From an uncultured Fodinibius sp. (lineage in GTDB: Bacteria > Bacteroidota > Rhodothermia > Balneolales > Balneolaceae), in the NCBI GenBank assembly GCA_913056235.1, contig CAJXMW010000004.1:398364-448008 (forward strand): a stretch of 49,645 nucleotides of DNA, in the 5' to 3' direction. Below are positions 1 to 49,645 of the stretch, piece after piece (position 1 is the first letter of the stretch; each line of letters starts with the position of its first letter). Under the pieces are notes generated by a model. That model made no database searches. It saw only the letters and a program-made list of their open reading frames with translations, and was not told where the DNA came from. Made by a program: the position numbers and the translations under genes.

Positions 1-1133
1 TTTATGGACCCACTCACAATCCGGTGGATTCCTCGAAGGTGCCGGGCGGTTCGTCGGGCGGAAGTGCTGCGGCTGTGGCTGCCGATTTTTGCACTGCTTC
101 TCTTGGGTCCGACACTGGGGGATCTATTCGGCAGCCGGCTTCGTACTGCGGCGTTGTGGGCCTAAAACCCACTTATGGTCGTGTGTCTCGTCATGGGTTG
201 GTGGCTTTTGCTTCATCGTTCGATTGTATTGGTCCGCTTACGCATAGCGTCAAGGATGCGGCAATTTTGCTCGAAACTATTGCCGGATTTGATCCCAATG
301 ACAATACCTCCTCGAGCCGTACGGTGCCCAATTACCAACGATTTGTTGAAGATCCCGAACCTAACATACGCATTGGTGTTCCGGAAGAGTATTTTGGCGA
401 AGGATTGGATGAAGAAATTCGTGACGGTATTCAGGACAAGCTTAGCGAACTGGAAGAGTCGGGTGCTGAGTTGGTCCCTATTCATTTGCCACACATGAAA
501 TACGGCATTGCTACTTATTACATTTTGGCCACAGCTGAGGCCTCTAGTAATCTGGCGCGTTATGATGGAATCCGTTATGGACACCGTGCTGACATTAAAG
601 AAGTGGAAGAGGATCTCAAGGAAGAACGGGCAGCCCTGGAGCAGAAAATCAAGCAGGCCAAGGGGGATGAGCAAAATGAACTGACTGAAGAACTGGAAAA
701 TCTGGATTCCTCGCTCATCCGATTGTATAAGAAAAGCCGTACTGAGGGATTTGGTCCCGAAGTGAAACGGCGAATTATGCTTGGTACTTACGTGCTTAGT
801 GCCGGTTATTATGATGCTTATTATGCCAAGGCCCAGAAGGTACGTCGCCTGATTAAGCAGGACTTTACCGAGGCTTTTGAAGATGTAGATGTGATCGTAT
901 CGCCTACAGCGCCAACTACAGCTTTTGATATTGATTCCAAGATGGATAACCCGGTTCAGATGTATCTCAATGACATGTACACAATTTCGGCCAACCTGGC
1001 CGGTATCTGTGGGATCAACGTCCCGGCAGGGACCCATTCGAACGGATTGCCATATGGTATGCAGTTTATGGCGGATACGTTTGAAGAGGGTAAACTTTTT
1101 AATGCAGCACGACTCGTCGAACAATTAGGTTAA
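1..1133 (+). CDS. gatA: Glutamyl/aspartyl-tRNA amidotransferase subunit A, 5' end missing
   Basis: This is the catalytic amidase subunit of GatCAB, which converts misacylated Glu-tRNA(Gln)/Asp-tRNA(Asn) to the amidated form in the cytoplasm. The frame (positions 3-1133) is open at the left window edge, so roughly the first 100 residues, including the catalytic Lys, are outside. The amidase signature is clear: VPGGSSGGSAA supplies the cis-Ser and GSDTGGSIRQP the nucleophilic Ser, followed by GVVGLKPTYGRVSRHG. The C-terminal INVPAG and LPYGMQFM segments are typical. An odd feature is a charged, probably coiled-coil insertion of about 40 residues encoded near 592-715, where most GatA proteins run directly from RYGHR to LYKKSR. 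It ends 15 bp before the next gene, on the same strand. The family assignment is secure. Confidence 0.96.
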   Translation, partial: YGPTHNPVDSSKVPGGSSGGSAAAVAADFCTASLGSDTGGSIRQPASYCGVVGLKPTYGRVSRHGLVAFASSFDCIGPLTHSVKDAAILLETIAGFDPNDNTSSSRTVPNYQRFVEDPEPNIRIGVPEEYFGEGLDEEIRDGIQDKLSELEESGAELVPIHLPHMKYGIATYYILATAEASSNLARYDGIRYGHRADIKEVEEDLKEERAALEQKIKQAKGDEQNELTEELENLDSSLIRLYKKSRTEGFGPEVKRRIMLGTYVLSAGYYDAYYAKAQKVRRLIKQDFTEAFEDVDVIVSPTAPTTAFDIDSKMDNPVQMYLNDMYTISANLAGICGINVPAGTHSNGLPYGMQFMADTFEEGKLFNAARLVEQLG

Positions 1134-1148
1134 TTAAAAATTTTTGAC

Positions 1149-1919
1149 ATGCAGAATAGGTTAGAGGACAAATGGGTGCTTATCACGGGAGCTACAGCTG
1201 GAATTGGCAAAGCTACGGCTGAGCTCTTTGCTGAATCAGGGGCTAACGTTGTAATCACCGGGCGCCGCACGGAGCGTCTCAAAGAAATTAAAGCGCAATT
1301 TGAGCAGGAGTATGCTATAGAGGTTGAGATTGCCTCTTTTGATGTCAGGGATCGTGAGGCCTGCCAGTCGTTTGTAGATGGACTGTCGAATCCCATCGAT
1401 ATTTTGGTAAACAATGCCGGGCTGGCTAAAGGGACGGATGCGGTGTACGATGCCGAACTCGATGACTGGGATACGATGATCGATACCAATGTGAAAGGGC
1501 TGTTGACAATGACGCGGCTCATCGCTCCTAAGATGAAAGAGCGTAACAGTGGTCATATTATCAATATCGGTTCCATTGCGGGGCATGAGAGCTATCCGGG
1601 GGGATCGGTCTACTGTTCTACCAAGCATGCTGTTAAGGCGTTTACCGAGGCGACCAAAAAAGATTTGCACGGCACCAATGTGCGGGTTAGCATGGTATCG
1701 CCGGGACTGGTAGAAACTGAATTTAGCGAGGTTCGCTTCAAAGGCGACAAAGAACGGGCTGACGAGGTATATGACAATATGAAACCGTTGGTGGCACAGG
1801 ATATAGCCGAGATTGTTCATTTTATGGCAAATCGTCCGCCGCATGTCAACATCATGGATACCATAGTATTTCCCACTGCACAGTCTTCATCAACGATGGT
1901 TCATCGAGACAATGATTAA
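1149..1919 (+). CDS. SDR-family NAD(P)-dependent oxidoreductase (YdfG-like)
   Basis: This is a classical short-chain dehydrogenase/reductase of 256 residues with a Rossmann fold. The cofactor motif TGATAGIG is at residues 13-20, and RRTER just after beta-2 suggests NADP preference. NNAG follows near residue 88 and the catalytic Ser/Tyr/Lys set is seen as INIGSIAG and VYCSTKHAV. The C-terminal half resembles the YdfG group, which reduces serine, 3-hydroxy acids or malonic semialdehyde, but the substrate cannot be read from the sequence. The gene follows gatA closely and its stop overlaps the start of the next gene by 8 nt, so translation is probably coupled to the M28 lipoprotein gene. Confidence 0.9.
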   Translation: MQNRLEDKWVLITGATAGIGKATAELFAESGANVVITGRRTERLKEIKAQFEQEYAIEVEIASFDVRDREACQSFVDGLSNPIDILVNNAGLAKGTDAVYDAELDDWDTMIDTNVKGLLTMTRLIAPKMKERNSGHIINIGSIAGHESYPGGSVYCSTKHAVKAFTEATKKDLHGTNVRVSMVSPGLVETEFSEVRFKGDKERADEVYDNMKPLVAQDIAEIVHFMANRPPHVNIMDTIVFPTAQSSSTMVHRDND

Positions 1920-2895
1920 ATGTCGATGTTTGGCAATCGCTTTCTTTGTCGCACTTATTGCGGTGTCATGCAGCCAGGATAACAGCCGGCTTAATTTTGA
2001 GAAGCAGGGCAGGGAGGTCCCCAGTTTTAATGACGACAGCGCCTACCATTTTGTGGAGCGACAGATCGCTTTTGGGCCACGGAATCCCGGCTCTGAAGGA
2101 CATCAAAAAGCAAAGCAGTACTTTCTTGAGAAGTTGCGATCATATGCCGGTCAGCAGAGCGTATATCCGCAGGAGTTCACGGCCGAAGGCTATGATGGCG
2201 ATACGCTGGCATTGACGAACATCATTGCCGCTTTTAATACCCAGAGTAGCGATCGTATCATGCTGTGTGCCCACTGGGATACACGTCCCCGTGCTGATAA
2301 AGCTTCCGAGAATATTGATAAACCTATTCTGGGTGCTGATGATGGTGGAAGTGGAGTGGCAATATTGCTTGAGTTGGCTCGTCTTTTTGAACAACATCCG
2401 CCCCCTATTGGGGTAGATATCGTACTTTTTGACGGGGAGGATTATGGAAAAGAGGATGACCTTTCGAAATATTTCTTGGGATCACGTCACTGGTCCAATA
2501 ATCCACCGGTAAAAGGCTATTCTCCACGATTTGGCATTTTACTGGATATGGTTGGTGGGCAAGATGCGCAGTTCCCCAAAGAAGGTAATTCTATGTTGTT
2601 TGCACCGGCGCTGGTCAACGAATTATGGACTATTGCTGATGAAAAAGGATATAATAATCTCTTCCCGGATGAAGAGGGCAGGACAATCTCTGACGATCAT
2701 GTCATTATCAACAAAGTGTTGGGGATTCCCACCATTGATATCATCCGCCATAACCTGACCCAAAGTGGTTCACAATTTGCGCCCTACTGGCATACCCATC
2801 GTGATAACATGGCGATTATTAGTAAAGAAACACTTGGCGGAGTTGGTAATGTTATGGCAGAGCTTATTTATAATCGCATAAATCACTCTAATTAA
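1912..2895 (+). CDS. M28-family glutaminyl-peptide cyclotransferase-like lipoprotein
   Basis: This is a 327-residue secreted zinc enzyme. The N-terminus is a lipoprotein signal with lipobox IAVSC and acceptor Cys20, so it is probably anchored in the periplasm or outer membrane. The M28 fold is shown by AHWDTRP (His121, Asp123), GADDGGSGVA (Asp143/144), LFDGEDYG (Glu176) and THRDNM near the C-terminus. The spacing fits glutaminyl cyclases, which form N-terminal pyroglutamate, better than broad aminopeptidases; that choice is inference. Its start overlaps the SDR gene, and prmA follows after 17 bp, suggesting one transcript from gatA to the Ppx/GppA gene. Confidence 0.85.
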   Translation: MIKCRCLAIAFFVALIAVSCSQDNSRLNFEKQGREVPSFNDDSAYHFVERQIAFGPRNPGSEGHQKAKQYFLEKLRSYAGQQSVYPQEFTAEGYDGDTLALTNIIAAFNTQSSDRIMLCAHWDTRPRADKASENIDKPILGADDGGSGVAILLELARLFEQHPPPIGVDIVLFDGEDYGKEDDLSKYFLGSRHWSNNPPVKGYSPRFGILLDMVGGQDAQFPKEGNSMLFAPALVNELWTIADEKGYNNLFPDEEGRTISDDHVIINKVLGIPTIDIIRHNLTQSGSQFAPYWHTHRDNMAIISKETLGGVGNVMAELIYNRINHSN

Positions 2896-2912
2896 CGTTC
2901 AGCGTCCTACAA

Positions 2913-3752
2913 ATGAAATATATCAAATTGGTTATTGAGGTTGAGGATAAGTATCAGGAAAACCTCATTGCCGAGCTGTTTGATATGGACTTTGATGGTT
3001 TTGAACAGCGTGATAATCAAATTATTACCTATATAGCTAAGGAAGATTTTGGGGTCAGCGATCGGGAACGCATCGACCAACTGCTGGCGGCTTATCCCGG
3101 TAACGGTTTTGTGGAATCAGAAGAAGTAGTTGCCGATCAAAACTGGAACGAACAGTGGGAAGAGACGATAAAGGCGCAGGAGGTGGGACAGTTTTTTATT
3201 AAGCCGACTTGGGTGACCGATTCTGCTCCCAATGATAAAATTATGTTGGAGATAGATCCCAAGATGTCGTTCGGCACTGGCTATCACGAGACTACCCGTC
3301 TGATGCTTCAACTACTGCCAAAAGTGGTACACAAGGATGACAGGATTGTGGATGCCGGCACCGGAACCGGCATTCTTTCGATAGCCGCCATCAAACTCGG
3401 GGCAAAATATGCACTGGCTTTTGATATTGATGAATGGAGCATCTCAAACACCAAAGAAAATATTCTGCTCAATGAGGTTGCTGATTTCGTAACTGTCAAA
3501 AAGGGATCGGCTGAAGTTATTTCCCAAGGAGAGCAGGCTGATATTGTCATGGCTAATATTGAGCGAAACACGATACTAGAGATTCTACCTGATTTAGAAA
3601 AAGCCTTACGTCCCAGTGGTGCACTCTTATTGTCTGGATTACTGCAGAACGACAGAGAAGCTGTTATGAATCAGCTACAGGATCGCTTTGAGATTGTTGA
3701 TGTTATTCAGGAGAATGAGTGGATCGCTATACAGGCTAAAAAGGTGGAATGA
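2913..3752 (+). CDS. prmA: Ribosomal protein L11 methyltransferase
   Basis: This 279-residue SAM-dependent enzyme trimethylates ribosomal protein L11. The N-terminal substrate-binding domain (residues 1-60) is followed by the linker motif DQNWNEQWE (75-83), SFGTGYHETTRLML (119-132), and SAM motif I DAGTGTG (147-153). The acidic ribose-binding strand is AFDIDEW, and the catalytic-side motif is MANIERN, where many PrmA proteins have NILA. Length and domain order match the family. The stop overlaps the ATG of the next gene by 4 nt (ATGA-type coupling), so the two are probably translated together. Confidence 0.93.
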   Translation: MKYIKLVIEVEDKYQENLIAELFDMDFDGFEQRDNQIITYIAKEDFGVSDRERIDQLLAAYPGNGFVESEEVVADQNWNEQWEETIKAQEVGQFFIKPTWVTDSAPNDKIMLEIDPKMSFGTGYHETTRLMLQLLPKVVHKDDRIVDAGTGTGILSIAAIKLGAKYALAFDIDEWSISNTKENILLNEVADFVTVKKGSAEVISQGEQADIVMANIERNTILEILPDLEKALRPSGALLLSGLLQNDREAVMNQLQDRFEIVDVIQENEWIAIQAKKVE

Positions 3753-4672
3753 TGAAAGCAGCGATTGATATTGGCACAAATACCACCTTGTTGTTGATTG
3801 CCAAGGTCAGTAACGGAAACCTCGAAGTTCTTCATGAGGCACAGCGTATTCCACGCCTCGGAAAAGGGGTGGATAAAAACGGCCGGCTTTCGGATGAGGC
3901 CATGCAGCGGGTTATAAATGTATTGCTAGAGTATCAGGAGAATATTGAGGAGCATTTTCCTGCGGTTGATGCCGTTCGGGTAACAGCCACCAGTGCCGTG
4001 CGCGATGCCAGTAACAGGAGTGCATTTCTAGATTTAGTGGCTGAACAAACTGGCTGGCAGGTAGAGATCCTGAGTGGTTTTGAAGAAGCCCAGTTGACCT
4101 ATCTGGGAGCCTATAGTGTAATTGGCAGTACGGCTGATAGTCAGCATATTGTCATCGACATTGGAGGTGGGAGCACTGAAGTTGCCTCAGGCGGCGGTAG
4201 GATTGTCCGCGATCGCTATTCTTATGATATGGGATGCGTGCGGTTTACCGAACGTTTTCTCAATGATGATCCGCCCAATTTCCAACAACTGAGTGAATGC
4301 AGAAGAGCCATCCAAAAAGTCCTTGAGGAGTTCGAATTTAATTTTGTTGATGAGGCTTCGTTGACCGGTGTGGCCGGTACGGTCACCTCACTGGCGTATA
4401 TTGATCAGGAGTTAGAAGCTTATGATCCTTCATCATTGGATGGCTATGAGATATCACAAGCAACTGTTGCCAAATATATCAGCCGGGTGCAGCAGCATAG
4501 TTCTGAATGGTTGCGTCAAACATATCCAACGGTGATGGAGGGGCGGGCCGATATTTTCCTGGCGGGTTTGCTGATCTTGGAAGAGTTTATGGGAAAATAC
4601 GATTTCAGGTCAGTTGTCTGCTCAACGGGAGGTATTCGGCACGGAGCGATAGTTAGTAATAGTGAAGGGTAA
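3749..4672 (+). CDS. Ppx/GppA family phosphatase
   Basis: This 307-residue ASKHA-fold protein probably hydrolyses polyphosphate or pppGpp. Phosphate-1 motif AAIDIGTNTTLLLIA is at the N-terminus, VTATSAVRDASNR follows, and the phosphate-2 motif is VIDIGGGSTEVAS. GVAGTVTSLAY near residue 210 is the adenosine-side loop. It is a short form without the extra C-terminal HD domain of long Ppx proteins, so exopolyphosphatase versus pentaphosphatase cannot be decided. It is translationally coupled to prmA and ends the leftmost plus-strand run; a hairpin with flanking T/A runs lies about 65 bp downstream. Confidence 0.9.
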   Translation: MMKAAIDIGTNTTLLLIAKVSNGNLEVLHEAQRIPRLGKGVDKNGRLSDEAMQRVINVLLEYQENIEEHFPAVDAVRVTATSAVRDASNRSAFLDLVAEQTGWQVEILSGFEEAQLTYLGAYSVIGSTADSQHIVIDIGGGSTEVASGGGRIVRDRYSYDMGCVRFTERFLNDDPPNFQQLSECRRAIQKVLEEFEFNFVDEASLTGVAGTVTSLAYIDQELEAYDPSSLDGYEISQATVAKYISRVQQHSSEWLRQTYPTVMEGRADIFLAGLLILEEFMGKYDFRSVVCSTGGIRHGAIVSNSEG

Positions 4673-4735
4673 TCTGAAATTGCCTTAGGCTATTCCTGCT
4701 TTTTATAAGAAAGGCATACGTGCTTAAGAGCAAAT

Positions 4736-4766
4736 TAAAAAGGCCAGTTATATGAACTGACCTTTT
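4736..4766. terminator. Bidirectional Rho-independent terminator
   Basis: A 12-bp nearly perfect stem (one mismatch), AAAAAGGcCAGTT against AACTGaCCTTTT around a short ATATG loop, lies between two convergent genes. The A-rich and T-rich flanks would give a U-tract on both strands. It can stop both the Ppx/GppA transcript and the outer-membrane protein gene on the other strand. Confidence 0.8.
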
Positions 4767-4784
4767 ATAGTAACAAAGACGGCT

Positions 4785-5294
4785 TTAGATTTTTAGAGCA
4801 ATTCCGACGTTCAACCATGCCCAATTGTTGCCAAGTTCAGCAAAGCCCGCCAGATTTTCTGAAAAATAATACCTTCCACCAGCGTGAAAACTACCAATAA
4901 GACCACTTCCAAAGGACCTGCCTCCTGAGTAATTAAAGTTTCGGTAATAAATTCCCAAGCCGGCGTAAAGGTCAACTTTGTCATCTTCTAATTCCAGTAA
5001 CTCATTAAAGTGATAACTGCCGCGACCCCCGATATAAAAAATGGTAAGATTATTACCCGAGACGAATCCTATGTTACCACCTATGCCAATAGATCCTACC
5101 TCTAGATTGGTCATACCGTATTCCAGGCCCGCACCTAAAGGCAGACCAAGACCACTCCAGGAATAGGTTGATCCCAACCCAATACCTGCATCTACTATTA
5201 GGTCACCTTCTTTAAAGGTTTGAGCATTTGCATTTGACTGAACAAAGATCATAAAACCTATACATAGAACAGTCCCTACTACTATTTTTTTCAT
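4785..5294 (-). CDS. Outer-membrane beta-barrel-like protein, function unknown
   Basis: This 169-residue protein has a cleavable signal peptide (MKKIVVGTVLCIGF followed by a NANAQ cleavage region). The mature part is rich in alternating polar and aromatic residues and Gly, with pieces such as FYIGGRGSYHF, VDLYAGLGIYYR and GGRYYFSEN that look like antiparallel barrel strands, and it ends in a short hydrophobic strand. This resembles small Bacteroidota outer-membrane beta-barrel proteins. No enzymatic motif is visible. It stands alone, convergent with the Ppx/GppA gene across a terminator and divergent from the sigma-factor gene. Confidence 0.7.
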   Translation of the reverse strand: MKKIVVGTVLCIGFMIFVQSNANAQTFKEGDLIVDAGIGLGSTYSWSGLGLPLGAGLEYGMTNLEVGSIGIGGNIGFVSGNNLTIFYIGGRGSYHFNELLELEDDKVDLYAGLGIYYRNFNYSGGRSFGSGLIGSFHAGGRYYFSENLAGFAELGNNWAWLNVGIALKI

Positions 5295-5507
5295 AACTCT
5301 AATGATTATTTTGTGATTAAGTGACGAGTCTTAAGAGAGGTATCTAACTTTTATTTTTAACATATCTCTCTCCTTTATTTAATATTACTAAAAATTTTTT
5401 AGAAAAAGGGCTTTAGCGTAATAAATTTTCAATGGGAATAAAGCGACACATTCAGTAAGTTTGACGCGAAAGTGAATTCCAAGTAAATATTTCTGCCTTT
5501 TTAAGGT

Positions 5508-6146
5508 ATGTCCGATTCTAACTCCCAAAATTCGCAAGCATCTGAATCGCCTCGAGAAAATCCTTCCGAAAGCAGCCTCGAAGATGATGTGCTGGTTAAA
5601 AAAGCTGTTGGGGGCAATGAAAAGGCGTACAAGAAATTGGTGGACAAGTACGAGCGTGCGCTGTACTTCCACATTCTGAAGATGATTAAGGATCGCGAAC
5701 AGGTTGAGGATCTGGTTCAAGAGACGTTTGTGAAGGCATTTGATAATCTCAATACCTACAGTACAAATTACGCCTTTTCGACTTGGCTCTATCGTATTGC
5801 GACCAACCATACCATTGATTATCTGCGCAAGAAAAAGCTGAAGACTCTTTCTATTGATGAGCCGATGAAAACCAAGGATGGCGAAATGGAGATGCAGCTT
5901 CCGGATGAGTCGGCCGGCACGGATCGTAATATCATCCGAAAACAGCGGCAGAAAATTGTGCAGAATGCTATTGATAACTTACCGGAAAAGTACCGTAAAG
6001 TTATCGAACTGCGGCATATGGAGGAAAAAAGCTACAAAGAAATTGCCGATGTGCTAGACCTGCCACTGGGTACGGTAAAGGCGCATATCTTCCGCGCTCG
6101 TGAAATGTTGTATAAAGCTCTCAAAGATAAAAAGGATAAATTTTAA
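5508..6146 (+). CDS. RNA polymerase sigma factor, sigma-70/ECF family
   Basis: This 212-residue protein has sigma region 2 at about residues 35-110, including DREQVEDLVQETFVKAF and the promoter-melting strand TWLYRIATNHTIDYLRKK. Region 4 lies at about 150-205, with NLPEKYRKVIELRHMEEKSY and the helix-turn-helix EIADVLDLPLGTVKAHIFR. The layout fits the RpoE/SigW-like ECF group common in Bacteroidota. The first 30 residues are a Ser/Glu/Asn-rich extension. No anti-sigma gene follows; the next gene is queG on the opposite strand. The regulon cannot be inferred. Confidence 0.9.
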   Translation: MSDSNSQNSQASESPRENPSESSLEDDVLVKKAVGGNEKAYKKLVDKYERALYFHILKMIKDREQVEDLVQETFVKAFDNLNTYSTNYAFSTWLYRIATNHTIDYLRKKKLKTLSIDEPMKTKDGEMEMQLPDESAGTDRNIIRKQRQKIVQNAIDNLPEKYRKVIELRHMEEKSYKEIADVLDLPLGTVKAHIFRAREMLYKALKDKKDKF

Positions 6147-6179
6147 AAGCTGGGTAAGGAGTGAAAAGGAAGAAACTTT

Positions 6180-7151
6180 TCACTTTTCATTTTTTACTTT
6201 CCGTTTTTCCCTTCTCACATTTTTTGCCACAGCTGCCACGTTGTCTTTGTATTTCTCGAACTTCGCTCTTCGAATAGCACTTCCCTCAAAAAGATCGTCG
6301 TATTGTTTTATATCGAGTTCTTCCCAGAAATTGATGTCATTGTCAAGCAGCTTTTCGCGGGGAAATAGATCTTCCATCTCTCCATAGGTCGCATCGCGAT
6401 TCCAAGGACACACATCCTGACAAATATCGCAGCCAAACATCCAGTCACCCAGATCATCGCGGTGTTCTTCGGGAATTTCCTCTTTGAGTTCGATAGTTAG
6501 ATAAGAGATACATTTATTCGCATCTACGCGATAGGGCTCATAGATGGCATTGGTAGGGCAGGCATCGATGCACTTGGTGCAGCTGCCACAGTGGTCAGTG
6601 ACAGGACTGTCATAGACAAATTCAGCATCTACGATCATTTCTCCGATAAAAAAGAACGAGCCAATATTTTTATTAAGGATGTTGGAGTTTTTGCCCATCC
6701 AGCCAAGACCGGAACGGACCGCCCATGCTTTATCCAGTACGGGAGCTGAGTCAACAAACACGCGTCCCTCTAGCCCGCCCAGCATTTCTTTGGTCTCCGC
6801 AAAAAGCTTTCTCAGCTTATTCTTATACACTTTATGATAATCCCGTCCCTGCGCGTACTTGGCAATCTGCGGCTTATTTTGTTGTTGCATCTGCTCCCTG
6901 TGTTTGGGATGAAAATAACTGCCAATTACTGATACCACTGATTTTGATCCGGGTACAAGCTTGGTGGGATCTACGCGTTTCTCAAAATGATTTTCCATCC
7001 AGCCCATTGTGCCGTGCCGATCTTGATTGAGCCATTCGCGAAGACGGCGTTCTTCTTTTTCGAGCCGGCCTGCTTTGGCAAATCCACAAGCATTAAACCC
7101 TAATCGAAGAGCCGCTTCGCGCACTTTTTGCGTTCGTTCACGCAGATTCAT
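6180..7151 (-). CDS. queG: Epoxyqueuosine reductase
   Basis: This 323-residue cobalamin- and iron-sulfur-dependent enzyme performs the last step of queuosine synthesis, reducing epoxyqueuosine to queuosine in tRNA. The active-site region RSGLGWMGKNSNIL is present, followed by two 4Fe-4S motifs: CGSCTKCIDACPTNAI and CDICQDVCPWNR. The N-terminal ALRLGFNACGFAKAG segment is also typical. It is slightly shorter at the C-terminus than forms that carry HEAT repeats. It ends 33 bp from the convergent sigma-factor gene. The short, T-rich gap between the two holds no clear hairpin. Confidence 0.95.
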   Translation of the reverse strand: MNLRERTQKVREAALRLGFNACGFAKAGRLEKEERRLREWLNQDRHGTMGWMENHFEKRVDPTKLVPGSKSVVSVIGSYFHPKHREQMQQQNKPQIAKYAQGRDYHKVYKNKLRKLFAETKEMLGGLEGRVFVDSAPVLDKAWAVRSGLGWMGKNSNILNKNIGSFFFIGEMIVDAEFVYDSPVTDHCGSCTKCIDACPTNAIYEPYRVDANKCISYLTIELKEEIPEEHRDDLGDWMFGCDICQDVCPWNRDATYGEMEDLFPREKLLDNDINFWEELDIKQYDDLFEGSAIRRAKFEKYKDNVAAVAKNVRREKRKVKNEK

Positions 7152-7440
7152 TTTACTGATTCAGAGGTTATAAACAAGATTCTTGGTCTAATCCAAAGTA
7201 ACGTATTTACAATGAAATATTTAACAGTTTTGCCGTTCGGATATATTTCATTGGTGGGTAGAAAGGTTTCTCTTCCTATTGTTGTCAATCTGACGGAAGG
7301 AGAAGAAAAAGTTTTGACGGTATCAGAAATAACTAGCCGGACGGATCCCACGGAAAGATCATTGACAAGAGAATTCCGAGAACTAGTGAACCAGTCTTGT
7401 GTATCGTCAAACTGGATAAATATTATCCCAAATACTAATT

Positions 7441-8118
7441 TTACAGAGAGATATTCAGTAATTTCACGGTGGGAGAATATATATCTTGGGGAGCCAACGA
7501 ATTATTGATTTGTGTTAACTTGACTGTAGGTGTGGAAAGGGAGGTATTATCCCCGGAAATGTTGACCACTGCTGTACTATTTGTGGATCTTTTATCAATG
7601 CTGAGGCTATTGGCGATCATGCCGCCAATAACAGGAAAGGCAAATGCAAATACTGCTCCTATTTCTGCAGATGATTTCCCCATAATGAAGAGCCCTCCAA
7701 GTCCTGCAGCGGATCCTACAAGGTTACCCAGTAAGATGTTACCGAAGGAGGCATCGTATTGTTGATTATTTACAACAATATAGGTGCCCAGCGATGAAAA
7801 TACCGTATAGCTTACGTATCCTCCCAGTATGAATGCGCCCATGTTGGCAAATCCAGAAGCAGAATTGCCCTCATTGGGTACAAATGCTGTGCTGGCAAGC
7901 CCACCCAGAATTCCTCCACCGGCTCCGATAAAGATACTGGATCCAAACTGCAGCGCCAATCTGTCAAGGGAGTTGTTATACGCTGCGTTGGTACTCTGCT
8001 GGGCTTCCGAAAACTCTTGGAAATATTGCGGAGTAGTTACTTTTTGTTGCGCATGAACTGAGATGGCGCTAAAAACTAAAATAATGATCCCTGTCAAAAT
8101 CACTCGGTGAACAGTCAT
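7441..8118 (-). CDS. Secreted/membrane protein of unknown function
   Basis: I do not recognise this 225-residue protein. It starts with a signal peptide (MTVHRVILTGIIILVF, cleavage near SVHAQQ). The middle (about residues 55-170) is rich in Gly, Ala and Ser with four or five hydrophobic stretches, e.g. IFIGAGGGILGGLAS and LLGNLVGSAAGLGGLF, resembling glycine-zipper membrane helices. The C-terminal 50 residues are polar, Ser/Thr/Asn-rich, with no membrane segment. It stands alone between queG and ftsE. Confidence 0.6.
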   Translation of the reverse strand: MTVHRVILTGIIILVFSAISVHAQQKVTTPQYFQEFSEAQQSTNAAYNNSLDRLALQFGSSIFIGAGGGILGGLASTAFVPNEGNSASGFANMGAFILGGYVSYTVFSSLGTYIVVNNQQYDASFGNILLGNLVGSAAGLGGLFIMGKSSAEIGAVFAFAFPVIGGMIANSLSIDKRSTNSTAVVNISGDNTSLSTPTVKLTQINNSLAPQDIYSPTVKLLNISL

Positions 8119-8205
8119 AAAGTAGTTTTTTATGTAATACTCACTATTTCAACACAAAAACTAACCTTGATAACTACTCTGTAATGTTATACTAATATAA
8201 AAAGC

Positions 8206-8889
8206 CTAAAGGGATTTTGCGTCCACCTTGTGTATTTTACCCCTCTGGAGTTTCAGCGTTCGGTAAGGATACTGTTTGACCGTATCGTAATCGTGTGTCA
8301 CCATTAGAACGGCCATGCCCCGGTTATTTATTTTCTTCAGCAGTTCCATGATAGAAGCTGAGGCCTCGGGGTCCAGGTTCCCTGTAGGCTCGTCAGCCAG
8401 CATGATACGCGGTTCATTGGCCAGGGCACGGGCGATAACAATGCGTTGCTTTTCGCCGCCGGAAAGATCCTCAGGCATATTTTTGCGTTTGTGGCTCAGC
8501 CCTACCATCCCCAGTACTTCGAGTACACGCTGTTTGATGAAATTGCTCTTTTCCCCGGTTACCTGTAGCGAAAAGGCTACGTTGTCATAAACGGTACGAT
8601 CGGGCAGAAGTTGAAAATCTTGAAAGACAATGCCAAGGCGCCGGCGGAGATAGGGTACTTTTTTGTCAGGCAAATTGGTAACATCCATATCCGCTACTCT
8701 AACGCGGCCACTGTCGGGCAGCAGATCGCGATAAATGAGGCGCAGAAAAGAACTTTTGCCGGCTCCGGTCTGCCCAATGAGATAGGTAAAATCACCGTTC
8801 TCGAGCTTGAAATCGATATTGTCCAGCACCGGACGGTGATCGTAGGTTACGCTGACATTAGAAAATTCAATTACTGATCTTTGGGACAT
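8206..8889 (-). CDS. ftsE: Cell-division ABC transporter ATPase FtsE
   Basis: This 227-residue ABC ATPase has Walker A GQTGAGKS (39-46), Q-loop VFQDFQLLPDRTVYDNV, signature LSGGEKQR, Walker B IMLADEPTGNLDP and switch His in VMVTHD. The RTVYDNV segment and short length fit FtsE, which with FtsX controls peptidoglycan hydrolases at the septum. The usual ftsX partner is not next to it in this window; upstream (to the right) is instead a SAM methyltransferase gene overlapping by 19 nt. Other LolD/MacB-type ATPases are similar, so FtsE is probable rather than certain. Confidence 0.82.
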   Translation of the reverse strand: MSQRSVIEFSNVSVTYDHRPVLDNIDFKLENGDFTYLIGQTGAGKSSFLRLIYRDLLPDSGRVRVADMDVTNLPDKKVPYLRRRLGIVFQDFQLLPDRTVYDNVAFSLQVTGEKSNFIKQRVLEVLGMVGLSHKRKNMPEDLSGGEKQRIVIARALANEPRIMLADEPTGNLDPEASASIMELLKKINNRGMAVLMVTHDYDTVKQYPYRTLKLQRGKIHKVDAKSL

Positions 8890-9659
8890 TGCAACACCAT
8901 TGTAATTCGTAAACTCATGTCATCAGCTTCTTCGAAGTCAAAGCCACTGTATTTCGCACGTATGTTATACGTCGTTTGATCGATAATATCAAGCATTTGT
9001 TGGAGGGTATAGATCTTTTGATGATGCGTTTCCCGAAACTGCTCAACTACGGTTTCCTGGTCTTCGGCCAACTTTTCAATGCGGAACTCGTTTTTGTGGA
9101 TTCTTTTGTCGGCATCGTAGCTGCTTAATCGAAAATATCGGTGGTTATCTTCGGTGTATCCCTCCTCATTATTCAGAAATTCAATGGCCTGCATTGAATT
9201 TCTGGGAGTCGTAAAATCAAAAATGAGTAGGCTTTCTGGAGTCAGAACCTTTTTTGTCTCGGACAAAAACTTGAGAATTTCTTCCTCGGAATGCAGATAA
9301 TTGATGCTGTCAAAGACGCAAAAAACGATATCAAATGTTTCCTCAAGCCTGATGTCCAGAAAGTCCATCACCTCAAAATCCACTTTACAGAACATGGCTT
9401 TATTTTTTTTACGGGCTTTTTGGATCATCTGGGGCGATTTGTCGGTACCGGTAACATCGTAGCACTCCAGCTCATCAAGGAATAGCGAGATAGAACCAGT
9501 ACCACATGCAAGCTCTAGAATACTTTTAGCTTTCGGATGATGCTTTTGGATAATCGCATCGATAAAATCAGCCCATAGCTCATAGTTGACATCTTGCATG
9601 ACGGTATCATAGATGTCTGCCAGCTTTGAATATTCGGGCCTTTCCTGCGATTCTGTCAT
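8871..9659 (-). CDS. Class I SAM-dependent methyltransferase
   Basis: This 262-residue protein has a Rossmann methyltransferase core: motif I ILELACGTGSISLFL (about 43-57), acidic loop VTGTDKSPQMIQKAR, and post-motif VFCVFDSINYL. The N-terminal EYSKLADIYDTVM is a common lead-in. The C-terminal half (HRYFRLSSYDADKRIH and following) resembles small-molecule methyltransferases of this fold, but the substrate cannot be told. Its stop lies inside ftsE and its start overlaps pdxA by 4 nt, so pdxA, this gene and ftsE are probably co-transcribed on the minus strand. Confidence 0.82.
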   Translation of the reverse strand: MTESQERPEYSKLADIYDTVMQDVNYELWADFIDAIIQKHHPKAKSILELACGTGSISLFLDELECYDVTGTDKSPQMIQKARKKNKAMFCKVDFEVMDFLDIRLEETFDIVFCVFDSINYLHSEEEILKFLSETKKVLTPESLLIFDFTTPRNSMQAIEFLNNEEGYTEDNHRYFRLSSYDADKRIHKNEFRIEKLAEDQETVVEQFRETHHQKIYTLQQMLDIIDQTTYNIRAKYSGFDFEEADDMSLRITMVLQCPKDQ

Positions 9660-10663
9660 TGTTTTATAGTTTCAGATTTTCGGTTGTCAGCAAGCTGTAT
9701 TGCCAGATTAAAAGCTTCGTTGAATGAGGAGGGATTGGCTTTGTCTTGACCGGCAATATCGAATGCTGTGCCATGGTCAGGGGACGTCCGAATGATGGGT
9801 AAGCCCGCCGTAAAGTTAACACCGGCGCCAAACGAAAGTGTTTTAAAGGGAATGAGTCCCTGATCATGATACATCGCTAAGATACCGTCGCACTGCTCAT
9901 ACTTTCGGTTACCAAAGAAACCATCCGCCGGTTGTGGACCACTGACGTTCATCCCTTCAGCTTTTAATTGCTCCAGGGCAGGGCGGATTACCTCTTGCTC
10001 TTCAGAGCCAATTATACCGCCGTCGCCCGCATGGGGGTTAAGTCCCAGCACGGCAATGTTGGGCGAAGAAATATTGAAATCGCGCTGGAGCGTTTTATTC
10101 ATGATTGCAACATATTTCTTAACTGTATTCTCCGAAATATGTTTGGGAACTTCAGCGATGGGAATATGTACCGTCACTAATCCAACACGGAGCTTATCGT
10201 GTACCAGCATCATCATGAAATCATTAATGCCGGTTTTTTCTGCCAGGAATTCAGTATGGCCGGGAATGTGATATCCCGCAAGATTTACCGCCTCTTTCGA
10301 TATCGGAGCTGTCACCAAGGCATCAGCCTGCTGAGATTTGCACAGTTCAATTCCTTTCTCAACGGCCAGCATCGCACATCTGCCTGACTGTTTGGTAAAG
10401 GCACCAGGGCTCACAACAACATCTTCATCGCCATAACTTTCCAGCAGATTAGTGGTACCTTCCTCCGCTTGATCAATGGATCGGATGCGATGATAGGATA
10501 CATCCGAGCTTAGGGTATCAGCATAAGAATCAATGACGGAAGAATTGCTTAAGATAATGGGGGTAATCCCATCTAAAGTATTGGCTTGCAAGGTTTTAAG
10601 TACAACCTCCGGGCCAATGCCATTGAAGTCGCCGCTGCTTATGGCAATACGTTGATTCATCAA
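9656..10663 (-). CDS. pdxA: 4-hydroxythreonine-4-phosphate dehydrogenase
   Basis: This 335-residue NAD-dependent enzyme acts in the DXP-dependent pyridoxal 5'-phosphate pathway. Family features are GDFNGIGPEVVLK at the N-terminus, LVTAPISKEAVNLAGYHIPGHTE, the metal-binding LNPHAGDGG, YHDQGLIPFKTL and TSPDHGTAFDIAG. Length is as usual. Translation may begin at the second of two adjacent Met codons. Its 3' end overlaps the methyltransferase gene, and the GWxTD gene ends 10 bp upstream, so this is the middle of a four-gene minus-strand unit. Confidence 0.94.
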   Translation of the reverse strand: MMNQRIAISSGDFNGIGPEVVLKTLQANTLDGITPIILSNSSVIDSYADTLSSDVSYHRIRSIDQAEEGTTNLLESYGDEDVVVSPGAFTKQSGRCAMLAVEKGIELCKSQQADALVTAPISKEAVNLAGYHIPGHTEFLAEKTGINDFMMMLVHDKLRVGLVTVHIPIAEVPKHISENTVKKYVAIMNKTLQRDFNISSPNIAVLGLNPHAGDGGIIGSEEQEVIRPALEQLKAEGMNVSGPQPADGFFGNRKYEQCDGILAMYHDQGLIPFKTLSFGAGVNFTAGLPIIRTSPDHGTAFDIAGQDKANPSSFNEAFNLAIQLADNRKSETIKQ

Positions 10664-10672
10664 AACTTTAGG

Positions 10673-12085
10673 TTACTTCGATTGATCTTTGACCAGCTTA
10701 AAATCTCCGAAACCAGTCGTTGCTTTAAAGACAAATTGGCGATCTTTATAGGTCCATATTTCAGTTGTAGCTCCTTCGGTGGGGAATTTTCGATTAATAT
10801 TCTGGGGCGGTCCAAACTTGATGTAGATTTTACCCTGGTCACTGTTGTAGCCCAAGGTGTTGTCGGTAGTAAAATTCCTGTAGGCATAATCGATGCGCCG
10901 ATAATATTCGGCCATCAGCTCGTTAAATTCAGTGTTGGGCGTGGGATCTTGTTTCTCCCAGTATTCTCGAAACTTCTTCTCACGTTCCATTTGTGTGCCT
11001 CTTGATAGCCTGTCCATGGTTTTTTTATCAGCAATAAATCGGAGCATATCTATGGCCACGTCCAAGTTGAGCAGGCTTGTTGGCATATCTATCCAAAGCG
11101 AACGGTAGGTACCTTGTGATACCAACTTTTTGTCATTCTTTTTGATGCTCACCCGGTACAGGGCATTGGCAAAATTACTGTTTGGTACTTCTAGCAGTGC
11201 ATAGGCAAATCCATTGTTATCGGATTTAAGATCGATAAACGTTTCTTTGTCACCGGATGAAATAGAGGGTCTAATTCCCGTACGAATTTGATCTGGGGAC
11301 AAGTCCGTGGCGAATACCTGTTTTTGTCGGCTCGTATCCTTATCCACAACATTAAGTTTGTTAATACTGAGCGAGTATTGAGCGTTGGACTCATAGCTCG
11401 GAATATATGCCATCAGGTAAAAATCTTTGGCATATTCTACATTATTGCCCCGGTTTACAAGTTGGAGTCGAGATGTTCTTCGATCAGTTTGTAATTGGTC
11501 TCCCAGGATGATATTGCCAATCTTCATCTCGTCATATGGCTCAATCCTGACAAATTGGGTACGTGAAATACGACTCTCAGTCTCTTCTCCCCGTTTCATT
11601 TGCAACACATAGTTATAGCTGCCGGGCTCAAGCGCTACATCCAGATAACCTGTAAGAAATTTCTGTTTGGACTGGCTCTGCTCGTATGTTTTGGCATAGG
11701 CGGTATCCGACCAGAACGCGCGTCCCATCGGCTCAAGGCCATCAACAGAGATGTTTTCATCCCTTTTGCGTTTCTTAAATCGTTTGTTGGCCTTAAACAC
11801 CTCCATACTGAGATTGACCGTACTGAAAAATTGCTTGTCAGAATTACGCTGGCCCGTCTTTTTGAATGGTAAAAAGCTGTGTGAAAAGCTGAAAACAGAA
11901 GTGAATGTCACAGTTTCATCGTTGTTGCCTGGCAGAGTAATGAATTCAAATGAAACAGGCTGGTCTTGATTACGCATGGTAAGCTCGCGATAACTCACGT
12001 TGCGCTGAGCCCAAAGGTTGGAAACAATTCCTAACGAAATAGTTAACAGTAGCGCCGCCGACAGATGTATTTTAAAGTTATTCAC
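10673..12085 (-). CDS. GWxTD domain-containing secreted protein
   Basis: This is a protein of about 470 residues with a signal peptide (hydrophobic LSAALLLTISLGIV, cleavage near LWAQ). I place the start at the GTG at 12085 because the signal peptide begins there; the frame stays open to a TTG at 12160. The C-terminal third has the features of the GWxTD domain of Bacteroidota and Acidobacteria: KKFREYWEKQDPTP, YYRRIDYAYRNFTT, GKIYIKFGPP and EIWTYKDRQFVFK. The central part is beta-rich and may hold an immunoglobulin-like or C-terminal-barrel-like domain. The role is unknown. It lies directly upstream of pdxA (10-bp gap). Confidence 0.8.
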   Translation of the reverse strand: MNNFKIHLSAALLLTISLGIVSNLWAQRNVSYRELTMRNQDQPVSFEFITLPGNNDETVTFTSVFSFSHSFLPFKKTGQRNSDKQFFSTVNLSMEVFKANKRFKKRKRDENISVDGLEPMGRAFWSDTAYAKTYEQSQSKQKFLTGYLDVALEPGSYNYVLQMKRGEETESRISRTQFVRIEPYDEMKIGNIILGDQLQTDRRTSRLQLVNRGNNVEYAKDFYLMAYIPSYESNAQYSLSINKLNVVDKDTSRQKQVFATDLSPDQIRTGIRPSISSGDKETFIDLKSDNNGFAYALLEVPNSNFANALYRVSIKKNDKKLVSQGTYRSLWIDMPTSLLNLDVAIDMLRFIADKKTMDRLSRGTQMEREKKFREYWEKQDPTPNTEFNELMAEYYRRIDYAYRNFTTDNTLGYNSDQGKIYIKFGPPQNINRKFPTEGATTEIWTYKDRQFVFKATTGFGDFKLVKDQSK

Positions 12086-12246
12086 TTGAATATCCGGTTG
12101 GTTTGGATTGTTTGCCACACTGCAGTTGAAATTAATGAACTTGGAGCGAAATAGACACAATCAATGCTTTTGCGATTGCTAAAAAATCTTATTTTGAAAC
12201 GCTCCAAAATTGCTAACTATTATATCTCATTAAATAAGAAGTAAAT

Positions 12247-13881
12247 ATGGGTTCTCAAGATTCCAGTACTACCTCGCCGCAAGATCTAAAAACGCTCATC
12301 CGAAATATCAATGAAACGGAAGCTGAGATTAAAAAGGGTGGGGGAGAAAAACGCATTAAAAAACATCACAACAAGGGTAAGCTTACTGCCCGTGAACGTA
12401 TCGACATGTTGATTGATGAGGGCACACGCCTATACGAGCTGGGGTTATGGGCTGGTTATGAGATGTACGAAGATGAGGGTGGATGTCCCTCTGGCGGTGT
12501 CGTAACCGGTGTGGGAACAGTTTCGGGACGAGATTGTGTGATCGTGGCTAATGATGCGACGGTAAAGGCTGGAGCGTGGTTCCCGATCACTGCTAAAAAG
12601 AACCTACGTGCCCAGGAAATTGCCCTGGAAAATCACCTGCCAATTGTTTACTTGGTGGATTCTGCGGGTGTTTATCTACCGATGCAGGATGAGATTTTTC
12701 CTGACAAAGAGCACTTTGGCCGCATTTTTCGCAATAATGCTGTGATGAGCGCGAAAGGCATTCCCCAGATTGCCGCAATTATGGGCAGCTGTGTGGCTGG
12801 TGGAGCGTATCTGCCAATCATGAGTGACGAAGCACTTATTGTAGATGGAACCGGCAGCGTGTTTTTAGCTGGCAGTTATCTCGTGAAAGCAGCTATTGGA
12901 GAAGATGTAGATAATGAAACGCTCGGTGGCGCTACAACTCATACCGAAATCAGTGGTGTAACCGATTACAAGGTGGAAGACGACGAGGAGTGCCTCGATC
13001 AAGTGCGTGATCTTGTCGATAAAATGGGTCCATTTGACAAAGCTGGATTCAATCGCAAGGAAGCCATCGAGCCGGCCCGGGATGCTACTGATATTTTCGA
13101 TCTTTTTCCCGATGACCGCAGCAAACCGTACGACATGAATAAGATTCTCGACTGCATTGTGGATGCGGACTCCTTTACCGAGTTCAAGCAGGGCTATGGA
13201 CAAACCCTGATTACCGGTTTTGCCCGTATTGACGGTTGGAGCGTGGGCATTGTGGCGAACCAGCGAAAAGTGACCAAAACCAAGAAGGGCGAAATGCAGG
13301 TTGGGGGTGTCATCTATTCAGATTCCGCCGACAAAGCCGCGCGATTTATCATGAACTGCAACCAAAAGAAGATTCCGATAATTTTCTTCCAGGATGTATC
13401 CGGGTTTATGATCGGAAAGCGGGCCGAGCATGGGGGTATTATCAAAGACGGGGCCAAGATGGTGAATGCCGTATCCAACAGTACGGTACCCAAGATTACA
13501 ATTGTTGTGGGCAACAGCTATGGCGCCGGCAACTACGCCATGTGTGGACGAGCTTACGATCCACGGTTTATGTACGCCTGGCCGTCGGCCCAGATTGCAG
13601 TGATGGGAGGTACACAAGCGGCCAAAGTGCTGACCCAAATTCGGGTTTCTTCTCTTGAAAAGCAGGGTAAAGAGATCACCGAGGAAGAGGAACAGCAGAT
13701 TATGAAAGAGATAAGCGAGCGCTACGATCATCAGACCGATGCGCGCTATGCTGCAGCTCGGCTCTGGGTAGACAGAATAATAAATCCTATTGAGACACGC
13801 GATCGCATTTCCCATGCCATCAAATGCGCAAATCACAATCCCGACATCGAAGAATTTAAAACGGGTGTTATGCAAGTTTGA
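12247..13881 (+). CDS. Acyl-CoA carboxylase, carboxyltransferase (beta) subunit, MCC/PCC type
   Basis: This 544-residue biotin-dependent carboxyltransferase has the two crotonase-fold halves of the family. Residues such as KLTARERIDMLIDEG, GVVTGVGTVSGRDC, EIFPDKEHFGRIF and MGSCVAGGAYLPIMSDE match the 3-methylcrotonyl-CoA carboxylase beta group more closely than PccB. The C-terminal half has GFMIGKRAEHGGIIKDGAKM and GNSYGAGNYAMCGRAYDP. No alpha (biotin carboxylase) subunit gene is adjacent. It would work in leucine or propionate metabolism in the cytoplasm; the exact acyl-CoA is inferred. It is divergent from the GWxTD gene. Confidence 0.9.
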   Translation: MGSQDSSTTSPQDLKTLIRNINETEAEIKKGGGEKRIKKHHNKGKLTARERIDMLIDEGTRLYELGLWAGYEMYEDEGGCPSGGVVTGVGTVSGRDCVIVANDATVKAGAWFPITAKKNLRAQEIALENHLPIVYLVDSAGVYLPMQDEIFPDKEHFGRIFRNNAVMSAKGIPQIAAIMGSCVAGGAYLPIMSDEALIVDGTGSVFLAGSYLVKAAIGEDVDNETLGGATTHTEISGVTDYKVEDDEECLDQVRDLVDKMGPFDKAGFNRKEAIEPARDATDIFDLFPDDRSKPYDMNKILDCIVDADSFTEFKQGYGQTLITGFARIDGWSVGIVANQRKVTKTKKGEMQVGGVIYSDSADKAARFIMNCNQKKIPIIFFQDVSGFMIGKRAEHGGIIKDGAKMVNAVSNSTVPKITIVVGNSYGAGNYAMCGRAYDPRFMYAWPSAQIAVMGGTQAAKVLTQIRVSSLEKQGKEITEEEEQQIMKEISERYDHQTDARYAAARLWVDRIINPIETRDRISHAIKCANHNPDIEEFKTGVMQV

Positions 13882-13890
13882 TTAGTTGGC

Positions 13891-13988
13891 AGTGAACAGT
13901 GATCAGTTTTCAGTAGACAGTATATGACTCCATCAAAAACACAATTGCTGATTAGTTTACAATTAAACCAAAAGTATCACTGTTCACT
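13891..13988. repeat. Intergenic inverted repeat
   Basis: A 13-bp perfect inverted repeat (AGTGAACAGTGAT at 13891-13903 and its complement at 13976-13988) encloses about 70 bp of A/T-rich sequence. The left arm sits in a run of related words (CAGTGAACAGTGATCAG, CAGTAGACAG), and the right arm continues as CACTGAATACTGC, so the imperfect stem is longer. It lies between the carboxylase and the amidohydrolases and could be a terminator-like hairpin or a small dispersed repeat; no U-tract follows. Confidence 0.5.
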
Positions 13989-14098
13989 GAATACTGCTTT
14001 TTCCCTTTACAACTTTTATCGTTTGGGGACTTTAGAATAGATAGCAAAATGCTATTATTTGATCTCAATATTTAACACTAAACCTAAATACCTTTCTT

Positions 14099-15445
14099 AT
14101 GAAGTTAGCGCGAATTACAGTTCTTTGTATCGCCCTTCTGATGGTATTTTCGCTGCAGGTACGGTCGCAGTCCTCACCCGCTGAGGCGTTTGAAAATGTG
14201 ACGATCCATACTGCAGACGGTAATACTATTGAAAGTGGCACCATCGTTTGGCGAAACGGGGTCATAACTGATGTGGGCAAAAATGTGTCTATTCCGTTTG
14301 ATGCCTATGTACGGGATGGCGGTGACAGCCTGCATGTGTATCCTGGATTTATTGATGGCTTGGCACAGTGGGGAAGTCCCGATGTGCCGGATGTAGATAC
14401 GCCCGAACGTCCTGGCGATCCAGGTTATAAGCGAGCCGGAATCCAGCCGCAACGGCGTCCCGCTAGTTTGATGAAGGCAGGAGCCGACGCTTTGACCAAA
14501 GCTCCCAAACACGGATTTACTGCGGCAGGCCTCGGACTTAAAGGGCAGATGCTACCCGGACAAGTGGACCTGTTTTTTATCCAGGGCAATAAGACCAAAG
14601 ATAATGTACTGAAATCTGGTATTGGTGTACTGGCCCAGTTCGAAGAAGCGCAGGGACAAGCTTATCCCTCGACGACCATGGGAGTTATGAGTGAGTTTCG
14701 CCAATTGTTTCATGATGCCAAAGCCCTGAACCAACAGGAGCATTATTTTGCTTCAGTGTCGTCGAACTATCCGGCTCCCGAGGAAAATAAGACCCTTGAA
14801 GCGCTGTATCCGGTAATGGATCAAGAGCAGCCATTTTATTTTGTAGCGGACAGCAAAGAAAATATTGAACGAATGTTCTGGCTGCAGGATGAGCTTGAAT
14901 TCAACGCCGTACTAATTTCTGGTAAAGAAGCCTATAAAAAAGCTGATGAACTGAAGGAACGGAATATCCCGGTCTTGGCTAGTATAGACCTTCCCGAAGA
15001 GCCCGAATGGCGGGCCTCCCAAAAAGAAGAGGGGGAAGAGAAAGAAAAAGAGAAGCCAGCAGAAGAAGTACAGGAAGTGACCGAGGAGATGCGCAAGTTC
15101 CGGGAGCGTCAGCAGGAGGCCTATAAAGCATATGTGCAGAATATAAACAAACTGATTGAAGCTGGTGTAAAAGTCGGTTATGCATCCAACGGACTGGATC
15201 TTTCTGATATCCACAAAAACCTGAAAACCCTTCAGGAAGAGGGTAACCTTTCCGGGAAGCAAATCTTGAAGATGTTTACCCAGTCTACAGCTGATGTCCT
15301 TGGTTACGGACAAAAGTTAGGCGATCTCGAAGAGGGACGCATTGCCAACTTTACGGTTTTTACTAAATCATTTTTGGATGATGAAACTGAAGCACAATAT
15401 TCGGTTTCTAATGGCCAGATAATGGAATTTGAATCTTCTAAATAA
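14099..15445 (+). CDS. Secreted amidohydrolase-like protein lacking the HxH motif
   Basis: This 448-residue protein has a signal peptide (MKLARITVLCIALLMVF, cleavage near VRSQ). The beta-sandwich start (FENVTIHTADGNTIESGTI) and end (DLEEGRIANFTVF) and the central barrel follow the imidazolonepropionase-like amidohydrolase plan. However, at the place where metal enzymes have PGxIDxHxH it reads YPGFIDGLAQWG, with no His pair. A highly charged segment (KEEGEEKEKEKPAEEVQ, near residues 305-325) interrupts the barrel. It is therefore probably catalytically altered or a structural partner. It is first of three tandem amidohydrolase genes (10-bp gap to the next) and likely in one operon. Confidence 0.8.
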   Translation: MKLARITVLCIALLMVFSLQVRSQSSPAEAFENVTIHTADGNTIESGTIVWRNGVITDVGKNVSIPFDAYVRDGGDSLHVYPGFIDGLAQWGSPDVPDVDTPERPGDPGYKRAGIQPQRRPASLMKAGADALTKAPKHGFTAAGLGLKGQMLPGQVDLFFIQGNKTKDNVLKSGIGVLAQFEEAQGQAYPSTTMGVMSEFRQLFHDAKALNQQEHYFASVSSNYPAPEENKTLEALYPVMDQEQPFYFVADSKENIERMFWLQDELEFNAVLISGKEAYKKADELKERNIPVLASIDLPEEPEWRASQKEEGEEKEKEKPAEEVQEVTEEMRKFRERQQEAYKAYVQNINKLIEAGVKVGYASNGLDLSDIHKNLKTLQEEGNLSGKQILKMFTQSTADVLGYGQKLGDLEEGRIANFTVFTKSFLDDETEAQYSVSNGQIMEFESSK

Positions 15446-15454
15446 TCTCGAACT

Positions 15455-16855
15455 ATGAAGAAGGTATTATTATCTATTTTTGCACTGTGCCTGAGCCTGA
15501 CCGGCTATGCACAGGAGACTGGTTCGGTTCTGATTAAGGACGGGACGGTCATCACGATAACAAACGGTAACAAAGCTGATACCGATGTCCTTATCGAGGA
15601 TGGTATCATCACAAAGATCGGTAAAGATCTGTCGGCACCGCGTGGCGTTGAAACAGTTGATGCCTCGGGGAAATATGTCATGCCCGGCATCATCGATGCG
15701 CATTCTCACATTGCCGCGGTCGATGTCAACGAGTGGACTAATCCTGTGACGGCTGAAGTGTCAATGGAGGAATCCATCAATCCCAATGACATTAATATTT
15801 ATTGGGCGCTGGCCGGCGGCGTTACGTCTATCCACCTGATGCATGGATCGGCCAATGTTATTGGTGGACAAAACGAAACGCTGAAACTGCGCTACGGAAC
15901 TGGCATGGACGAGATGCGCTTCGATGGCGCGCCCCGGACAATCAAATTTGCGTTGGGCGAAAATCCCACCAGGGTACACGGACAAGGTTTTAACGTGAAA
16001 CCACGAACACGTATGGGCGTTGAACAGGTAATCCGTGATAATTTTGATGCGGCTCAGGATTACAAGAAAAACCGTCAGGCCTATCTGGCAGCCAAAGAAG
16101 CCTACGAAAATGGTGAGCGTAAAAATCCACCTGTTCCGGTTGCCAAAAATGAGCGTATGGAGGTGCTCGTTGATATTCTTGAAGGCGATATCTGGGTACA
16201 TACACACTCGTACCGTGCCGATGAGATCATGATGTTGATGCGGGTCTTCAACGATTACGGGATCGAAAACTTTACTTTTCAGCATGCCAATGAGGCGTTT
16301 AAGGTAGCCCCAGAACTAAAAAAGAACAATGCTTACACCTCGGTCTTTGCCGACTGGTGGGCATATAAATTTGAAGTCTATTATTCGACGGCGTATAACG
16401 CTTCCATCCTGAATGCCAATGGCGTTAAAAACAGTATCAACTCCGATAGCGGAGAGCTGATTCGTCACCTCAACCACGAGGCGGCCAAGGCGGTACACTA
16501 CGGGAACACTTCAAAGCAGGATGCGCTGAAGATGATCACCATCAATCCAGCGACACAGTTGGGTATCGACGATAAGGTGGGCAGTATTGAAGAAGGCAAG
16601 CATGGCGACGTGGCTATCTGGAGCGGACATCCGCTAAGTATCTACAGCACTGCTGAAGCGACTTATATAGATGGCAAGAAGTACTTTGATCGCTCCGAGG
16701 ATCCCAACGATATGCGCCTTGAGACCAATCCTGAGACCGATTTTGAGGAGACAGACAAGCGCTGGTACAACGAAAATGGTCGTCACGGCAAGACATGTCT
16801 GCAGGGAGCTAAGATCCGCTTTACCAAGAAGGGCATGAAGTACAAAAGTAATTAA
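15455..16855 (+). CDS. Secreted metal-dependent amidohydrolase
   Basis: This 466-residue protein carries a signal peptide (MKKVLLSIFALCLSLTGYAQ). Unlike its two neighbours, it has a full metal site: PGIIDAHSHIA (HxH), HTHSYRADEI, FQHANEAFK and NSINSDSGE, matching H-x-H, H, H and D of the imidazolonepropionase/cytosine-deaminase-like superfamily. The end has the usual GSIEEGKHGDVAIW beta-sandwich return. It is likely the active member of the three-gene set, acting in the periplasm; the substrate is unknown, although dipeptide-like or cyclic amides are common in the family. The next gene starts 6 bp after its stop. Confidence 0.87.
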   Translation: MKKVLLSIFALCLSLTGYAQETGSVLIKDGTVITITNGNKADTDVLIEDGIITKIGKDLSAPRGVETVDASGKYVMPGIIDAHSHIAAVDVNEWTNPVTAEVSMEESINPNDINIYWALAGGVTSIHLMHGSANVIGGQNETLKLRYGTGMDEMRFDGAPRTIKFALGENPTRVHGQGFNVKPRTRMGVEQVIRDNFDAAQDYKKNRQAYLAAKEAYENGERKNPPVPVAKNERMEVLVDILEGDIWVHTHSYRADEIMMLMRVFNDYGIENFTFQHANEAFKVAPELKKNNAYTSVFADWWAYKFEVYYSTAYNASILNANGVKNSINSDSGELIRHLNHEAAKAVHYGNTSKQDALKMITINPATQLGIDDKVGSIEEGKHGDVAIWSGHPLSIYSTAEATYIDGKKYFDRSEDPNDMRLETNPETDFEETDKRWYNENGRHGKTCLQGAKIRFTKKGMKYKSN

Positions 16856-16884
16856 TTGAAATGAGTAAACACGCAGATATTATT

Positions 16885-18207
16885 ATGAAGTATTTCAAAT
16901 CAATTTTGAGCGCTTGTCTCTTGGTTCTATTTGTGGGGATGAGTGCGGAGGCGCAAATTACCGAGAAAGCTGAGTACGGTAAGTTTGCGATCACAAACGC
17001 AACCATTCATACTGTCACCAATGGGGTAATAGAAAACGGAACGGTTCTCATTGATGGCAAAAAGATCGTCGGTGTGGGGCAGGATGTAGAGATCGGTTCG
17101 GATTATGAGAAGATCGATGCCTCCGGCAAGCATGTGTATCCTGGTTTTATGGATGCCGGAACACAGCTCGGCCTCCAGGAAATTGGGGCTGTGGATGTGA
17201 CCAATGATCAGGCTGAACTGGGAGAATTCAATCCCCATGTACGTGCGTTTACAGCCATTAATCCAAGCAGTGTGAGTATTCCCGTTACGCGAGTAAATGG
17301 TGTAACGCATGTGATTTCGATGCCGGTATCGGGTCGTCTGGCGGGCAAAGCTACGCTGATTGATCTATACGGCTATTCGCCTGATTCGATGGCTGTTTCG
17401 CCTGACGCTGCAATACACCTAAACTGGCCAACCTCTAAGAAAGGAGGCTGGTGGGATGACCGCTCCAAAGAAGAGGTGAAAAAGGACTATAAGAAAAATA
17501 TTAAGGAGCTCAACGACTTCTGGTCGAAGGCCGAATTTTACGACAAGATGGTGACGGCCTACGAGAAGAATCCCGATGACAAGCAGAAGCCCGATGCCGA
17601 CAAGAAAATGCAGGCGATGCAGGAAGTAGTCAATGGCAAAGTTCCAGTGATTATTTCGGTAGATGCCAAGCAGGATATCCTTAATGCTATTGAATGGACC
17701 CAAAAGCATCCCGATGCCCGATTTATTTTGGCCGGTGTGCAGGACGGTTGGCGTGTGGCCGACGAGATTGCCGAAGCGGGGCTGCCATGCCTGGTATCCA
17801 CGCTTTATACGCCTGAGCGCGACTATGACAATTACCAACGTCCGTATCAAAATCCAGGTAAATTACATGAGGCGGGAGTGAAAGTAGCCATTGCAACCGG
17901 CGGCGTTGAGAACGTCCGGAATGCGCCCTACCACGCAGGATTTGCTGCAAATTACGGTTTAGGCAAAGAAGAAGCCCTGAAGGCCATAACCATCAATTCC
18001 GCCGAAATTTTCGGAGTTGGGGATAAGCTCGGTAGTATTGAAGAAGGCAAGCAGGCTAACCTTTTTATTGCGGATGGAGACCCGTTTGAGCCTATGAATC
18101 ATATAACGCAAGTTTTTATCTCCGGCAATAAAATTCCGATGGTTAGTCGTCACACGCAACTGTATCAGGAATATTTGGATCGCGGTCCGCAGAAGAATAA
18201 TAAATAG
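16885..18207 (+). CDS. Secreted amidohydrolase-like protein lacking the HxH motif
   Basis: I choose the ATG at 16885 because it begins the signal peptide (MKYFKSILSACLLVLF, cleavage near AEAQ); an in-frame ATG at 16861 would add eight residues. The protein of about 440 residues has the amidohydrolase beta-sandwich at both ends (GKFAITNATIHTV and KLGSIEEGKQANLFIADG), but the metal motif position reads YPGFMDAGTQLG, and the later His ligands are also missing (e.g. ILAGVQDGW). It is probably a non-metal paralogue of the neighbouring genes, perhaps a subunit of a complex with the intact middle enzyme. A strong terminator follows. Confidence 0.8.
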   Translation: MKYFKSILSACLLVLFVGMSAEAQITEKAEYGKFAITNATIHTVTNGVIENGTVLIDGKKIVGVGQDVEIGSDYEKIDASGKHVYPGFMDAGTQLGLQEIGAVDVTNDQAELGEFNPHVRAFTAINPSSVSIPVTRVNGVTHVISMPVSGRLAGKATLIDLYGYSPDSMAVSPDAAIHLNWPTSKKGGWWDDRSKEEVKKDYKKNIKELNDFWSKAEFYDKMVTAYEKNPDDKQKPDADKKMQAMQEVVNGKVPVIISVDAKQDILNAIEWTQKHPDARFILAGVQDGWRVADEIAEAGLPCLVSTLYTPERDYDNYQRPYQNPGKLHEAGVKVAIATGGVENVRNAPYHAGFAANYGLGKEEALKAITINSAEIFGVGDKLGSIEEGKQANLFIADGDPFEPMNHITQVFISGNKIPMVSRHTQLYQEYLDRGPQKNNK

Positions 18208-18215
18208 AATATTTC

Positions 18216-18252
18216 AACTGTAGTATACCTCCGAGGTGTACTACAGTTTTTG
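18216..18252 (+). terminator. Rho-independent terminator after the amidohydrolase genes
   Basis: A long stem, AACTGTAGTAtACCT against AGGTgTACTACAGTT, closes a 3-nt loop and is followed by a run of T. It sits 9 bp after the stop of the third amidohydrolase gene and should end that operon. Confidence 0.87.
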
Positions 18253-18267
18253 GTTTATTTAGATTTC

Positions 18268-18294
18268 AGGTGTGGCATGAAAAATGTCACACCT
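18268..18294. promoter_or_regulatory. Hairpin or operator upstream of the nitrilase gene
   Basis: The arms AGGTGTGGCAT and ATGTCACACCT can pair (one G-T) around GAAAA, 46 bp upstream of the nitrilase start. It is followed by TTTGTTATTTT, so it could be a second terminator, or a dyad operator in the promoter region. The sequence alone does not decide. Confidence 0.4.
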
Positions 18295-18339
18295 TTGTTA
18301 TTTTAACATGATCAAAGAACCTAAATACAACCATAGACT

Positions 18340-19155
18340 ATGTTCTCATCTATTTATCAAGCTGCGGTCATTCAAATGAATAGCCAGAAAGAACTGGAAG
18401 TAAATTTCGATCAGGCGAATAATTTAATTGAGCAAGCTGTTGATCAGGGTGCCAAGCTCGTGGGTCTTCCCGAAAATTTTGCTTTCCTTGGTGGACTATC
18501 CATGCGGATGGAACAGGCGGATGAGATTGCCGAGCAGGTGCCTACTTTTTTATCAGAAACTGCTAAAGAGTTTGGTGTTTATTTAGTGGGTGGAAGTTAT
18601 CCGGTGCCCGCGGCTAATGGTAAAGTCTTAAATCATGCCACACTCTATGGACCGGAGGGGCAAGAATTGGCCGCTTATAATAAAATTCATCTTTTTGATG
18701 TAGAGCTGAGTAAGGATGAAGCCTATCGGGAGTCGGATTATGTGGAACCAGGGCAAACAAACCCAACTGCTTTTAAAAATGAAACAGTCGGTAATTGGGG
18801 CCTTTCTGTTTGTTACGACCTTCGTTTCCCTGAGCTCTATCGTAGGTTAGTAGATGCGGGCGCTGAAATCCTTTCAGTGCCATCTGCTTTTACATATACC
18901 ACGGGACAAGATCACTGGAAACCGCTGCTGAGAGCCCGCGCTATTGAAAACGCAAGCTATGTCTTTGCTCCGGCACAGACGGGTATGCACGGCAAAAATC
19001 GCAAGACCTGGGGACATTCCATGATTGTTGATCCCTGGGGTAAAGTAATAGCTGATGCAGGAACAGAGCCTGGTGTTGCTATGGCTGAAATAAATCCTGA
19101 CAAAATAAGAGAAGTACGTTCGCAAATTCCGTCGCTACAGCATCGGCGGTTTTGA
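18340..19155 (+). CDS. Carbon-nitrogen hydrolase (Nit1/Nit2-like amidase)
   Basis: This 271-residue nitrilase-superfamily protein has the catalytic triad Glu45 (LVGLPENFAFLG), Lys115 (YNKIHLFDVE) and Cys158 (GLSVCYDLRFPELYR). The combination with HDNRF-like spacing and the C-terminal GHSMIVDPWGKV fits the Nit1/Nit2 branch, whose characterised members hydrolyse deaminated glutathione or alpha-keto acid amides (metabolite repair). No signal peptide is present, so it is cytoplasmic. It is a single gene after a terminator. The substrate is inference. Confidence 0.9.
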   Translation: MFSSIYQAAVIQMNSQKELEVNFDQANNLIEQAVDQGAKLVGLPENFAFLGGLSMRMEQADEIAEQVPTFLSETAKEFGVYLVGGSYPVPAANGKVLNHATLYGPEGQELAAYNKIHLFDVELSKDEAYRESDYVEPGQTNPTAFKNETVGNWGLSVCYDLRFPELYRRLVDAGAEILSVPSAFTYTTGQDHWKPLLRARAIENASYVFAPAQTGMHGKNRKTWGHSMIVDPWGKVIADAGTEPGVAMAEINPDKIREVRSQIPSLQHRRF

Positions 19156-19217
19156 TTGCATCTAAGAGGACCATCAATGGAAGCACGGAATCACAAAGAG
19201 AATGCGGTTGGTAGGGA

Positions 19218-19342
19218 TTGAAGTGTGGACATTTTAAACAGCGGAGATCGAATTTCAGCCGAGTTCTAGGCTTGAATTCGGATGAGTGAAAAGTCTCTTT
19301 CCCTTTTATTCATTAGATGACAACATCAGTCATCAGATAAAA
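19218..19342. repeat. Intergenic repeat region related to 26.48-26.73 kb
   Basis: This gap holds three short words that recur in the gap near 26.5 kb: TGAAGTGTGGA (19220-19230), the hairpin CCGAGTTC-GAATTCGGATGAGT (19259-19286), and a word near 19309-19342 containing TTCATTAGATGA and GTCATCAGAT. The hairpin arms pair as CCGA(G)TTC with GAA(T)TCGG. The order differs from the second copy, so this looks like a small dispersed repeat family rather than a duplication. Confidence 0.5.
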
Positions 19343-19363
19343 CAGTAACTGAAGGTTCTTAGA

Positions 19364-20533
19364 TTAATTAGAACCTGATACATAGTTGAAAAGCAACTGA
19401 TCCAGCAGCAGTACACTTCCCGATAGTGTCGCTAGTACAATAATGCTCAGCAGTGGCTCCCAAATCACAAAACCACCAATTAATCCCAGTACAGCCCCCA
19501 GATATTGGATATAGCGTAGCTGTTCGTTGGTCGCGGTTCGAATGATATTAGAGATATGCTGCTCATCGTAGCTGCGCAGGTTTTCCTCCACCAGCGTATG
19601 AACATCAAGCTGGTTGATAAGCTTGTAAAGCAGTGTGGTTACGATGTTCTCTATAGCATCACTATGCTCGTCAATTTTACCGGGAAGCTGGTCGAGCAGG
19701 TCGTCGATTTTATCCAGTCCATTTTCTACACTGGTAGGAATTTGAACAAGGGCTTCTTCAATGATGTGCTGCATCTCCTGTCCCTTTACGTAGCTATAAG
19801 CCTTTAGCGCTACTTTTTCGAATGATTTGTCGTGAATAGCCTCCTCAATTTGCAGCAGGATCCGTTCGGCCAGAGCACCACGAATTTCGGGATCAGCAAT
19901 CATCTCATCAAGGTATTCTACCACCCACTGCTTGAGGTCGGAACGGAATTCCGGATCATCGATAATACTCTTGATGTATTTGGTGGATTGCTCTCGGTAG
20001 CGACCGATAATATTTGATTCACTGATTTTCTGCTTAATGATCTCGGGATTAATGAGATCATCAGAGACGGCCTGGGCCAACCTGTAGGCGATGCGATCCT
20101 TTTGGGCGGGGATGAGTCCATGTCCCAGGATCGGACGCTTCTGAGCCGGCTTAAAAAGCATGGTTATCGCCAGCCAGTTTGTGAGAAAGCCAATTAAACC
20201 ACTTACGCTGAGTATTTTAAGAAGTCCCTCAAATTGAAGCGACAATCCCCAAAACTGTGTCGACATTCCTTCAAAATCCCAGAAAAAAGAAACGGCAAAA
20301 AGCAGAATCAAAAAATAGGGGACAGCCGAAAGTATATTAACCAGGCTCGAACTATATATATTTTTTCTGCCCGGTTGCGTACGAGGCGCTGATGAGGTCT
20401 TAGTGAGATCTTCAATTCTGCTGTGTCGCGCTACGAGCTGCCATAGGTATTGGGCATGCGTCCGCGTTTTCTCTTTGGCACTTTCCACGGCTCGATCTGA
20501 TTTGTCGTCAGTGCTCAACTGTTCTTCATTCAT
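19364..20533 (-). CDS. DUF445 family membrane protein
   Basis: This 389-residue protein has the DUF445 layout: a hydrophobic N-terminal part (about residues 65-125, two to three helices) with GLIGFLTNWLAITMLFKP followed by GHGLIPAQKDRIAYRLAQ, then a long helical, charged middle (residues 140-330) and a C-terminal pair of membrane helices ending near the C-terminus. The first 55 residues are polar. The function of DUF445 proteins is not known. It is followed on the same strand by ybeY upstream; the three minus-strand genes 19.4-21.5 kb may be a unit. Confidence 0.85.
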   Translation of the reverse strand: MNEEQLSTDDKSDRAVESAKEKTRTHAQYLWQLVARHSRIEDLTKTSSAPRTQPGRKNIYSSSLVNILSAVPYFLILLFAVSFFWDFEGMSTQFWGLSLQFEGLLKILSVSGLIGFLTNWLAITMLFKPAQKRPILGHGLIPAQKDRIAYRLAQAVSDDLINPEIIKQKISESNIIGRYREQSTKYIKSIIDDPEFRSDLKQWVVEYLDEMIADPEIRGALAERILLQIEEAIHDKSFEKVALKAYSYVKGQEMQHIIEEALVQIPTSVENGLDKIDDLLDQLPGKIDEHSDAIENIVTTLLYKLINQLDVHTLVEENLRSYDEQHISNIIRTATNEQLRYIQYLGAVLGLIGGFVIWEPLLSIIVLATLSGSVLLLDQLLFNYVSGSN

Positions 20534-20611
20534 AGCAGGTTATTCTAATTTTAGCCACAATAATACCATACGTAAATATGGGTAAGTAGTTTAGCCCTGG
20601 CAAGAGTTCTT

Positions 20612-21058
20612 TTAGAGCGATTCGGCCAGTGAAAGGTAGGTATCTTCTTTGTCTGTCATCTCTTGTTTTGCAGAGTTGGTTTTATCCTCGTAGCCGATGA
20701 GGTGTAGCAGACCGTGAATAAAAATTCGCAAAAACTCTCTTTCGGTGGATTCCCCCAATTCCTCAGCCTGTTCAACGATGCGTGGAGCACAGCAAAATAA
20801 TGTACCTTCGATGTCTTCGTTGCCAGAAGATTCATCGTAACGAAAAGTAATGATATCAGTTACGTAATCGTGCTCCAGATGCTTTTGATTGATACGTACA
20901 ATTTCATCTTCATCTACATAGACAACCTCTATAAACGAAAAACTAGATTGTTCCTTTTCTGATATGGATTCAGCCAGTTTCGTGTATACTGCCTCATCAA
21001 AAGGAAGGGAGTGATCAGTCTGGTTGAAAATCTTAATATCGGGCTGCGGATCAGCCAT
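20612..21058 (-). CDS. ybeY: Endoribonuclease YbeY (16S rRNA maturation)
   Basis: This 148-residue single-domain metalloprotein acts in 16S rRNA 3'-end processing and ribosome quality control. Family motifs are VTDIITFRY (66-74) and HGLLHLIGYEDKT (115-127). In most bacteria the zinc motif is H-x3-H-x5-H; here it is His115, His119 and Asp125. To my knowledge Asp at this position is usual in Bacteroidota YbeY, so it supports the taxonomic guess instead of suggesting loss of function. The stop of the next upstream gene lies 3 bp from its start, so they are coupled. Confidence 0.92.
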   Translation of the reverse strand: MADPQPDIKIFNQTDHSLPFDEAVYTKLAESISEKEQSSFSFIEVVYVDEDEIVRINQKHLEHDYVTDIITFRYDESSGNEDIEGTLFCCAPRIVEQAEELGESTEREFLRIFIHGLLHLIGYEDKTNSAKQEMTDKEDTYLSLAESL

Positions 21059-21061
21059 GTG

Positions 21062-21526
21062 CTAATCTTCGTCCTCGTCAAATGAGAAATCATCATTATC
21101 AACCGACTCTGTGAGCGAGAGGGCAATGGCACACATCATCAGATCTTCGGGAAGCTGGGTGAAATCGCTGTTGAGTACGGCTTCACTTACGTTGGCGTAC
21201 AGGCTGCAGCCGGCGCCTTGTTCAACAATAAGTCCAGAGGTGCGATTCTGCTGGCGTCCAAAGAACGTAACCTGCTTTAGCATATCGCTGGCAATAAAGG
21301 CCGTGCAATTATGAAGTTGCAAAAAGGTGTTTTGAGCATACACCGATACCATATTCAGCTCTTCACCATTGACATCCAGCCCAAGATGAATTTCAAGAGC
21401 TAACTTTCGGTTTTCTTCCTCATTCTTCACCTCAAGGCGATAGACATCATTGCCCAGTGGCTTGGCCTGTGTTTCGAGGACATCTGCGATAGCATCAATA
21501 TTTTCTTTGGTAAACTGATGAACCAT
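21062..21526 (-). CDS. Small conserved acidic protein, function unknown
   Basis: I do not recognise this 154-residue protein by name. It is soluble, alpha/beta in character, and ends in a strongly acidic tail (DNDDFSFDEDED). Segments include LALEIHLGLDVNGEELNMVSV and GLIVEQGAGCSLYANVS. The stop is 3 bp from the start of ybeY, so it is probably co-translated with it, and a role near translation or RNA processing is possible but only by position. Confidence 0.6.
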   Translation of the reverse strand: MVHQFTKENIDAIADVLETQAKPLGNDVYRLEVKNEEENRKLALEIHLGLDVNGEELNMVSVYAQNTFLQLHNCTAFIASDMLKQVTFFGRQQNRTSGLIVEQGAGCSLYANVSEAVLNSDFTQLPEDLMMCAIALSLTESVDNDDFSFDEDED

Positions 21527-21638
21527 TGCGAAAGAAGCTTATGCAATCATAATTTTGATTCTGTGAAATATACTATTCCCAACACAGAATTAGAAATTTT
21601 CGATTTTAGATAACAGCATACTTATTTACTTCAAAACC

Positions 21639-24617
21639 TCAGAGCGATGGATATTTGTCCATTTCTTTTTTGTTCTCCTCTTTCGTTGAGGGGAAGGGAA
21701 GTCGGGAGCCCGTGATGCTGTTCACCTCTTCGGCCAGATCGTTGGCTTGCTCATTGTCTCCATTCATGTAATAAATCCGCTGGAGAACGGTCAACTGATA
21801 GATGGACCGTGAAATCTCTCGACCAATCTGCTGGCGTTGAGAACTGATATTCTGGATACGATTACGCAGTCGTTTTTGGGCTTTCATATTGGCATTATTA
21901 CGAGCCTGCTGAATTTTCTGTTGTATTTCAGATACTTTTGAGCGGATATTATCGTAGTCGCCCATATTTTTCCTGAGGTTTTTCAGGGCATGGTTTTTTG
22001 CCTTGCGCGCCAACTCAGCTGCATTGGTTGTATCGCCAACGTTGGCATATTCATATGCATACTGCACTACCGATTGGATATTATTATCGTTAACCCGGAA
22101 TGGGAGGTTTTCTTCTCCCCATTTAAGCCAGTATGCGGCGCTGTCGGGTTTGCCTATCTGATTATATTTACGGGCTAATTCAGTTACGCTGAACCGATAG
22201 TTGCCGAGCATTCTGCGAATATTTTCGTCGAAATAGGCATTCGGGTTATTCCACTCACGGAAACGGAATTCTTTAAGTCGCTTGGCATGGATACTCGGAT
22301 CAACCCAACCGTAATTGGCATTGTTGTGGCGCTTGGGTACCACCCGAAAGGCCTTGCCCTCAAATCTGAAATAGGGTTGCAGGTTAAGCTGACTTGGCGT
22401 TGATACCGTATTTGCAAAGTAAACGGGGCGTAGCCAACGATTCGTTTTAAGGATGTCGAGGATTACTTCATCCTGTACTTGCGTGTAGTATCGCTGATTG
22501 CCTTGACGGTCTTTGCCAATGGGACGTCCCTCGTAGTACCACCACACGTTGTTGTCAAGTGAGTCTACCGGCATTCCAAAGTCAACGCCTTCCAGGTTAT
22601 AGTTCACATCTTTTGTAGGCTTTACGCCGAGCTTTTCTTCATACTGATTATCGCTGGAAAAGGCACTTTTCAACAAGTCTTTATTGACCGGTATGGAGAG
22701 CGTATCTGGCTCGTGGAGAGAGTATCCACTGGTAATGTCATCAATCTCATCATCTGTAAGCGAGATAGGGAGGGGGGGCGACTCATGGGACCACTGGTCA
22801 CGCAACTGCTTGATATACCACTCGGTATTGAGCAGGCTCAGGCAGACGATGCGCACATCTGTCCGTATGCCCTTGACCTCCTGCAGGTACCACAGCGGGA
22901 AGGTGTCATTGTCTCCGTTTGTGAAAAGAATACCGTTGGGGGCTACCGAATTCAATAGGTTATAGGCATAATCCGAAGCTACGTAACGCTCACTGCGGTC
23001 GTGGTCGTGGTAGTTCTGCATACCCATCCATACGGGACTAGCGGCGAAGAGTACTGCCAACAAGCCATAGGCAGCTATCTTGCTTGACTTTAGATAGTCT
23101 TTAACTAATTCTACGAATCCTATGCCTCCCATACCAATCCATATGGCAAAGGCAAAAAACGAACCCACGTAGGCGTAGTCTCGCTCACGCGGCTGCATGG
23201 GCGTTTGATTCAAGAAGACAATGATTGCAAAACCCGTCAATATAAAGAGCACCATCACAGAAAGGGCTCGCTTCCAGTCTTTTTGGAAGTGGAACAGCAT
23301 TCCAAACAGACCAATCAGGAATGGAATATAAAAGTAGCTGTTATGTGCTGGATTGTCTTCGTTGTCTGTTTCGGTGAAGCCCGCCTGCCAACCGGCATCC
23401 TGGATATCAGAGTCACGTCCAATAAAATTCCAGTTGAAATAGCGAATGTACATGTGTTTTACCTGGTAATCCCAAAAGAAATCCCAGTCGCTGGAGTACT
23501 GTGCATACTGCTGTACGTGTTGGGGATTGGTAGAGTAGCGACGGGGAAAAAAGACCTCGTCTTCGCGATTAACTGAGCCCTGAGAGCTATCATAGGTATA
23601 GCCGGTCAACAAGGGGGTGTTTCCATATTGCTTGCGTTCCATGTAATCGATAAACGATGAAATGGTTTCCGGATCATTCTCATCAATGGGGGGATCTGCG
23701 ATAGAGCGGACAAAGATGAGAGAGTAGGAAGAATATCCTATCATGATCATAGCATAGCAGAGGATCACAATATTGGCCATCCGGTATCCTCTCGTATGTG
23801 TATAATATAGTCCCCAGCTCAGCACTGAAATAACAAAAATAGTAAAGGTAATGGGACCGATAAGGCCATAGCTGGCGTTAACCACGCTTTCCATAAGAAC
23901 GGGATACGTCTGAACAGTAAACGGGTAGATCCCCAAAAAGGCGATTGATGATATGGCACTGAAAACAAGGAACGAGGTGATTTCAAACTCGTATTTCTTA
24001 AAGTAGACAATCAGCGCTACAAAGAACAGTGCAAGCAGGTTTAGTAGGTGAATGCCCAGAGCAATACCAAACAGATAGGCGATAAGGATAAGCCAGCGTT
24101 CATTGTATTCCTCATCGTGGTTCTCGGCCCATACCAGGGCAAGCCAAACCACCATGGCCGTAAAGAACATTGAGACGGCGTAAACCTCGGCCTCAACCGC
24201 GTTAAACCAAAAAGTATCAGTAACAGCAAAAGAGCAGGCCCCTAAAATTGCACCGCCGTACATCCCAATTTTATCAATGCTAAGCATGCTGTCTGGATCC
24301 CCCTTCCATTCGCGGACCAGCCGAACGATGATAAGATATAGAAGGGTAACGGTAAGAGCAGAACTAAGCGCACTTATAAAGTTGATACTCACCGCAACAT
24401 AGGCAGCGGGCATAAACATAGAGAACAGCCGTCCAAGTAACGAGTAGAAAGGTGCCCCGGGAGGGTGATTGACTTGCAAGCCATGGCCAACAGCAATAAA
24501 TTCCCCGGCATCCCAAAAGCTGGCTGTGGGGGCCATAGTCAGCATATACAGTACAAGAGAAGCAACAAATATAAATAGGGCTAAAGTACGGTTGGTAGAT
24601 TTATGGTTCGAAAACAT
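21639..24617 (-). CDS. DUF2723 membrane glycosyltransferase-like protein
   Basis: This large 992-residue protein begins with LALFIFVASLVLYMLTMAPTASFWDAGEFIA, the hallmark of DUF2723 (GT117/protein O-mannosyltransferase-like) proteins; the acidic FWDAGE motif is the likely catalytic or sugar-donor site. About a dozen membrane helices fill residues 1-540, and a soluble C-terminal region follows with NGILFTNGDNDTFPLWYLQE and coiled-coil repeats near the end (residues 850-960). It probably transfers sugars to periplasmic proteins in this phylum; the substrate is unknown. It is a single minus-strand gene. Confidence 0.87.
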   Translation of the reverse strand: MFSNHKSTNRTLALFIFVASLVLYMLTMAPTASFWDAGEFIAVGHGLQVNHPPGAPFYSLLGRLFSMFMPAAYVAVSINFISALSSALTVTLLYLIIVRLVREWKGDPDSMLSIDKIGMYGGAILGACSFAVTDTFWFNAVEAEVYAVSMFFTAMVVWLALVWAENHDEEYNERWLILIAYLFGIALGIHLLNLLALFFVALIVYFKKYEFEITSFLVFSAISSIAFLGIYPFTVQTYPVLMESVVNASYGLIGPITFTIFVISVLSWGLYYTHTRGYRMANIVILCYAMIMIGYSSYSLIFVRSIADPPIDENDPETISSFIDYMERKQYGNTPLLTGYTYDSSQGSVNREDEVFFPRRYSTNPQHVQQYAQYSSDWDFFWDYQVKHMYIRYFNWNFIGRDSDIQDAGWQAGFTETDNEDNPAHNSYFYIPFLIGLFGMLFHFQKDWKRALSVMVLFILTGFAIIVFLNQTPMQPRERDYAYVGSFFAFAIWIGMGGIGFVELVKDYLKSSKIAAYGLLAVLFAASPVWMGMQNYHDHDRSERYVASDYAYNLLNSVAPNGILFTNGDNDTFPLWYLQEVKGIRTDVRIVCLSLLNTEWYIKQLRDQWSHESPPLPISLTDDEIDDITSGYSLHEPDTLSIPVNKDLLKSAFSSDNQYEEKLGVKPTKDVNYNLEGVDFGMPVDSLDNNVWWYYEGRPIGKDRQGNQRYYTQVQDEVILDILKTNRWLRPVYFANTVSTPSQLNLQPYFRFEGKAFRVVPKRHNNANYGWVDPSIHAKRLKEFRFREWNNPNAYFDENIRRMLGNYRFSVTELARKYNQIGKPDSAAYWLKWGEENLPFRVNDNNIQSVVQYAYEYANVGDTTNAAELARKAKNHALKNLRKNMGDYDNIRSKVSEIQQKIQQARNNANMKAQKRLRNRIQNISSQRQQIGREISRSIYQLTVLQRIYYMNGDNEQANDLAEEVNSITGSRLPFPSTKEENKKEMDKYPSL

Positions 24618-24873
24618 TCGCGCCTAGTTAGTTAAATGCAAGTTAATTCTCTTTTACTAGCAGGCAATAATAGCCATAGGTGTGATGGAATCAAAATGTG
24701 ATTACGTCCCAAAAATCCATCTTTTGTAAGACTTTTCCAACGAGAAAAGAAGCCGAATATTTTAAAACTGGTAAGAGTTTGCAGAAGGGGTTGCCACTCC
24801 CCGAAAAAATCATTAAAAAGAGTCGCTGATGTTTTCATTGCTGACATAAATCCTTATTCAAATTGATAACAGT

Positions 24874-26373
24874 ATGAGTTCCAATAACAGCGGCAATAAA
24901 CTTTTCTCATCAAAATTAGGGCTAATCCTGAGCGTACTGGGAATTGCCGTAGGGACCGGCAATATTTGGCGATTTCCACGTATTGCTGCACAAAATGGTG
25001 GCCAAGAGGGAGCTGGGGCATTTCTGATTGCTTGGCTCTGCTGTCTGTTTTTGTTTTCTATTCCGCTAATTATTGCTGAATATGGTATCGGCCGCAATGG
25101 ACGAAAAGGCGTAATTGGTTCTTTTATTAAACTGGTTGGCGAAAAGTACGCCTGGATGGGAGCATTCATTGGTTTTGTAGCCACGGCTATTATGTTCTAT
25201 TACAGTGTGATTGCAGGATGGGCATTGTACTACTTTATTAAATCTATCACCGCGGAATTGCCGGCAAATGTTGAACAGGCTGAGGCCATCTGGTATGGAT
25301 TCCAGGGAACAGCTTGGCCTTCGGTCTTTCACGCGCTGATGATCAGTGCCGGTGGATATATTGTTTATAAAGGCATTTCCTCTATTGAACGAATTAACAA
25401 AGTGCTTATCCCTTCTCTTTTATTTGTAATTGTTATTGCGATGGTTCGCGCGGTTACACTTCCCGGAAGTTTTGAAGGGATTGAGTATTTATTTACGCCT
25501 GATTGGTCTACGTTGTCTAAGCCAACAGTTTGGATAGAGGCCTTAACTCAAAATGCTTGGGATACGGGTGCTGCCTGGGGGCTGATCCTGACCTACGCTG
25601 CTTATATGCGATCACAGGATGATATCACTATGAGTGCATTTCAAACTGGCATAGGAAATAACATCGTCTCCCTGCTTGCGGCAGTTACTATTTTTTCAAC
25701 GGTCTTTGGGACACTTGGAAGCAGCATGGGTAACGGCGAGATCCTAAACCTCATGCAGAGTTCAGGCCCGGCGGGAACAGGACTCACTTTTATGTGGATG
25801 CCTCAACTCTTTAACGAAATGGCCGGCGGTAAAATCTTCGCGATTCTGTTCTTCCTGGGGCTCACCTTTGCAGCCTTTAGTTCGCTTATTTCAATGATTG
25901 AACTGGCTAATCGTGTGTTGGTTGATGCAGGAGTCTTAAGAAAACGAGCAACATTAGCTGTTTGTATCACTGGTTTTCTATTTGGATTGCCTTCCGCAAT
26001 CTCGACAGATTTTTTGGTCAATCAAGATTCAGTTTGGGGTATTGGGTTGCTCGTGTCCGGAGCCTTCATGTCATTTGCTATCATCAAATTCAATCCAACA
26101 CAATTTCGCTCACAGTTAATAAATACCGAAGAACGAGAATACACGCTGGGCAAGTGGTGGGATTTCATCATAAAGTACATCGTGCCCATTGAAGTGATCT
26201 CACTGCTGATCTGGTGGATTTACCAAGGAGCTTCGGTAGATGCATGGTATAATCCAATTAGTACCTTCTCGCTTGCTACCGTATTAGTGCAATGGGGAAT
26301 TGCGATGGGATTATTTTATTACTATAACGATAAGTTGGCCGGTAAGACGATGCAGGAGTCTAATAGTAATTAG
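24874..26373 (+). CDS. Sodium:neurotransmitter symporter family transporter
   Basis: This 499-residue inner-membrane protein has the LeuT/SNF fold. TM1 carries the sodium- and substrate-binding unwound motif GIAVGTGNIWRFPRIAAQNGG, and TM6 contains QNAWDTGAAWGLILTYAAY. About 11-12 membrane segments can be counted, typical for bacterial members. It probably imports an amino acid with Na+. It is divergent from the DUF2723 gene and stands alone; the downstream gap is described separately. Confidence 0.92.
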   Translation: MSSNNSGNKLFSSKLGLILSVLGIAVGTGNIWRFPRIAAQNGGQEGAGAFLIAWLCCLFLFSIPLIIAEYGIGRNGRKGVIGSFIKLVGEKYAWMGAFIGFVATAIMFYYSVIAGWALYYFIKSITAELPANVEQAEAIWYGFQGTAWPSVFHALMISAGGYIVYKGISSIERINKVLIPSLLFVIVIAMVRAVTLPGSFEGIEYLFTPDWSTLSKPTVWIEALTQNAWDTGAAWGLILTYAAYMRSQDDITMSAFQTGIGNNIVSLLAAVTIFSTVFGTLGSSMGNGEILNLMQSSGPAGTGLTFMWMPQLFNEMAGGKIFAILFFLGLTFAAFSSLISMIELANRVLVDAGVLRKRATLAVCITGFLFGLPSAISTDFLVNQDSVWGIGLLVSGAFMSFAIIKFNPTQFRSQLINTEEREYTLGKWWDFIIKYIVPIEVISLLIWWIYQGASVDAWYNPISTFSLATVLVQWGIAMGLFYYYNDKLAGKTMQESNSN

Positions 26374-26744
26374 TGGCAAAGTCCCCGGCTCTTCACTGTT
26401 GCTGGTTGAAACGTCCACGCTTCAACCAAGTACGTTTCTTAAATAAGCTGAAATGGGGACGCCAGCTAGAGTGCCGAGGGCATTTCTCTCATCCGAGTTC
26501 TGTATTTGAAGTCGGATGAGTAAATAACTTTTAAATTAATTTTTCGAGGAGACTGAAGTGTGGATACTTCCGTCAGCCAATAAGCCAGCCAGAATCTCCA
26601 ATATTGTTATATAAGATCTTGAAATAAATTCAGGATGATACAATCGTTAGTAGTTATAATCCGTTGCAGGGATTTACTGCAATAAATCTCTGTTGACATG
26701 CTCCATTCATCAGATGAGAAGCCCAGTCGTCAGATGGAATGGAA
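26374..26744. repeat. Structured 371-bp intergenic region with hairpins and a dispersed repeat
   Basis: No gene is seen. It holds a hairpin GGTTGAA-N10-TTCAACC near 26404-26427, enclosed by GTCCCC and GGGGAC words that can pair; a second, long hairpin at 26488-26520 with perfect arms CTCATCCGA and TCGGATGAG; the word TGAAGTGTGGA near 26553; and TTCATCAGATGA / GTCGTCAGATGG near 26707-26735. The last three match words in the gap at 19.2 kb. It may be a repeat element of the REP or MITE kind. Confidence 0.5.
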
Positions 26745-27275
26745 CTAATTACCCATTTTCTGCTCGATGGCTTTCAGCGAGTCGCGGATTTCACCAAGTA
26801 GTTTAACGACGTTGCCGTTGTCCTCATTTGATGGTTGATTATAACGGTTTTCAGTGACCACATCTCGCTGCTCAAGTACCTGGGCCCGAAAGTCAGCGGC
26901 GTCTTTGATGCCAATTAAGGTGAGATCGGACTGTCCCTGTCCGCTGTTGCCGGCCGTTTCAATCCGGAGTACACTTAATCCAAAGTATCGGAGCAGAGGC
27001 CCTTCTTTGAAGGTTAAATCCTGGATTTTATCCAACGGTATCGTTCGCTCTACGTGGAAAATGACTCCTTTTTCAAAACAAAGGGCACGGGTGGTCAGTT
27101 CAGCCTTGAGCCGGTTAAAATACTTTTTGATGAGCATGGGAGCCAGTAAGAAGTAAAAGGGCAGCAAGGCGATGCCCACGATGGTACAAATAGCTAGCAG
27201 GGTTCCGTAAAGTAACAGGTAGGTTTTTATCCTGGGATTGAACGTAGCCTTTCGCAAAACTTTTGATTTAGCCAT
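26745..27275 (-). CDS. PH (bPH2/YdbS-like) domain membrane protein
   Basis: This protein of about 176 residues starts at the ATG at 27275; a TTG at 27311 is in frame but adds an unlikely leader. Two membrane helices (LLLYGTLLAICTIVGIAL and LPFYFLLAP) are followed by a small beta-rich domain: TTRALCFEKGVIFHVERTIPL, DKIQDLTFKEGPL and VLRIETAGNSG, the pattern of bacterial PH domain DUF304/YdbS. The C-terminal 40 residues are polar and helical. Related proteins are of unclear function. It is a lone minus-strand gene. Confidence 0.77.
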   Translation of the reverse strand: MAKSKVLRKATFNPRIKTYLLLYGTLLAICTIVGIALLPFYFLLAPMLIKKYFNRLKAELTTRALCFEKGVIFHVERTIPLDKIQDLTFKEGPLLRYFGLSVLRIETAGNSGQGQSDLTLIGIKDAADFRAQVLEQRDVVTENRYNQPSNEDNGNVVKLLGEIRDSLKAIEQKMGN

Positions 27276-27502
27276 CTGTCTGATTTGTGTTAGGATTAAG
27301 TATTGATCCAACTAATATATACGAAGGCAGATATGCTAAATCTGCACTGATTGGGATATTGGGATATACAGTTGAGAACAAAGTAATCTACGCACTAGAT
27401 TTAGAGAAGACAATAATTTCCATTTTTTTTATAAAATTCATCAAATATACATATAAAATAGTATCTTGTCTTAAAATAGCTGTTGCCTTAAAATTCTTAA
27501 GA

Positions 27503-27512
27503 GGAAAGGAGG
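27503..27512 (+). promoter_or_regulatory. Strong Shine-Dalgarno of the first TonB gene
   Basis: GGAAAGGAGG lies 4-5 bp before the ATG at 27517. Most genes in the window lack such a sequence, but both TonB genes (also on the minus strand at 41.54 kb) and the IS transposase have one, so it supports these starts. Confidence 0.6.
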
Positions 27513-27516
27513 CATT

Positions 27517-28185
27517 ATGAAAAGATTTAAATTTTTTCCCATTGACCTGAAAAAGTATCATACCATTTTACTTGAGCTTGGAATGATTGGTTCACTCCTG
27601 ATTTTTATCCTGGCCACAAATATGCCATTGTCGTCTTCTGGGGATGGTTATATTCCGGAGGTTTCTCAGCAAGAAGTAATCACGATGGAAGATATCGTAA
27701 AAACCGAACAGACCGAGCGTCCGCCGGCACCGCCCGTGCCAAAAGTGCCGGTTGAAGTGCCCAATAGTACTGTTCTTGAAGAAGAAATCTTAGATATTGA
27801 TGCTGAGTTTCAGATCAATGAAGCTTTGGAAATTCCTGAACCGCCCCGATCTATTGATATGAATGAGGAAGCTGAAGAAGAGGATTTCTTTGTAGCCGTA
27901 GAGCAGATGCCTGAACTTATTGGTTCACTGGCCGAGCTTAAAAGCAATCTTGAGTATCCCAAGGCAGCCCTTGCTGCAGAAATCGAGGGAACGGTTGTCA
28001 TCCAATTTATTGTAAGTGCAAAGGGAGAAGTGGTAAATCCCAAAGTGATTCGCGGCATTGGCGGGGGATGTGACGAAGAGGCCATCCGAGTAACGAGGTT
28101 GGCCAAGTTCGTACCTGGCCGGCAGCGTGGTGTGCCGGTAAGGGTACAATACAGCATTCCCTATCGGTTCATCCTGAAAAAATAA
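27517..28185 (+). CDS. TonB-family energy transducer protein
   Basis: This 222-residue protein has one N-terminal membrane helix (about 16-36), a Pro-rich periplasmic linker (RPPAPPVPKVPVEVP), and a C-terminal TonB domain (YPKAALAAEIEGTVVIQFIV, then GIGGGCDEEAIRVTRLAKFVPGRQRGVPV). It carries energy from the inner membrane to TonB-dependent outer-membrane receptors. A close relative lies at 40875-41534; both share EDFFVAVEQMPEL and the KFxPGRQRG segment. No ExbB/ExbD or receptor gene is adjacent. The start is fixed by an excellent ribosome-binding site. Confidence 0.9.
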   Translation: MKRFKFFPIDLKKYHTILLELGMIGSLLIFILATNMPLSSSGDGYIPEVSQQEVITMEDIVKTEQTERPPAPPVPKVPVEVPNSTVLEEEILDIDAEFQINEALEIPEPPRSIDMNEEAEEEDFFVAVEQMPELIGSLAELKSNLEYPKAALAAEIEGTVVIQFIVSAKGEVVNPKVIRGIGGGCDEEAIRVTRLAKFVPGRQRGVPVRVQYSIPYRFILKK

Positions 28186-28205
28186 CAACAGTTGGCTTGA
28201 GCGGG

Positions 28206-29410
28206 TTAAATTTGGGTAAGCTTATTCTCGGCTAGATTGTAAAGATATAAATTGCCTGACCGATTATGGAACAGCAGTAAGTCGTTTGTGAGCCATTTTG
28301 GAAACCCCGGATCTATGTGACTGTCCTGTTCAACCAGCAATTGAGAGGAGGCCCCATCAAGGGCTGATACATAAAGTCCCTCATCGGGCTTGATATGAGC
28401 AATTCGTTTTTTATCGGGCGATACATCCATATAAGTATGTGAAAGCACATTAATGTCGAGAGTTTCTGGATGATCCAGATCAGACACCGAAAACTTGTAC
28501 AATTCATTATCTTTGACAGCAAGAAATTTATTACCGTTTAACCAGTGATAGTTGCCGAGCGAGCTGTTGAGTGTTATTACTTTTTTTGTGGTGGTTTGGA
28601 AGAGATGGGTATTGCCGCTCAAAATATTGAAGATAAGATATGTATCGTCCGGTGACCAAGCGGCAAATTCAAAAGAATCAGTTGTATTGATTTGCACAGT
28701 GAGTGAAGCCGGCAATGATTGCTGATGATTGGGGGATTGGGTATCAGTAATGTAAAGCCTTTGATCGGTTCCTGTGAATAGCTTGTTGGTGGTGTTGGCC
28801 CATGTTGCGTTTAATCCTAGTCCAACATTTTGGCTTGATACATCAGCGAGATTTAAAATTTCTTTATGGTAACTATCTTCATAATCCTGTTCTGAATCGT
28901 AGCGGGTAAACGCCAAATATTGTCCCTCCGAGGACAGTGTCAGATATTCTAGTCGATCAGTGGTATCGTATATTTTCTCTTTAAATCCTGATTCGATGTA
29001 ATATTTGAAGATAGAATAATGTTCCTCGGAAAACTTGGTGTCGGCGATTGTAACCGAGTGTGAATTAATAAAATAAACAAATTTGTCACTGGTATTCGCT
29101 GCAAAATTAAGTGGCATTAATTGGATCCTGCTAAACTTCGCTACGACCTTATCGAGGGTGTCGGAAGAGGCATTAACTATTCTTGATTGCGATACAGTGG
29201 TATCGTTCTGACCGATGATAACCCAATGGCTGAAGGTGTATCCGGCATTGGAGGAGGGACGCAATACGTTGCCATTCAGTTGTGCGGTACCACCTTTGCG
29301 GGGGATACAGTTAAATCACTTGAGGATTGGAATTGTGGAGCCGTATTATTTTTGTACCCATATATGGCAATAGTGGTTACTACAATGAATACTAAGATTG
29401 ATCTTCTCAA
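28206..29410 (-). pseudogene. Frameshifted membrane-anchored beta-propeller protein
   Basis: The main frame (28206-29264) encodes a WD40/TolB-like propeller of about 350 residues: repeated pieces such as EGQYLAFTRYDSEQD, FEFAAWSPDDTYLIFN and VSPDKKRIAHIKPDEG. Upstream, another frame encodes a short N-terminal membrane anchor (RRSILVFIVVTTIAIYG) and then DLTVSP. The two frames meet at a run of five C (minus strand; GGGGG at 29300-29304 on plus). Adding one base there joins DLTVSP to KGGTAQLNGN and GYTFSHWV, an InlB B-repeat-like stretch, so the intact gene would have anchor, InlB-like repeat and propeller. The upstream start may be TTG at 29410. It may be a mutation, phase variation or a sequencing slip. 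Confidence 0.6.
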
Positions 29411-29516
29411 AACAAGCAGCCTGATTCAAATATAATTACCTTCGATAAAAAGGTAAGCTGAATCGTTGACTGCTTCAAGACTTAAGGGCACTAGCTTTTC
29501 TAAAGGTAGTGCGCCA

Positions 29517-30098
29517 CTATTTTTCCAGTATTGAAAGGGTGTCGGGATCAATATCCTCGAGATTATGCTCTTTAAAATCCAGTGCTGCTGAATTTAGGCA
29601 ATAACGCAGTCCGGTGGGATCGGGACCGTCTTCAAAAACATGACCCAGATGAGAACCACATCGCGAGCATACCACTTCGGTTCGCGTGGTAAACAAGCCC
29701 TCGTCCTTTTTCTTTCCGACTGAAGAGGAAGAGATCGATTGCCAGAAACTAGGCCATCCAGTGCCAGATTCGAATTTTGTTTCAGATGTAAACAAGGGTT
29801 TGCCGCAAGCTCCGCAGTAGTAAACGCCTTCTTTCTTATTGTCGTAATATTCATTTAGGTATGGCAGTTCGGTACCCCGTTTTCGGAGAATACGATATTC
29901 TTTAGACGTTAGAATTTCGCGCCATTCTTCCTCCGTCTTTTCTACCTCATATTTCATGGTATCATCTGGCTGTGCTTCAAGGTGATTGTGACTTACCGTT
30001 GCGGTTTTGAATTGCTGTTCGTCCGTATCGCCCTGATTACAGCTCACAAAGGTTCCCGTTACAGCGGCAAGCAGAAGTAGGTAAAATGCGTATCTCAT
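29517..30098 (-). CDS. msrB: Peptide-methionine (R)-S-oxide reductase, lipoprotein form
   Basis: This 193-residue protein reduces methionine-R-sulfoxide in oxidised proteins. A lipoprotein signal with lipobox TFVSC (Cys20) precedes an MsrB domain: zinc Cys pairs CGAC and CSRC, the SGTGWPSFW signature, GSHLGHVFEDGP and the catalytic RYCLNSAALDF. All key residues are present. The lipobox places it in the periplasm or outer-membrane inner face, where it would repair envelope proteins. It stands alone between the broken propeller gene and the LA_2272-like gene. Confidence 0.93.
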   Translation of the reverse strand: MRYAFYLLLLAAVTGTFVSCNQGDTDEQQFKTATVSHNHLEAQPDDTMKYEVEKTEEEWREILTSKEYRILRKRGTELPYLNEYYDNKKEGVYYCGACGKPLFTSETKFESGTGWPSFWQSISSSSVGKKKDEGLFTTRTEVVCSRCGSHLGHVFEDGPDPTGLRYCLNSAALDFKEHNLEDIDPDTLSILEK

Positions 30099-30179
30099 AA
30101 TCTTGGATTGGTTAGTTTTGCCTTACCACAACAATACGGGAGTTTGATACATTCGGATTTAAATTCCTTACTTTTTTGG

Positions 30180-31445
30180 TTAAAAAAGTTCGATTCCAAA
30201 TGAAAGCCCTGTCCAAAATACGTACTGTCGCCCTTTTGCACTGAAATCAAACATGCGATAGAAGGTATAGTCATCGCTTTCGGGTATCCTGGAGATCAGC
30301 ATATTCAAGGTAGGACCGCCATAAATTTTGAAGCCGTTTGAAAACTCCTTGCCAAACAACAACCGATATTTTACGATTGAGTTAATATCCTTAGTCCAAC
30401 CCCCTTCATTGATTTTGAAGTAGGAAAAGTCTGAGTAAAGGTAATGGTGCTCATATTCGTGGAGCCTCCCGATGCTCCAACCCACTTGCCAGACATCCCG
30501 GCTCAAGAAAGGATTATAACCGATGGATATCATATTGTATATTTCTTTTGTACCAAGTTTGACCCCTACATTCGAAAATCCTGTCTCGCTGGTCCAGGTA
30601 TCAAAGTTAGTGCGACCGTTGCCATAATAGCTGATAAGTCCTATGGGGACGCCCTCAAATTTATCCGCATAGTTGAGCATACCAATTTGAATGCCTTGAC
30701 CTTGTTTGGCGACATTCACATTCCCAATTTGAATCCCCTGAAACTCCTGGCTAACATTGACGGTACTAAAGCTAATGCCTTGGAAAAACTTGGAATAGTT
30801 GAGTACGCCCGAGGCGGCAATGCCTTGCATATCGTCCTTGGCAATATTAAAGATACCTGAAAAAAGCAGTCCCTGCATCTCTCCGCCTGCAATATTACCA
30901 ACACCTGAACCGAAGAGTCCCTGCATACTTTTTTGGGATATATTAAGCACACCGGCTGCCTGCAGGCCTTGAGAGTGGCCGCCGGCTAGATTGAACACCC
31001 CTGAAAACTGCATGCCTTGCATATCGCCATTTGACCAGTTTCCGATGCCAGCCAGTTGAATGCCCTGCATAGCATTACCGCTGTAATTACCGAGTCCGCC
31101 CAGCTGGATTCCGGCAGTCTCCTTGCCACTGTAGTTACCCAGACCAGCAATTTGCACGCCATGGGCATAATATTTATTGGCATTGACCAAACTACCAAGC
31201 TCAAAACCCTTGTCCAGGGCTCCATCGTATCCGCCTAAAATATTAAGCGAATATTTTGAGGCATAGTTGGCAGCGGCGATGCCGTTGGTGCTTAGGCCGG
31301 GAAGGAGCGTAACCCGAAAAGTGCGGTATTTCAGGCCGTACTGTTTCCACTCCTGATCTTCCGGCTGATCTTGTGCGCATAGGAGAGGGGCTTGTAAGAG
31401 ACATAAAATGATGATAATGAGCGATGCGTATCCTTTCTTAAACAT
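30180..31445 (-). CDS. LA_2272-like surface repeat protein
   Basis: This 421-residue protein has a signal peptide (cleavage near LLCAQ) and, in the mature part (about residues 95-275), at least nine imperfect repeats of about 20-24 residues with the consensus G(I/L)Q-x-(A/S)G-(V/I)-x-N. Examples are GIQLAGIGNWSNGDMQGMQ and GLLFSGIFNIAKDDMQGIA. This is the LA_2272 surface-repeat pattern. The C-terminal part (residues 280-421) is beta-rich and ends in FGIELF, consistent with a barrel. It is probably surface exposed. The function is not known, and the neighbouring PagL-like gene is also on the envelope. Confidence 0.82.
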   Translation of the reverse strand: MFKKGYASLIIIILCLLQAPLLCAQDQPEDQEWKQYGLKYRTFRVTLLPGLSTNGIAAANYASKYSLNILGGYDGALDKGFELGSLVNANKYYAHGVQIAGLGNYSGKETAGIQLGGLGNYSGNAMQGIQLAGIGNWSNGDMQGMQFSGVFNLAGGHSQGLQAAGVLNISQKSMQGLFGSGVGNIAGGEMQGLLFSGIFNIAKDDMQGIAASGVLNYSKFFQGISFSTVNVSQEFQGIQIGNVNVAKQGQGIQIGMLNYADKFEGVPIGLISYYGNGRTNFDTWTSETGFSNVGVKLGTKEIYNMISIGYNPFLSRDVWQVGWSIGRLHEYEHHYLYSDFSYFKINEGGWTKDINSIVKYRLLFGKEFSNGFKIYGGPTLNMLISRIPESDDYTFYRMFDFSAKGRQYVFWTGLSFGIELF

Positions 31446-31537
31446 ATTCCTGATTTTGATTCTGAATAATTAGGGGATGTTTACGAATCCAACGAAAAAA
31501 TGTTAGATCCTATATAAGGATAGACCGCCACCGTATT

Positions 31538-32212
31538 TCAGAAAAAGGTAAAGCCGGTATAGAAGATGTTGGAGTCAACGCCAGGGTTAATTTGCCCAAA
31601 TTCACCGTTTGACATATGGTGATACTTGTAGCCGACAGTAAGCGACAGGTTTTGAGCTATCACAAATTCGAGACCGCCGCCAAGCTCAAGCGTAAAGTTG
31701 AATTTGGTTCCCCGCTGGTCAGGAAATCGCTTGCTGAAATACATAAATCCCGCTGACGATTTAAAGAAGGGCTGGACGATATGTTTTTGTCCAAAGTTAA
31801 ATTGAAAACCGATAGGTGTAATGCCAAAGCCGGTAAATGATGACTTCGGGTATCGTGAAGAGTGATTGACAGTATAGTTGGCAGCGACATTAAGTTCAGT
31901 CACATATTCGATTAGGTGGCGTTGTTCGAAGGTTAACAACTTCCTATTAAATCGCAGCGTAAATATGCTAAGGGTAGCCTCAGGAATTTTCCCCCAGAAT
32001 CCCCTCGTGGAGTGGAAGGAGTAGCCGCCAATAAAGTTGAATTCATTAATGTTGGGTGTGTGTGGTTTCACCCAATCAAACCGTTTGTTAAACCAGCTTT
32101 GGGACTTTTCTTTTTGGTTATTTGGCACCGTGGATATCTGTGCGGAGCTGATATTCGGGAGACCTGCAAGCCATAAGAAGACGACTACCAGCGCATAAAT
32201 TCGAAATTTCAT
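31538..32212 (-). CDS. Acyloxyacyl hydrolase / lipid A deacylase (PagL-like)
   Basis: This protein of about 224 residues starts at the ATG at 32212, where a signal peptide (FRIYALVVVFLWLAG) begins. The mature part fits an 8-stranded outer-membrane barrel with FNFIGGYSFHSTRGFWG near the start and a C-terminal YKYHHMSNGEFGQINPGVDS followed by FYTGFTFF. The HHMSNG segment holds the His-x-Ser pair of the PagL active site. It probably removes an acyl chain from lipid A. The gene lies upstream of the LA_2272-like gene on the same strand. Confidence 0.8.
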   Translation of the reverse strand: MKFRIYALVVVFLWLAGLPNISSAQISTVPNNQKEKSQSWFNKRFDWVKPHTPNINEFNFIGGYSFHSTRGFWGKIPEATLSIFTLRFNRKLLTFEQRHLIEYVTELNVAANYTVNHSSRYPKSSFTGFGITPIGFQFNFGQKHIVQPFFKSSAGFMYFSKRFPDQRGTKFNFTLELGGGLEFVIAQNLSLTVGYKYHHMSNGEFGQINPGVDSNIFYTGFTFF

Positions 32213-32260
32213 CGTGTAATAGTTCAATTAGTTCAAAATATCGTCAATTGTGATAGTAGG

Positions 32261-33166
32261 CTACTGGATGTCCTCGGCTTCTATAAAAACTCTCTTAACA
32301 AGTGGATACTCTTGTTTAATCTGTTTGGTTAACATTGCTATATCTTTTTCGATATTTCCGACTTCAAGGGAATCTTCAAAATTCACGCTTAGATTTAACA
32401 AAATGTAGTTAGGCCCCATATGCATGGTCAACACTTCATTAACGGCCTGTATAGCGGTATGTTCGGTTGCAATTTTGGATATCCCGGTAACAATTTCGGG
32501 ATCCGCACTTTCCCCGATCAGCAGTCCCTTGGTTTCGTAGGCCAGCCATGCGGCCGTAACACCAAGAATAAGGCCAATAATGATGGAGGCGATGCCGTCA
32601 AAAATATGGAGTCCTGTCCACTGGCCGATTGCAATTCCAAAGAAAGCCACAACCAATCCAAGCAATGCGGCGGTATCTTCGAATAACACCACAAAAGTGG
32701 TAGGGTTTTTCTCTTTTCGTATTGCCTGATAATAACTTCGGTTTCCGCGGGCATGGTTGAACTCTTTCCATGCAAAGTACCAAGCAAATCCTTCGAAGAT
32801 CATGGCCAGCCCCAGTACTATATAATTGATCACCGGGTTTTCAACAGGGTGGGGATGTACTAAATTGTGAATCCCTTCGTATATAGAGATACCGGCACCA
32901 ACTGCGAAAATCATGATAGCTACGACAAAACTCCAGAAATAGATCTCTTTACCATGACCAAAAGGGTAGTTTTGATCGGCCGGTTTTTGGGCTTTTTTCA
33001 ATCCCAAGAGCAACAAGAGTTGATTACCGGTATCAACGGTCGAGTGAATGCCTTCGGAGAGCATGGCGGAGCTCCCGGTCATAAATGAGGCGATAAATTT
33101 AGTGAGAGCTATAAGTGCATTGCCAATAAGAGCAGCATAAATGACTTTTTTAGAGGAAGAGGCCAT
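32261..33166 (-). CDS. Cation diffusion facilitator transporter
   Basis: This 301-residue inner-membrane protein has the CDF fold. The hallmark is EGIHSTVDTGNQLLLLLG, giving the HxxxD metal site, with HGKEIYFWSF and a second HIFDGIASIIIGL site. About six membrane helices are followed by a C-terminal cytoplasmic domain that has lost part of the usual metal residues. It probably exports Zn2+, Fe2+, Mn2+ or a related divalent cation by proton exchange; the metal cannot be decided. It is a single gene. Confidence 0.9.
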   Translation of the reverse strand: MASSSKKVIYAALIGNALIALTKFIASFMTGSSAMLSEGIHSTVDTGNQLLLLLGLKKAQKPADQNYPFGHGKEIYFWSFVVAIMIFAVGAGISIYEGIHNLVHPHPVENPVINYIVLGLAMIFEGFAWYFAWKEFNHARGNRSYYQAIRKEKNPTTFVVLFEDTAALLGLVVAFFGIAIGQWTGLHIFDGIASIIIGLILGVTAAWLAYETKGLLIGESADPEIVTGISKIATEHTAIQAVNEVLTMHMGPNYILLNLSVNFEDSLEVGNIEKDIAMLTKQIKQEYPLVKRVFIEAEDIQ

Positions 33167-33570
33167 CTGCGGGTAGTTCTTTGCTAAATAGAATTATCTT
33201 TGCTATCGATCTCGGATCAATTATAGCCAAATAAATTCAGTACATAAATTTTATTTACGGATCAATTTTGGGCAGAAGAGCAAGTTATTTCGAGACTTAA
33301 AGAAGATACCTATTTAGCAAATACACGGATCATAGGTCATATTTTGTAAAGGGTTCTTTATTAGCAAAATGGGTTGCTCTTCATATAAAATGATAGTCAT
33401 GCTATTTGACCTAAATGATCAAAAAACTAATCCAGCCGGTCTGTGGATATTCCTTTTTTGCCCATTCTGATTATTTCTGAAATCATTAGAAATGAGGTGT
33501 AAGTTTTAGCCTTTGGCAAACGACTAATGTAATGTAAGGCTACAATAAAGGTTAATCAGCGATTGATCGA
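33167..33570. other. Gene-free gap, 404 bp
   Basis: AT-rich sequence between a minus-strand and a plus-strand gene. I see no gene, tRNA or convincing repeat. It must hold two divergent promoters, but I cannot assign their boxes with confidence. Confidence 0.4.
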
Positions 33571-34086
33571 GTGAATATAACAGACGAAAAATTTGCCAGC
33601 ATCATCAAGCAAAATGAGGACAGGCTAAAGCACCTGTGTCGCGTTTATGCGGATCGCAAAGCTGATGAAGAGGATTTGTTCCAGGAGATATTGATTCAGG
33701 CCTGGCGCTCGCTGCCTTCTTTTGATGGGAAGGCTAGCATTGATACGTGGCTGTACCGACTGGCAGTGAATACAGCTATTTCTTTTGTGAGAAAGCGGAA
33801 GACGCGCCAAAACTATTACGACGACTACAAGAAAGAGCAGTCCTCACAGCCCCAAGACCGGCACATGCCACATCACAGCGATAATGAACAGCTGGATAAG
33901 ATTTATGAAGCTATTTCAACGCTGAATGCTTCTGAGAAAGCAATTATCACGATGTATTTGGAGGATTTTAGTTATGCCGAAATTAGTTATGTCGCTGACA
34001 TCACTGAAAACTATGTGGGCGTCAAGCTGAATCGAATCAAAAAGAAACTTTCTAACAAAATTGATTCTAGCAATGGAACTGGATGA
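33571..34086 (+). CDS. ECF-type RNA polymerase sigma factor
   Basis: This 171-residue protein starts at GTG and contains sigma region 2 (LKHLCRVYADRKADEEDLFQEILIQAWRSL, about residues 20-50, and TWLYRLAVNTAISFVRKRK) and region 4 (EKAIITMYLEDFSYAEISYV, about 125-145, with a DNA-binding TENYVGVKLNRIKKKL). It belongs to the small ECF group. Its stop overlaps the start of the next gene by 14 nt, so that gene is likely its membrane-bound partner, perhaps an unusual anti-sigma factor. Confidence 0.87.
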   Translation: MNITDEKFASIIKQNEDRLKHLCRVYADRKADEEDLFQEILIQAWRSLPSFDGKASIDTWLYRLAVNTAISFVRKRKTRQNYYDDYKKEQSSQPQDRHMPHHSDNEQLDKIYEAISTLNASEKAIITMYLEDFSYAEISYVADITENYVGVKLNRIKKKLSNKIDSSNGTG

Positions 34087-34672
34087 ACTCAAACACATTT
34101 GGAAACAACAAGAAATCGAGGATGAGATGGAATATTCACAATCTGAGCTTATGGTCTTGATCAATAACAAAATGCTTTCGCTGGAAAAAGAGATTAAATC
34201 CCGCGACCGTCTGGAGATTATTGCCTGTGCAATGATCGTGCTGTTCTTTGGTTATATCTTATTTACTTCATCCTCTATGTGGACCCAAATAGGATCGGCT
34301 ACATTAGTGCTGGCGGGTATATTTATTGCCTATAAACTTAAGTCAGCTCAAATAAAAAGGAAGGATGAATCTGCGCAATATGACCACTCCATGCAGGAGC
34401 ATCTTTCATGGGAGCTTCAGCAGCTTCGCCGTCAAAAGAAACTGCTCAAAAATGTAGCTTGGTGGTATATTGCCCCGATAGTAGTAGGATTGCTCTTCTT
34501 TACCATGGGTTCTGAGATGGGGCTGGTCATACAGGTCGTGTATATGGGAGGTGTATTGGCTTTTAGCGGTTTTGTCTGGTATCTCAACCAGCGAACAGTA
34601 AAAAAGAAATTTGAACCACTGATCAAAGAGATTAGAGAGGCTATCAAATCCCTCAAAGAAACTGACAAGTAA
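34073..34672 (+). CDS. Membrane protein paired with the ECF sigma factor
   Basis: This protein of about 199 residues is taken from the ATG at 34073; a TTG at 34061 would add four residues. It opens with a soluble helical part (MELDELKHIWKQQEIEDEM, and KMLSLEKEIKSRDRLE), then two TM helices (IACAMIVLFFGYILFTSS, GSATLVLAGIFIAYKLK), and later two more (VAWWYIAPIVVGLLFF, LVIQVVYMGGVLAFSG) with charged helices between. Position and overlap with the sigma gene suggest a regulatory partner, but no anti-sigma domain is obvious. Confidence 0.65.
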   Translation: MELDELKHIWKQQEIEDEMEYSQSELMVLINNKMLSLEKEIKSRDRLEIIACAMIVLFFGYILFTSSSMWTQIGSATLVLAGIFIAYKLKSAQIKRKDESAQYDHSMQEHLSWELQQLRRQKKLLKNVAWWYIAPIVVGLLFFTMGSEMGLVIQVVYMGGVLAFSGFVWYLNQRTVKKKFEPLIKEIREAIKSLKETDK

Positions 34673-34707
34673 CACATTCTGAACCAATCGTAATTAAGTT
34701 TTAGCTT

Positions 34708-36075
34708 ATGTATTATCTCCGAAGAGCATTCGTCATGGGTATGCTGTGTCTGCTAATTCCAGCAATTGTCCCAGCACAACAATCACTGCAAAAAGTTGAA
34801 TCCAACATCGATAAGCGATTGAATAATGGTACGCTCGTGGGAATTTCGGTGGGATATGTCAATGCTGAAGGAGAGGCCTCGTACCTTTCCAAAGGGTTAT
34901 TGGCTGCATCTGGTGAGACTTCTGTGGATCGTCATACCATCTTTGAAATCGGTTCGGTCACCAAGCTATTCACCTCGCTGGCCGTGGCAAAGTTAGTGCA
35001 AGAGAAAAAACTTTCACTGGATACAAAGGCAGAATTGTTGTTACCTGAAGGATTTCAGTTACCTGCATACAAAGAAACGGCTATCACCCTCGAGCACTTG
35101 GTTACCCATACTTCCGGGCTGCCGAAAATTCCCGGTAATTTAAAGATGAAGAATCCCGCCCAACCATATGCCGGTTACTCAGAGTCGGACCTCAAGGAGT
35201 TTCTGTCGAACTATGAGCTTACAAGAAAGCCGGGCTCGAAATTCGCTTACTCCAACATTGGTATGGCACTGGTTGGATATATCCTGGAAGAACAGACTGG
35301 GCTAAACTACGGACGGGTGATTGAGCGCTATATAACAGATCCGTTAAAGATGGAGCGTACCGGAATTACGGTAGGCACTAAGGATAGCAGCAGTGTTGCG
35401 ATAGGACATAGAGGTGGAGCCGAAGTACCGAGCTGGGATCTTGCGGTATTCGAAGGAGCTGGTGCCCTGCATTCGACTTCGGCCGATATGGTCAAATTTC
35501 TGAGAACCCAGATGGGATTGATATCAACGCTGGAACGCCCAGTGCAAATGATGCAGCGTCCACTTTTTGATACTGATGAGAAACAAGGAAAAATGCAGGA
35601 TAAGGTAGCCATGGGATGGTTTTATGCTACTAAATCGGATACTATCCTTTGGCATAATGGCGCTACGGGCGGCTACAAGTTATTCATTGGTTACAACATC
35701 GAGGATGAAACAGGAGTCGTTCTTCTCAGTAACAGCACCAATAGTATAAGTGATATCGGCTTTTACCTGCTGGATCAGGGAGGCTATCCGTTGAATGATG
35801 ATGTATCCTTGTCAAAGGAAGAGTTGCAAAAATTTGTAGGAGAATACCGTGCGGGTCCGGGCGCCAAATTTTATGTTACCAGGACTAATGATCAGCTTTA
35901 CGTGCGGTTGACAGGACAGAATAAGCTTCCCATTTATCCCAAGTCAGAGACGCGTTTTTACCTGAAGGCCGTACCGGCTGAAATACAGTTTGAAGTAACG
36001 GCCGACAGTGCCGAAAAGCTAATTTTATTCCAAAATGGTCAGAAAACGCCGGCAAATAGAGTGGTAGCAAATTAA
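34708..36075 (+). CDS. Serine hydrolase of the class C beta-lactamase family
   Basis: This 455-residue protein begins with a signal peptide (cleavage near IVPAQQ) and has the serine beta-lactamase/transpeptidase fold. SxxK is SVTK (Ser83, Lys86), the YxN motif is YSN (from Tyr181), and the third motif is HNGATGG (near 313). The C-terminal 80 residues form a lipocalin-like or beta-sheet domain, common in such hydrolases. Family members include penicillin-binding proteins, esterases and AmpC-like enzymes; which one cannot be settled. A terminator follows immediately. Confidence 0.88.
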   Translation: MYYLRRAFVMGMLCLLIPAIVPAQQSLQKVESNIDKRLNNGTLVGISVGYVNAEGEASYLSKGLLAASGETSVDRHTIFEIGSVTKLFTSLAVAKLVQEKKLSLDTKAELLLPEGFQLPAYKETAITLEHLVTHTSGLPKIPGNLKMKNPAQPYAGYSESDLKEFLSNYELTRKPGSKFAYSNIGMALVGYILEEQTGLNYGRVIERYITDPLKMERTGITVGTKDSSSVAIGHRGGAEVPSWDLAVFEGAGALHSTSADMVKFLRTQMGLISTLERPVQMMQRPLFDTDEKQGKMQDKVAMGWFYATKSDTILWHNGATGGYKLFIGYNIEDETGVVLLSNSTNSISDIGFYLLDQGGYPLNDDVSLSKEELQKFVGEYRAGPGAKFYVTRTNDQLYVRLTGQNKLPIYPKSETRFYLKAVPAEIQFEVTADSAEKLILFQNGQKTPANRVVAN

Positions 36076-36076
36076 A

Positions 36077-36108
36077 AAAAGAGCCGGGTAGCCCCGGCTC
36101 TTTTTGTT
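36077..36108 (+). terminator. Rho-independent terminator after the serine hydrolase
   Basis: A 9-bp GC-rich stem AGAGCCGGG against CCCGGCTCT with a 4-nt loop and flanking A and T runs, only a few bases after the stop codon. It can act in both directions. Confidence 0.88.
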
Positions 36109-36308
36109 TGTCTTGTGTGTTCGTCATCTCAACCAACGGGAGAGATCTTTGAGTTAAACAAACACGGATTTGTCACTACATTCGAAATGACAGGGTCACA
36201 TGCTATCTAACAAAGCAACATAAGAAACCCTCTGTGGTTCTTTGCGCATGCTTTGCTTAACTCTTTGGAATAACCTTTATCGTCGTTTGTGTAGTGACCT
36301 GATAAAAA

Positions 36309-37592
36309 TTACTTACCGGTATAGACGACACGCCAAATTTTACCTTTTACCGACTCCGAAATGTAAAGCGAGCCATCGTTGTGAGTAGCGAGTCCCATGG
36401 GGCGATACTTGGCATCACCCGGAGATTGCAGGCTGTCGGTACCGGAGAATCCGTCAGCAAATTCCATATAATCTCCCGAAGGTTTCTCACCATCAAAGGG
36501 GACAAAAACTACTTTATATCCTTTCTGGGGTTCAGGGGCGCGATTCCAGCTGCCGTGGAAAGCGATAAATGCTCCTTTTTTGTATTTTTTAGGAAACTGT
36601 GAACTATTATAAAAATACAGATCATTAGGGGCCCAGTGTCCAGGAAAGGCCATAATGGGATCTTCATATTTGCCTTCTTCGGCCGGCGTTTCGCCGTCTC
36701 CACCGTATTCAGGAGCTAGCATTTTTTGATCCTTCTTCCAGTTATAGTAGGTGTACGGCCAGCCAAAATTGTCGCCTTCGTTAACCTGGAAAAACTCTTC
36801 AGCCGGCTGAGAAACACTTTGTTTTTGAGTATAGAGGTCTGGCCAGAGTGAATGCAGCTGATCGCGCCCATGCTGGACGAGGTAGAGCTGATCAACATTG
36901 TCGTTCCAGTCAAGGGCTACAGCGTTGCGGATGCCGGTAGTGTAACGCTGGCCATCAGATTGAGCCGACTGCCCCGTGGCATTGGCATCAAATTGCCAGA
37001 TGCCGGCATGATCTTCCAGCAGAGGGCAGGGTTTCATACCGGGAGATCCGGGCGTACGCATCTCTTCCTGGCAAGCATTGGCTGGTCCACCAATATTGAC
37101 ATAGATATTGCCGTTCTTATCAAAGGTAAATGACTTGGCAGCGTGTTGACTCTGAGTGGGAAAGCCACCGACCACGGTCTCGGGCTCACTGGTTGGCACA
37201 AGCTTATTCTGATCCATCTTATAGCGTACAACGGAAGTATCAGAGCTGTGATACAGGTAGCCGTTTTGCAGGTGGATCCCTGTCCCGGTGAGCTTTCCGA
37301 AATACTTGGTCACATCGGCTTTGCCGTCGCCGTTGGTATCGCGCAGGGCAGCAATGCCGTGCCCGTTTTGCGGTTCAGAAAGCGAAACATACAAATCACC
37401 ATCTTCATCAGCGGTAATGTGGCGGGCCGGTCCCACGCTGTCAGTAACTACTACGGCTTTAAAACCATCGGGTAGGGTTATGCCGCCGTTATCCTGTGCA
37501 AAATTTAGTTCCGAATGTGATCCCGATTGACTACTGCAACCCCAAACAGCAGCAAGTAAAAAAAGTGCAATACTAGTTTTTAATAATTTCAT
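36309..37592 (-). CDS. PQQ-dependent sugar dehydrogenase-like lipoprotein
   Basis: This 427-residue lipoprotein (lipobox VWGC, Cys19) has the soluble glucose/sorbosone dehydrogenase beta-propeller (about residues 40-425). Typical blades include LPDGFKAVVV, GPARHITADEDGDLYVS, NGYLYHSSDTSVVRY, and GIRNAVALDWN. The C-terminal GLATHNDGSLYISESVKGKIWRVVY closes the propeller. If PQQ-bound, it would oxidise a sugar or aldose in the periplasm; related Bacteroidota proteins have unproven substrates. It is upstream of no other gene on its strand. Confidence 0.85.
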   Translation of the reverse strand: MKLLKTSIALFLLAAVWGCSSQSGSHSELNFAQDNGGITLPDGFKAVVVTDSVGPARHITADEDGDLYVSLSEPQNGHGIAALRDTNGDGKADVTKYFGKLTGTGIHLQNGYLYHSSDTSVVRYKMDQNKLVPTSEPETVVGGFPTQSQHAAKSFTFDKNGNIYVNIGGPANACQEEMRTPGSPGMKPCPLLEDHAGIWQFDANATGQSAQSDGQRYTTGIRNAVALDWNDNVDQLYLVQHGRDQLHSLWPDLYTQKQSVSQPAEEFFQVNEGDNFGWPYTYYNWKKDQKMLAPEYGGDGETPAEEGKYEDPIMAFPGHWAPNDLYFYNSSQFPKKYKKGAFIAFHGSWNRAPEPQKGYKVVFVPFDGEKPSGDYMEFADGFSGTDSLQSPGDAKYRPMGLATHNDGSLYISESVKGKIWRVVYTGK

Positions 37593-37692
37593 AGTCCCAT
37601 CAAATTTATTAGAAATTTGTTCTTTAAACTCTAATGGCTAAATGTGTAGAAACGTAAGATCATTCCTATAAATAACGAAACTATGTGCCTCA

Positions 37693-37712
37693 TTTTGTAA
37701 AAGGATACAAAA
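37693..37712. promoter_or_regulatory. Palindrome upstream of the sugar dehydrogenase
   Basis: TTTTGTA and its exact reverse complement TACAAAA are separated by 6 bp, about 100 bp upstream of the dehydrogenase start. It could be a regulator-binding site for that gene. It overlaps no other feature except that a terminator for the M16 gene is just to the right. Confidence 0.4.
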
Positions 37713-37716
37713 CCAA

Positions 37717-37747
37717 AAGAGCCTGCACTTTTGAGGGTACAGGCTCT
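37717..37747 (-). terminator. Rho-independent terminator after the M16 gene
   Basis: On the minus strand, AGAGCCTG pairs with CAGGCTCT around a roughly 13-nt loop and is followed by TTTTGGTTTTG. It lies 27 bp downstream of the M16 stop codon. Confidence 0.75.
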
Positions 37748-37773
37748 GAATCAGATACTATTACAACAGCTTG

Positions 37774-40587
37774 TTATTCGGCGCTGCTGATAATCTTACC
37801 ATTAGTATCGATTACTTCGATTTGAGCAAAGCCAAGTTTACGGATAGCTGGCTCAATTTTGGCGCGATCTCCAACGATAACCCAGGTCAGGTTATCTTTG
37901 TGGAGCACTTCGTTCGTTGCGTCTTTAACATCATTGAGAGACAGTGATCGCACCGCATCGGCATAGGTGTCGTAGTAATCATCAGCATACCCAAACCGGA
38001 CAATATCAGCGACCCCATCGCTTACAGCGCTGATGGTCTCGAAGCGGCCGGGCAGGGTAAGCGTTTTATTGCTCTTGGTCTTTGCCAGCTCATCTTCGGT
38101 TGCCGGTTTGTCGCCCATGTAACCGTTCAGCTCGGCCAGGATTTCCTGCATCGACTCCGAGGTCTTATCAGTCTGAACGGGAGCATAAATAATCCACGGC
38201 CGTTGGCCCTTGGCATCCAGCAGCAGACTTTGAGCACCATACGACCATCCCTTGTCTTCGCGCAAGTTCATGTTGATGCGGGCCGTGAAGGTTCCTCCTA
38301 AAATAGAGTTCATGGCGTCAATAGCCAGATCGTTTGGTACAGACTTTGGCGGAGCTACGTGGCCGGCAAATATGATCGACTGTTGTGAGCCGGGACGATC
38401 CATCAAAAAGACCCGCGATTGGCTTGGATAATCGACCTTGGCAATGTTCTTGGTAGGCACGTCAGCTTCTGACCAGTCAGAGAACAATTTCTCAAGCCGT
38501 GGCTTCAGTTCATCCATTGATACATCGCCAGCAACAACCAGTGTAGCATTGTTGGGACGGAACCAGGTCTCGTGGAAGCTGGACAAGTCGTTTTGCGTCA
38601 GGGCAGACACTGCGCCTTCAGTGCCAGATCCCGTGAGCGGATTGCTATAGGCATGGCCTTCACCATACAACAGGTTTGGAAATACACGCACAGCCATCTG
38701 GATCGGCGTCTGCTTCTCTCGCTGGATGCGTGCAATTTGCTCTTTCTTTAGTCGCTCTACTTCCTTGGCCGGGAAAGAGGGATTCAGGATAACATCCGCA
38801 AACAGGTCGAGCGATACATCCATGTTCTCCTTGAGCGTGGAAAGTGATACATAGGAGAGGTCCAGATCTGATGAAGTGTTTAGGCTGGCTCCGAGATCAT
38901 CAAGGGCTCCGCTGATTTCCAGCGAAGACTTGGAATCGGTGCCTTCATCCATGGTATTCATCGCCAGCGATGCGGTGCCCGGAGATGAATATTGATCTGA
39001 GGCGTAACCGGCATCCACCAAAAGCTCAAATTGAACTAAAGGGACGGAAGACCGCTCAGCTAACACGATCTCAAGTCCATTGGACAGAGTAGTTCTCTGC
39101 AGGTTAGGAAAGTCAACCGTGGGAAAATCGCCCGTATCAGGCAGTTTGGAGCGGTCGGCGCTCTCAGTCAACGCCTTCATATCTGGGTACGGATGAACTT
39201 CGAGCGTATAGTCGCCATCGCTGAGCCATTTGGTTGCTGTTTGTTGCAGTCTCTGCGCCGTGGTGGTTGAGATGTGCTCGAGCTCCGTTTTATATGCATC
39301 GGGCGAACCGTAGTATACTTCACTTTGGGCCAGGATGTCGCTCTTGCCGCCGAATCCGCCGATGCGTTCGATGCCACGAATGAAGTTAGCGTTGGATTTT
39401 GTTTTTACGCGTTCCACTTCTTCCTCGGTTGGACCTTCGTTCAGAATCATCTGGAGCTCTTCACGAACTGCAGCTTCAACAGCAGCGAGATCCTGACCCG
39501 GTTTGGCTGTCGCCTGAATGATAAAAAGTCCAGCGATTTCCATTTGCCACTTGTAGGCAGATACATCAGTTGCAATTTGGTCATCATAGACCAGTCGCTT
39601 GTAGAGTCGGGAATTCTTACCTGATGCTAACACATCGCTCAGAAGCTCAAGTGATTGACTTTCACTGGATGTAACCCCGGGAACATTCCAGACGAGATAT
39701 ATGCGGCCCTGCGGCACGCGGTCTTCTATGATTTCTCGCTGACTTCCCTCGCGCTTGGCTATCCAATCGGTGTATTTGTGGATGGGCTCCGAAGGAGCAA
39801 TATCCCCAAAATAGTGTTCTACTCGTGCTTTTGCTTCTTCGGGAGTAACATCTCCGGCAACTACAATTGTGGCGTTATTGGGACCATAATATCGCTTAAA
39901 CCAGTCTTTGACGTCGTCGAGTGTAGCGGCGTTCAAATCCTCCATAGAACCGATCACGGTATGATCGTAGGGATGTCCCTTGGGAAAGGCGCTGTCTATG
40001 ATACGGTTATATACTTGTCCGTATGGCTGATTTTCGCCCTGACGCTTCTCATTTTGTACAACGCCCCGCTGCTCATCCAGTTTCTCCTGTGTGATAGCGC
40101 CCACCAGGTGTCCCATCCGGTCAGATTCCATCCAGAGGGCTAAATCCAAGGCGTTTTTGGGTACATTCTGGAAGTAGTTGGTGCGGTCGAAGTTGGTAGT
40201 ACCATTCATGTCGGTAGCGCCAACTTTCTCGAACGGCTTGAAGTACTCGTCATCATAGTTTTCCGTCCCGTTGAACATCAGGTGCTCGAACAGGTGAGCA
40301 AAGCCGGATCGTCCGTTGGGCTCATTTTTTGATCCTACGTGGTACCAGACATTGACCGCTGCGATTGGGGCCTTATTGTCTTGGTGAACAATAAGCGTCA
40401 ATCCGTTATCGAGAACAAATTTTTCGTACGAAATGTCGGGAATAGATCCCTCTGGTGCATCTGTATTAGATATAGAGCTGATTGAATGTGTTACGTCTTG
40501 TTGCGCAACTCCCGGGCTTACTGATATCAGAAAGAGGAATAGAAGTATGAACAAGCCATAGGCTCCCTTATGTATTGAGTCTACCAT
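37774..40587 (-). CDS. M16-family (insulinase-like) peptidase, secreted
   Basis: This 937-residue protein starts with a signal peptide (LFILLFLFLISVSPG) and has two tandem M16 domains. In the first, the inverted zinc motif is H98-LFE-H102 (GFAHLFEHLMF), with a distal Glu in LDEQRGVVQNEKRQ. The second half (about residues 490-937, e.g. IVLAERSSVPLVQFELLVDAG and NLREDKGWSYGAQS) has no zinc site and forms the other half of the clamp. It degrades peptides in the periplasm or outside. It is a single minus-strand gene with a terminator after it. Confidence 0.92.
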   Translation of the reverse strand: MVDSIHKGAYGLFILLFLFLISVSPGVAQQDVTHSISSISNTDAPEGSIPDISYEKFVLDNGLTLIVHQDNKAPIAAVNVWYHVGSKNEPNGRSGFAHLFEHLMFNGTENYDDEYFKPFEKVGATDMNGTTNFDRTNYFQNVPKNALDLALWMESDRMGHLVGAITQEKLDEQRGVVQNEKRQGENQPYGQVYNRIIDSAFPKGHPYDHTVIGSMEDLNAATLDDVKDWFKRYYGPNNATIVVAGDVTPEEAKARVEHYFGDIAPSEPIHKYTDWIAKREGSQREIIEDRVPQGRIYLVWNVPGVTSSESQSLELLSDVLASGKNSRLYKRLVYDDQIATDVSAYKWQMEIAGLFIIQATAKPGQDLAAVEAAVREELQMILNEGPTEEEVERVKTKSNANFIRGIERIGGFGGKSDILAQSEVYYGSPDAYKTELEHISTTTAQRLQQTATKWLSDGDYTLEVHPYPDMKALTESADRSKLPDTGDFPTVDFPNLQRTTLSNGLEIVLAERSSVPLVQFELLVDAGYASDQYSSPGTASLAMNTMDEGTDSKSSLEISGALDDLGASLNTSSDLDLSYVSLSTLKENMDVSLDLFADVILNPSFPAKEVERLKKEQIARIQREKQTPIQMAVRVFPNLLYGEGHAYSNPLTGSGTEGAVSALTQNDLSSFHETWFRPNNATLVVAGDVSMDELKPRLEKLFSDWSEADVPTKNIAKVDYPSQSRVFLMDRPGSQQSIIFAGHVAPPKSVPNDLAIDAMNSILGGTFTARINMNLREDKGWSYGAQSLLLDAKGQRPWIIYAPVQTDKTSESMQEILAELNGYMGDKPATEDELAKTKSNKTLTLPGRFETISAVSDGVADIVRFGYADDYYDTYADAVRSLSLNDVKDATNEVLHKDNLTWVIVGDRAKIEPAIRKLGFAQIEVIDTNGKIISSAE

Positions 40588-40874
40588 TGGTTCTCCATGT
40601 ATTTGGTTTAGGTGTGAAAAAGAATATCTCCCTCTACTATTTTTTGAGAAAGATGTTACAACTCCGTGAATTTATCTCAAATAATATACGAGGACAGGAA
40701 ATAATGTACACTTATTTGTTAGGTAGGGGATAAACCTACGTTTCTTTGGCCCTCTTCGATCCCACACGACATAGGTAACTTGTTCGGAGGGGATATGAGG
40801 TGGGGATGGTGCCACACAAATCTGTCCATGGCGACGGATATTCCAAATTCCTGTATAGTCTGTTGCAGGAAATA

Positions 40875-41534
40875 TTATTTCAGTTTAAAAAAGATAGGTA
40901 AACTATACTCTACGCGGACGGCTTTGCCACGTTGTCGTCCCGGTTTGAATTTTGCTGTTTTTACGACCCGCAGTGCTTCCTTGTCGCAGCCGCCACCAAT
41001 ACCCCGAAGCACGTGCGGATCCTCAACGTTACCATCTTCATCAACGATAAATTGTATAGTAACCCGGCCCTCTATACCTGCTTTTTCTGCTTTGGAAGGG
41101 TACTTTATTTTTTGTTGCAGATCTTTGATGCTGCCTTTTAATTCGGGCATTTGCTCAACAGCTACAAAGAAATCCTCCTCCTTTTCCTCTTTTTCGTCTT
41201 GCTTAGGCGGGGGCGGCATTTCCAGAGGTTCGTTCATGTTCATTTCTGCATCAAGGTTAATATCCTGTTCAGCAATCACTTCATCATTGGGGACTTCAAC
41301 CGGAACCTGTGGCCGTGGAGGGGGAGGTGTTTTTTCTTTCTGCTTGGTTTGCGTTACATCTTCCATTTCAACGACTTCCTGTTCTTCGGTGATATCAATT
41401 TCTTTTTGTTCCGTTGTAAAATCCAGCTGTGTTGCTACAATAAATAGCGACAGTGCCACTATGAATCCGAGTTCTAGAAATATATGGTAATATTTTCTGA
41501 GGTCTTTTTGGGGTTTTTTGATGTCTGAACGCAT
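40875..41534 (-). CDS. TonB-family energy transducer protein, second copy
   Basis: This 219-residue protein is a paralogue of the gene at 27517: an N-terminal membrane helix (FLELGFIVALSLFIVATQ), a Pro/Glu-rich linker (PPPPRPQVPVEVP), the shared EDFFVAVEQMPEL, and a TonB C-terminal domain with IQFIVDEDG, GIGGGCDKEALRVV and KFKPGRQRGKAVRVEY. A strong ribosome-binding site (AAAAGGAGG) precedes the ATG. The upstream gap carries a perfect 22-bp palindrome. No ExbB/ExbD or receptor gene is adjacent. Confidence 0.9.
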   Translation of the reverse strand: MRSDIKKPQKDLRKYYHIFLELGFIVALSLFIVATQLDFTTEQKEIDITEEQEVVEMEDVTQTKQKEKTPPPPRPQVPVEVPNDEVIAEQDINLDAEMNMNEPLEMPPPPKQDEKEEKEEDFFVAVEQMPELKGSIKDLQQKIKYPSKAEKAGIEGRVTIQFIVDEDGNVEDPHVLRGIGGGCDKEALRVVKTAKFKPGRQRGKAVRVEYSLPIFFKLK

Positions 41535-42161
41535 AACAACCTCCTTTTAATTGGTGAGCTCATAAACATAAGAGCTCAATTTTAATGTCAATCTTAGTAA
41601 TTACCACTTTCTTCTAATTGGCACCACTAATTCACATTTATATAAATACAAGGATTATACCAGATTAAAGATGGGCGTTATTTGGACTATTTGCCCTTTT
41701 CGGGAATTGATTTGCAATAGCTATTGCAAATTTGCAACACTCAAGAATTACTCCTTTGTATTGATGCATGATTCCAGTGTAAAGAAAGAGATAAATACAA
41801 CGGTACGTTTCTAAAAGAGTGCGCTATGTAAAGTGCAGCATCAAGATGCCTTGGTACAACTTGCCTTCGAAGAAGGAGGGTGTTACAAATAGCTGTTGGT
41901 TCAATTTTTAATGTACTTGTCAGCGTCTGGTAAACTAAACAGGTAATTCGCAGGCATGGCATGTCCCTTGAAAGCGCTGGTCAGCTACATTTATACCAGT
42001 AGGGATGTTTACTTTTTGCAAAGTTATTGGTCTTAAGTGACCACTATCCAAATAGTTGTAAGTATCTGTTTTAATATAACTTATAGTAAAATAATAAGCC
42101 TTTTTTAAGAATAAATTACCTACTATACAGGTAACCCAAAACAAATACTAGAGGGAGTGTT
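41535..42161. other. Gene-free gap, 627 bp, with a palindrome
   Basis: No convincing gene is present; short open frames here have no family features. The clearest element is the perfect palindrome at 41710-41731. The rest is AT-rich. It separates the ordinary chromosome from the small gene and the cassette array, and carries the upstream region of the TonB gene. Confidence 0.5.
41710..41731. promoter_or_regulatory. Perfect 22-bp palindrome, probable operator
   Basis: ATTTGCAATAG is followed directly by its exact reverse complement, so the whole 22 bp is self-complementary. It lies 176 bp upstream of the second TonB gene and about 430 bp from the plus-strand gene at 42162. A regulator dimer site is the natural reading; a further TTTGCAA half word follows immediately. 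Confidence 0.5.
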
Positions 42162-42569
42162 ATGAAAAATATAGATCTAGCAAAAACTGGATATGAAAAA
42201 TTTAGTAAAGGTGATATTGACGGTGTTCTTGCCATGATTGATTCCAAAATGGAATGGCATGAATGTAATGGATTACCCTTTATTGAGGGTAATGGTGTAT
42301 TTAAAGGACCGGAAGCAGTAAATAAAGGTGTTTTCAGTAAGATTCCAGAGTATTACGATCAATTCAATATTGAAATTGAAGAACTTATGGAATCCGACGA
42401 CCGCTTAATCATGAAGGGATATTACAGGGGAACGTGGAAAGCTACTTGTAAGAAGTTCAAAGCTAATGCAGTGCATATCTGGACTGTAAAGAATGAAAAG
42501 CTTAGCCGTTTCTTTCAGGCCGTAGATACTGCTACTATAATTAATCCTGTAGAAGCCAAAGTGATGTAG
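42162..42569 (+). CDS. SnoaL-like / NTF2-superfamily protein
   Basis: This 135-residue protein has the features of the SnoaL/NTF2 fold: GYEKFSKGDIDGVLAMIDSKMEWHE at the N-terminus, GPEAVNKGVFSKIPEYYDQF, and IMKGYYRGTWKATCKKFKANAVHIWTVK. Members bind small hydrophobic ligands or act as isomerases; no specific role can be named. A good ribosome-binding site (GAGGGAG) precedes the ATG. Its stop lies at the outer edge of the last attC-like site, and it faces the cassette array (plus strand, convergent), so it is probably the chromosomal neighbour of the array. Confidence 0.75.
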   Translation: MKNIDLAKTGYEKFSKGDIDGVLAMIDSKMEWHECNGLPFIEGNGVFKGPEAVNKGVFSKIPEYYDQFNIEIEELMESDDRLIMKGYYRGTWKATCKKFKANAVHIWTVKNEKLSRFFQAVDTATIINPVEAKVM

Positions 42570-42783
42570 CTAAGGACTTTGCCCATAAGGGGCCTTTAGA
42601 TTACCGATACGAAAATAGTTATATCTTTGAATAATCGAAGAGCAACTGGGAGCTGCCAGGGACTCATACGCATGATAGCTCGAAAGCTAGCGGGTTAGCT
42701 AGCCCGCCCCAGCGGGGCCAGCGGCGGATTATACCACCAAAGTACGTCATTTTTAGTAGGGGTAATCTAAAGGCGGGTTATGC
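42568..42783 (-). repeat. Terminal degenerate attC-like site with nested hairpins
   Basis: The left part (GCTAAGGACTTTGCCCATAAGGGG, 42569-42592 apart from spacing) is a decayed copy of the attC left arm, and the right end GGCGGGTTATGC is close to R''. Between them is a perfect 14-bp inverted repeat (GCCTTTAGATTACC at 42591-42604, complement at 42761-42774) enclosing hairpins at 42677-42688, 42690-42707 and 42706-42718. It is 216 bp, longer than the other sites, and ends the array. Confidence 0.6.
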
Positions 42784-43215
42784 CACACTTCTTTCCATTA
42801 TAAGATGAGTTTCAGTTTTCTCAACTGTTTCAAAACCAAACCGTTTATAAAACTGTTTGGCAGGATTCACTTTTAGAACTTGTAATTTTATGGGCTTTCG
42901 CTTGCTGTCAGAAGTATTAATTATTCTTTTTAAAATTGTAGATCCAATACCTTTATCCTGGAAATGAGGAGCAATTTCAAAGTTTGCTATGAAAAGTTCA
43001 CTTTCTCTGTTTTGGATTTCGATAGCTCCAATTACGGAATTATCAACTATGATTAACTGAATATTATTTGTATCGAATTGGTTGCTAAAATATTCCTTTT
43101 GAAACTCTTCTTCCCATCCCCAAGTCTCATCAACATAGCTCTTCATTGTTGCTTTATGCAAGTTCCAAAGAAACTCATAATCTTCTCTCTTTGCTTGTCG
43201 AAACGAAATGTCCAT
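42778..43215 (-). CDS. GNAT-family acetyltransferase (cassette gene)
   Basis: This 145-residue N-acetyltransferase starts at the ATG at 43215; the frame extends upstream to 43269, but those codons are the attC arm itself (read as MRKVVIP...). Motif A appears as QDKGIGSTILKRI, preceded by ELFIANFEIAPHF and followed by KLQVLKVNPAKQFYKRFGFE. It moves an acetyl group to an unknown amine substrate, possibly an antibiotic or peptide. It is the last cassette of the array, with the terminal site at its 3' end. Confidence 0.87.
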   Translation of the reverse strand: MDISFRQAKREDYEFLWNLHKATMKSYVDETWGWEEEFQKEYFSNQFDTNNIQLIIVDNSVIGAIEIQNRESELFIANFEIAPHFQDKGIGSTILKRIINTSDSKRKPIKLQVLKVNPAKQFYKRFGFETVEKTETHLIMERSVA

Positions 43216-43235
43216 TGGGAATTGAATTAAAGTGG

Positions 43236-43363
43236 GTATAACGACTTTGCGCATAAGGGGCAGGCGCAATGCTGTTTATTTGGCAACTAACGAAAGAAGA
43301 GCTTTAAAACAAAGGGCGGCAAAAACCAAGCGAGGTGTGTCCGTGTTAAAGCGCGAATTAGGC
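43236..43363 (-). repeat. attC site B (128 bp)
   Basis: On the plus strand it starts GTATAAC, then ACTTTGCGCATAAGGGG, and ends GTTAAAGCGCGAATTAGGC. The right arm has diverged (TTAAAGCGCG instead of CTTAATGCGCGG). The inner part has the shared word GCAACTAACGAAAGAAGAGC. It lies between the GNAT and the first small membrane-protein cassette. The cassette it closes has a mismatched core (ATTAGGC against GTTAGAC). Confidence 0.82.
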
Positions 43364-43370
43364 AGTTTTT

Positions 43371-43832
43371 TTAGTAGGTTATAGTTTCTTTTATAAGATC
43401 CAATTTCCCCTTCTCAATAAAGCTATAAATTTGCTTCTCATCCCCATTTTCTACAAAAGTAAATTCAACCAAGTTATTTAGTATGCTGTCTCGAGATATA
43501 TTCGTGACTTGACTTAATTTGATCTCAGTTGGATGATTCACGTCATTAACAAATATAGGTGGGTGAAGGAGCAACTTAGATCCGTTTGATTCTACGATTT
43601 CCAAAATTTGTAGCGATTTAATAATTCTGAAGCAATAGGGCATTATAAATGCACAAGTTATTCCAACGATATTTATTACTAGTGAATCGGATGTGCCTCC
43701 AGTAATAAGAATATTGCCTAATATCCTGATTAAATTTATAGCAAAAACTGTCCCCAAAATTAATATTAGTGTTGAGATAACAATGAAACTATGAATGAAA
43801 AATGTATTTGAAATTTCTTCAGAGTTATTCAT
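43371..43832 (-). CDS. Small membrane protein, cassette gene (paralogue of 46024-46473)
   Basis: This 153-residue protein has two membrane helices at about 10-35 and 48-70 (FIVISTLILILGTVFAINL and VINIVGITCAFIMPYCF), followed by a soluble domain of about 80 residues with SLQILEIVESNGSKLLLHPP and NDVNHPTEIKLSQVTNI. I do not recognise a family. It is clearly homologous, at roughly two-thirds identity, to the gene at 46024-46473, also in this array. The cassette runs 43242-43860. Confidence 0.75.
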   Translation of the reverse strand: MNNSEEISNTFFIHSFIVISTLILILGTVFAINLIRILGNILITGGTSDSLVINIVGITCAFIMPYCFRIIKSLQILEIVESNGSKLLLHPPIFVNDVNHPTEIKLSQVTNISRDSILNNLVEFTFVENGDEKQIYSFIEKGKLDLIKETITY

Positions 43833-43854
43833 ATCTCACATTGTTTTTAAAACT

Positions 43855-43984
43855 GTCTAACGACCTTGCGCATAAGGGGCGTGCAAAGTCGCGTTTAATT
43901 TGGTTAAAATGTACTATGGAAACTGATTAAATCGAAACTAGCAGCCAACGGCGAGGCACGTCCCGCTTAATGCGCGGGTTATAC
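43855..43984 (-). repeat. attC site C (130 bp)
   Basis: It runs from GTCTAAC to GTTATAC, with left arm TTGCGCATAAGGGGCGTGC and right arm GCACGTCCCGCTTAATGCGC. On the minus strand the recombination core GTTAGAC is a perfect GTTRRRY, and the extra A of the right arm is the unpaired base. It belongs to the four-TM protein cassette; the R'' GTTATAC matches the core of site D upstream of that cassette. Confidence 0.9.
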
Positions 43985-43994
43985 CAACTAATTA

Positions 43995-44384
43995 CTAAGC
44001 TATTTGGCTTTGCCCAAGATCTGCAAGGTAAGCAATAGCAAAGCTAAGAAGTCCTCCAATCGCAGCCATAAGTCCAAGTCGCCATATGTGTCCCCATGCG
44101 GAAATTTCTAAAATTGTTCCTGCGTCAACAATCCCGATAAATAGGTACAATGAAATAGTCGCTACTATAAAAGCCAGGAATGATGACGTAAATCGCTTAG
44201 AGAATGCAGACCATCGTACTGCTCGCAGGGCAGCAAAAGTTGCTATTATAAGAGCAGTATAGGGAATAAAGATGGCAAGTCCTTTTGACGTAACTATAGA
44301 TGTTACAATAAGTGCTGCACCGCCAAGGACACCTAAAGAAACTGCAATTGGAATAGGCTTCTTTGCACTCTCTACATAAGTCAT
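43995..44384 (-). CDS. Four-helix membrane protein, cassette gene
   Basis: This 129-residue protein is almost entirely hydrophobic, with four predicted TM segments (PIAVSLGVLGGAALIVTS, GLAIFIPYTALIIATFAAL, FLAFIVATISLYLFIGIV and GLMAAIGGLLSFAIAYLA). No conserved functional motif is visible and I do not recognise it. The cassette runs 43861-44502, and its first core (GTTATAC) matches that of its own site C. Confidence 0.7.
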   Translation of the reverse strand: MTYVESAKKPIPIAVSLGVLGGAALIVTSIVTSKGLAIFIPYTALIIATFAALRAVRWSAFSKRFTSSFLAFIVATISLYLFIGIVDAGTILEISAWGHIWRLGLMAAIGGLLSFAIAYLADLGQSQIA

Positions 44385-44496
44385 CTTGTTTATATTTTTT
44401 TCTTAAGTAATTAACAATCTAAAAATCGGTTTCTATTGTTCAAAATTGTTCTGTATTAGATTTATAGGCTAGAATTTAGATGAAAAGTGGTAGTTG

Positions 44497-44621
44497 GTAT
44501 AACGACATGGCGCATAAGGGGCGTGCTGACCAACGTTGATTTAAAAACAAAATGTACGACAGAAATTGAATAACTAAAAATCGGCAGGGAAGGGCGAAGC
44601 ACGTCCCACTTAATGCGCGGG
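44497..44621 (-). repeat. attC site D, left part (split by an IS)
   Basis: It starts GTATAAC, has the left arm GGCGCATAAGGGGCGTGC and right arm GCACGTCCCACTTAATGCGC, and breaks off after GCGCGGG where TTA is expected. The missing core TTAGGC is found 1388 bp further right, at 46010-46015. Restoring the site gives about 131 bp. Confidence 0.92.
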
Positions 44622-44690
44622 ATCTTTCCAAAAAGGAGGTCCTCACTTAGATTAGCGAGTATCAACCACAACTAATCCAAGGAGGACCTC

Positions 44691-45857
44691 ATGACCTATG
44701 TAGGAATAGATCTTCATTCAAATAATATGGTGAATGTAGCGATTAACAGCAACGGAGAAGTGATCCGAGAAGCCAAGCTACCGACGTCCCGTCGGTCGTT
44801 GGAAGACTTCTTTAGCACCTTCGGTGGCCCGGTAAAGGCCGTGGTCGAATGTACCAGCAACTGGTACTGGTTGTCGGACTGGTGCCGGGCCAATGGTGTC
44901 GAGCTGACGCTGGCCCACGCGAAAATGGTTAAGGCCATCAGCTATGCGAAAGTTAAGACCGATACTGTGGATGCGAAGACGCTGGCCGAACTACTGCGGG
45001 CCGACCTTATTCCGGAGGCCTATCAGGTCAAACATGATCGACGAGAACTGCGGGAGCTGACCCGCGGGCGCCTGCGGCTGATCCAGTGGCGCGGGAAACT
45101 GCAATCGACATTGTGGAACCAGGCCATCAAGTACAACGTGAAGATCAACGGAAGTCAGTGGAGAGAATTGAAAAAGCTACAACAGTGGCTACAGCCACAG
45201 TTGCCTTCGGCAGCGAGATTTCAGGCTCAGCTACTGATTGAACAAATGAGTCAGCTGCAGCAGCATATCCATCGGGTAGAAGAAGAAATTGAGAAGCAGC
45301 TGCCCTACGAAGCCTTGGCCAAGCGACTCATGGCGTTGCCGGGTTTAGGGAAGGTTGGTGCCTGGACGATCCTGGCAGAGATTGGCGACATCAGGCGATT
45401 CCCGAGCGCGAAGCAATTCGTCAGCTACTGTCGGCTAGTACCAGGGGCCAAAGACAGTGGTGGAAACAGAAAACATCAATCAGGGAATAAAGACGGAAAT
45501 AAGTATTTGCGAGCGGCTTTCGGACAAGCGGCCGTCTCGGCTTAAACCCATTACAAAGTAGTAAAGAAGTTTTACCGTAAGATTAAGCGCCGAAGCGGTC
45601 GGCCTGTAGCACGAGCTGTAGTCGCCAAGGAATTGGCCAAAGGCGTATGGTATATGTTAACGAGAAAAGGATTTAAGGGGCGCCCCGTAACGGGCGGCCT
45701 CGCAAACCTGTCCCGATCCTTCGGGACCGATAAGCCCGTTCGCCTAAGGGGGACACCGAGCCCGTGCGCGGGATTGGGACATCGGTTGGTGGGCCGGTTA
45801 AAGATCTGGGATGGTTCCGAGTATTCGGGACAGCTTCTGCCCATTGGCGGAAGATAA
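44691..45857 (+). pseudogene. IS110/IS1111 transposase with an in-frame TAA
   Basis: A strong Shine-Dalgarno (AAGGAGG) precedes the ATG. The N-terminal DEDD (RuvC-like) domain has Asp7, Glu53, Asp91 and Asp94, and the C-terminal transposase_20 domain has SGGNRKHQSGNKDGNKYLR, with the candidate nucleophile among its serines. The open part is 284 residues, ending at a TAA at 45543-45545. Reading through it continues in frame with THYKVVKKFYRKIKRRSG and KELAKGVWYMLTRKG, which look like the normal C-terminus. It is therefore probably an inactivated copy; the frame then runs into the RNA region up to 45857, and the true stop is unclear. Confidence 0.85.
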
Positions 45858-45890
45858 GCCCGAAAAGGGGTTTGGATGCCGGCAGGTAAT
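45700..45890 (+). ncRNA. Candidate bridge/seek RNA of the IS
   Basis: A highly structured segment downstream of the transposase, the position known for IS1111 elements. One helix (ACCGAT 45726-45731 with ATCGGT 45781-45786, plus CCC/GGG) encloses an internal loop with GCCTAA (45742-45747) on its 5' side and TGCGCGGG (45765-45772) on its 3' side. A second helix (GCCGG 45793-45797 with CCGGC 45879-45883) encloses AAAGATC (45800-45806) and AAAGGGG (45864-45870), with tip hairpins at 45814-45831 and 45833-45852. The first pair matches the attC target halves, the second the IS ends. Confidence 0.8.
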
Positions 45891-46009
45891 CCGAGCGTGA
45901 TCAGCGACACCGGTTGCCAGCTAACGGTTTGAACTAAAGGATTTATAGAAATGATGAAATAAGTAACTGGGTGAGGACTATCCGCTTGATATTTTCCTTT
46001 TTAAAGGGG

Positions 46010-46015
46010 TTAGGC
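46010..46015 (-). repeat. attC site D, right remnant
   Basis: TTAGGC, the rest of the R'' core, followed directly by GCAGTTTTTATTAGG as in the paralogous cassette's GGCAGTTTTTTTAGTAGG. This proves the exact right edge of the insertion. Confidence 0.9.
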
Positions 46016-46023
46016 AGTTTTTA

Positions 46024-46473
46024 TTAGGCTATAGTTTCTTTGATAACATCTAACTTTCCCTTCTTTAGAAAGCTAAAAATTTTCTTTTTCTCACCATCCT
46101 CTACAAAAGTGATCTTTACCAAATTATTGAAAATCTTATCTCTAGAAATATTTGTGATATGTCTCAGCTCAATCTCACTTGGATGATTGATATCGTTTAC
46201 AAATATGGGTGGATGAAGAAGTGCCTTCGACCCGACTATTTCTAAAATCTGTAGTGATTTAATGATTCGGAAACAATAGGGCATTAAAGCTAGACAAATT
46301 ATGCCAACAACAATTATTACAGGTGAATGGGAGGTGCTGCCTGAACTTACAATGTTGCCAACGATCTTGATTAAACTGATGGCAAAAACAGATCCAAAAA
46401 TTAATATCAGTGTTGATATGGCAATGAAACTATGAATAAGAAACGGATTTGAAACTTCTTCAGAGTTATTCAT
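46024..46473 (-). CDS. Small membrane protein, cassette gene (paralogue of 43371-43832)
   Basis: This 149-residue protein has the same layout as its paralogue: two TM helices near 10-35 and 46-70, then a soluble region with KSLQILEIVGSKALLHPP and HITNISRDKIFNNL. The two differ mostly in conservative positions and by a three-residue gap in the loop. Its original attC (site D) is now separated from it by the IS, so the cassette spans 44503-46500 and would be about 610 bp without the IS. Confidence 0.75.
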   Translation of the reverse strand: MNNSEEVSNPFLIHSFIAISTLILIFGSVFAISLIKIVGNIVSSGSTSHSPVIIVVGIICLALMPYCFRIIKSLQILEIVGSKALLHPPIFVNDINHPSEIELRHITNISRDKIFNNLVKITFVEDGEKKKIFSFLKKGKLDVIKETIA

Positions 46474-46494
46474 ATCTCACTTTTATTTTAAACT

Positions 46495-46621
46495 GCCTAA
46501 CGATCTTGCGCTTAACCGGCGTGCAGATTGATGTTGATTGGGCAACTAACGAAAGATGAGCTTCAAAACCAAGGCGGCCAGAGAATGGCCAGGCACGTCC
46601 CACTTAATGCGCGGGTTAGAG
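46495..46621 (-). repeat. attC site E (127 bp)
   Basis: It runs from GCCTAAC to GTTAGAG, left arm TTGCGCTTAACCGGCGTGC, right arm GCACGTCCCACTTAATGCGC. The minus-strand core is GTTAGGC, which equals the complement of the split site D's R''. The inner GCAACTAACGAAAGATGAGC word is shared with other sites. Confidence 0.92.
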
Positions 46622-46627
46622 CAATTT

Positions 46628-47527
46628 TTATATAGCTTCTAAAGATGAGGGTTGACCATCTCTTTTTCTTTCTTGATTTGTTTGATTTCTAGAAACCTGT
46701 TGAAAGTAACCAGCAACGACACTTTTTAATTTCTTTTTTGAAGATTCATTTAAATCATATTTCGATAATGTATGATCATGTAATTTAAGCGCCCATCTTA
46801 GAAATCCTAAAGGCCTTTTTAAATTACTAAGCTGATCCCAATGATCACTCAATCCCTTTTCTTTTATATGATTTTGTAATACACGATCACATTTCCCTTT
46901 ACAGGCTGTATAAATTTCTTCAACAAAGTTATCCTCTTCGCAAAATGCTAATACTCCATCGCCAATTTCTAGCAAATTTTTACCACAATGATCACATCTT
47001 AATTCAAATTCTTTTTCATAAATATTTGAAGGTCGTGGGTTTTCAGTATTGTATTTCCTAAAGGAATCAGGTAAATATCTTTCGAATAGTTTAATTCCGT
47101 CGGCAGATCGAAATAAATATTGACTGATTCTTTCTTTGTCAAAAATTTCAAATTCTATTGAATCAAAGCCCTCAAGTTTTCTTTTCAATGAGTTAGAAGG
47201 TATTGTTGAATAGAAGCCTAAAAAACCTTGGCAGTCATGAGTCTGGACTCGGTCTTGAATATCATTTTCGTCATTAATCCCTACGGATTTTCCACTCTTC
47301 GTGTAGTGTTTACATGAAACTAACCATCGAAACTTTTGATGATTTACTACACCTTCAAGTTGTTCTTCAACAATTAAATCACGACCTAAATCTGATCCAC
47401 GATCTGGTCCAGCTATGGTTTTAAACCCATAGGATTCCAAAAAATCTCTAGCAAAAAGTTCGAATTCATCCGATATACCTTCTTCCGTATTTTCAATCGG
47501 TATTTCAGAAAAGTTAACTATTGACAT
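46628..47527 (-). CDS. Mrr-like restriction endonuclease with Cys pairs, cassette gene
   Basis: This 299-residue protein has an N-terminal PD-(D/E)xK nuclease region of the Mrr type: EFELFARDFLESYGFKTIAG, then GSDLGRDLIV (Asp50) and WLVSCKHYTKS (Lys73). In standard Mrr enzymes the second motif is (Q/E)xK; here it is SCK, so activity is uncertain. The second half has Cys178/Cys181 (RCDHCGK), Cys196, Cys209 and Cys213, which could bind zinc. It could be a modified-DNA nuclease in phage defence. The cassette is 46501-47552; its core (GTTAGAG) matches its own site E. Confidence 0.75.
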   Translation of the reverse strand: MSIVNFSEIPIENTEEGISDEFELFARDFLESYGFKTIAGPDRGSDLGRDLIVEEQLEGVVNHQKFRWLVSCKHYTKSGKSVGINDENDIQDRVQTHDCQGFLGFYSTIPSNSLKRKLEGFDSIEFEIFDKERISQYLFRSADGIKLFERYLPDSFRKYNTENPRPSNIYEKEFELRCDHCGKNLLEIGDGVLAFCEEDNFVEEIYTACKGKCDRVLQNHIKEKGLSDHWDQLSNLKRPLGFLRWALKLHDHTLSKYDLNESSKKKLKSVVAGYFQQVSRNQTNQERKRDGQPSSLEAI

Positions 47528-47546
47528 ATTGATGAATTTTGAATTG

Positions 47547-47672
47547 CTCTAACGACATTGCGCATAAGGTGCGCACGAATGAATGTTGAGTTGTTAAATA
47601 ATGAACGAGTAGCTAAAAAGCCAAAAGCTGGCAGTGGGGGCGAGGTTCGTCCCCTTAATGCGCGGGTTAGCA
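47547..47672 (-). repeat. attC site F (126 bp)
   Basis: It runs from CTCTAAC to GTTAGCA, left arm TTGCGCATAAGGTGCGCACGAA and right arm TTCGTCCCCTTAATGCGC. The stem extends to the ACGAA/TTCGT pair, the best-paired site of the array. Open frames across it (47518-47730) are only the site itself. Confidence 0.9.
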
Positions 47673-47677
47673 CTCTA

Positions 47678-48532
47678 CTAATAAAGCATACGATCATACC
47701 AAGCATCCCATCTAATTTCATTGTCCTCATACCCCATATATTTCAAAATCGCCAGAGGTACCAATAACTTTAAATGCCAATGATAGTCTTTCATCTTAAG
47801 AGTTACCTTTTCCTGATTGCAGGTTATTTCTTTTTGGAGTTTACTATTATGAAATAACGCATTCCGAAGATGAGTGTAACTTGCAACTGATCTTACCAAA
47901 TCTTTTGGATAATTCTGCCTGATGCTAAAACCTAAGTCCTGTAAGAAGTTCGCAATTGGTATATTTGAATTTCTACACTCAGAATTATCCTGATCGAATC
48001 TTGCTAACGATTCGAGTGCTGAATAAAGTAGGTAATATGACACCTCGATAAATTGTTTTTTGGCACGAAAAACTTCTATTGATTTGAAGAAAGATTTGCG
48101 TAAAACCGAAGGATCTGGGCCATTTTTTTCTTCAGTTTCTAATTTGTCTAATGCTAGATTTACAAATGATGCTCTTGCTTCTGCATCAAAAGTATCACTT
48201 CGTATTATTGCCCCTCCACCATTTATTCTTTTGGCCCTATAAAGTCTATTAGGTATGTCATTTTTAGCTTGGTCTAAATCACTATATTCATTTTTATAGC
48301 CAATTATAACATCTAACCGCTCTATAAAAGCTAAAACACCTTCTAAGTCGAAAAGATCAATTTCGCTAGTTCCATTTTGATATTGGATGATGCCCGTTAG
48401 GTTGTAGTTTTTGGTATCTCTTGCTAAATCTCGAGCAGTCTTAAAATCTTTATGGACTGGATATATAACGAGATCTTTTAGCTATATCTTTTTAGTTATC
48501 TCAAATCCATAAATTCCTTCGAAATAAGGCAT
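47678..48532 (-). pseudogene. HEPN-like protein gene, broken by an amber codon, cassette gene
   Basis: The continuous frame starts with ATG at 48532 and runs to 47678 (284 codons) but has TAG as codon 17 (48482-48484). The only start codon after it is a GTG at 48043, which would leave 121 residues. The C-terminal region is helical and contains LRNALFH, codons 222-228, fitting the R-x4-H motif of HEPN nucleases (Arg223, His228), preceded by YYLLYSALESLARF. The N-terminal half (EGVLAFIERLDVIIGYK, RAKRINGGGAII) is unknown. I read it as a decayed gene of the defence-like HEPN type; the family is inference. The cassette is 47553-48555. Confidence 0.6.
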
Positions 48533-48549
48533 ATTATTTTTGAGTAGAG

Positions 48550-48677
48550 TGCTAACGACATTGCGCATAAGCTGCACGCGAAGAAATGTTGAATTAGCAA
48601 CTAACGAAAGATGAACTTTAAAACCAAGATGGGGCAAAGACTTGGCGAGGCGTGTCCGCTTAATGCGCGGGTTAGGT
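48550..48677 (-). repeat. attC site G (128 bp)
   Basis: It runs from TGCTAAC to GTTAGGT, with left arm TTGCGCATAAGCTGCACGCG and right arm CGTGTCCGCTTAATGCGC. The GTTAGCA core on the minus strand equals the R'' of site F, and its own R'' GTTAGGT equals the core of site H. Confidence 0.92.
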
Positions 48678-48700
48678 ACACAGTTTTTGAGTAAAAATAG

Positions 48701-49526
48701 TTAATCCTCAATATCTGAAGCGGTATTATTTAAATCATTCAAAATTTTATCGTATTCCTTTTTTTCATGTCGTTCTTTGAGAATCATTTTAATTGCTTCT
48801 AATACCAAGTCGAAATGTGCTAAACATTCCTCTTCATCCAGCTCGTGAATACCTTTGCTTAAAATACCATAAAGATTGGAATTCTTGACTAACCGATTTG
48901 GAAGTTGGTGACTTAATAAATTTATTTTCTCAGGCATTCGAGATTCTTGGTAGGCTTTTTCATCCCAATCATTATTTTTTTTGGCAACTTGATGCGCTTC
49001 ATCCACAAGATTTTCAAAGATTCTACGCAAATAAACAAAAGAGCCTACTCCAACTCCATGAGCTCTTAAACCGACTGCTCTACCTAATTCATCTCTATAT
49101 AAAGAGTCTAATTCCTTAGAAAATACTTCATCTAAAGAATTAAAATCCAAAGTTGCTTTTGAAGGATATTGCCCAATTTTGATAAGCTCATTAGCATTTT
49201 TATAAAAACAGAAATCAAGTTGACCACTACATTTGCTAGACATCCCCAGCAAATTTGGTTCTCCATCTCTAGTGCAATTAGCTGTTATAGTTGATTAGAC
49301 CTGTTTTAGGAATATCTTCCAAAGCTTCATCACGAACGAATGAATCACCATCAATATGAAATACACTATTTTTCTCACATTGTGGGCAATAAGCATCTAA
49401 GGCTCCTTCTCTGAGTACAAATTCAGCAAACTTTCTTTCACTGATTCCATTTAAATCGTATTCAGTGTAAATCGAGTCTTCTATTAAAATTCCTTGACGA
49501 TTTTCCTTAATTGGTTCTAAAGACAT
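48701..49526 (-). pseudogene. Zinc-finger-like cassette gene split by a frameshift
   Basis: Two minus-strand frames lie head to tail: 49278-49526 (82 residues, with YCPQCEKNSVF, ending LINYNS and a stop) and 48701-49252, whose frame is open upstream to about 49288. Joining them near 49280 gives one protein with YCPQC, then a segment TANCTRDGEPN, SSKCSGQLDFCFYK, GQYPS and GVGVGSFVYLRRIFENLVDEAH. The Cys pairs in both halves look like one zinc unit, so I think a single gene of about 270 residues has lost its frame. The family resembles uncharacterised proteins seen in other accessory DNA; the function is unknown. The cassette is 48556-49571. Confidence 0.65.
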
Positions 49527-49565
49527 AAGTGAATATGTAATTAGCTAAATAAGATTCTGCTGTGT

Positions 49566-49645
49566 ACCTAACGACATGGCGCATAACCTGCGCACGAATG
49601 AATGTTGAATTAGCAACTAACGAAAGAAGAGTCGTAAAACGAAGA
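49566..49645 (-). repeat. attC site H, cut by the window edge
   Basis: The start ACCTAAC, then CATGGCGCATAACCTGCGCACGAA and the shared GCAACTAACGAAAGAAGAG word, show the left part of another attC. Its right arm lies outside the window, so the array continues beyond 49645. Confidence 0.85.

What the first reader, a model, noticed from the sequence alone, without database searches (positions are those of the whole stretch)
45700..45890. Readable bridge/seek RNA: two loops whose guides match the attC target and the IS ends
In the 3' part of the IS, the internal loop closed by ACCGAT/ATCGGT has a 5' guide GCCTAA, the reverse complement of the right target half TTAGGC (46010-46015), and a 3' guide TGCGCGGG, identical to the left target half (44614-44621). 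The second loop, closed by GCCGG/CCGGC, has AAAGATC, the reverse complement of the first bases of the IS left end with one flanking base (44621-44627), and AAAGGGG, identical to the IS right end (46003-46009). All four guides have the same order and polarity in both loops. IS110/IS1111 elements are known (2024 reports) to use such an RNA; here the prediction is made from one copy and states why the element lands in attC cores: its target guides spell the conserved R'' arm. The core shared by target and donor is GGG. I cannot say whether this particular element is described.
Basis: partly seen in the sequence, partly recalled or inferred. Interest (0 to 1): 0.95.

Follow-up and report, generated by a model that had tools for sequence, protein, structure and literature searches.

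The report
IS1111 guide RNA aiming at integrons
A decayed jumping gene sits in a recombination site of a bacterial gene-capture array and still carries the RNA sequence whose four short segments spell both its landing site and its own ends; this is a good new example of a mechanism described in 2024, with an unusual overlap between that RNA and the end of the transposase gene.

Summary
A 1388-bp IS1111-type element (44622-46009) interrupts an integron attC. All four in order occur in 0 of 20000 shuffles. The consensus fold has strong covariation over 15 relatives (28 of 34 pairs), and its model finds 11 of 12 elements not used to build it. Across 18 elements guides follow DNA: donor 3' guide and right end agree at 122 of 126 bases, left target 99 of 144; right target is weakest. 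It is a new member of a known kind: seekRNAs of attC-targeting IS1111 elements were published in 2024 with the same guide order. Corrections: core GG, not GGG; the GCCGG/CCGGC stem has no covariation support; this copy is a fossil (premature stop, net frameshift), and its RNA alone folds otherwise. Possibly undescribed: in 22 of 25 elements the transposase tail frame stops at the last three bases of the 5' target guide.

The parts
44622..46009 (+). IS1111-type insertion sequence, 1388 bp; the exact cut is ambiguous within the GG core at 44620-44621 / 46008-46009
   Evidence: Alignment with six sister copies; both junctions lie in attC
44630..44637 (+). left subterminal inverted repeat AAAAAGGA
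   Evidence: Read directly; partner TCCTTTTT at 45995-46002
45995..46002 (+). right subterminal inverted repeat TCCTTTTT
   Evidence: Read directly
44691..45545 (+). transposase gene, cut by a premature stop inside the Transposase_20 domain
   Evidence: profile match ends at 75 of 87; NCBIfam NF033542 'IS110 family RNA-guided transposase' 197.6 bits, cut-off 140
45717..45887 (+). bridge/seekRNA region, both domains
   Evidence: Covariance model R1, 166.6 bits (this copy is one of the 15 in the model); covariation
45726..45731 (+). target-domain stem, 5' arm ACCGAT (pairs with 45781-45786); the outer part of the stem is replaced in this copy
45781..45786 (+). target-domain stem, 3' arm ATCGGT
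   Evidence: helix 1: 8 of 9 pairs with compensatory changes across 15 sequences
45742..45747 (+). [quoted passage not shown]
   Evidence: its TAA closes the remnant of the transposase tail frame
45765..45772 (+). 3' target guide TGCGCGGG, same letters as the left target half, so pairs with the bottom strand
45800..45806 (+). 5' donor guide AAAGATC, pairs with the left IS end plus one core base
45807..45810 (+). possible donor-domain inner stem UGGG, pairs with CCCG 45859-45862
   Evidence: helix 5 (100% of cells paired, but nearly invariant, and in none of 15 single-sequence folds): weakly supported
45814..45831 (+). donor-domain hairpin 1
   Evidence: helix 6: 7 of 7 pairs with compensatory changes
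45834..45853 (+). donor-domain hairpin 2
   Evidence: helix 7: 8 of 8 pairs with compensatory changes
45864..45870 (+). 3' donor guide AAAGGGG, same letters as the right IS end
   Evidence: 122 of 126 bases over 18 elements
44496..44621 (-). attC, main part (R' to L''), left of the IS; cassettes are on the minus strand
   Evidence: aligns with the empty attC sites of the array
46010..46015 (-). attC R'' box, GCCTAA on the minus strand, right of the IS

Best explanation
The segment is the bridge/seekRNA region of an IS1111-family element of the attC-targeting type in a Fodinibius-related (Balneolaceae) chromosome. In an intact element the DEDD transposase would bind this RNA. [quoted passage not shown] The second domain reads the joined ends of the circular form: AAAGATC pairs with the left end, AAAGGGG matches the right end. 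Exchange at a shared GG core inserts the element in one orientation in R''. Shown here: the matches, the consensus fold and its covariation, and the target position. Inferred from the 2024 experiments on other family members: RNA production, binding and strand exchange. This copy is a fossil: its transposase frame is broken in two ways and its RNA, folded alone, no longer takes the consensus shape.
For: Guides exact and in order, 0 of 20000 shuffles. Consensus fold: 34 pairs, 28 with compensatory changes, 94.9% of cells paired versus 74.4% in shuffles and at most 51.2% when slid. Held-out test: model R1 finds the RNA in 11 of the 12 further elements fetched, 83.8 to 108.1 bits; the twelfth, L075, is stored only to just behind the transposase match. 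Guide-to-DNA agreement over 18 elements against 100000 permutations: right end 122/126, p about 1e-5; left target 99/144, p 4e-5; left end 92/126, p 1e-4; right target 87/144, p 0.005; with distinct guides only p 3e-5, 4e-4, 1.3e-3 and 0.047. Natural reprogramming: G046 lies at CAACCTG|TCAGAG, by eye not an attC, and its guides contain AACCTG and CTGA. Transposase family; solved relatives ISCro4 and IS621. Array: empty attC sites at 46605, 47656 and 48661 (exact) and 43968 (one mismatch); integron integrase TIGR02249, 467 bits, at the start of contig C6, while the window ends at the end of contig C4. Published precedent: ISKpn4, ISPst6 and ISPa25 with the same guide order (PMC11187229).
Against: The RNA has not been seen. 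Rfam has no match at its gathering scores in the window. The window copy folded alone takes another shape: of the consensus helices only hairpin 2 is formed. Single-sequence folds of the 15 relatives form the target stem (8 or 9 of 9 pairs) in 11, hairpin 1 (6 or 7 of 7) in 14, hairpin 2 in 10, and the inner donor stem UGGG/CCCG in 0. GCCGG/CCGGC has no covariation support. The right-target guide follows its DNA only weakly, and G091 matches 0 of 8. Of 10 copies of the clade read, four have an interrupted, replaced or missing guide and five have one or two A-to-G changes in the donor 5' guide (these changes would leave G-T wobble pairs). Related elements share guides and targets by descent, so the permutation p values are optimistic. 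The subterminal repeat is short (8 bp). No complete helper copy was found in this genome.
Confidence: 0.9

Rival explanations
1. Only the first domain acts as guide (a short seekRNA, as reported for ISEc11); the second domain is a processing or binding module and the IS ends are recognised by the protein through the subterminal repeats.
For: PMC11187229: the short 82-nt seekRNA of ISEc11 was enough for transposition in their assay. The outer donor stem has no covariation support and the inner one is nearly invariant and absent from single-sequence folds.
Against: The second domain's 3' segment follows the terminal heptamer of the right end in 18 elements at 122 of 126 bases, including AAAGCTG, AATGGTG, TAAGCGG and AAAGGTG. 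Little but pairing, or copying from the end, explains this.
Confidence: 0.12
2. The matches arose because the element copied bits of its end and target into the RNA region by recombination, or by chance, without guide function.
For: Short matches of 6-8 bases; a direct repeat TGCGCGGGAT at 44614 and 45765.
Against: 0 of 20000 shuffles; the segments lie at fixed places in a covarying consensus fold and change with the DNA across elements; two of the four matches are reverse complements, which copying as direct repeats does not give.
Confidence: 0.03
3. The copy is still active, with its premature stop bypassed, or gives guide RNA in trans.
For: Both ends and all four guide strings are intact.
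Against: Premature stop and a net frameshift; its RNA alone does not take the consensus fold; no second complete copy of this clade in the genome.
Confidence: 0.04

Closest known systems
seekRNA of ISKpn4, ISPst6 and ISPa25, IS1111 elements that target attC (PMC11187229; parts 1-4 of 9 read, passages)
   Same: Downstream RNA; target is one end of attC; segment complementary to the top strand lies 5' of the segment complementary to the bottom strand; one insertion orientation.
   Different: Donor guides are not described in the parts of that paper that I read. Whether their transposase stop codon lies in the guide could not be compared: a figure legend says that the termination codon is marked, but figures are not held.
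Bridge RNA of IS621 and predicted bridge RNAs of IS1111 elements (PMC11208160; passages read)
   Same: Two loops, target and donor, with guides reading opposite strands; a core dinucleotide; in IS1111 the RNA is in the right end and donor bases can lie in a multi-loop, as here.
   Different: In the IS110 group the RNA is mostly in the left end; the order of the target segments in IS110 elements is reversed (PMC11187229).
Natural redirection ISEc11 / ISXne4 (PMC11187229)
   Same: Related elements with different targets and matching changes in the RNA.
   Different: Here 18 elements, and the donor side is followed too.
omega-RNA of TnpB elements (recalled, no call)
   Same: A guide RNA that overlaps the 3' end of the protein gene.
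   Different: Unrelated protein and mechanism; here the stop codon itself lies in the guide.

Membership tests
IS1111 family (within IS110) | DEDD transposase with Pfam PF01548 and PF02371 | tested here: met
   both over the curated cut-off; NF033542 over cut-off; Asp7, Glu53, Asp91 and Asp94 invariant in 9 aligned proteins (that these are the catalytic four is recalled)
IS1111 family (within IS110) | long non-coding region downstream of the transposase gene | tested here: met
   RNA region 45717-45887, downstream of the gene; in relatives its 5' arm is inside the gene's tail
IS1111 family (within IS110) | subterminal inverted repeats, 7-17 bp (PMC11208160) or usually 11-13 bp (PMC11187229) | tested here: inconclusive
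   8 bp perfect, AAAAAGGA/TCCTTTTT: inside the wider range, below the narrower one
IS1111 family (within IS110) | no target duplication; one orientation | tested here: met
   Only a shared dinucleotide at the junctions (15 of 18); the seven copies compared have the same orientation relative to attC
IS1111-attC group | insertion at one end of attC in an integron | tested here: met
   integron integrase in the same genome
IS1111-attC group | transposase close to those of ISKpn4, ISPst6 and ISPa25 | not tested
   Their sequences were not identified in the plasmid searches (listings of at most 60 records each); the best-listed plasmid protein is 34% identical
bridge/seekRNA | two target segments reading opposite strands, top-strand complement first | tested here: met
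bridge/seekRNA | donor segments reading the IS ends | tested here: met
bridge/seekRNA | the guides lie in loops of a stable fold | tested here: inconclusive
   Target loop: covarying stem, formed by 11 of 15 single-sequence folds but not by the window copy. Donor loop: two covarying hairpins, closing stems not established
bridge/seekRNA | RNA is made, binds the transposase and directs insertion | not testable with these tools
   needs RNA sequencing and a transposition assay

The most novel reading that the evidence does not exclude
In this clade of mostly attC-targeting IS1111 elements (the window's order, another order of its phylum, and one Thiotrichaceae genome) the transposase gene runs into its own guide RNA and its stop codon is the last three bases of the 5' target guide. 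The first three bases of the right target half are therefore tied to the reverse complement of a stop codon: TTA in attC, and TCA in the one reprogrammed element G046, whose stop is TGA. Target choice and translation termination are linked, which may hold these elements to the GTTA attC core, and a ribosome that reads to the end may block or open the guide fold and so choose between making protein and making guide.
Probability: 0.35. Interest if true: 0.6.

Novelty: new member of a known kind. Interest (0 to 1): 0.42.

Why it matters
The two 2024 reports leave open whether IS1111 elements read their own ends with RNA (bridge RNA) or only their target (a short seekRNA was enough for ISEc11). 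Eighteen naturally varied elements, whose right-end heptamer and RNA segment change together, give comparative evidence for RNA reading of the donor and a ready panel for testing it. They also show how such elements are aimed at integron cassettes in the Fodinibius group, and the stop codon inside the guide is a simple, testable oddity. For the copy in this window the practical meaning is small: it is a fossil that has broken one attC.

Tried and rejected
Chance matching was tested with shuffles and false junctions and rejected. The GGG core was rejected in favour of a dinucleotide. The GCCGG/CCGGC stem was tested and has no covariation support. Folding the window copy alone gives another shape, in which a palindrome at 45711-45726 pairs with the hairpin-1 region; I rely on the alignment-based fold, which the copy itself may no longer take.

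Searches that gave nothing or little: Rfam (0 matches at gathering scores); plasmids at 1e-40 (none) and at 1e-12 (160 records, listed ones at most 34.2% identical); viral contigs with the protein alignment (none of 38 candidate stretches encodes a relative); ISKpn4 or its relatives in plasmids (among the 60 rows listed in each only IS5075, IS4321, ISAtu7 and elements without such a name). Five plasmid elements were opened. L077 (Paraburkholderia) is a weak model match, 24.8 bits; by eye its transposase stops upstream of the guide region, as does that of L078. L078, L079 and L080 had no model match; L081 was not given to the model and by eye its flanks do not look like attC. Papers: Tetu and Holmes 2008 is not held; no held paper has both Fodinibius and integron; none since 2024 has both IS110 and 'bridge recombinase'; of the 10 papers listed I read passages of PMC11208160 only.

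Rows dropped before counts. The fold alignment A1 has 15 rows: left out were G011 (insertion in the donor guide), G028 (5' half missing), the partial copies L002 and L020, and the elements fetched later. The 18-element table uses the window copy for its whole clade and leaves out G506 (no left end found), G408 (no RNA in the stored stretch), G100 (same flanks and ends as G091) and partial copies. One search covers 25 elements and reads only the frame in which the last three guide bases are a codon; that this is the transposase frame rests on the conserved tail seen in it. By that, 22 stop exactly there, G506 stops two codons earlier as well as there, and G091 and G053 do not fit. In 11 of the 25 that frame is open for more than 300 codons up to the stop.

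Full report
What was checked. The region was read, its open reading frames listed and the window compared with Rfam (no match at gathering scores). The element runs from 44622 to 46009. Its transposase gene starts at 44691 and is cut by a stop at 45543-45545, inside the Transposase_20 domain (the profile match reaches 75 of 87 positions). The frame that reaches the guide is not the frame of the start codon: position 45745 lies one base off the frame of 44691, while six copies of the clade (G005, G010a, G001, G004, G011, G010c) show a shared tail WPQPI.P.A in one frame up to the guide. So the protein is broken twice. The window's genome has only partial further copies of this clade (one full match, the window's own, and two partial; one protein match, the window's own).

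The guides. Chance was tested in two ways: 20000 dinucleotide-preserving shuffles of the RNA region, and 20000 false junction pairs 1388 bases apart elsewhere in the window. The target pair in order occurred 3 and 2 times, the donor pair 13 and 0 times; all four in order occurred in 0 shuffles.

Sister copies. Six further copies in the genus (G005, G010a, G010b, G001, G004, G011) were aligned over their length. G001, G005, G004 and G011 are the same contigs as the named records of Fodinibius sediminis, an uncultured Aliifodinibius, F. halophilus and F. roseus (with the contig lengths). All seven lie in the same place and orientation of attC...TTAATGCGCNGG | IS | TTAG.... The base N is G, A or T, so the shared core is GG, not GGG. 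Over all loci held, the left junctions of this clade follow TTAATGCGC exactly in 10 of 13 distinct cases, with one mismatch in two and two mismatches in one. Right flanks begin TTAGG in 9 of 16 junctions and TTA in 14 of 16, counting L009, where the scan placed the junction one base late.

Damage in sister copies. Ten copies of the clade had an RNA that I read (window, G005, G010a, G001, G004, G011, G006, G010c, G010d, G028). In G001 the 3' target guide is interrupted by a small palindrome; in G004 the 3' target guide is altered and the 3' donor guide replaced; in G011 the 3' donor guide is interrupted by an insertion; G028 lacks the 5' half with the 5' target guide. In five (G010a, G010c, G010d, G006, G011) the donor 5' guide reads GGAGATC or AGAGATC instead of AAAGATC although the left end is unchanged where it is held; against T these A-to-G changes would leave wobble pairs. 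In the window copy the outer part of the target-domain stem is replaced by a palindrome.

The fold. Fifteen RNAs, from the same genus to another order of the phylum (G177) and a Thiotrichaceae genome, were aligned and folded together. Domain 1: a nine-pair stem, then CCCG/UGGG, then the two target guides on either side of a small apical hairpin. Domain 2: donor guides on either side of UGGG/CCCG, above which stand two hairpins. Of 34 pairs, 28 show compensatory changes; 94.9% of cells pair, against 74.4% in shuffles and at most 51.2% when the partner is slid. A covariance model made from these 15 found the RNA in 11 of the 12 further elements fetched, at 83.8 to 108.1 bits, while three plasmid elements of other IS110 groups (L078, L079, L080) gave no match and one (L077) a weak one. 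Single-sequence folds are less kind: of the 15, the target stem is formed (8 or 9 of 9 pairs) in 11, hairpin 1 (6 or 7 of 7) in 14, hairpin 2 in 10, and UGGG/CCCG of the donor domain in none. The window copy forms only hairpin 2; its minimum-energy fold is another one. So the target loop and the two donor-side hairpins are well founded as a family fold; how the donor loop is closed is not settled.

Do guides follow the DNA? For 18 elements with both ends and an RNA, the eight or seven bases next to each junction were compared in fixed register with the RNA segments, and the total was compared with 100000 permutations of RNA against DNA. Right end with donor 3' guide: 122 of 126, permuted mean 95.0, p about 1e-5. 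Left target with target 3' guide: 99 of 144, mean 80.3, p 4e-5. Left end with donor 5' guide: 92 of 126, mean 83.5, p 1e-4. Right target with target 5' guide: 87 of 144, mean 78.4, p 0.005. Using one element per distinct guide: p 3e-5 (9), 4e-4 (12), 1.3e-3 (13), 0.047 (10). The register and anchors were chosen by eye and the elements are related, so these values are optimistic. The clearest single case is G046: its target is by eye not an attC (CAACCTG|TCAGAG) and its guides contain AACCTG and CTGA. The clearest failure is G091, whose right target matches 0 of 8. The dinucleotide before the left and the right junction is the same in 15 of 18 elements, as expected for a shared core. In G505, G481 and G319 the donor 3' guide ends in GG while both junctions carry TG, as if the right junction kept the core of the target.

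Integron context. The array in the window has empty attC sites of the same kind at 46605, 47656 and 48661 (exact), 43968 (one mismatch) and a more divergent one at 43347. With the flanks of the IS joined in a script the interrupted site aligns with these. The cassettes are on the minus strand and the window ends at the end of contig C4; contig C6 begins with an integron integrase (TIGR02249, 467 bits, cut-off 265), so the integrase may lie just beyond the window's end. That link is an inference from contig ends.

Mechanism. Shown: sequence matches, consensus fold, covariation, target position and orientation. Inferred from the published work on ISEc11, ISKpn4 and ISPa11 (PMC11187229, parts 1-4 of 9 and passages) and IS621 (PMC11208160, passages): the RNA is made, bound by the DEDD transposase, pairs with both strands of target and of joined ends, and exchange at the core inserts the element. 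The guide order found here (top-strand complement first) is the one reported for IS1111 elements and opposite to IS110.

What is known and what may be new. attC-targeting IS1111 elements, their seekRNAs and natural redirection are published, so this is a new member of a known kind. Two points go further. First, the donor segments: the published IS1111 experiments describe target segments only in the parts I read, while the bridge-RNA paper predicted donor pairing; the agreement of the right-end heptamer with the RNA over 18 elements supports the latter. Second, in 22 of 25 elements the reading frame of the transposase tail ends exactly at the TAA or TGA that forms the end of the 5' target guide; G506 stops two codons earlier as well, and G091 and G053 do not fit. 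In 11 of 25 that frame is open for over 300 codons. One search looked at that frame only, and many of the 25 are related. The searches for this point in print were (two papers searched for stop or termination codon and overlap); they showed no such statement, but figures and supplements were not seen, and one legend mentions the termination codon.

Verdict. Real, and correctly interpreted in outline; ordinary in kind, a fossil copy, with a good comparative data set and one oddity worth a test.

Noticed in passing
45742-45747 and the matching places in 25 elements: The transposase tail frame ends at the stop codon formed by the last three bases of the 5' target guide in 22 of 25 elements; G046 has TGA and a TCA target.
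   Followed up: partly
45711-45726 in the window; L014, L015 and L016 in their guide regions: Small palindromes or inserts replace or interrupt parts of the RNA in the window copy and in G001, G004 and G011. In the whole window the pattern CCCGA-gap-TCGGG occurs only here.
   Followed up: partly
43371-43832 and 46024-46473 (minus strand): Two cassettes of the array carry similar proteins of about 150 residues (MNNSEE...), apparently a duplicated cassette gene; the IS has broken the attC behind the second.
   Followed up: no
L059 (G000 contig C6, 283-1248): Integron integrase at the start of another contig; the window ends at the end of contig C4, so the two contigs may be neighbours.
   Followed up: partly
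L045 (G046), L026 (G082), L029 (G070), L031 (G086): A sister group with left end ATATTTAC lies at sites ending in CTTG, CTG or CCTG that do not look like this attC; its target was not worked out.
   Followed up: no
45986-45991 (right end): Four of six sister copies have TTGACA near the right end, which with the left end could form the promoter of the circular form; the window copy has TTGATA.
   Followed up: no
G505, G481, G319 (L067, L070, L072): The donor 3' guide ends in GG where both junctions carry TG, as if the right junction took the core of the target.
   Followed up: no
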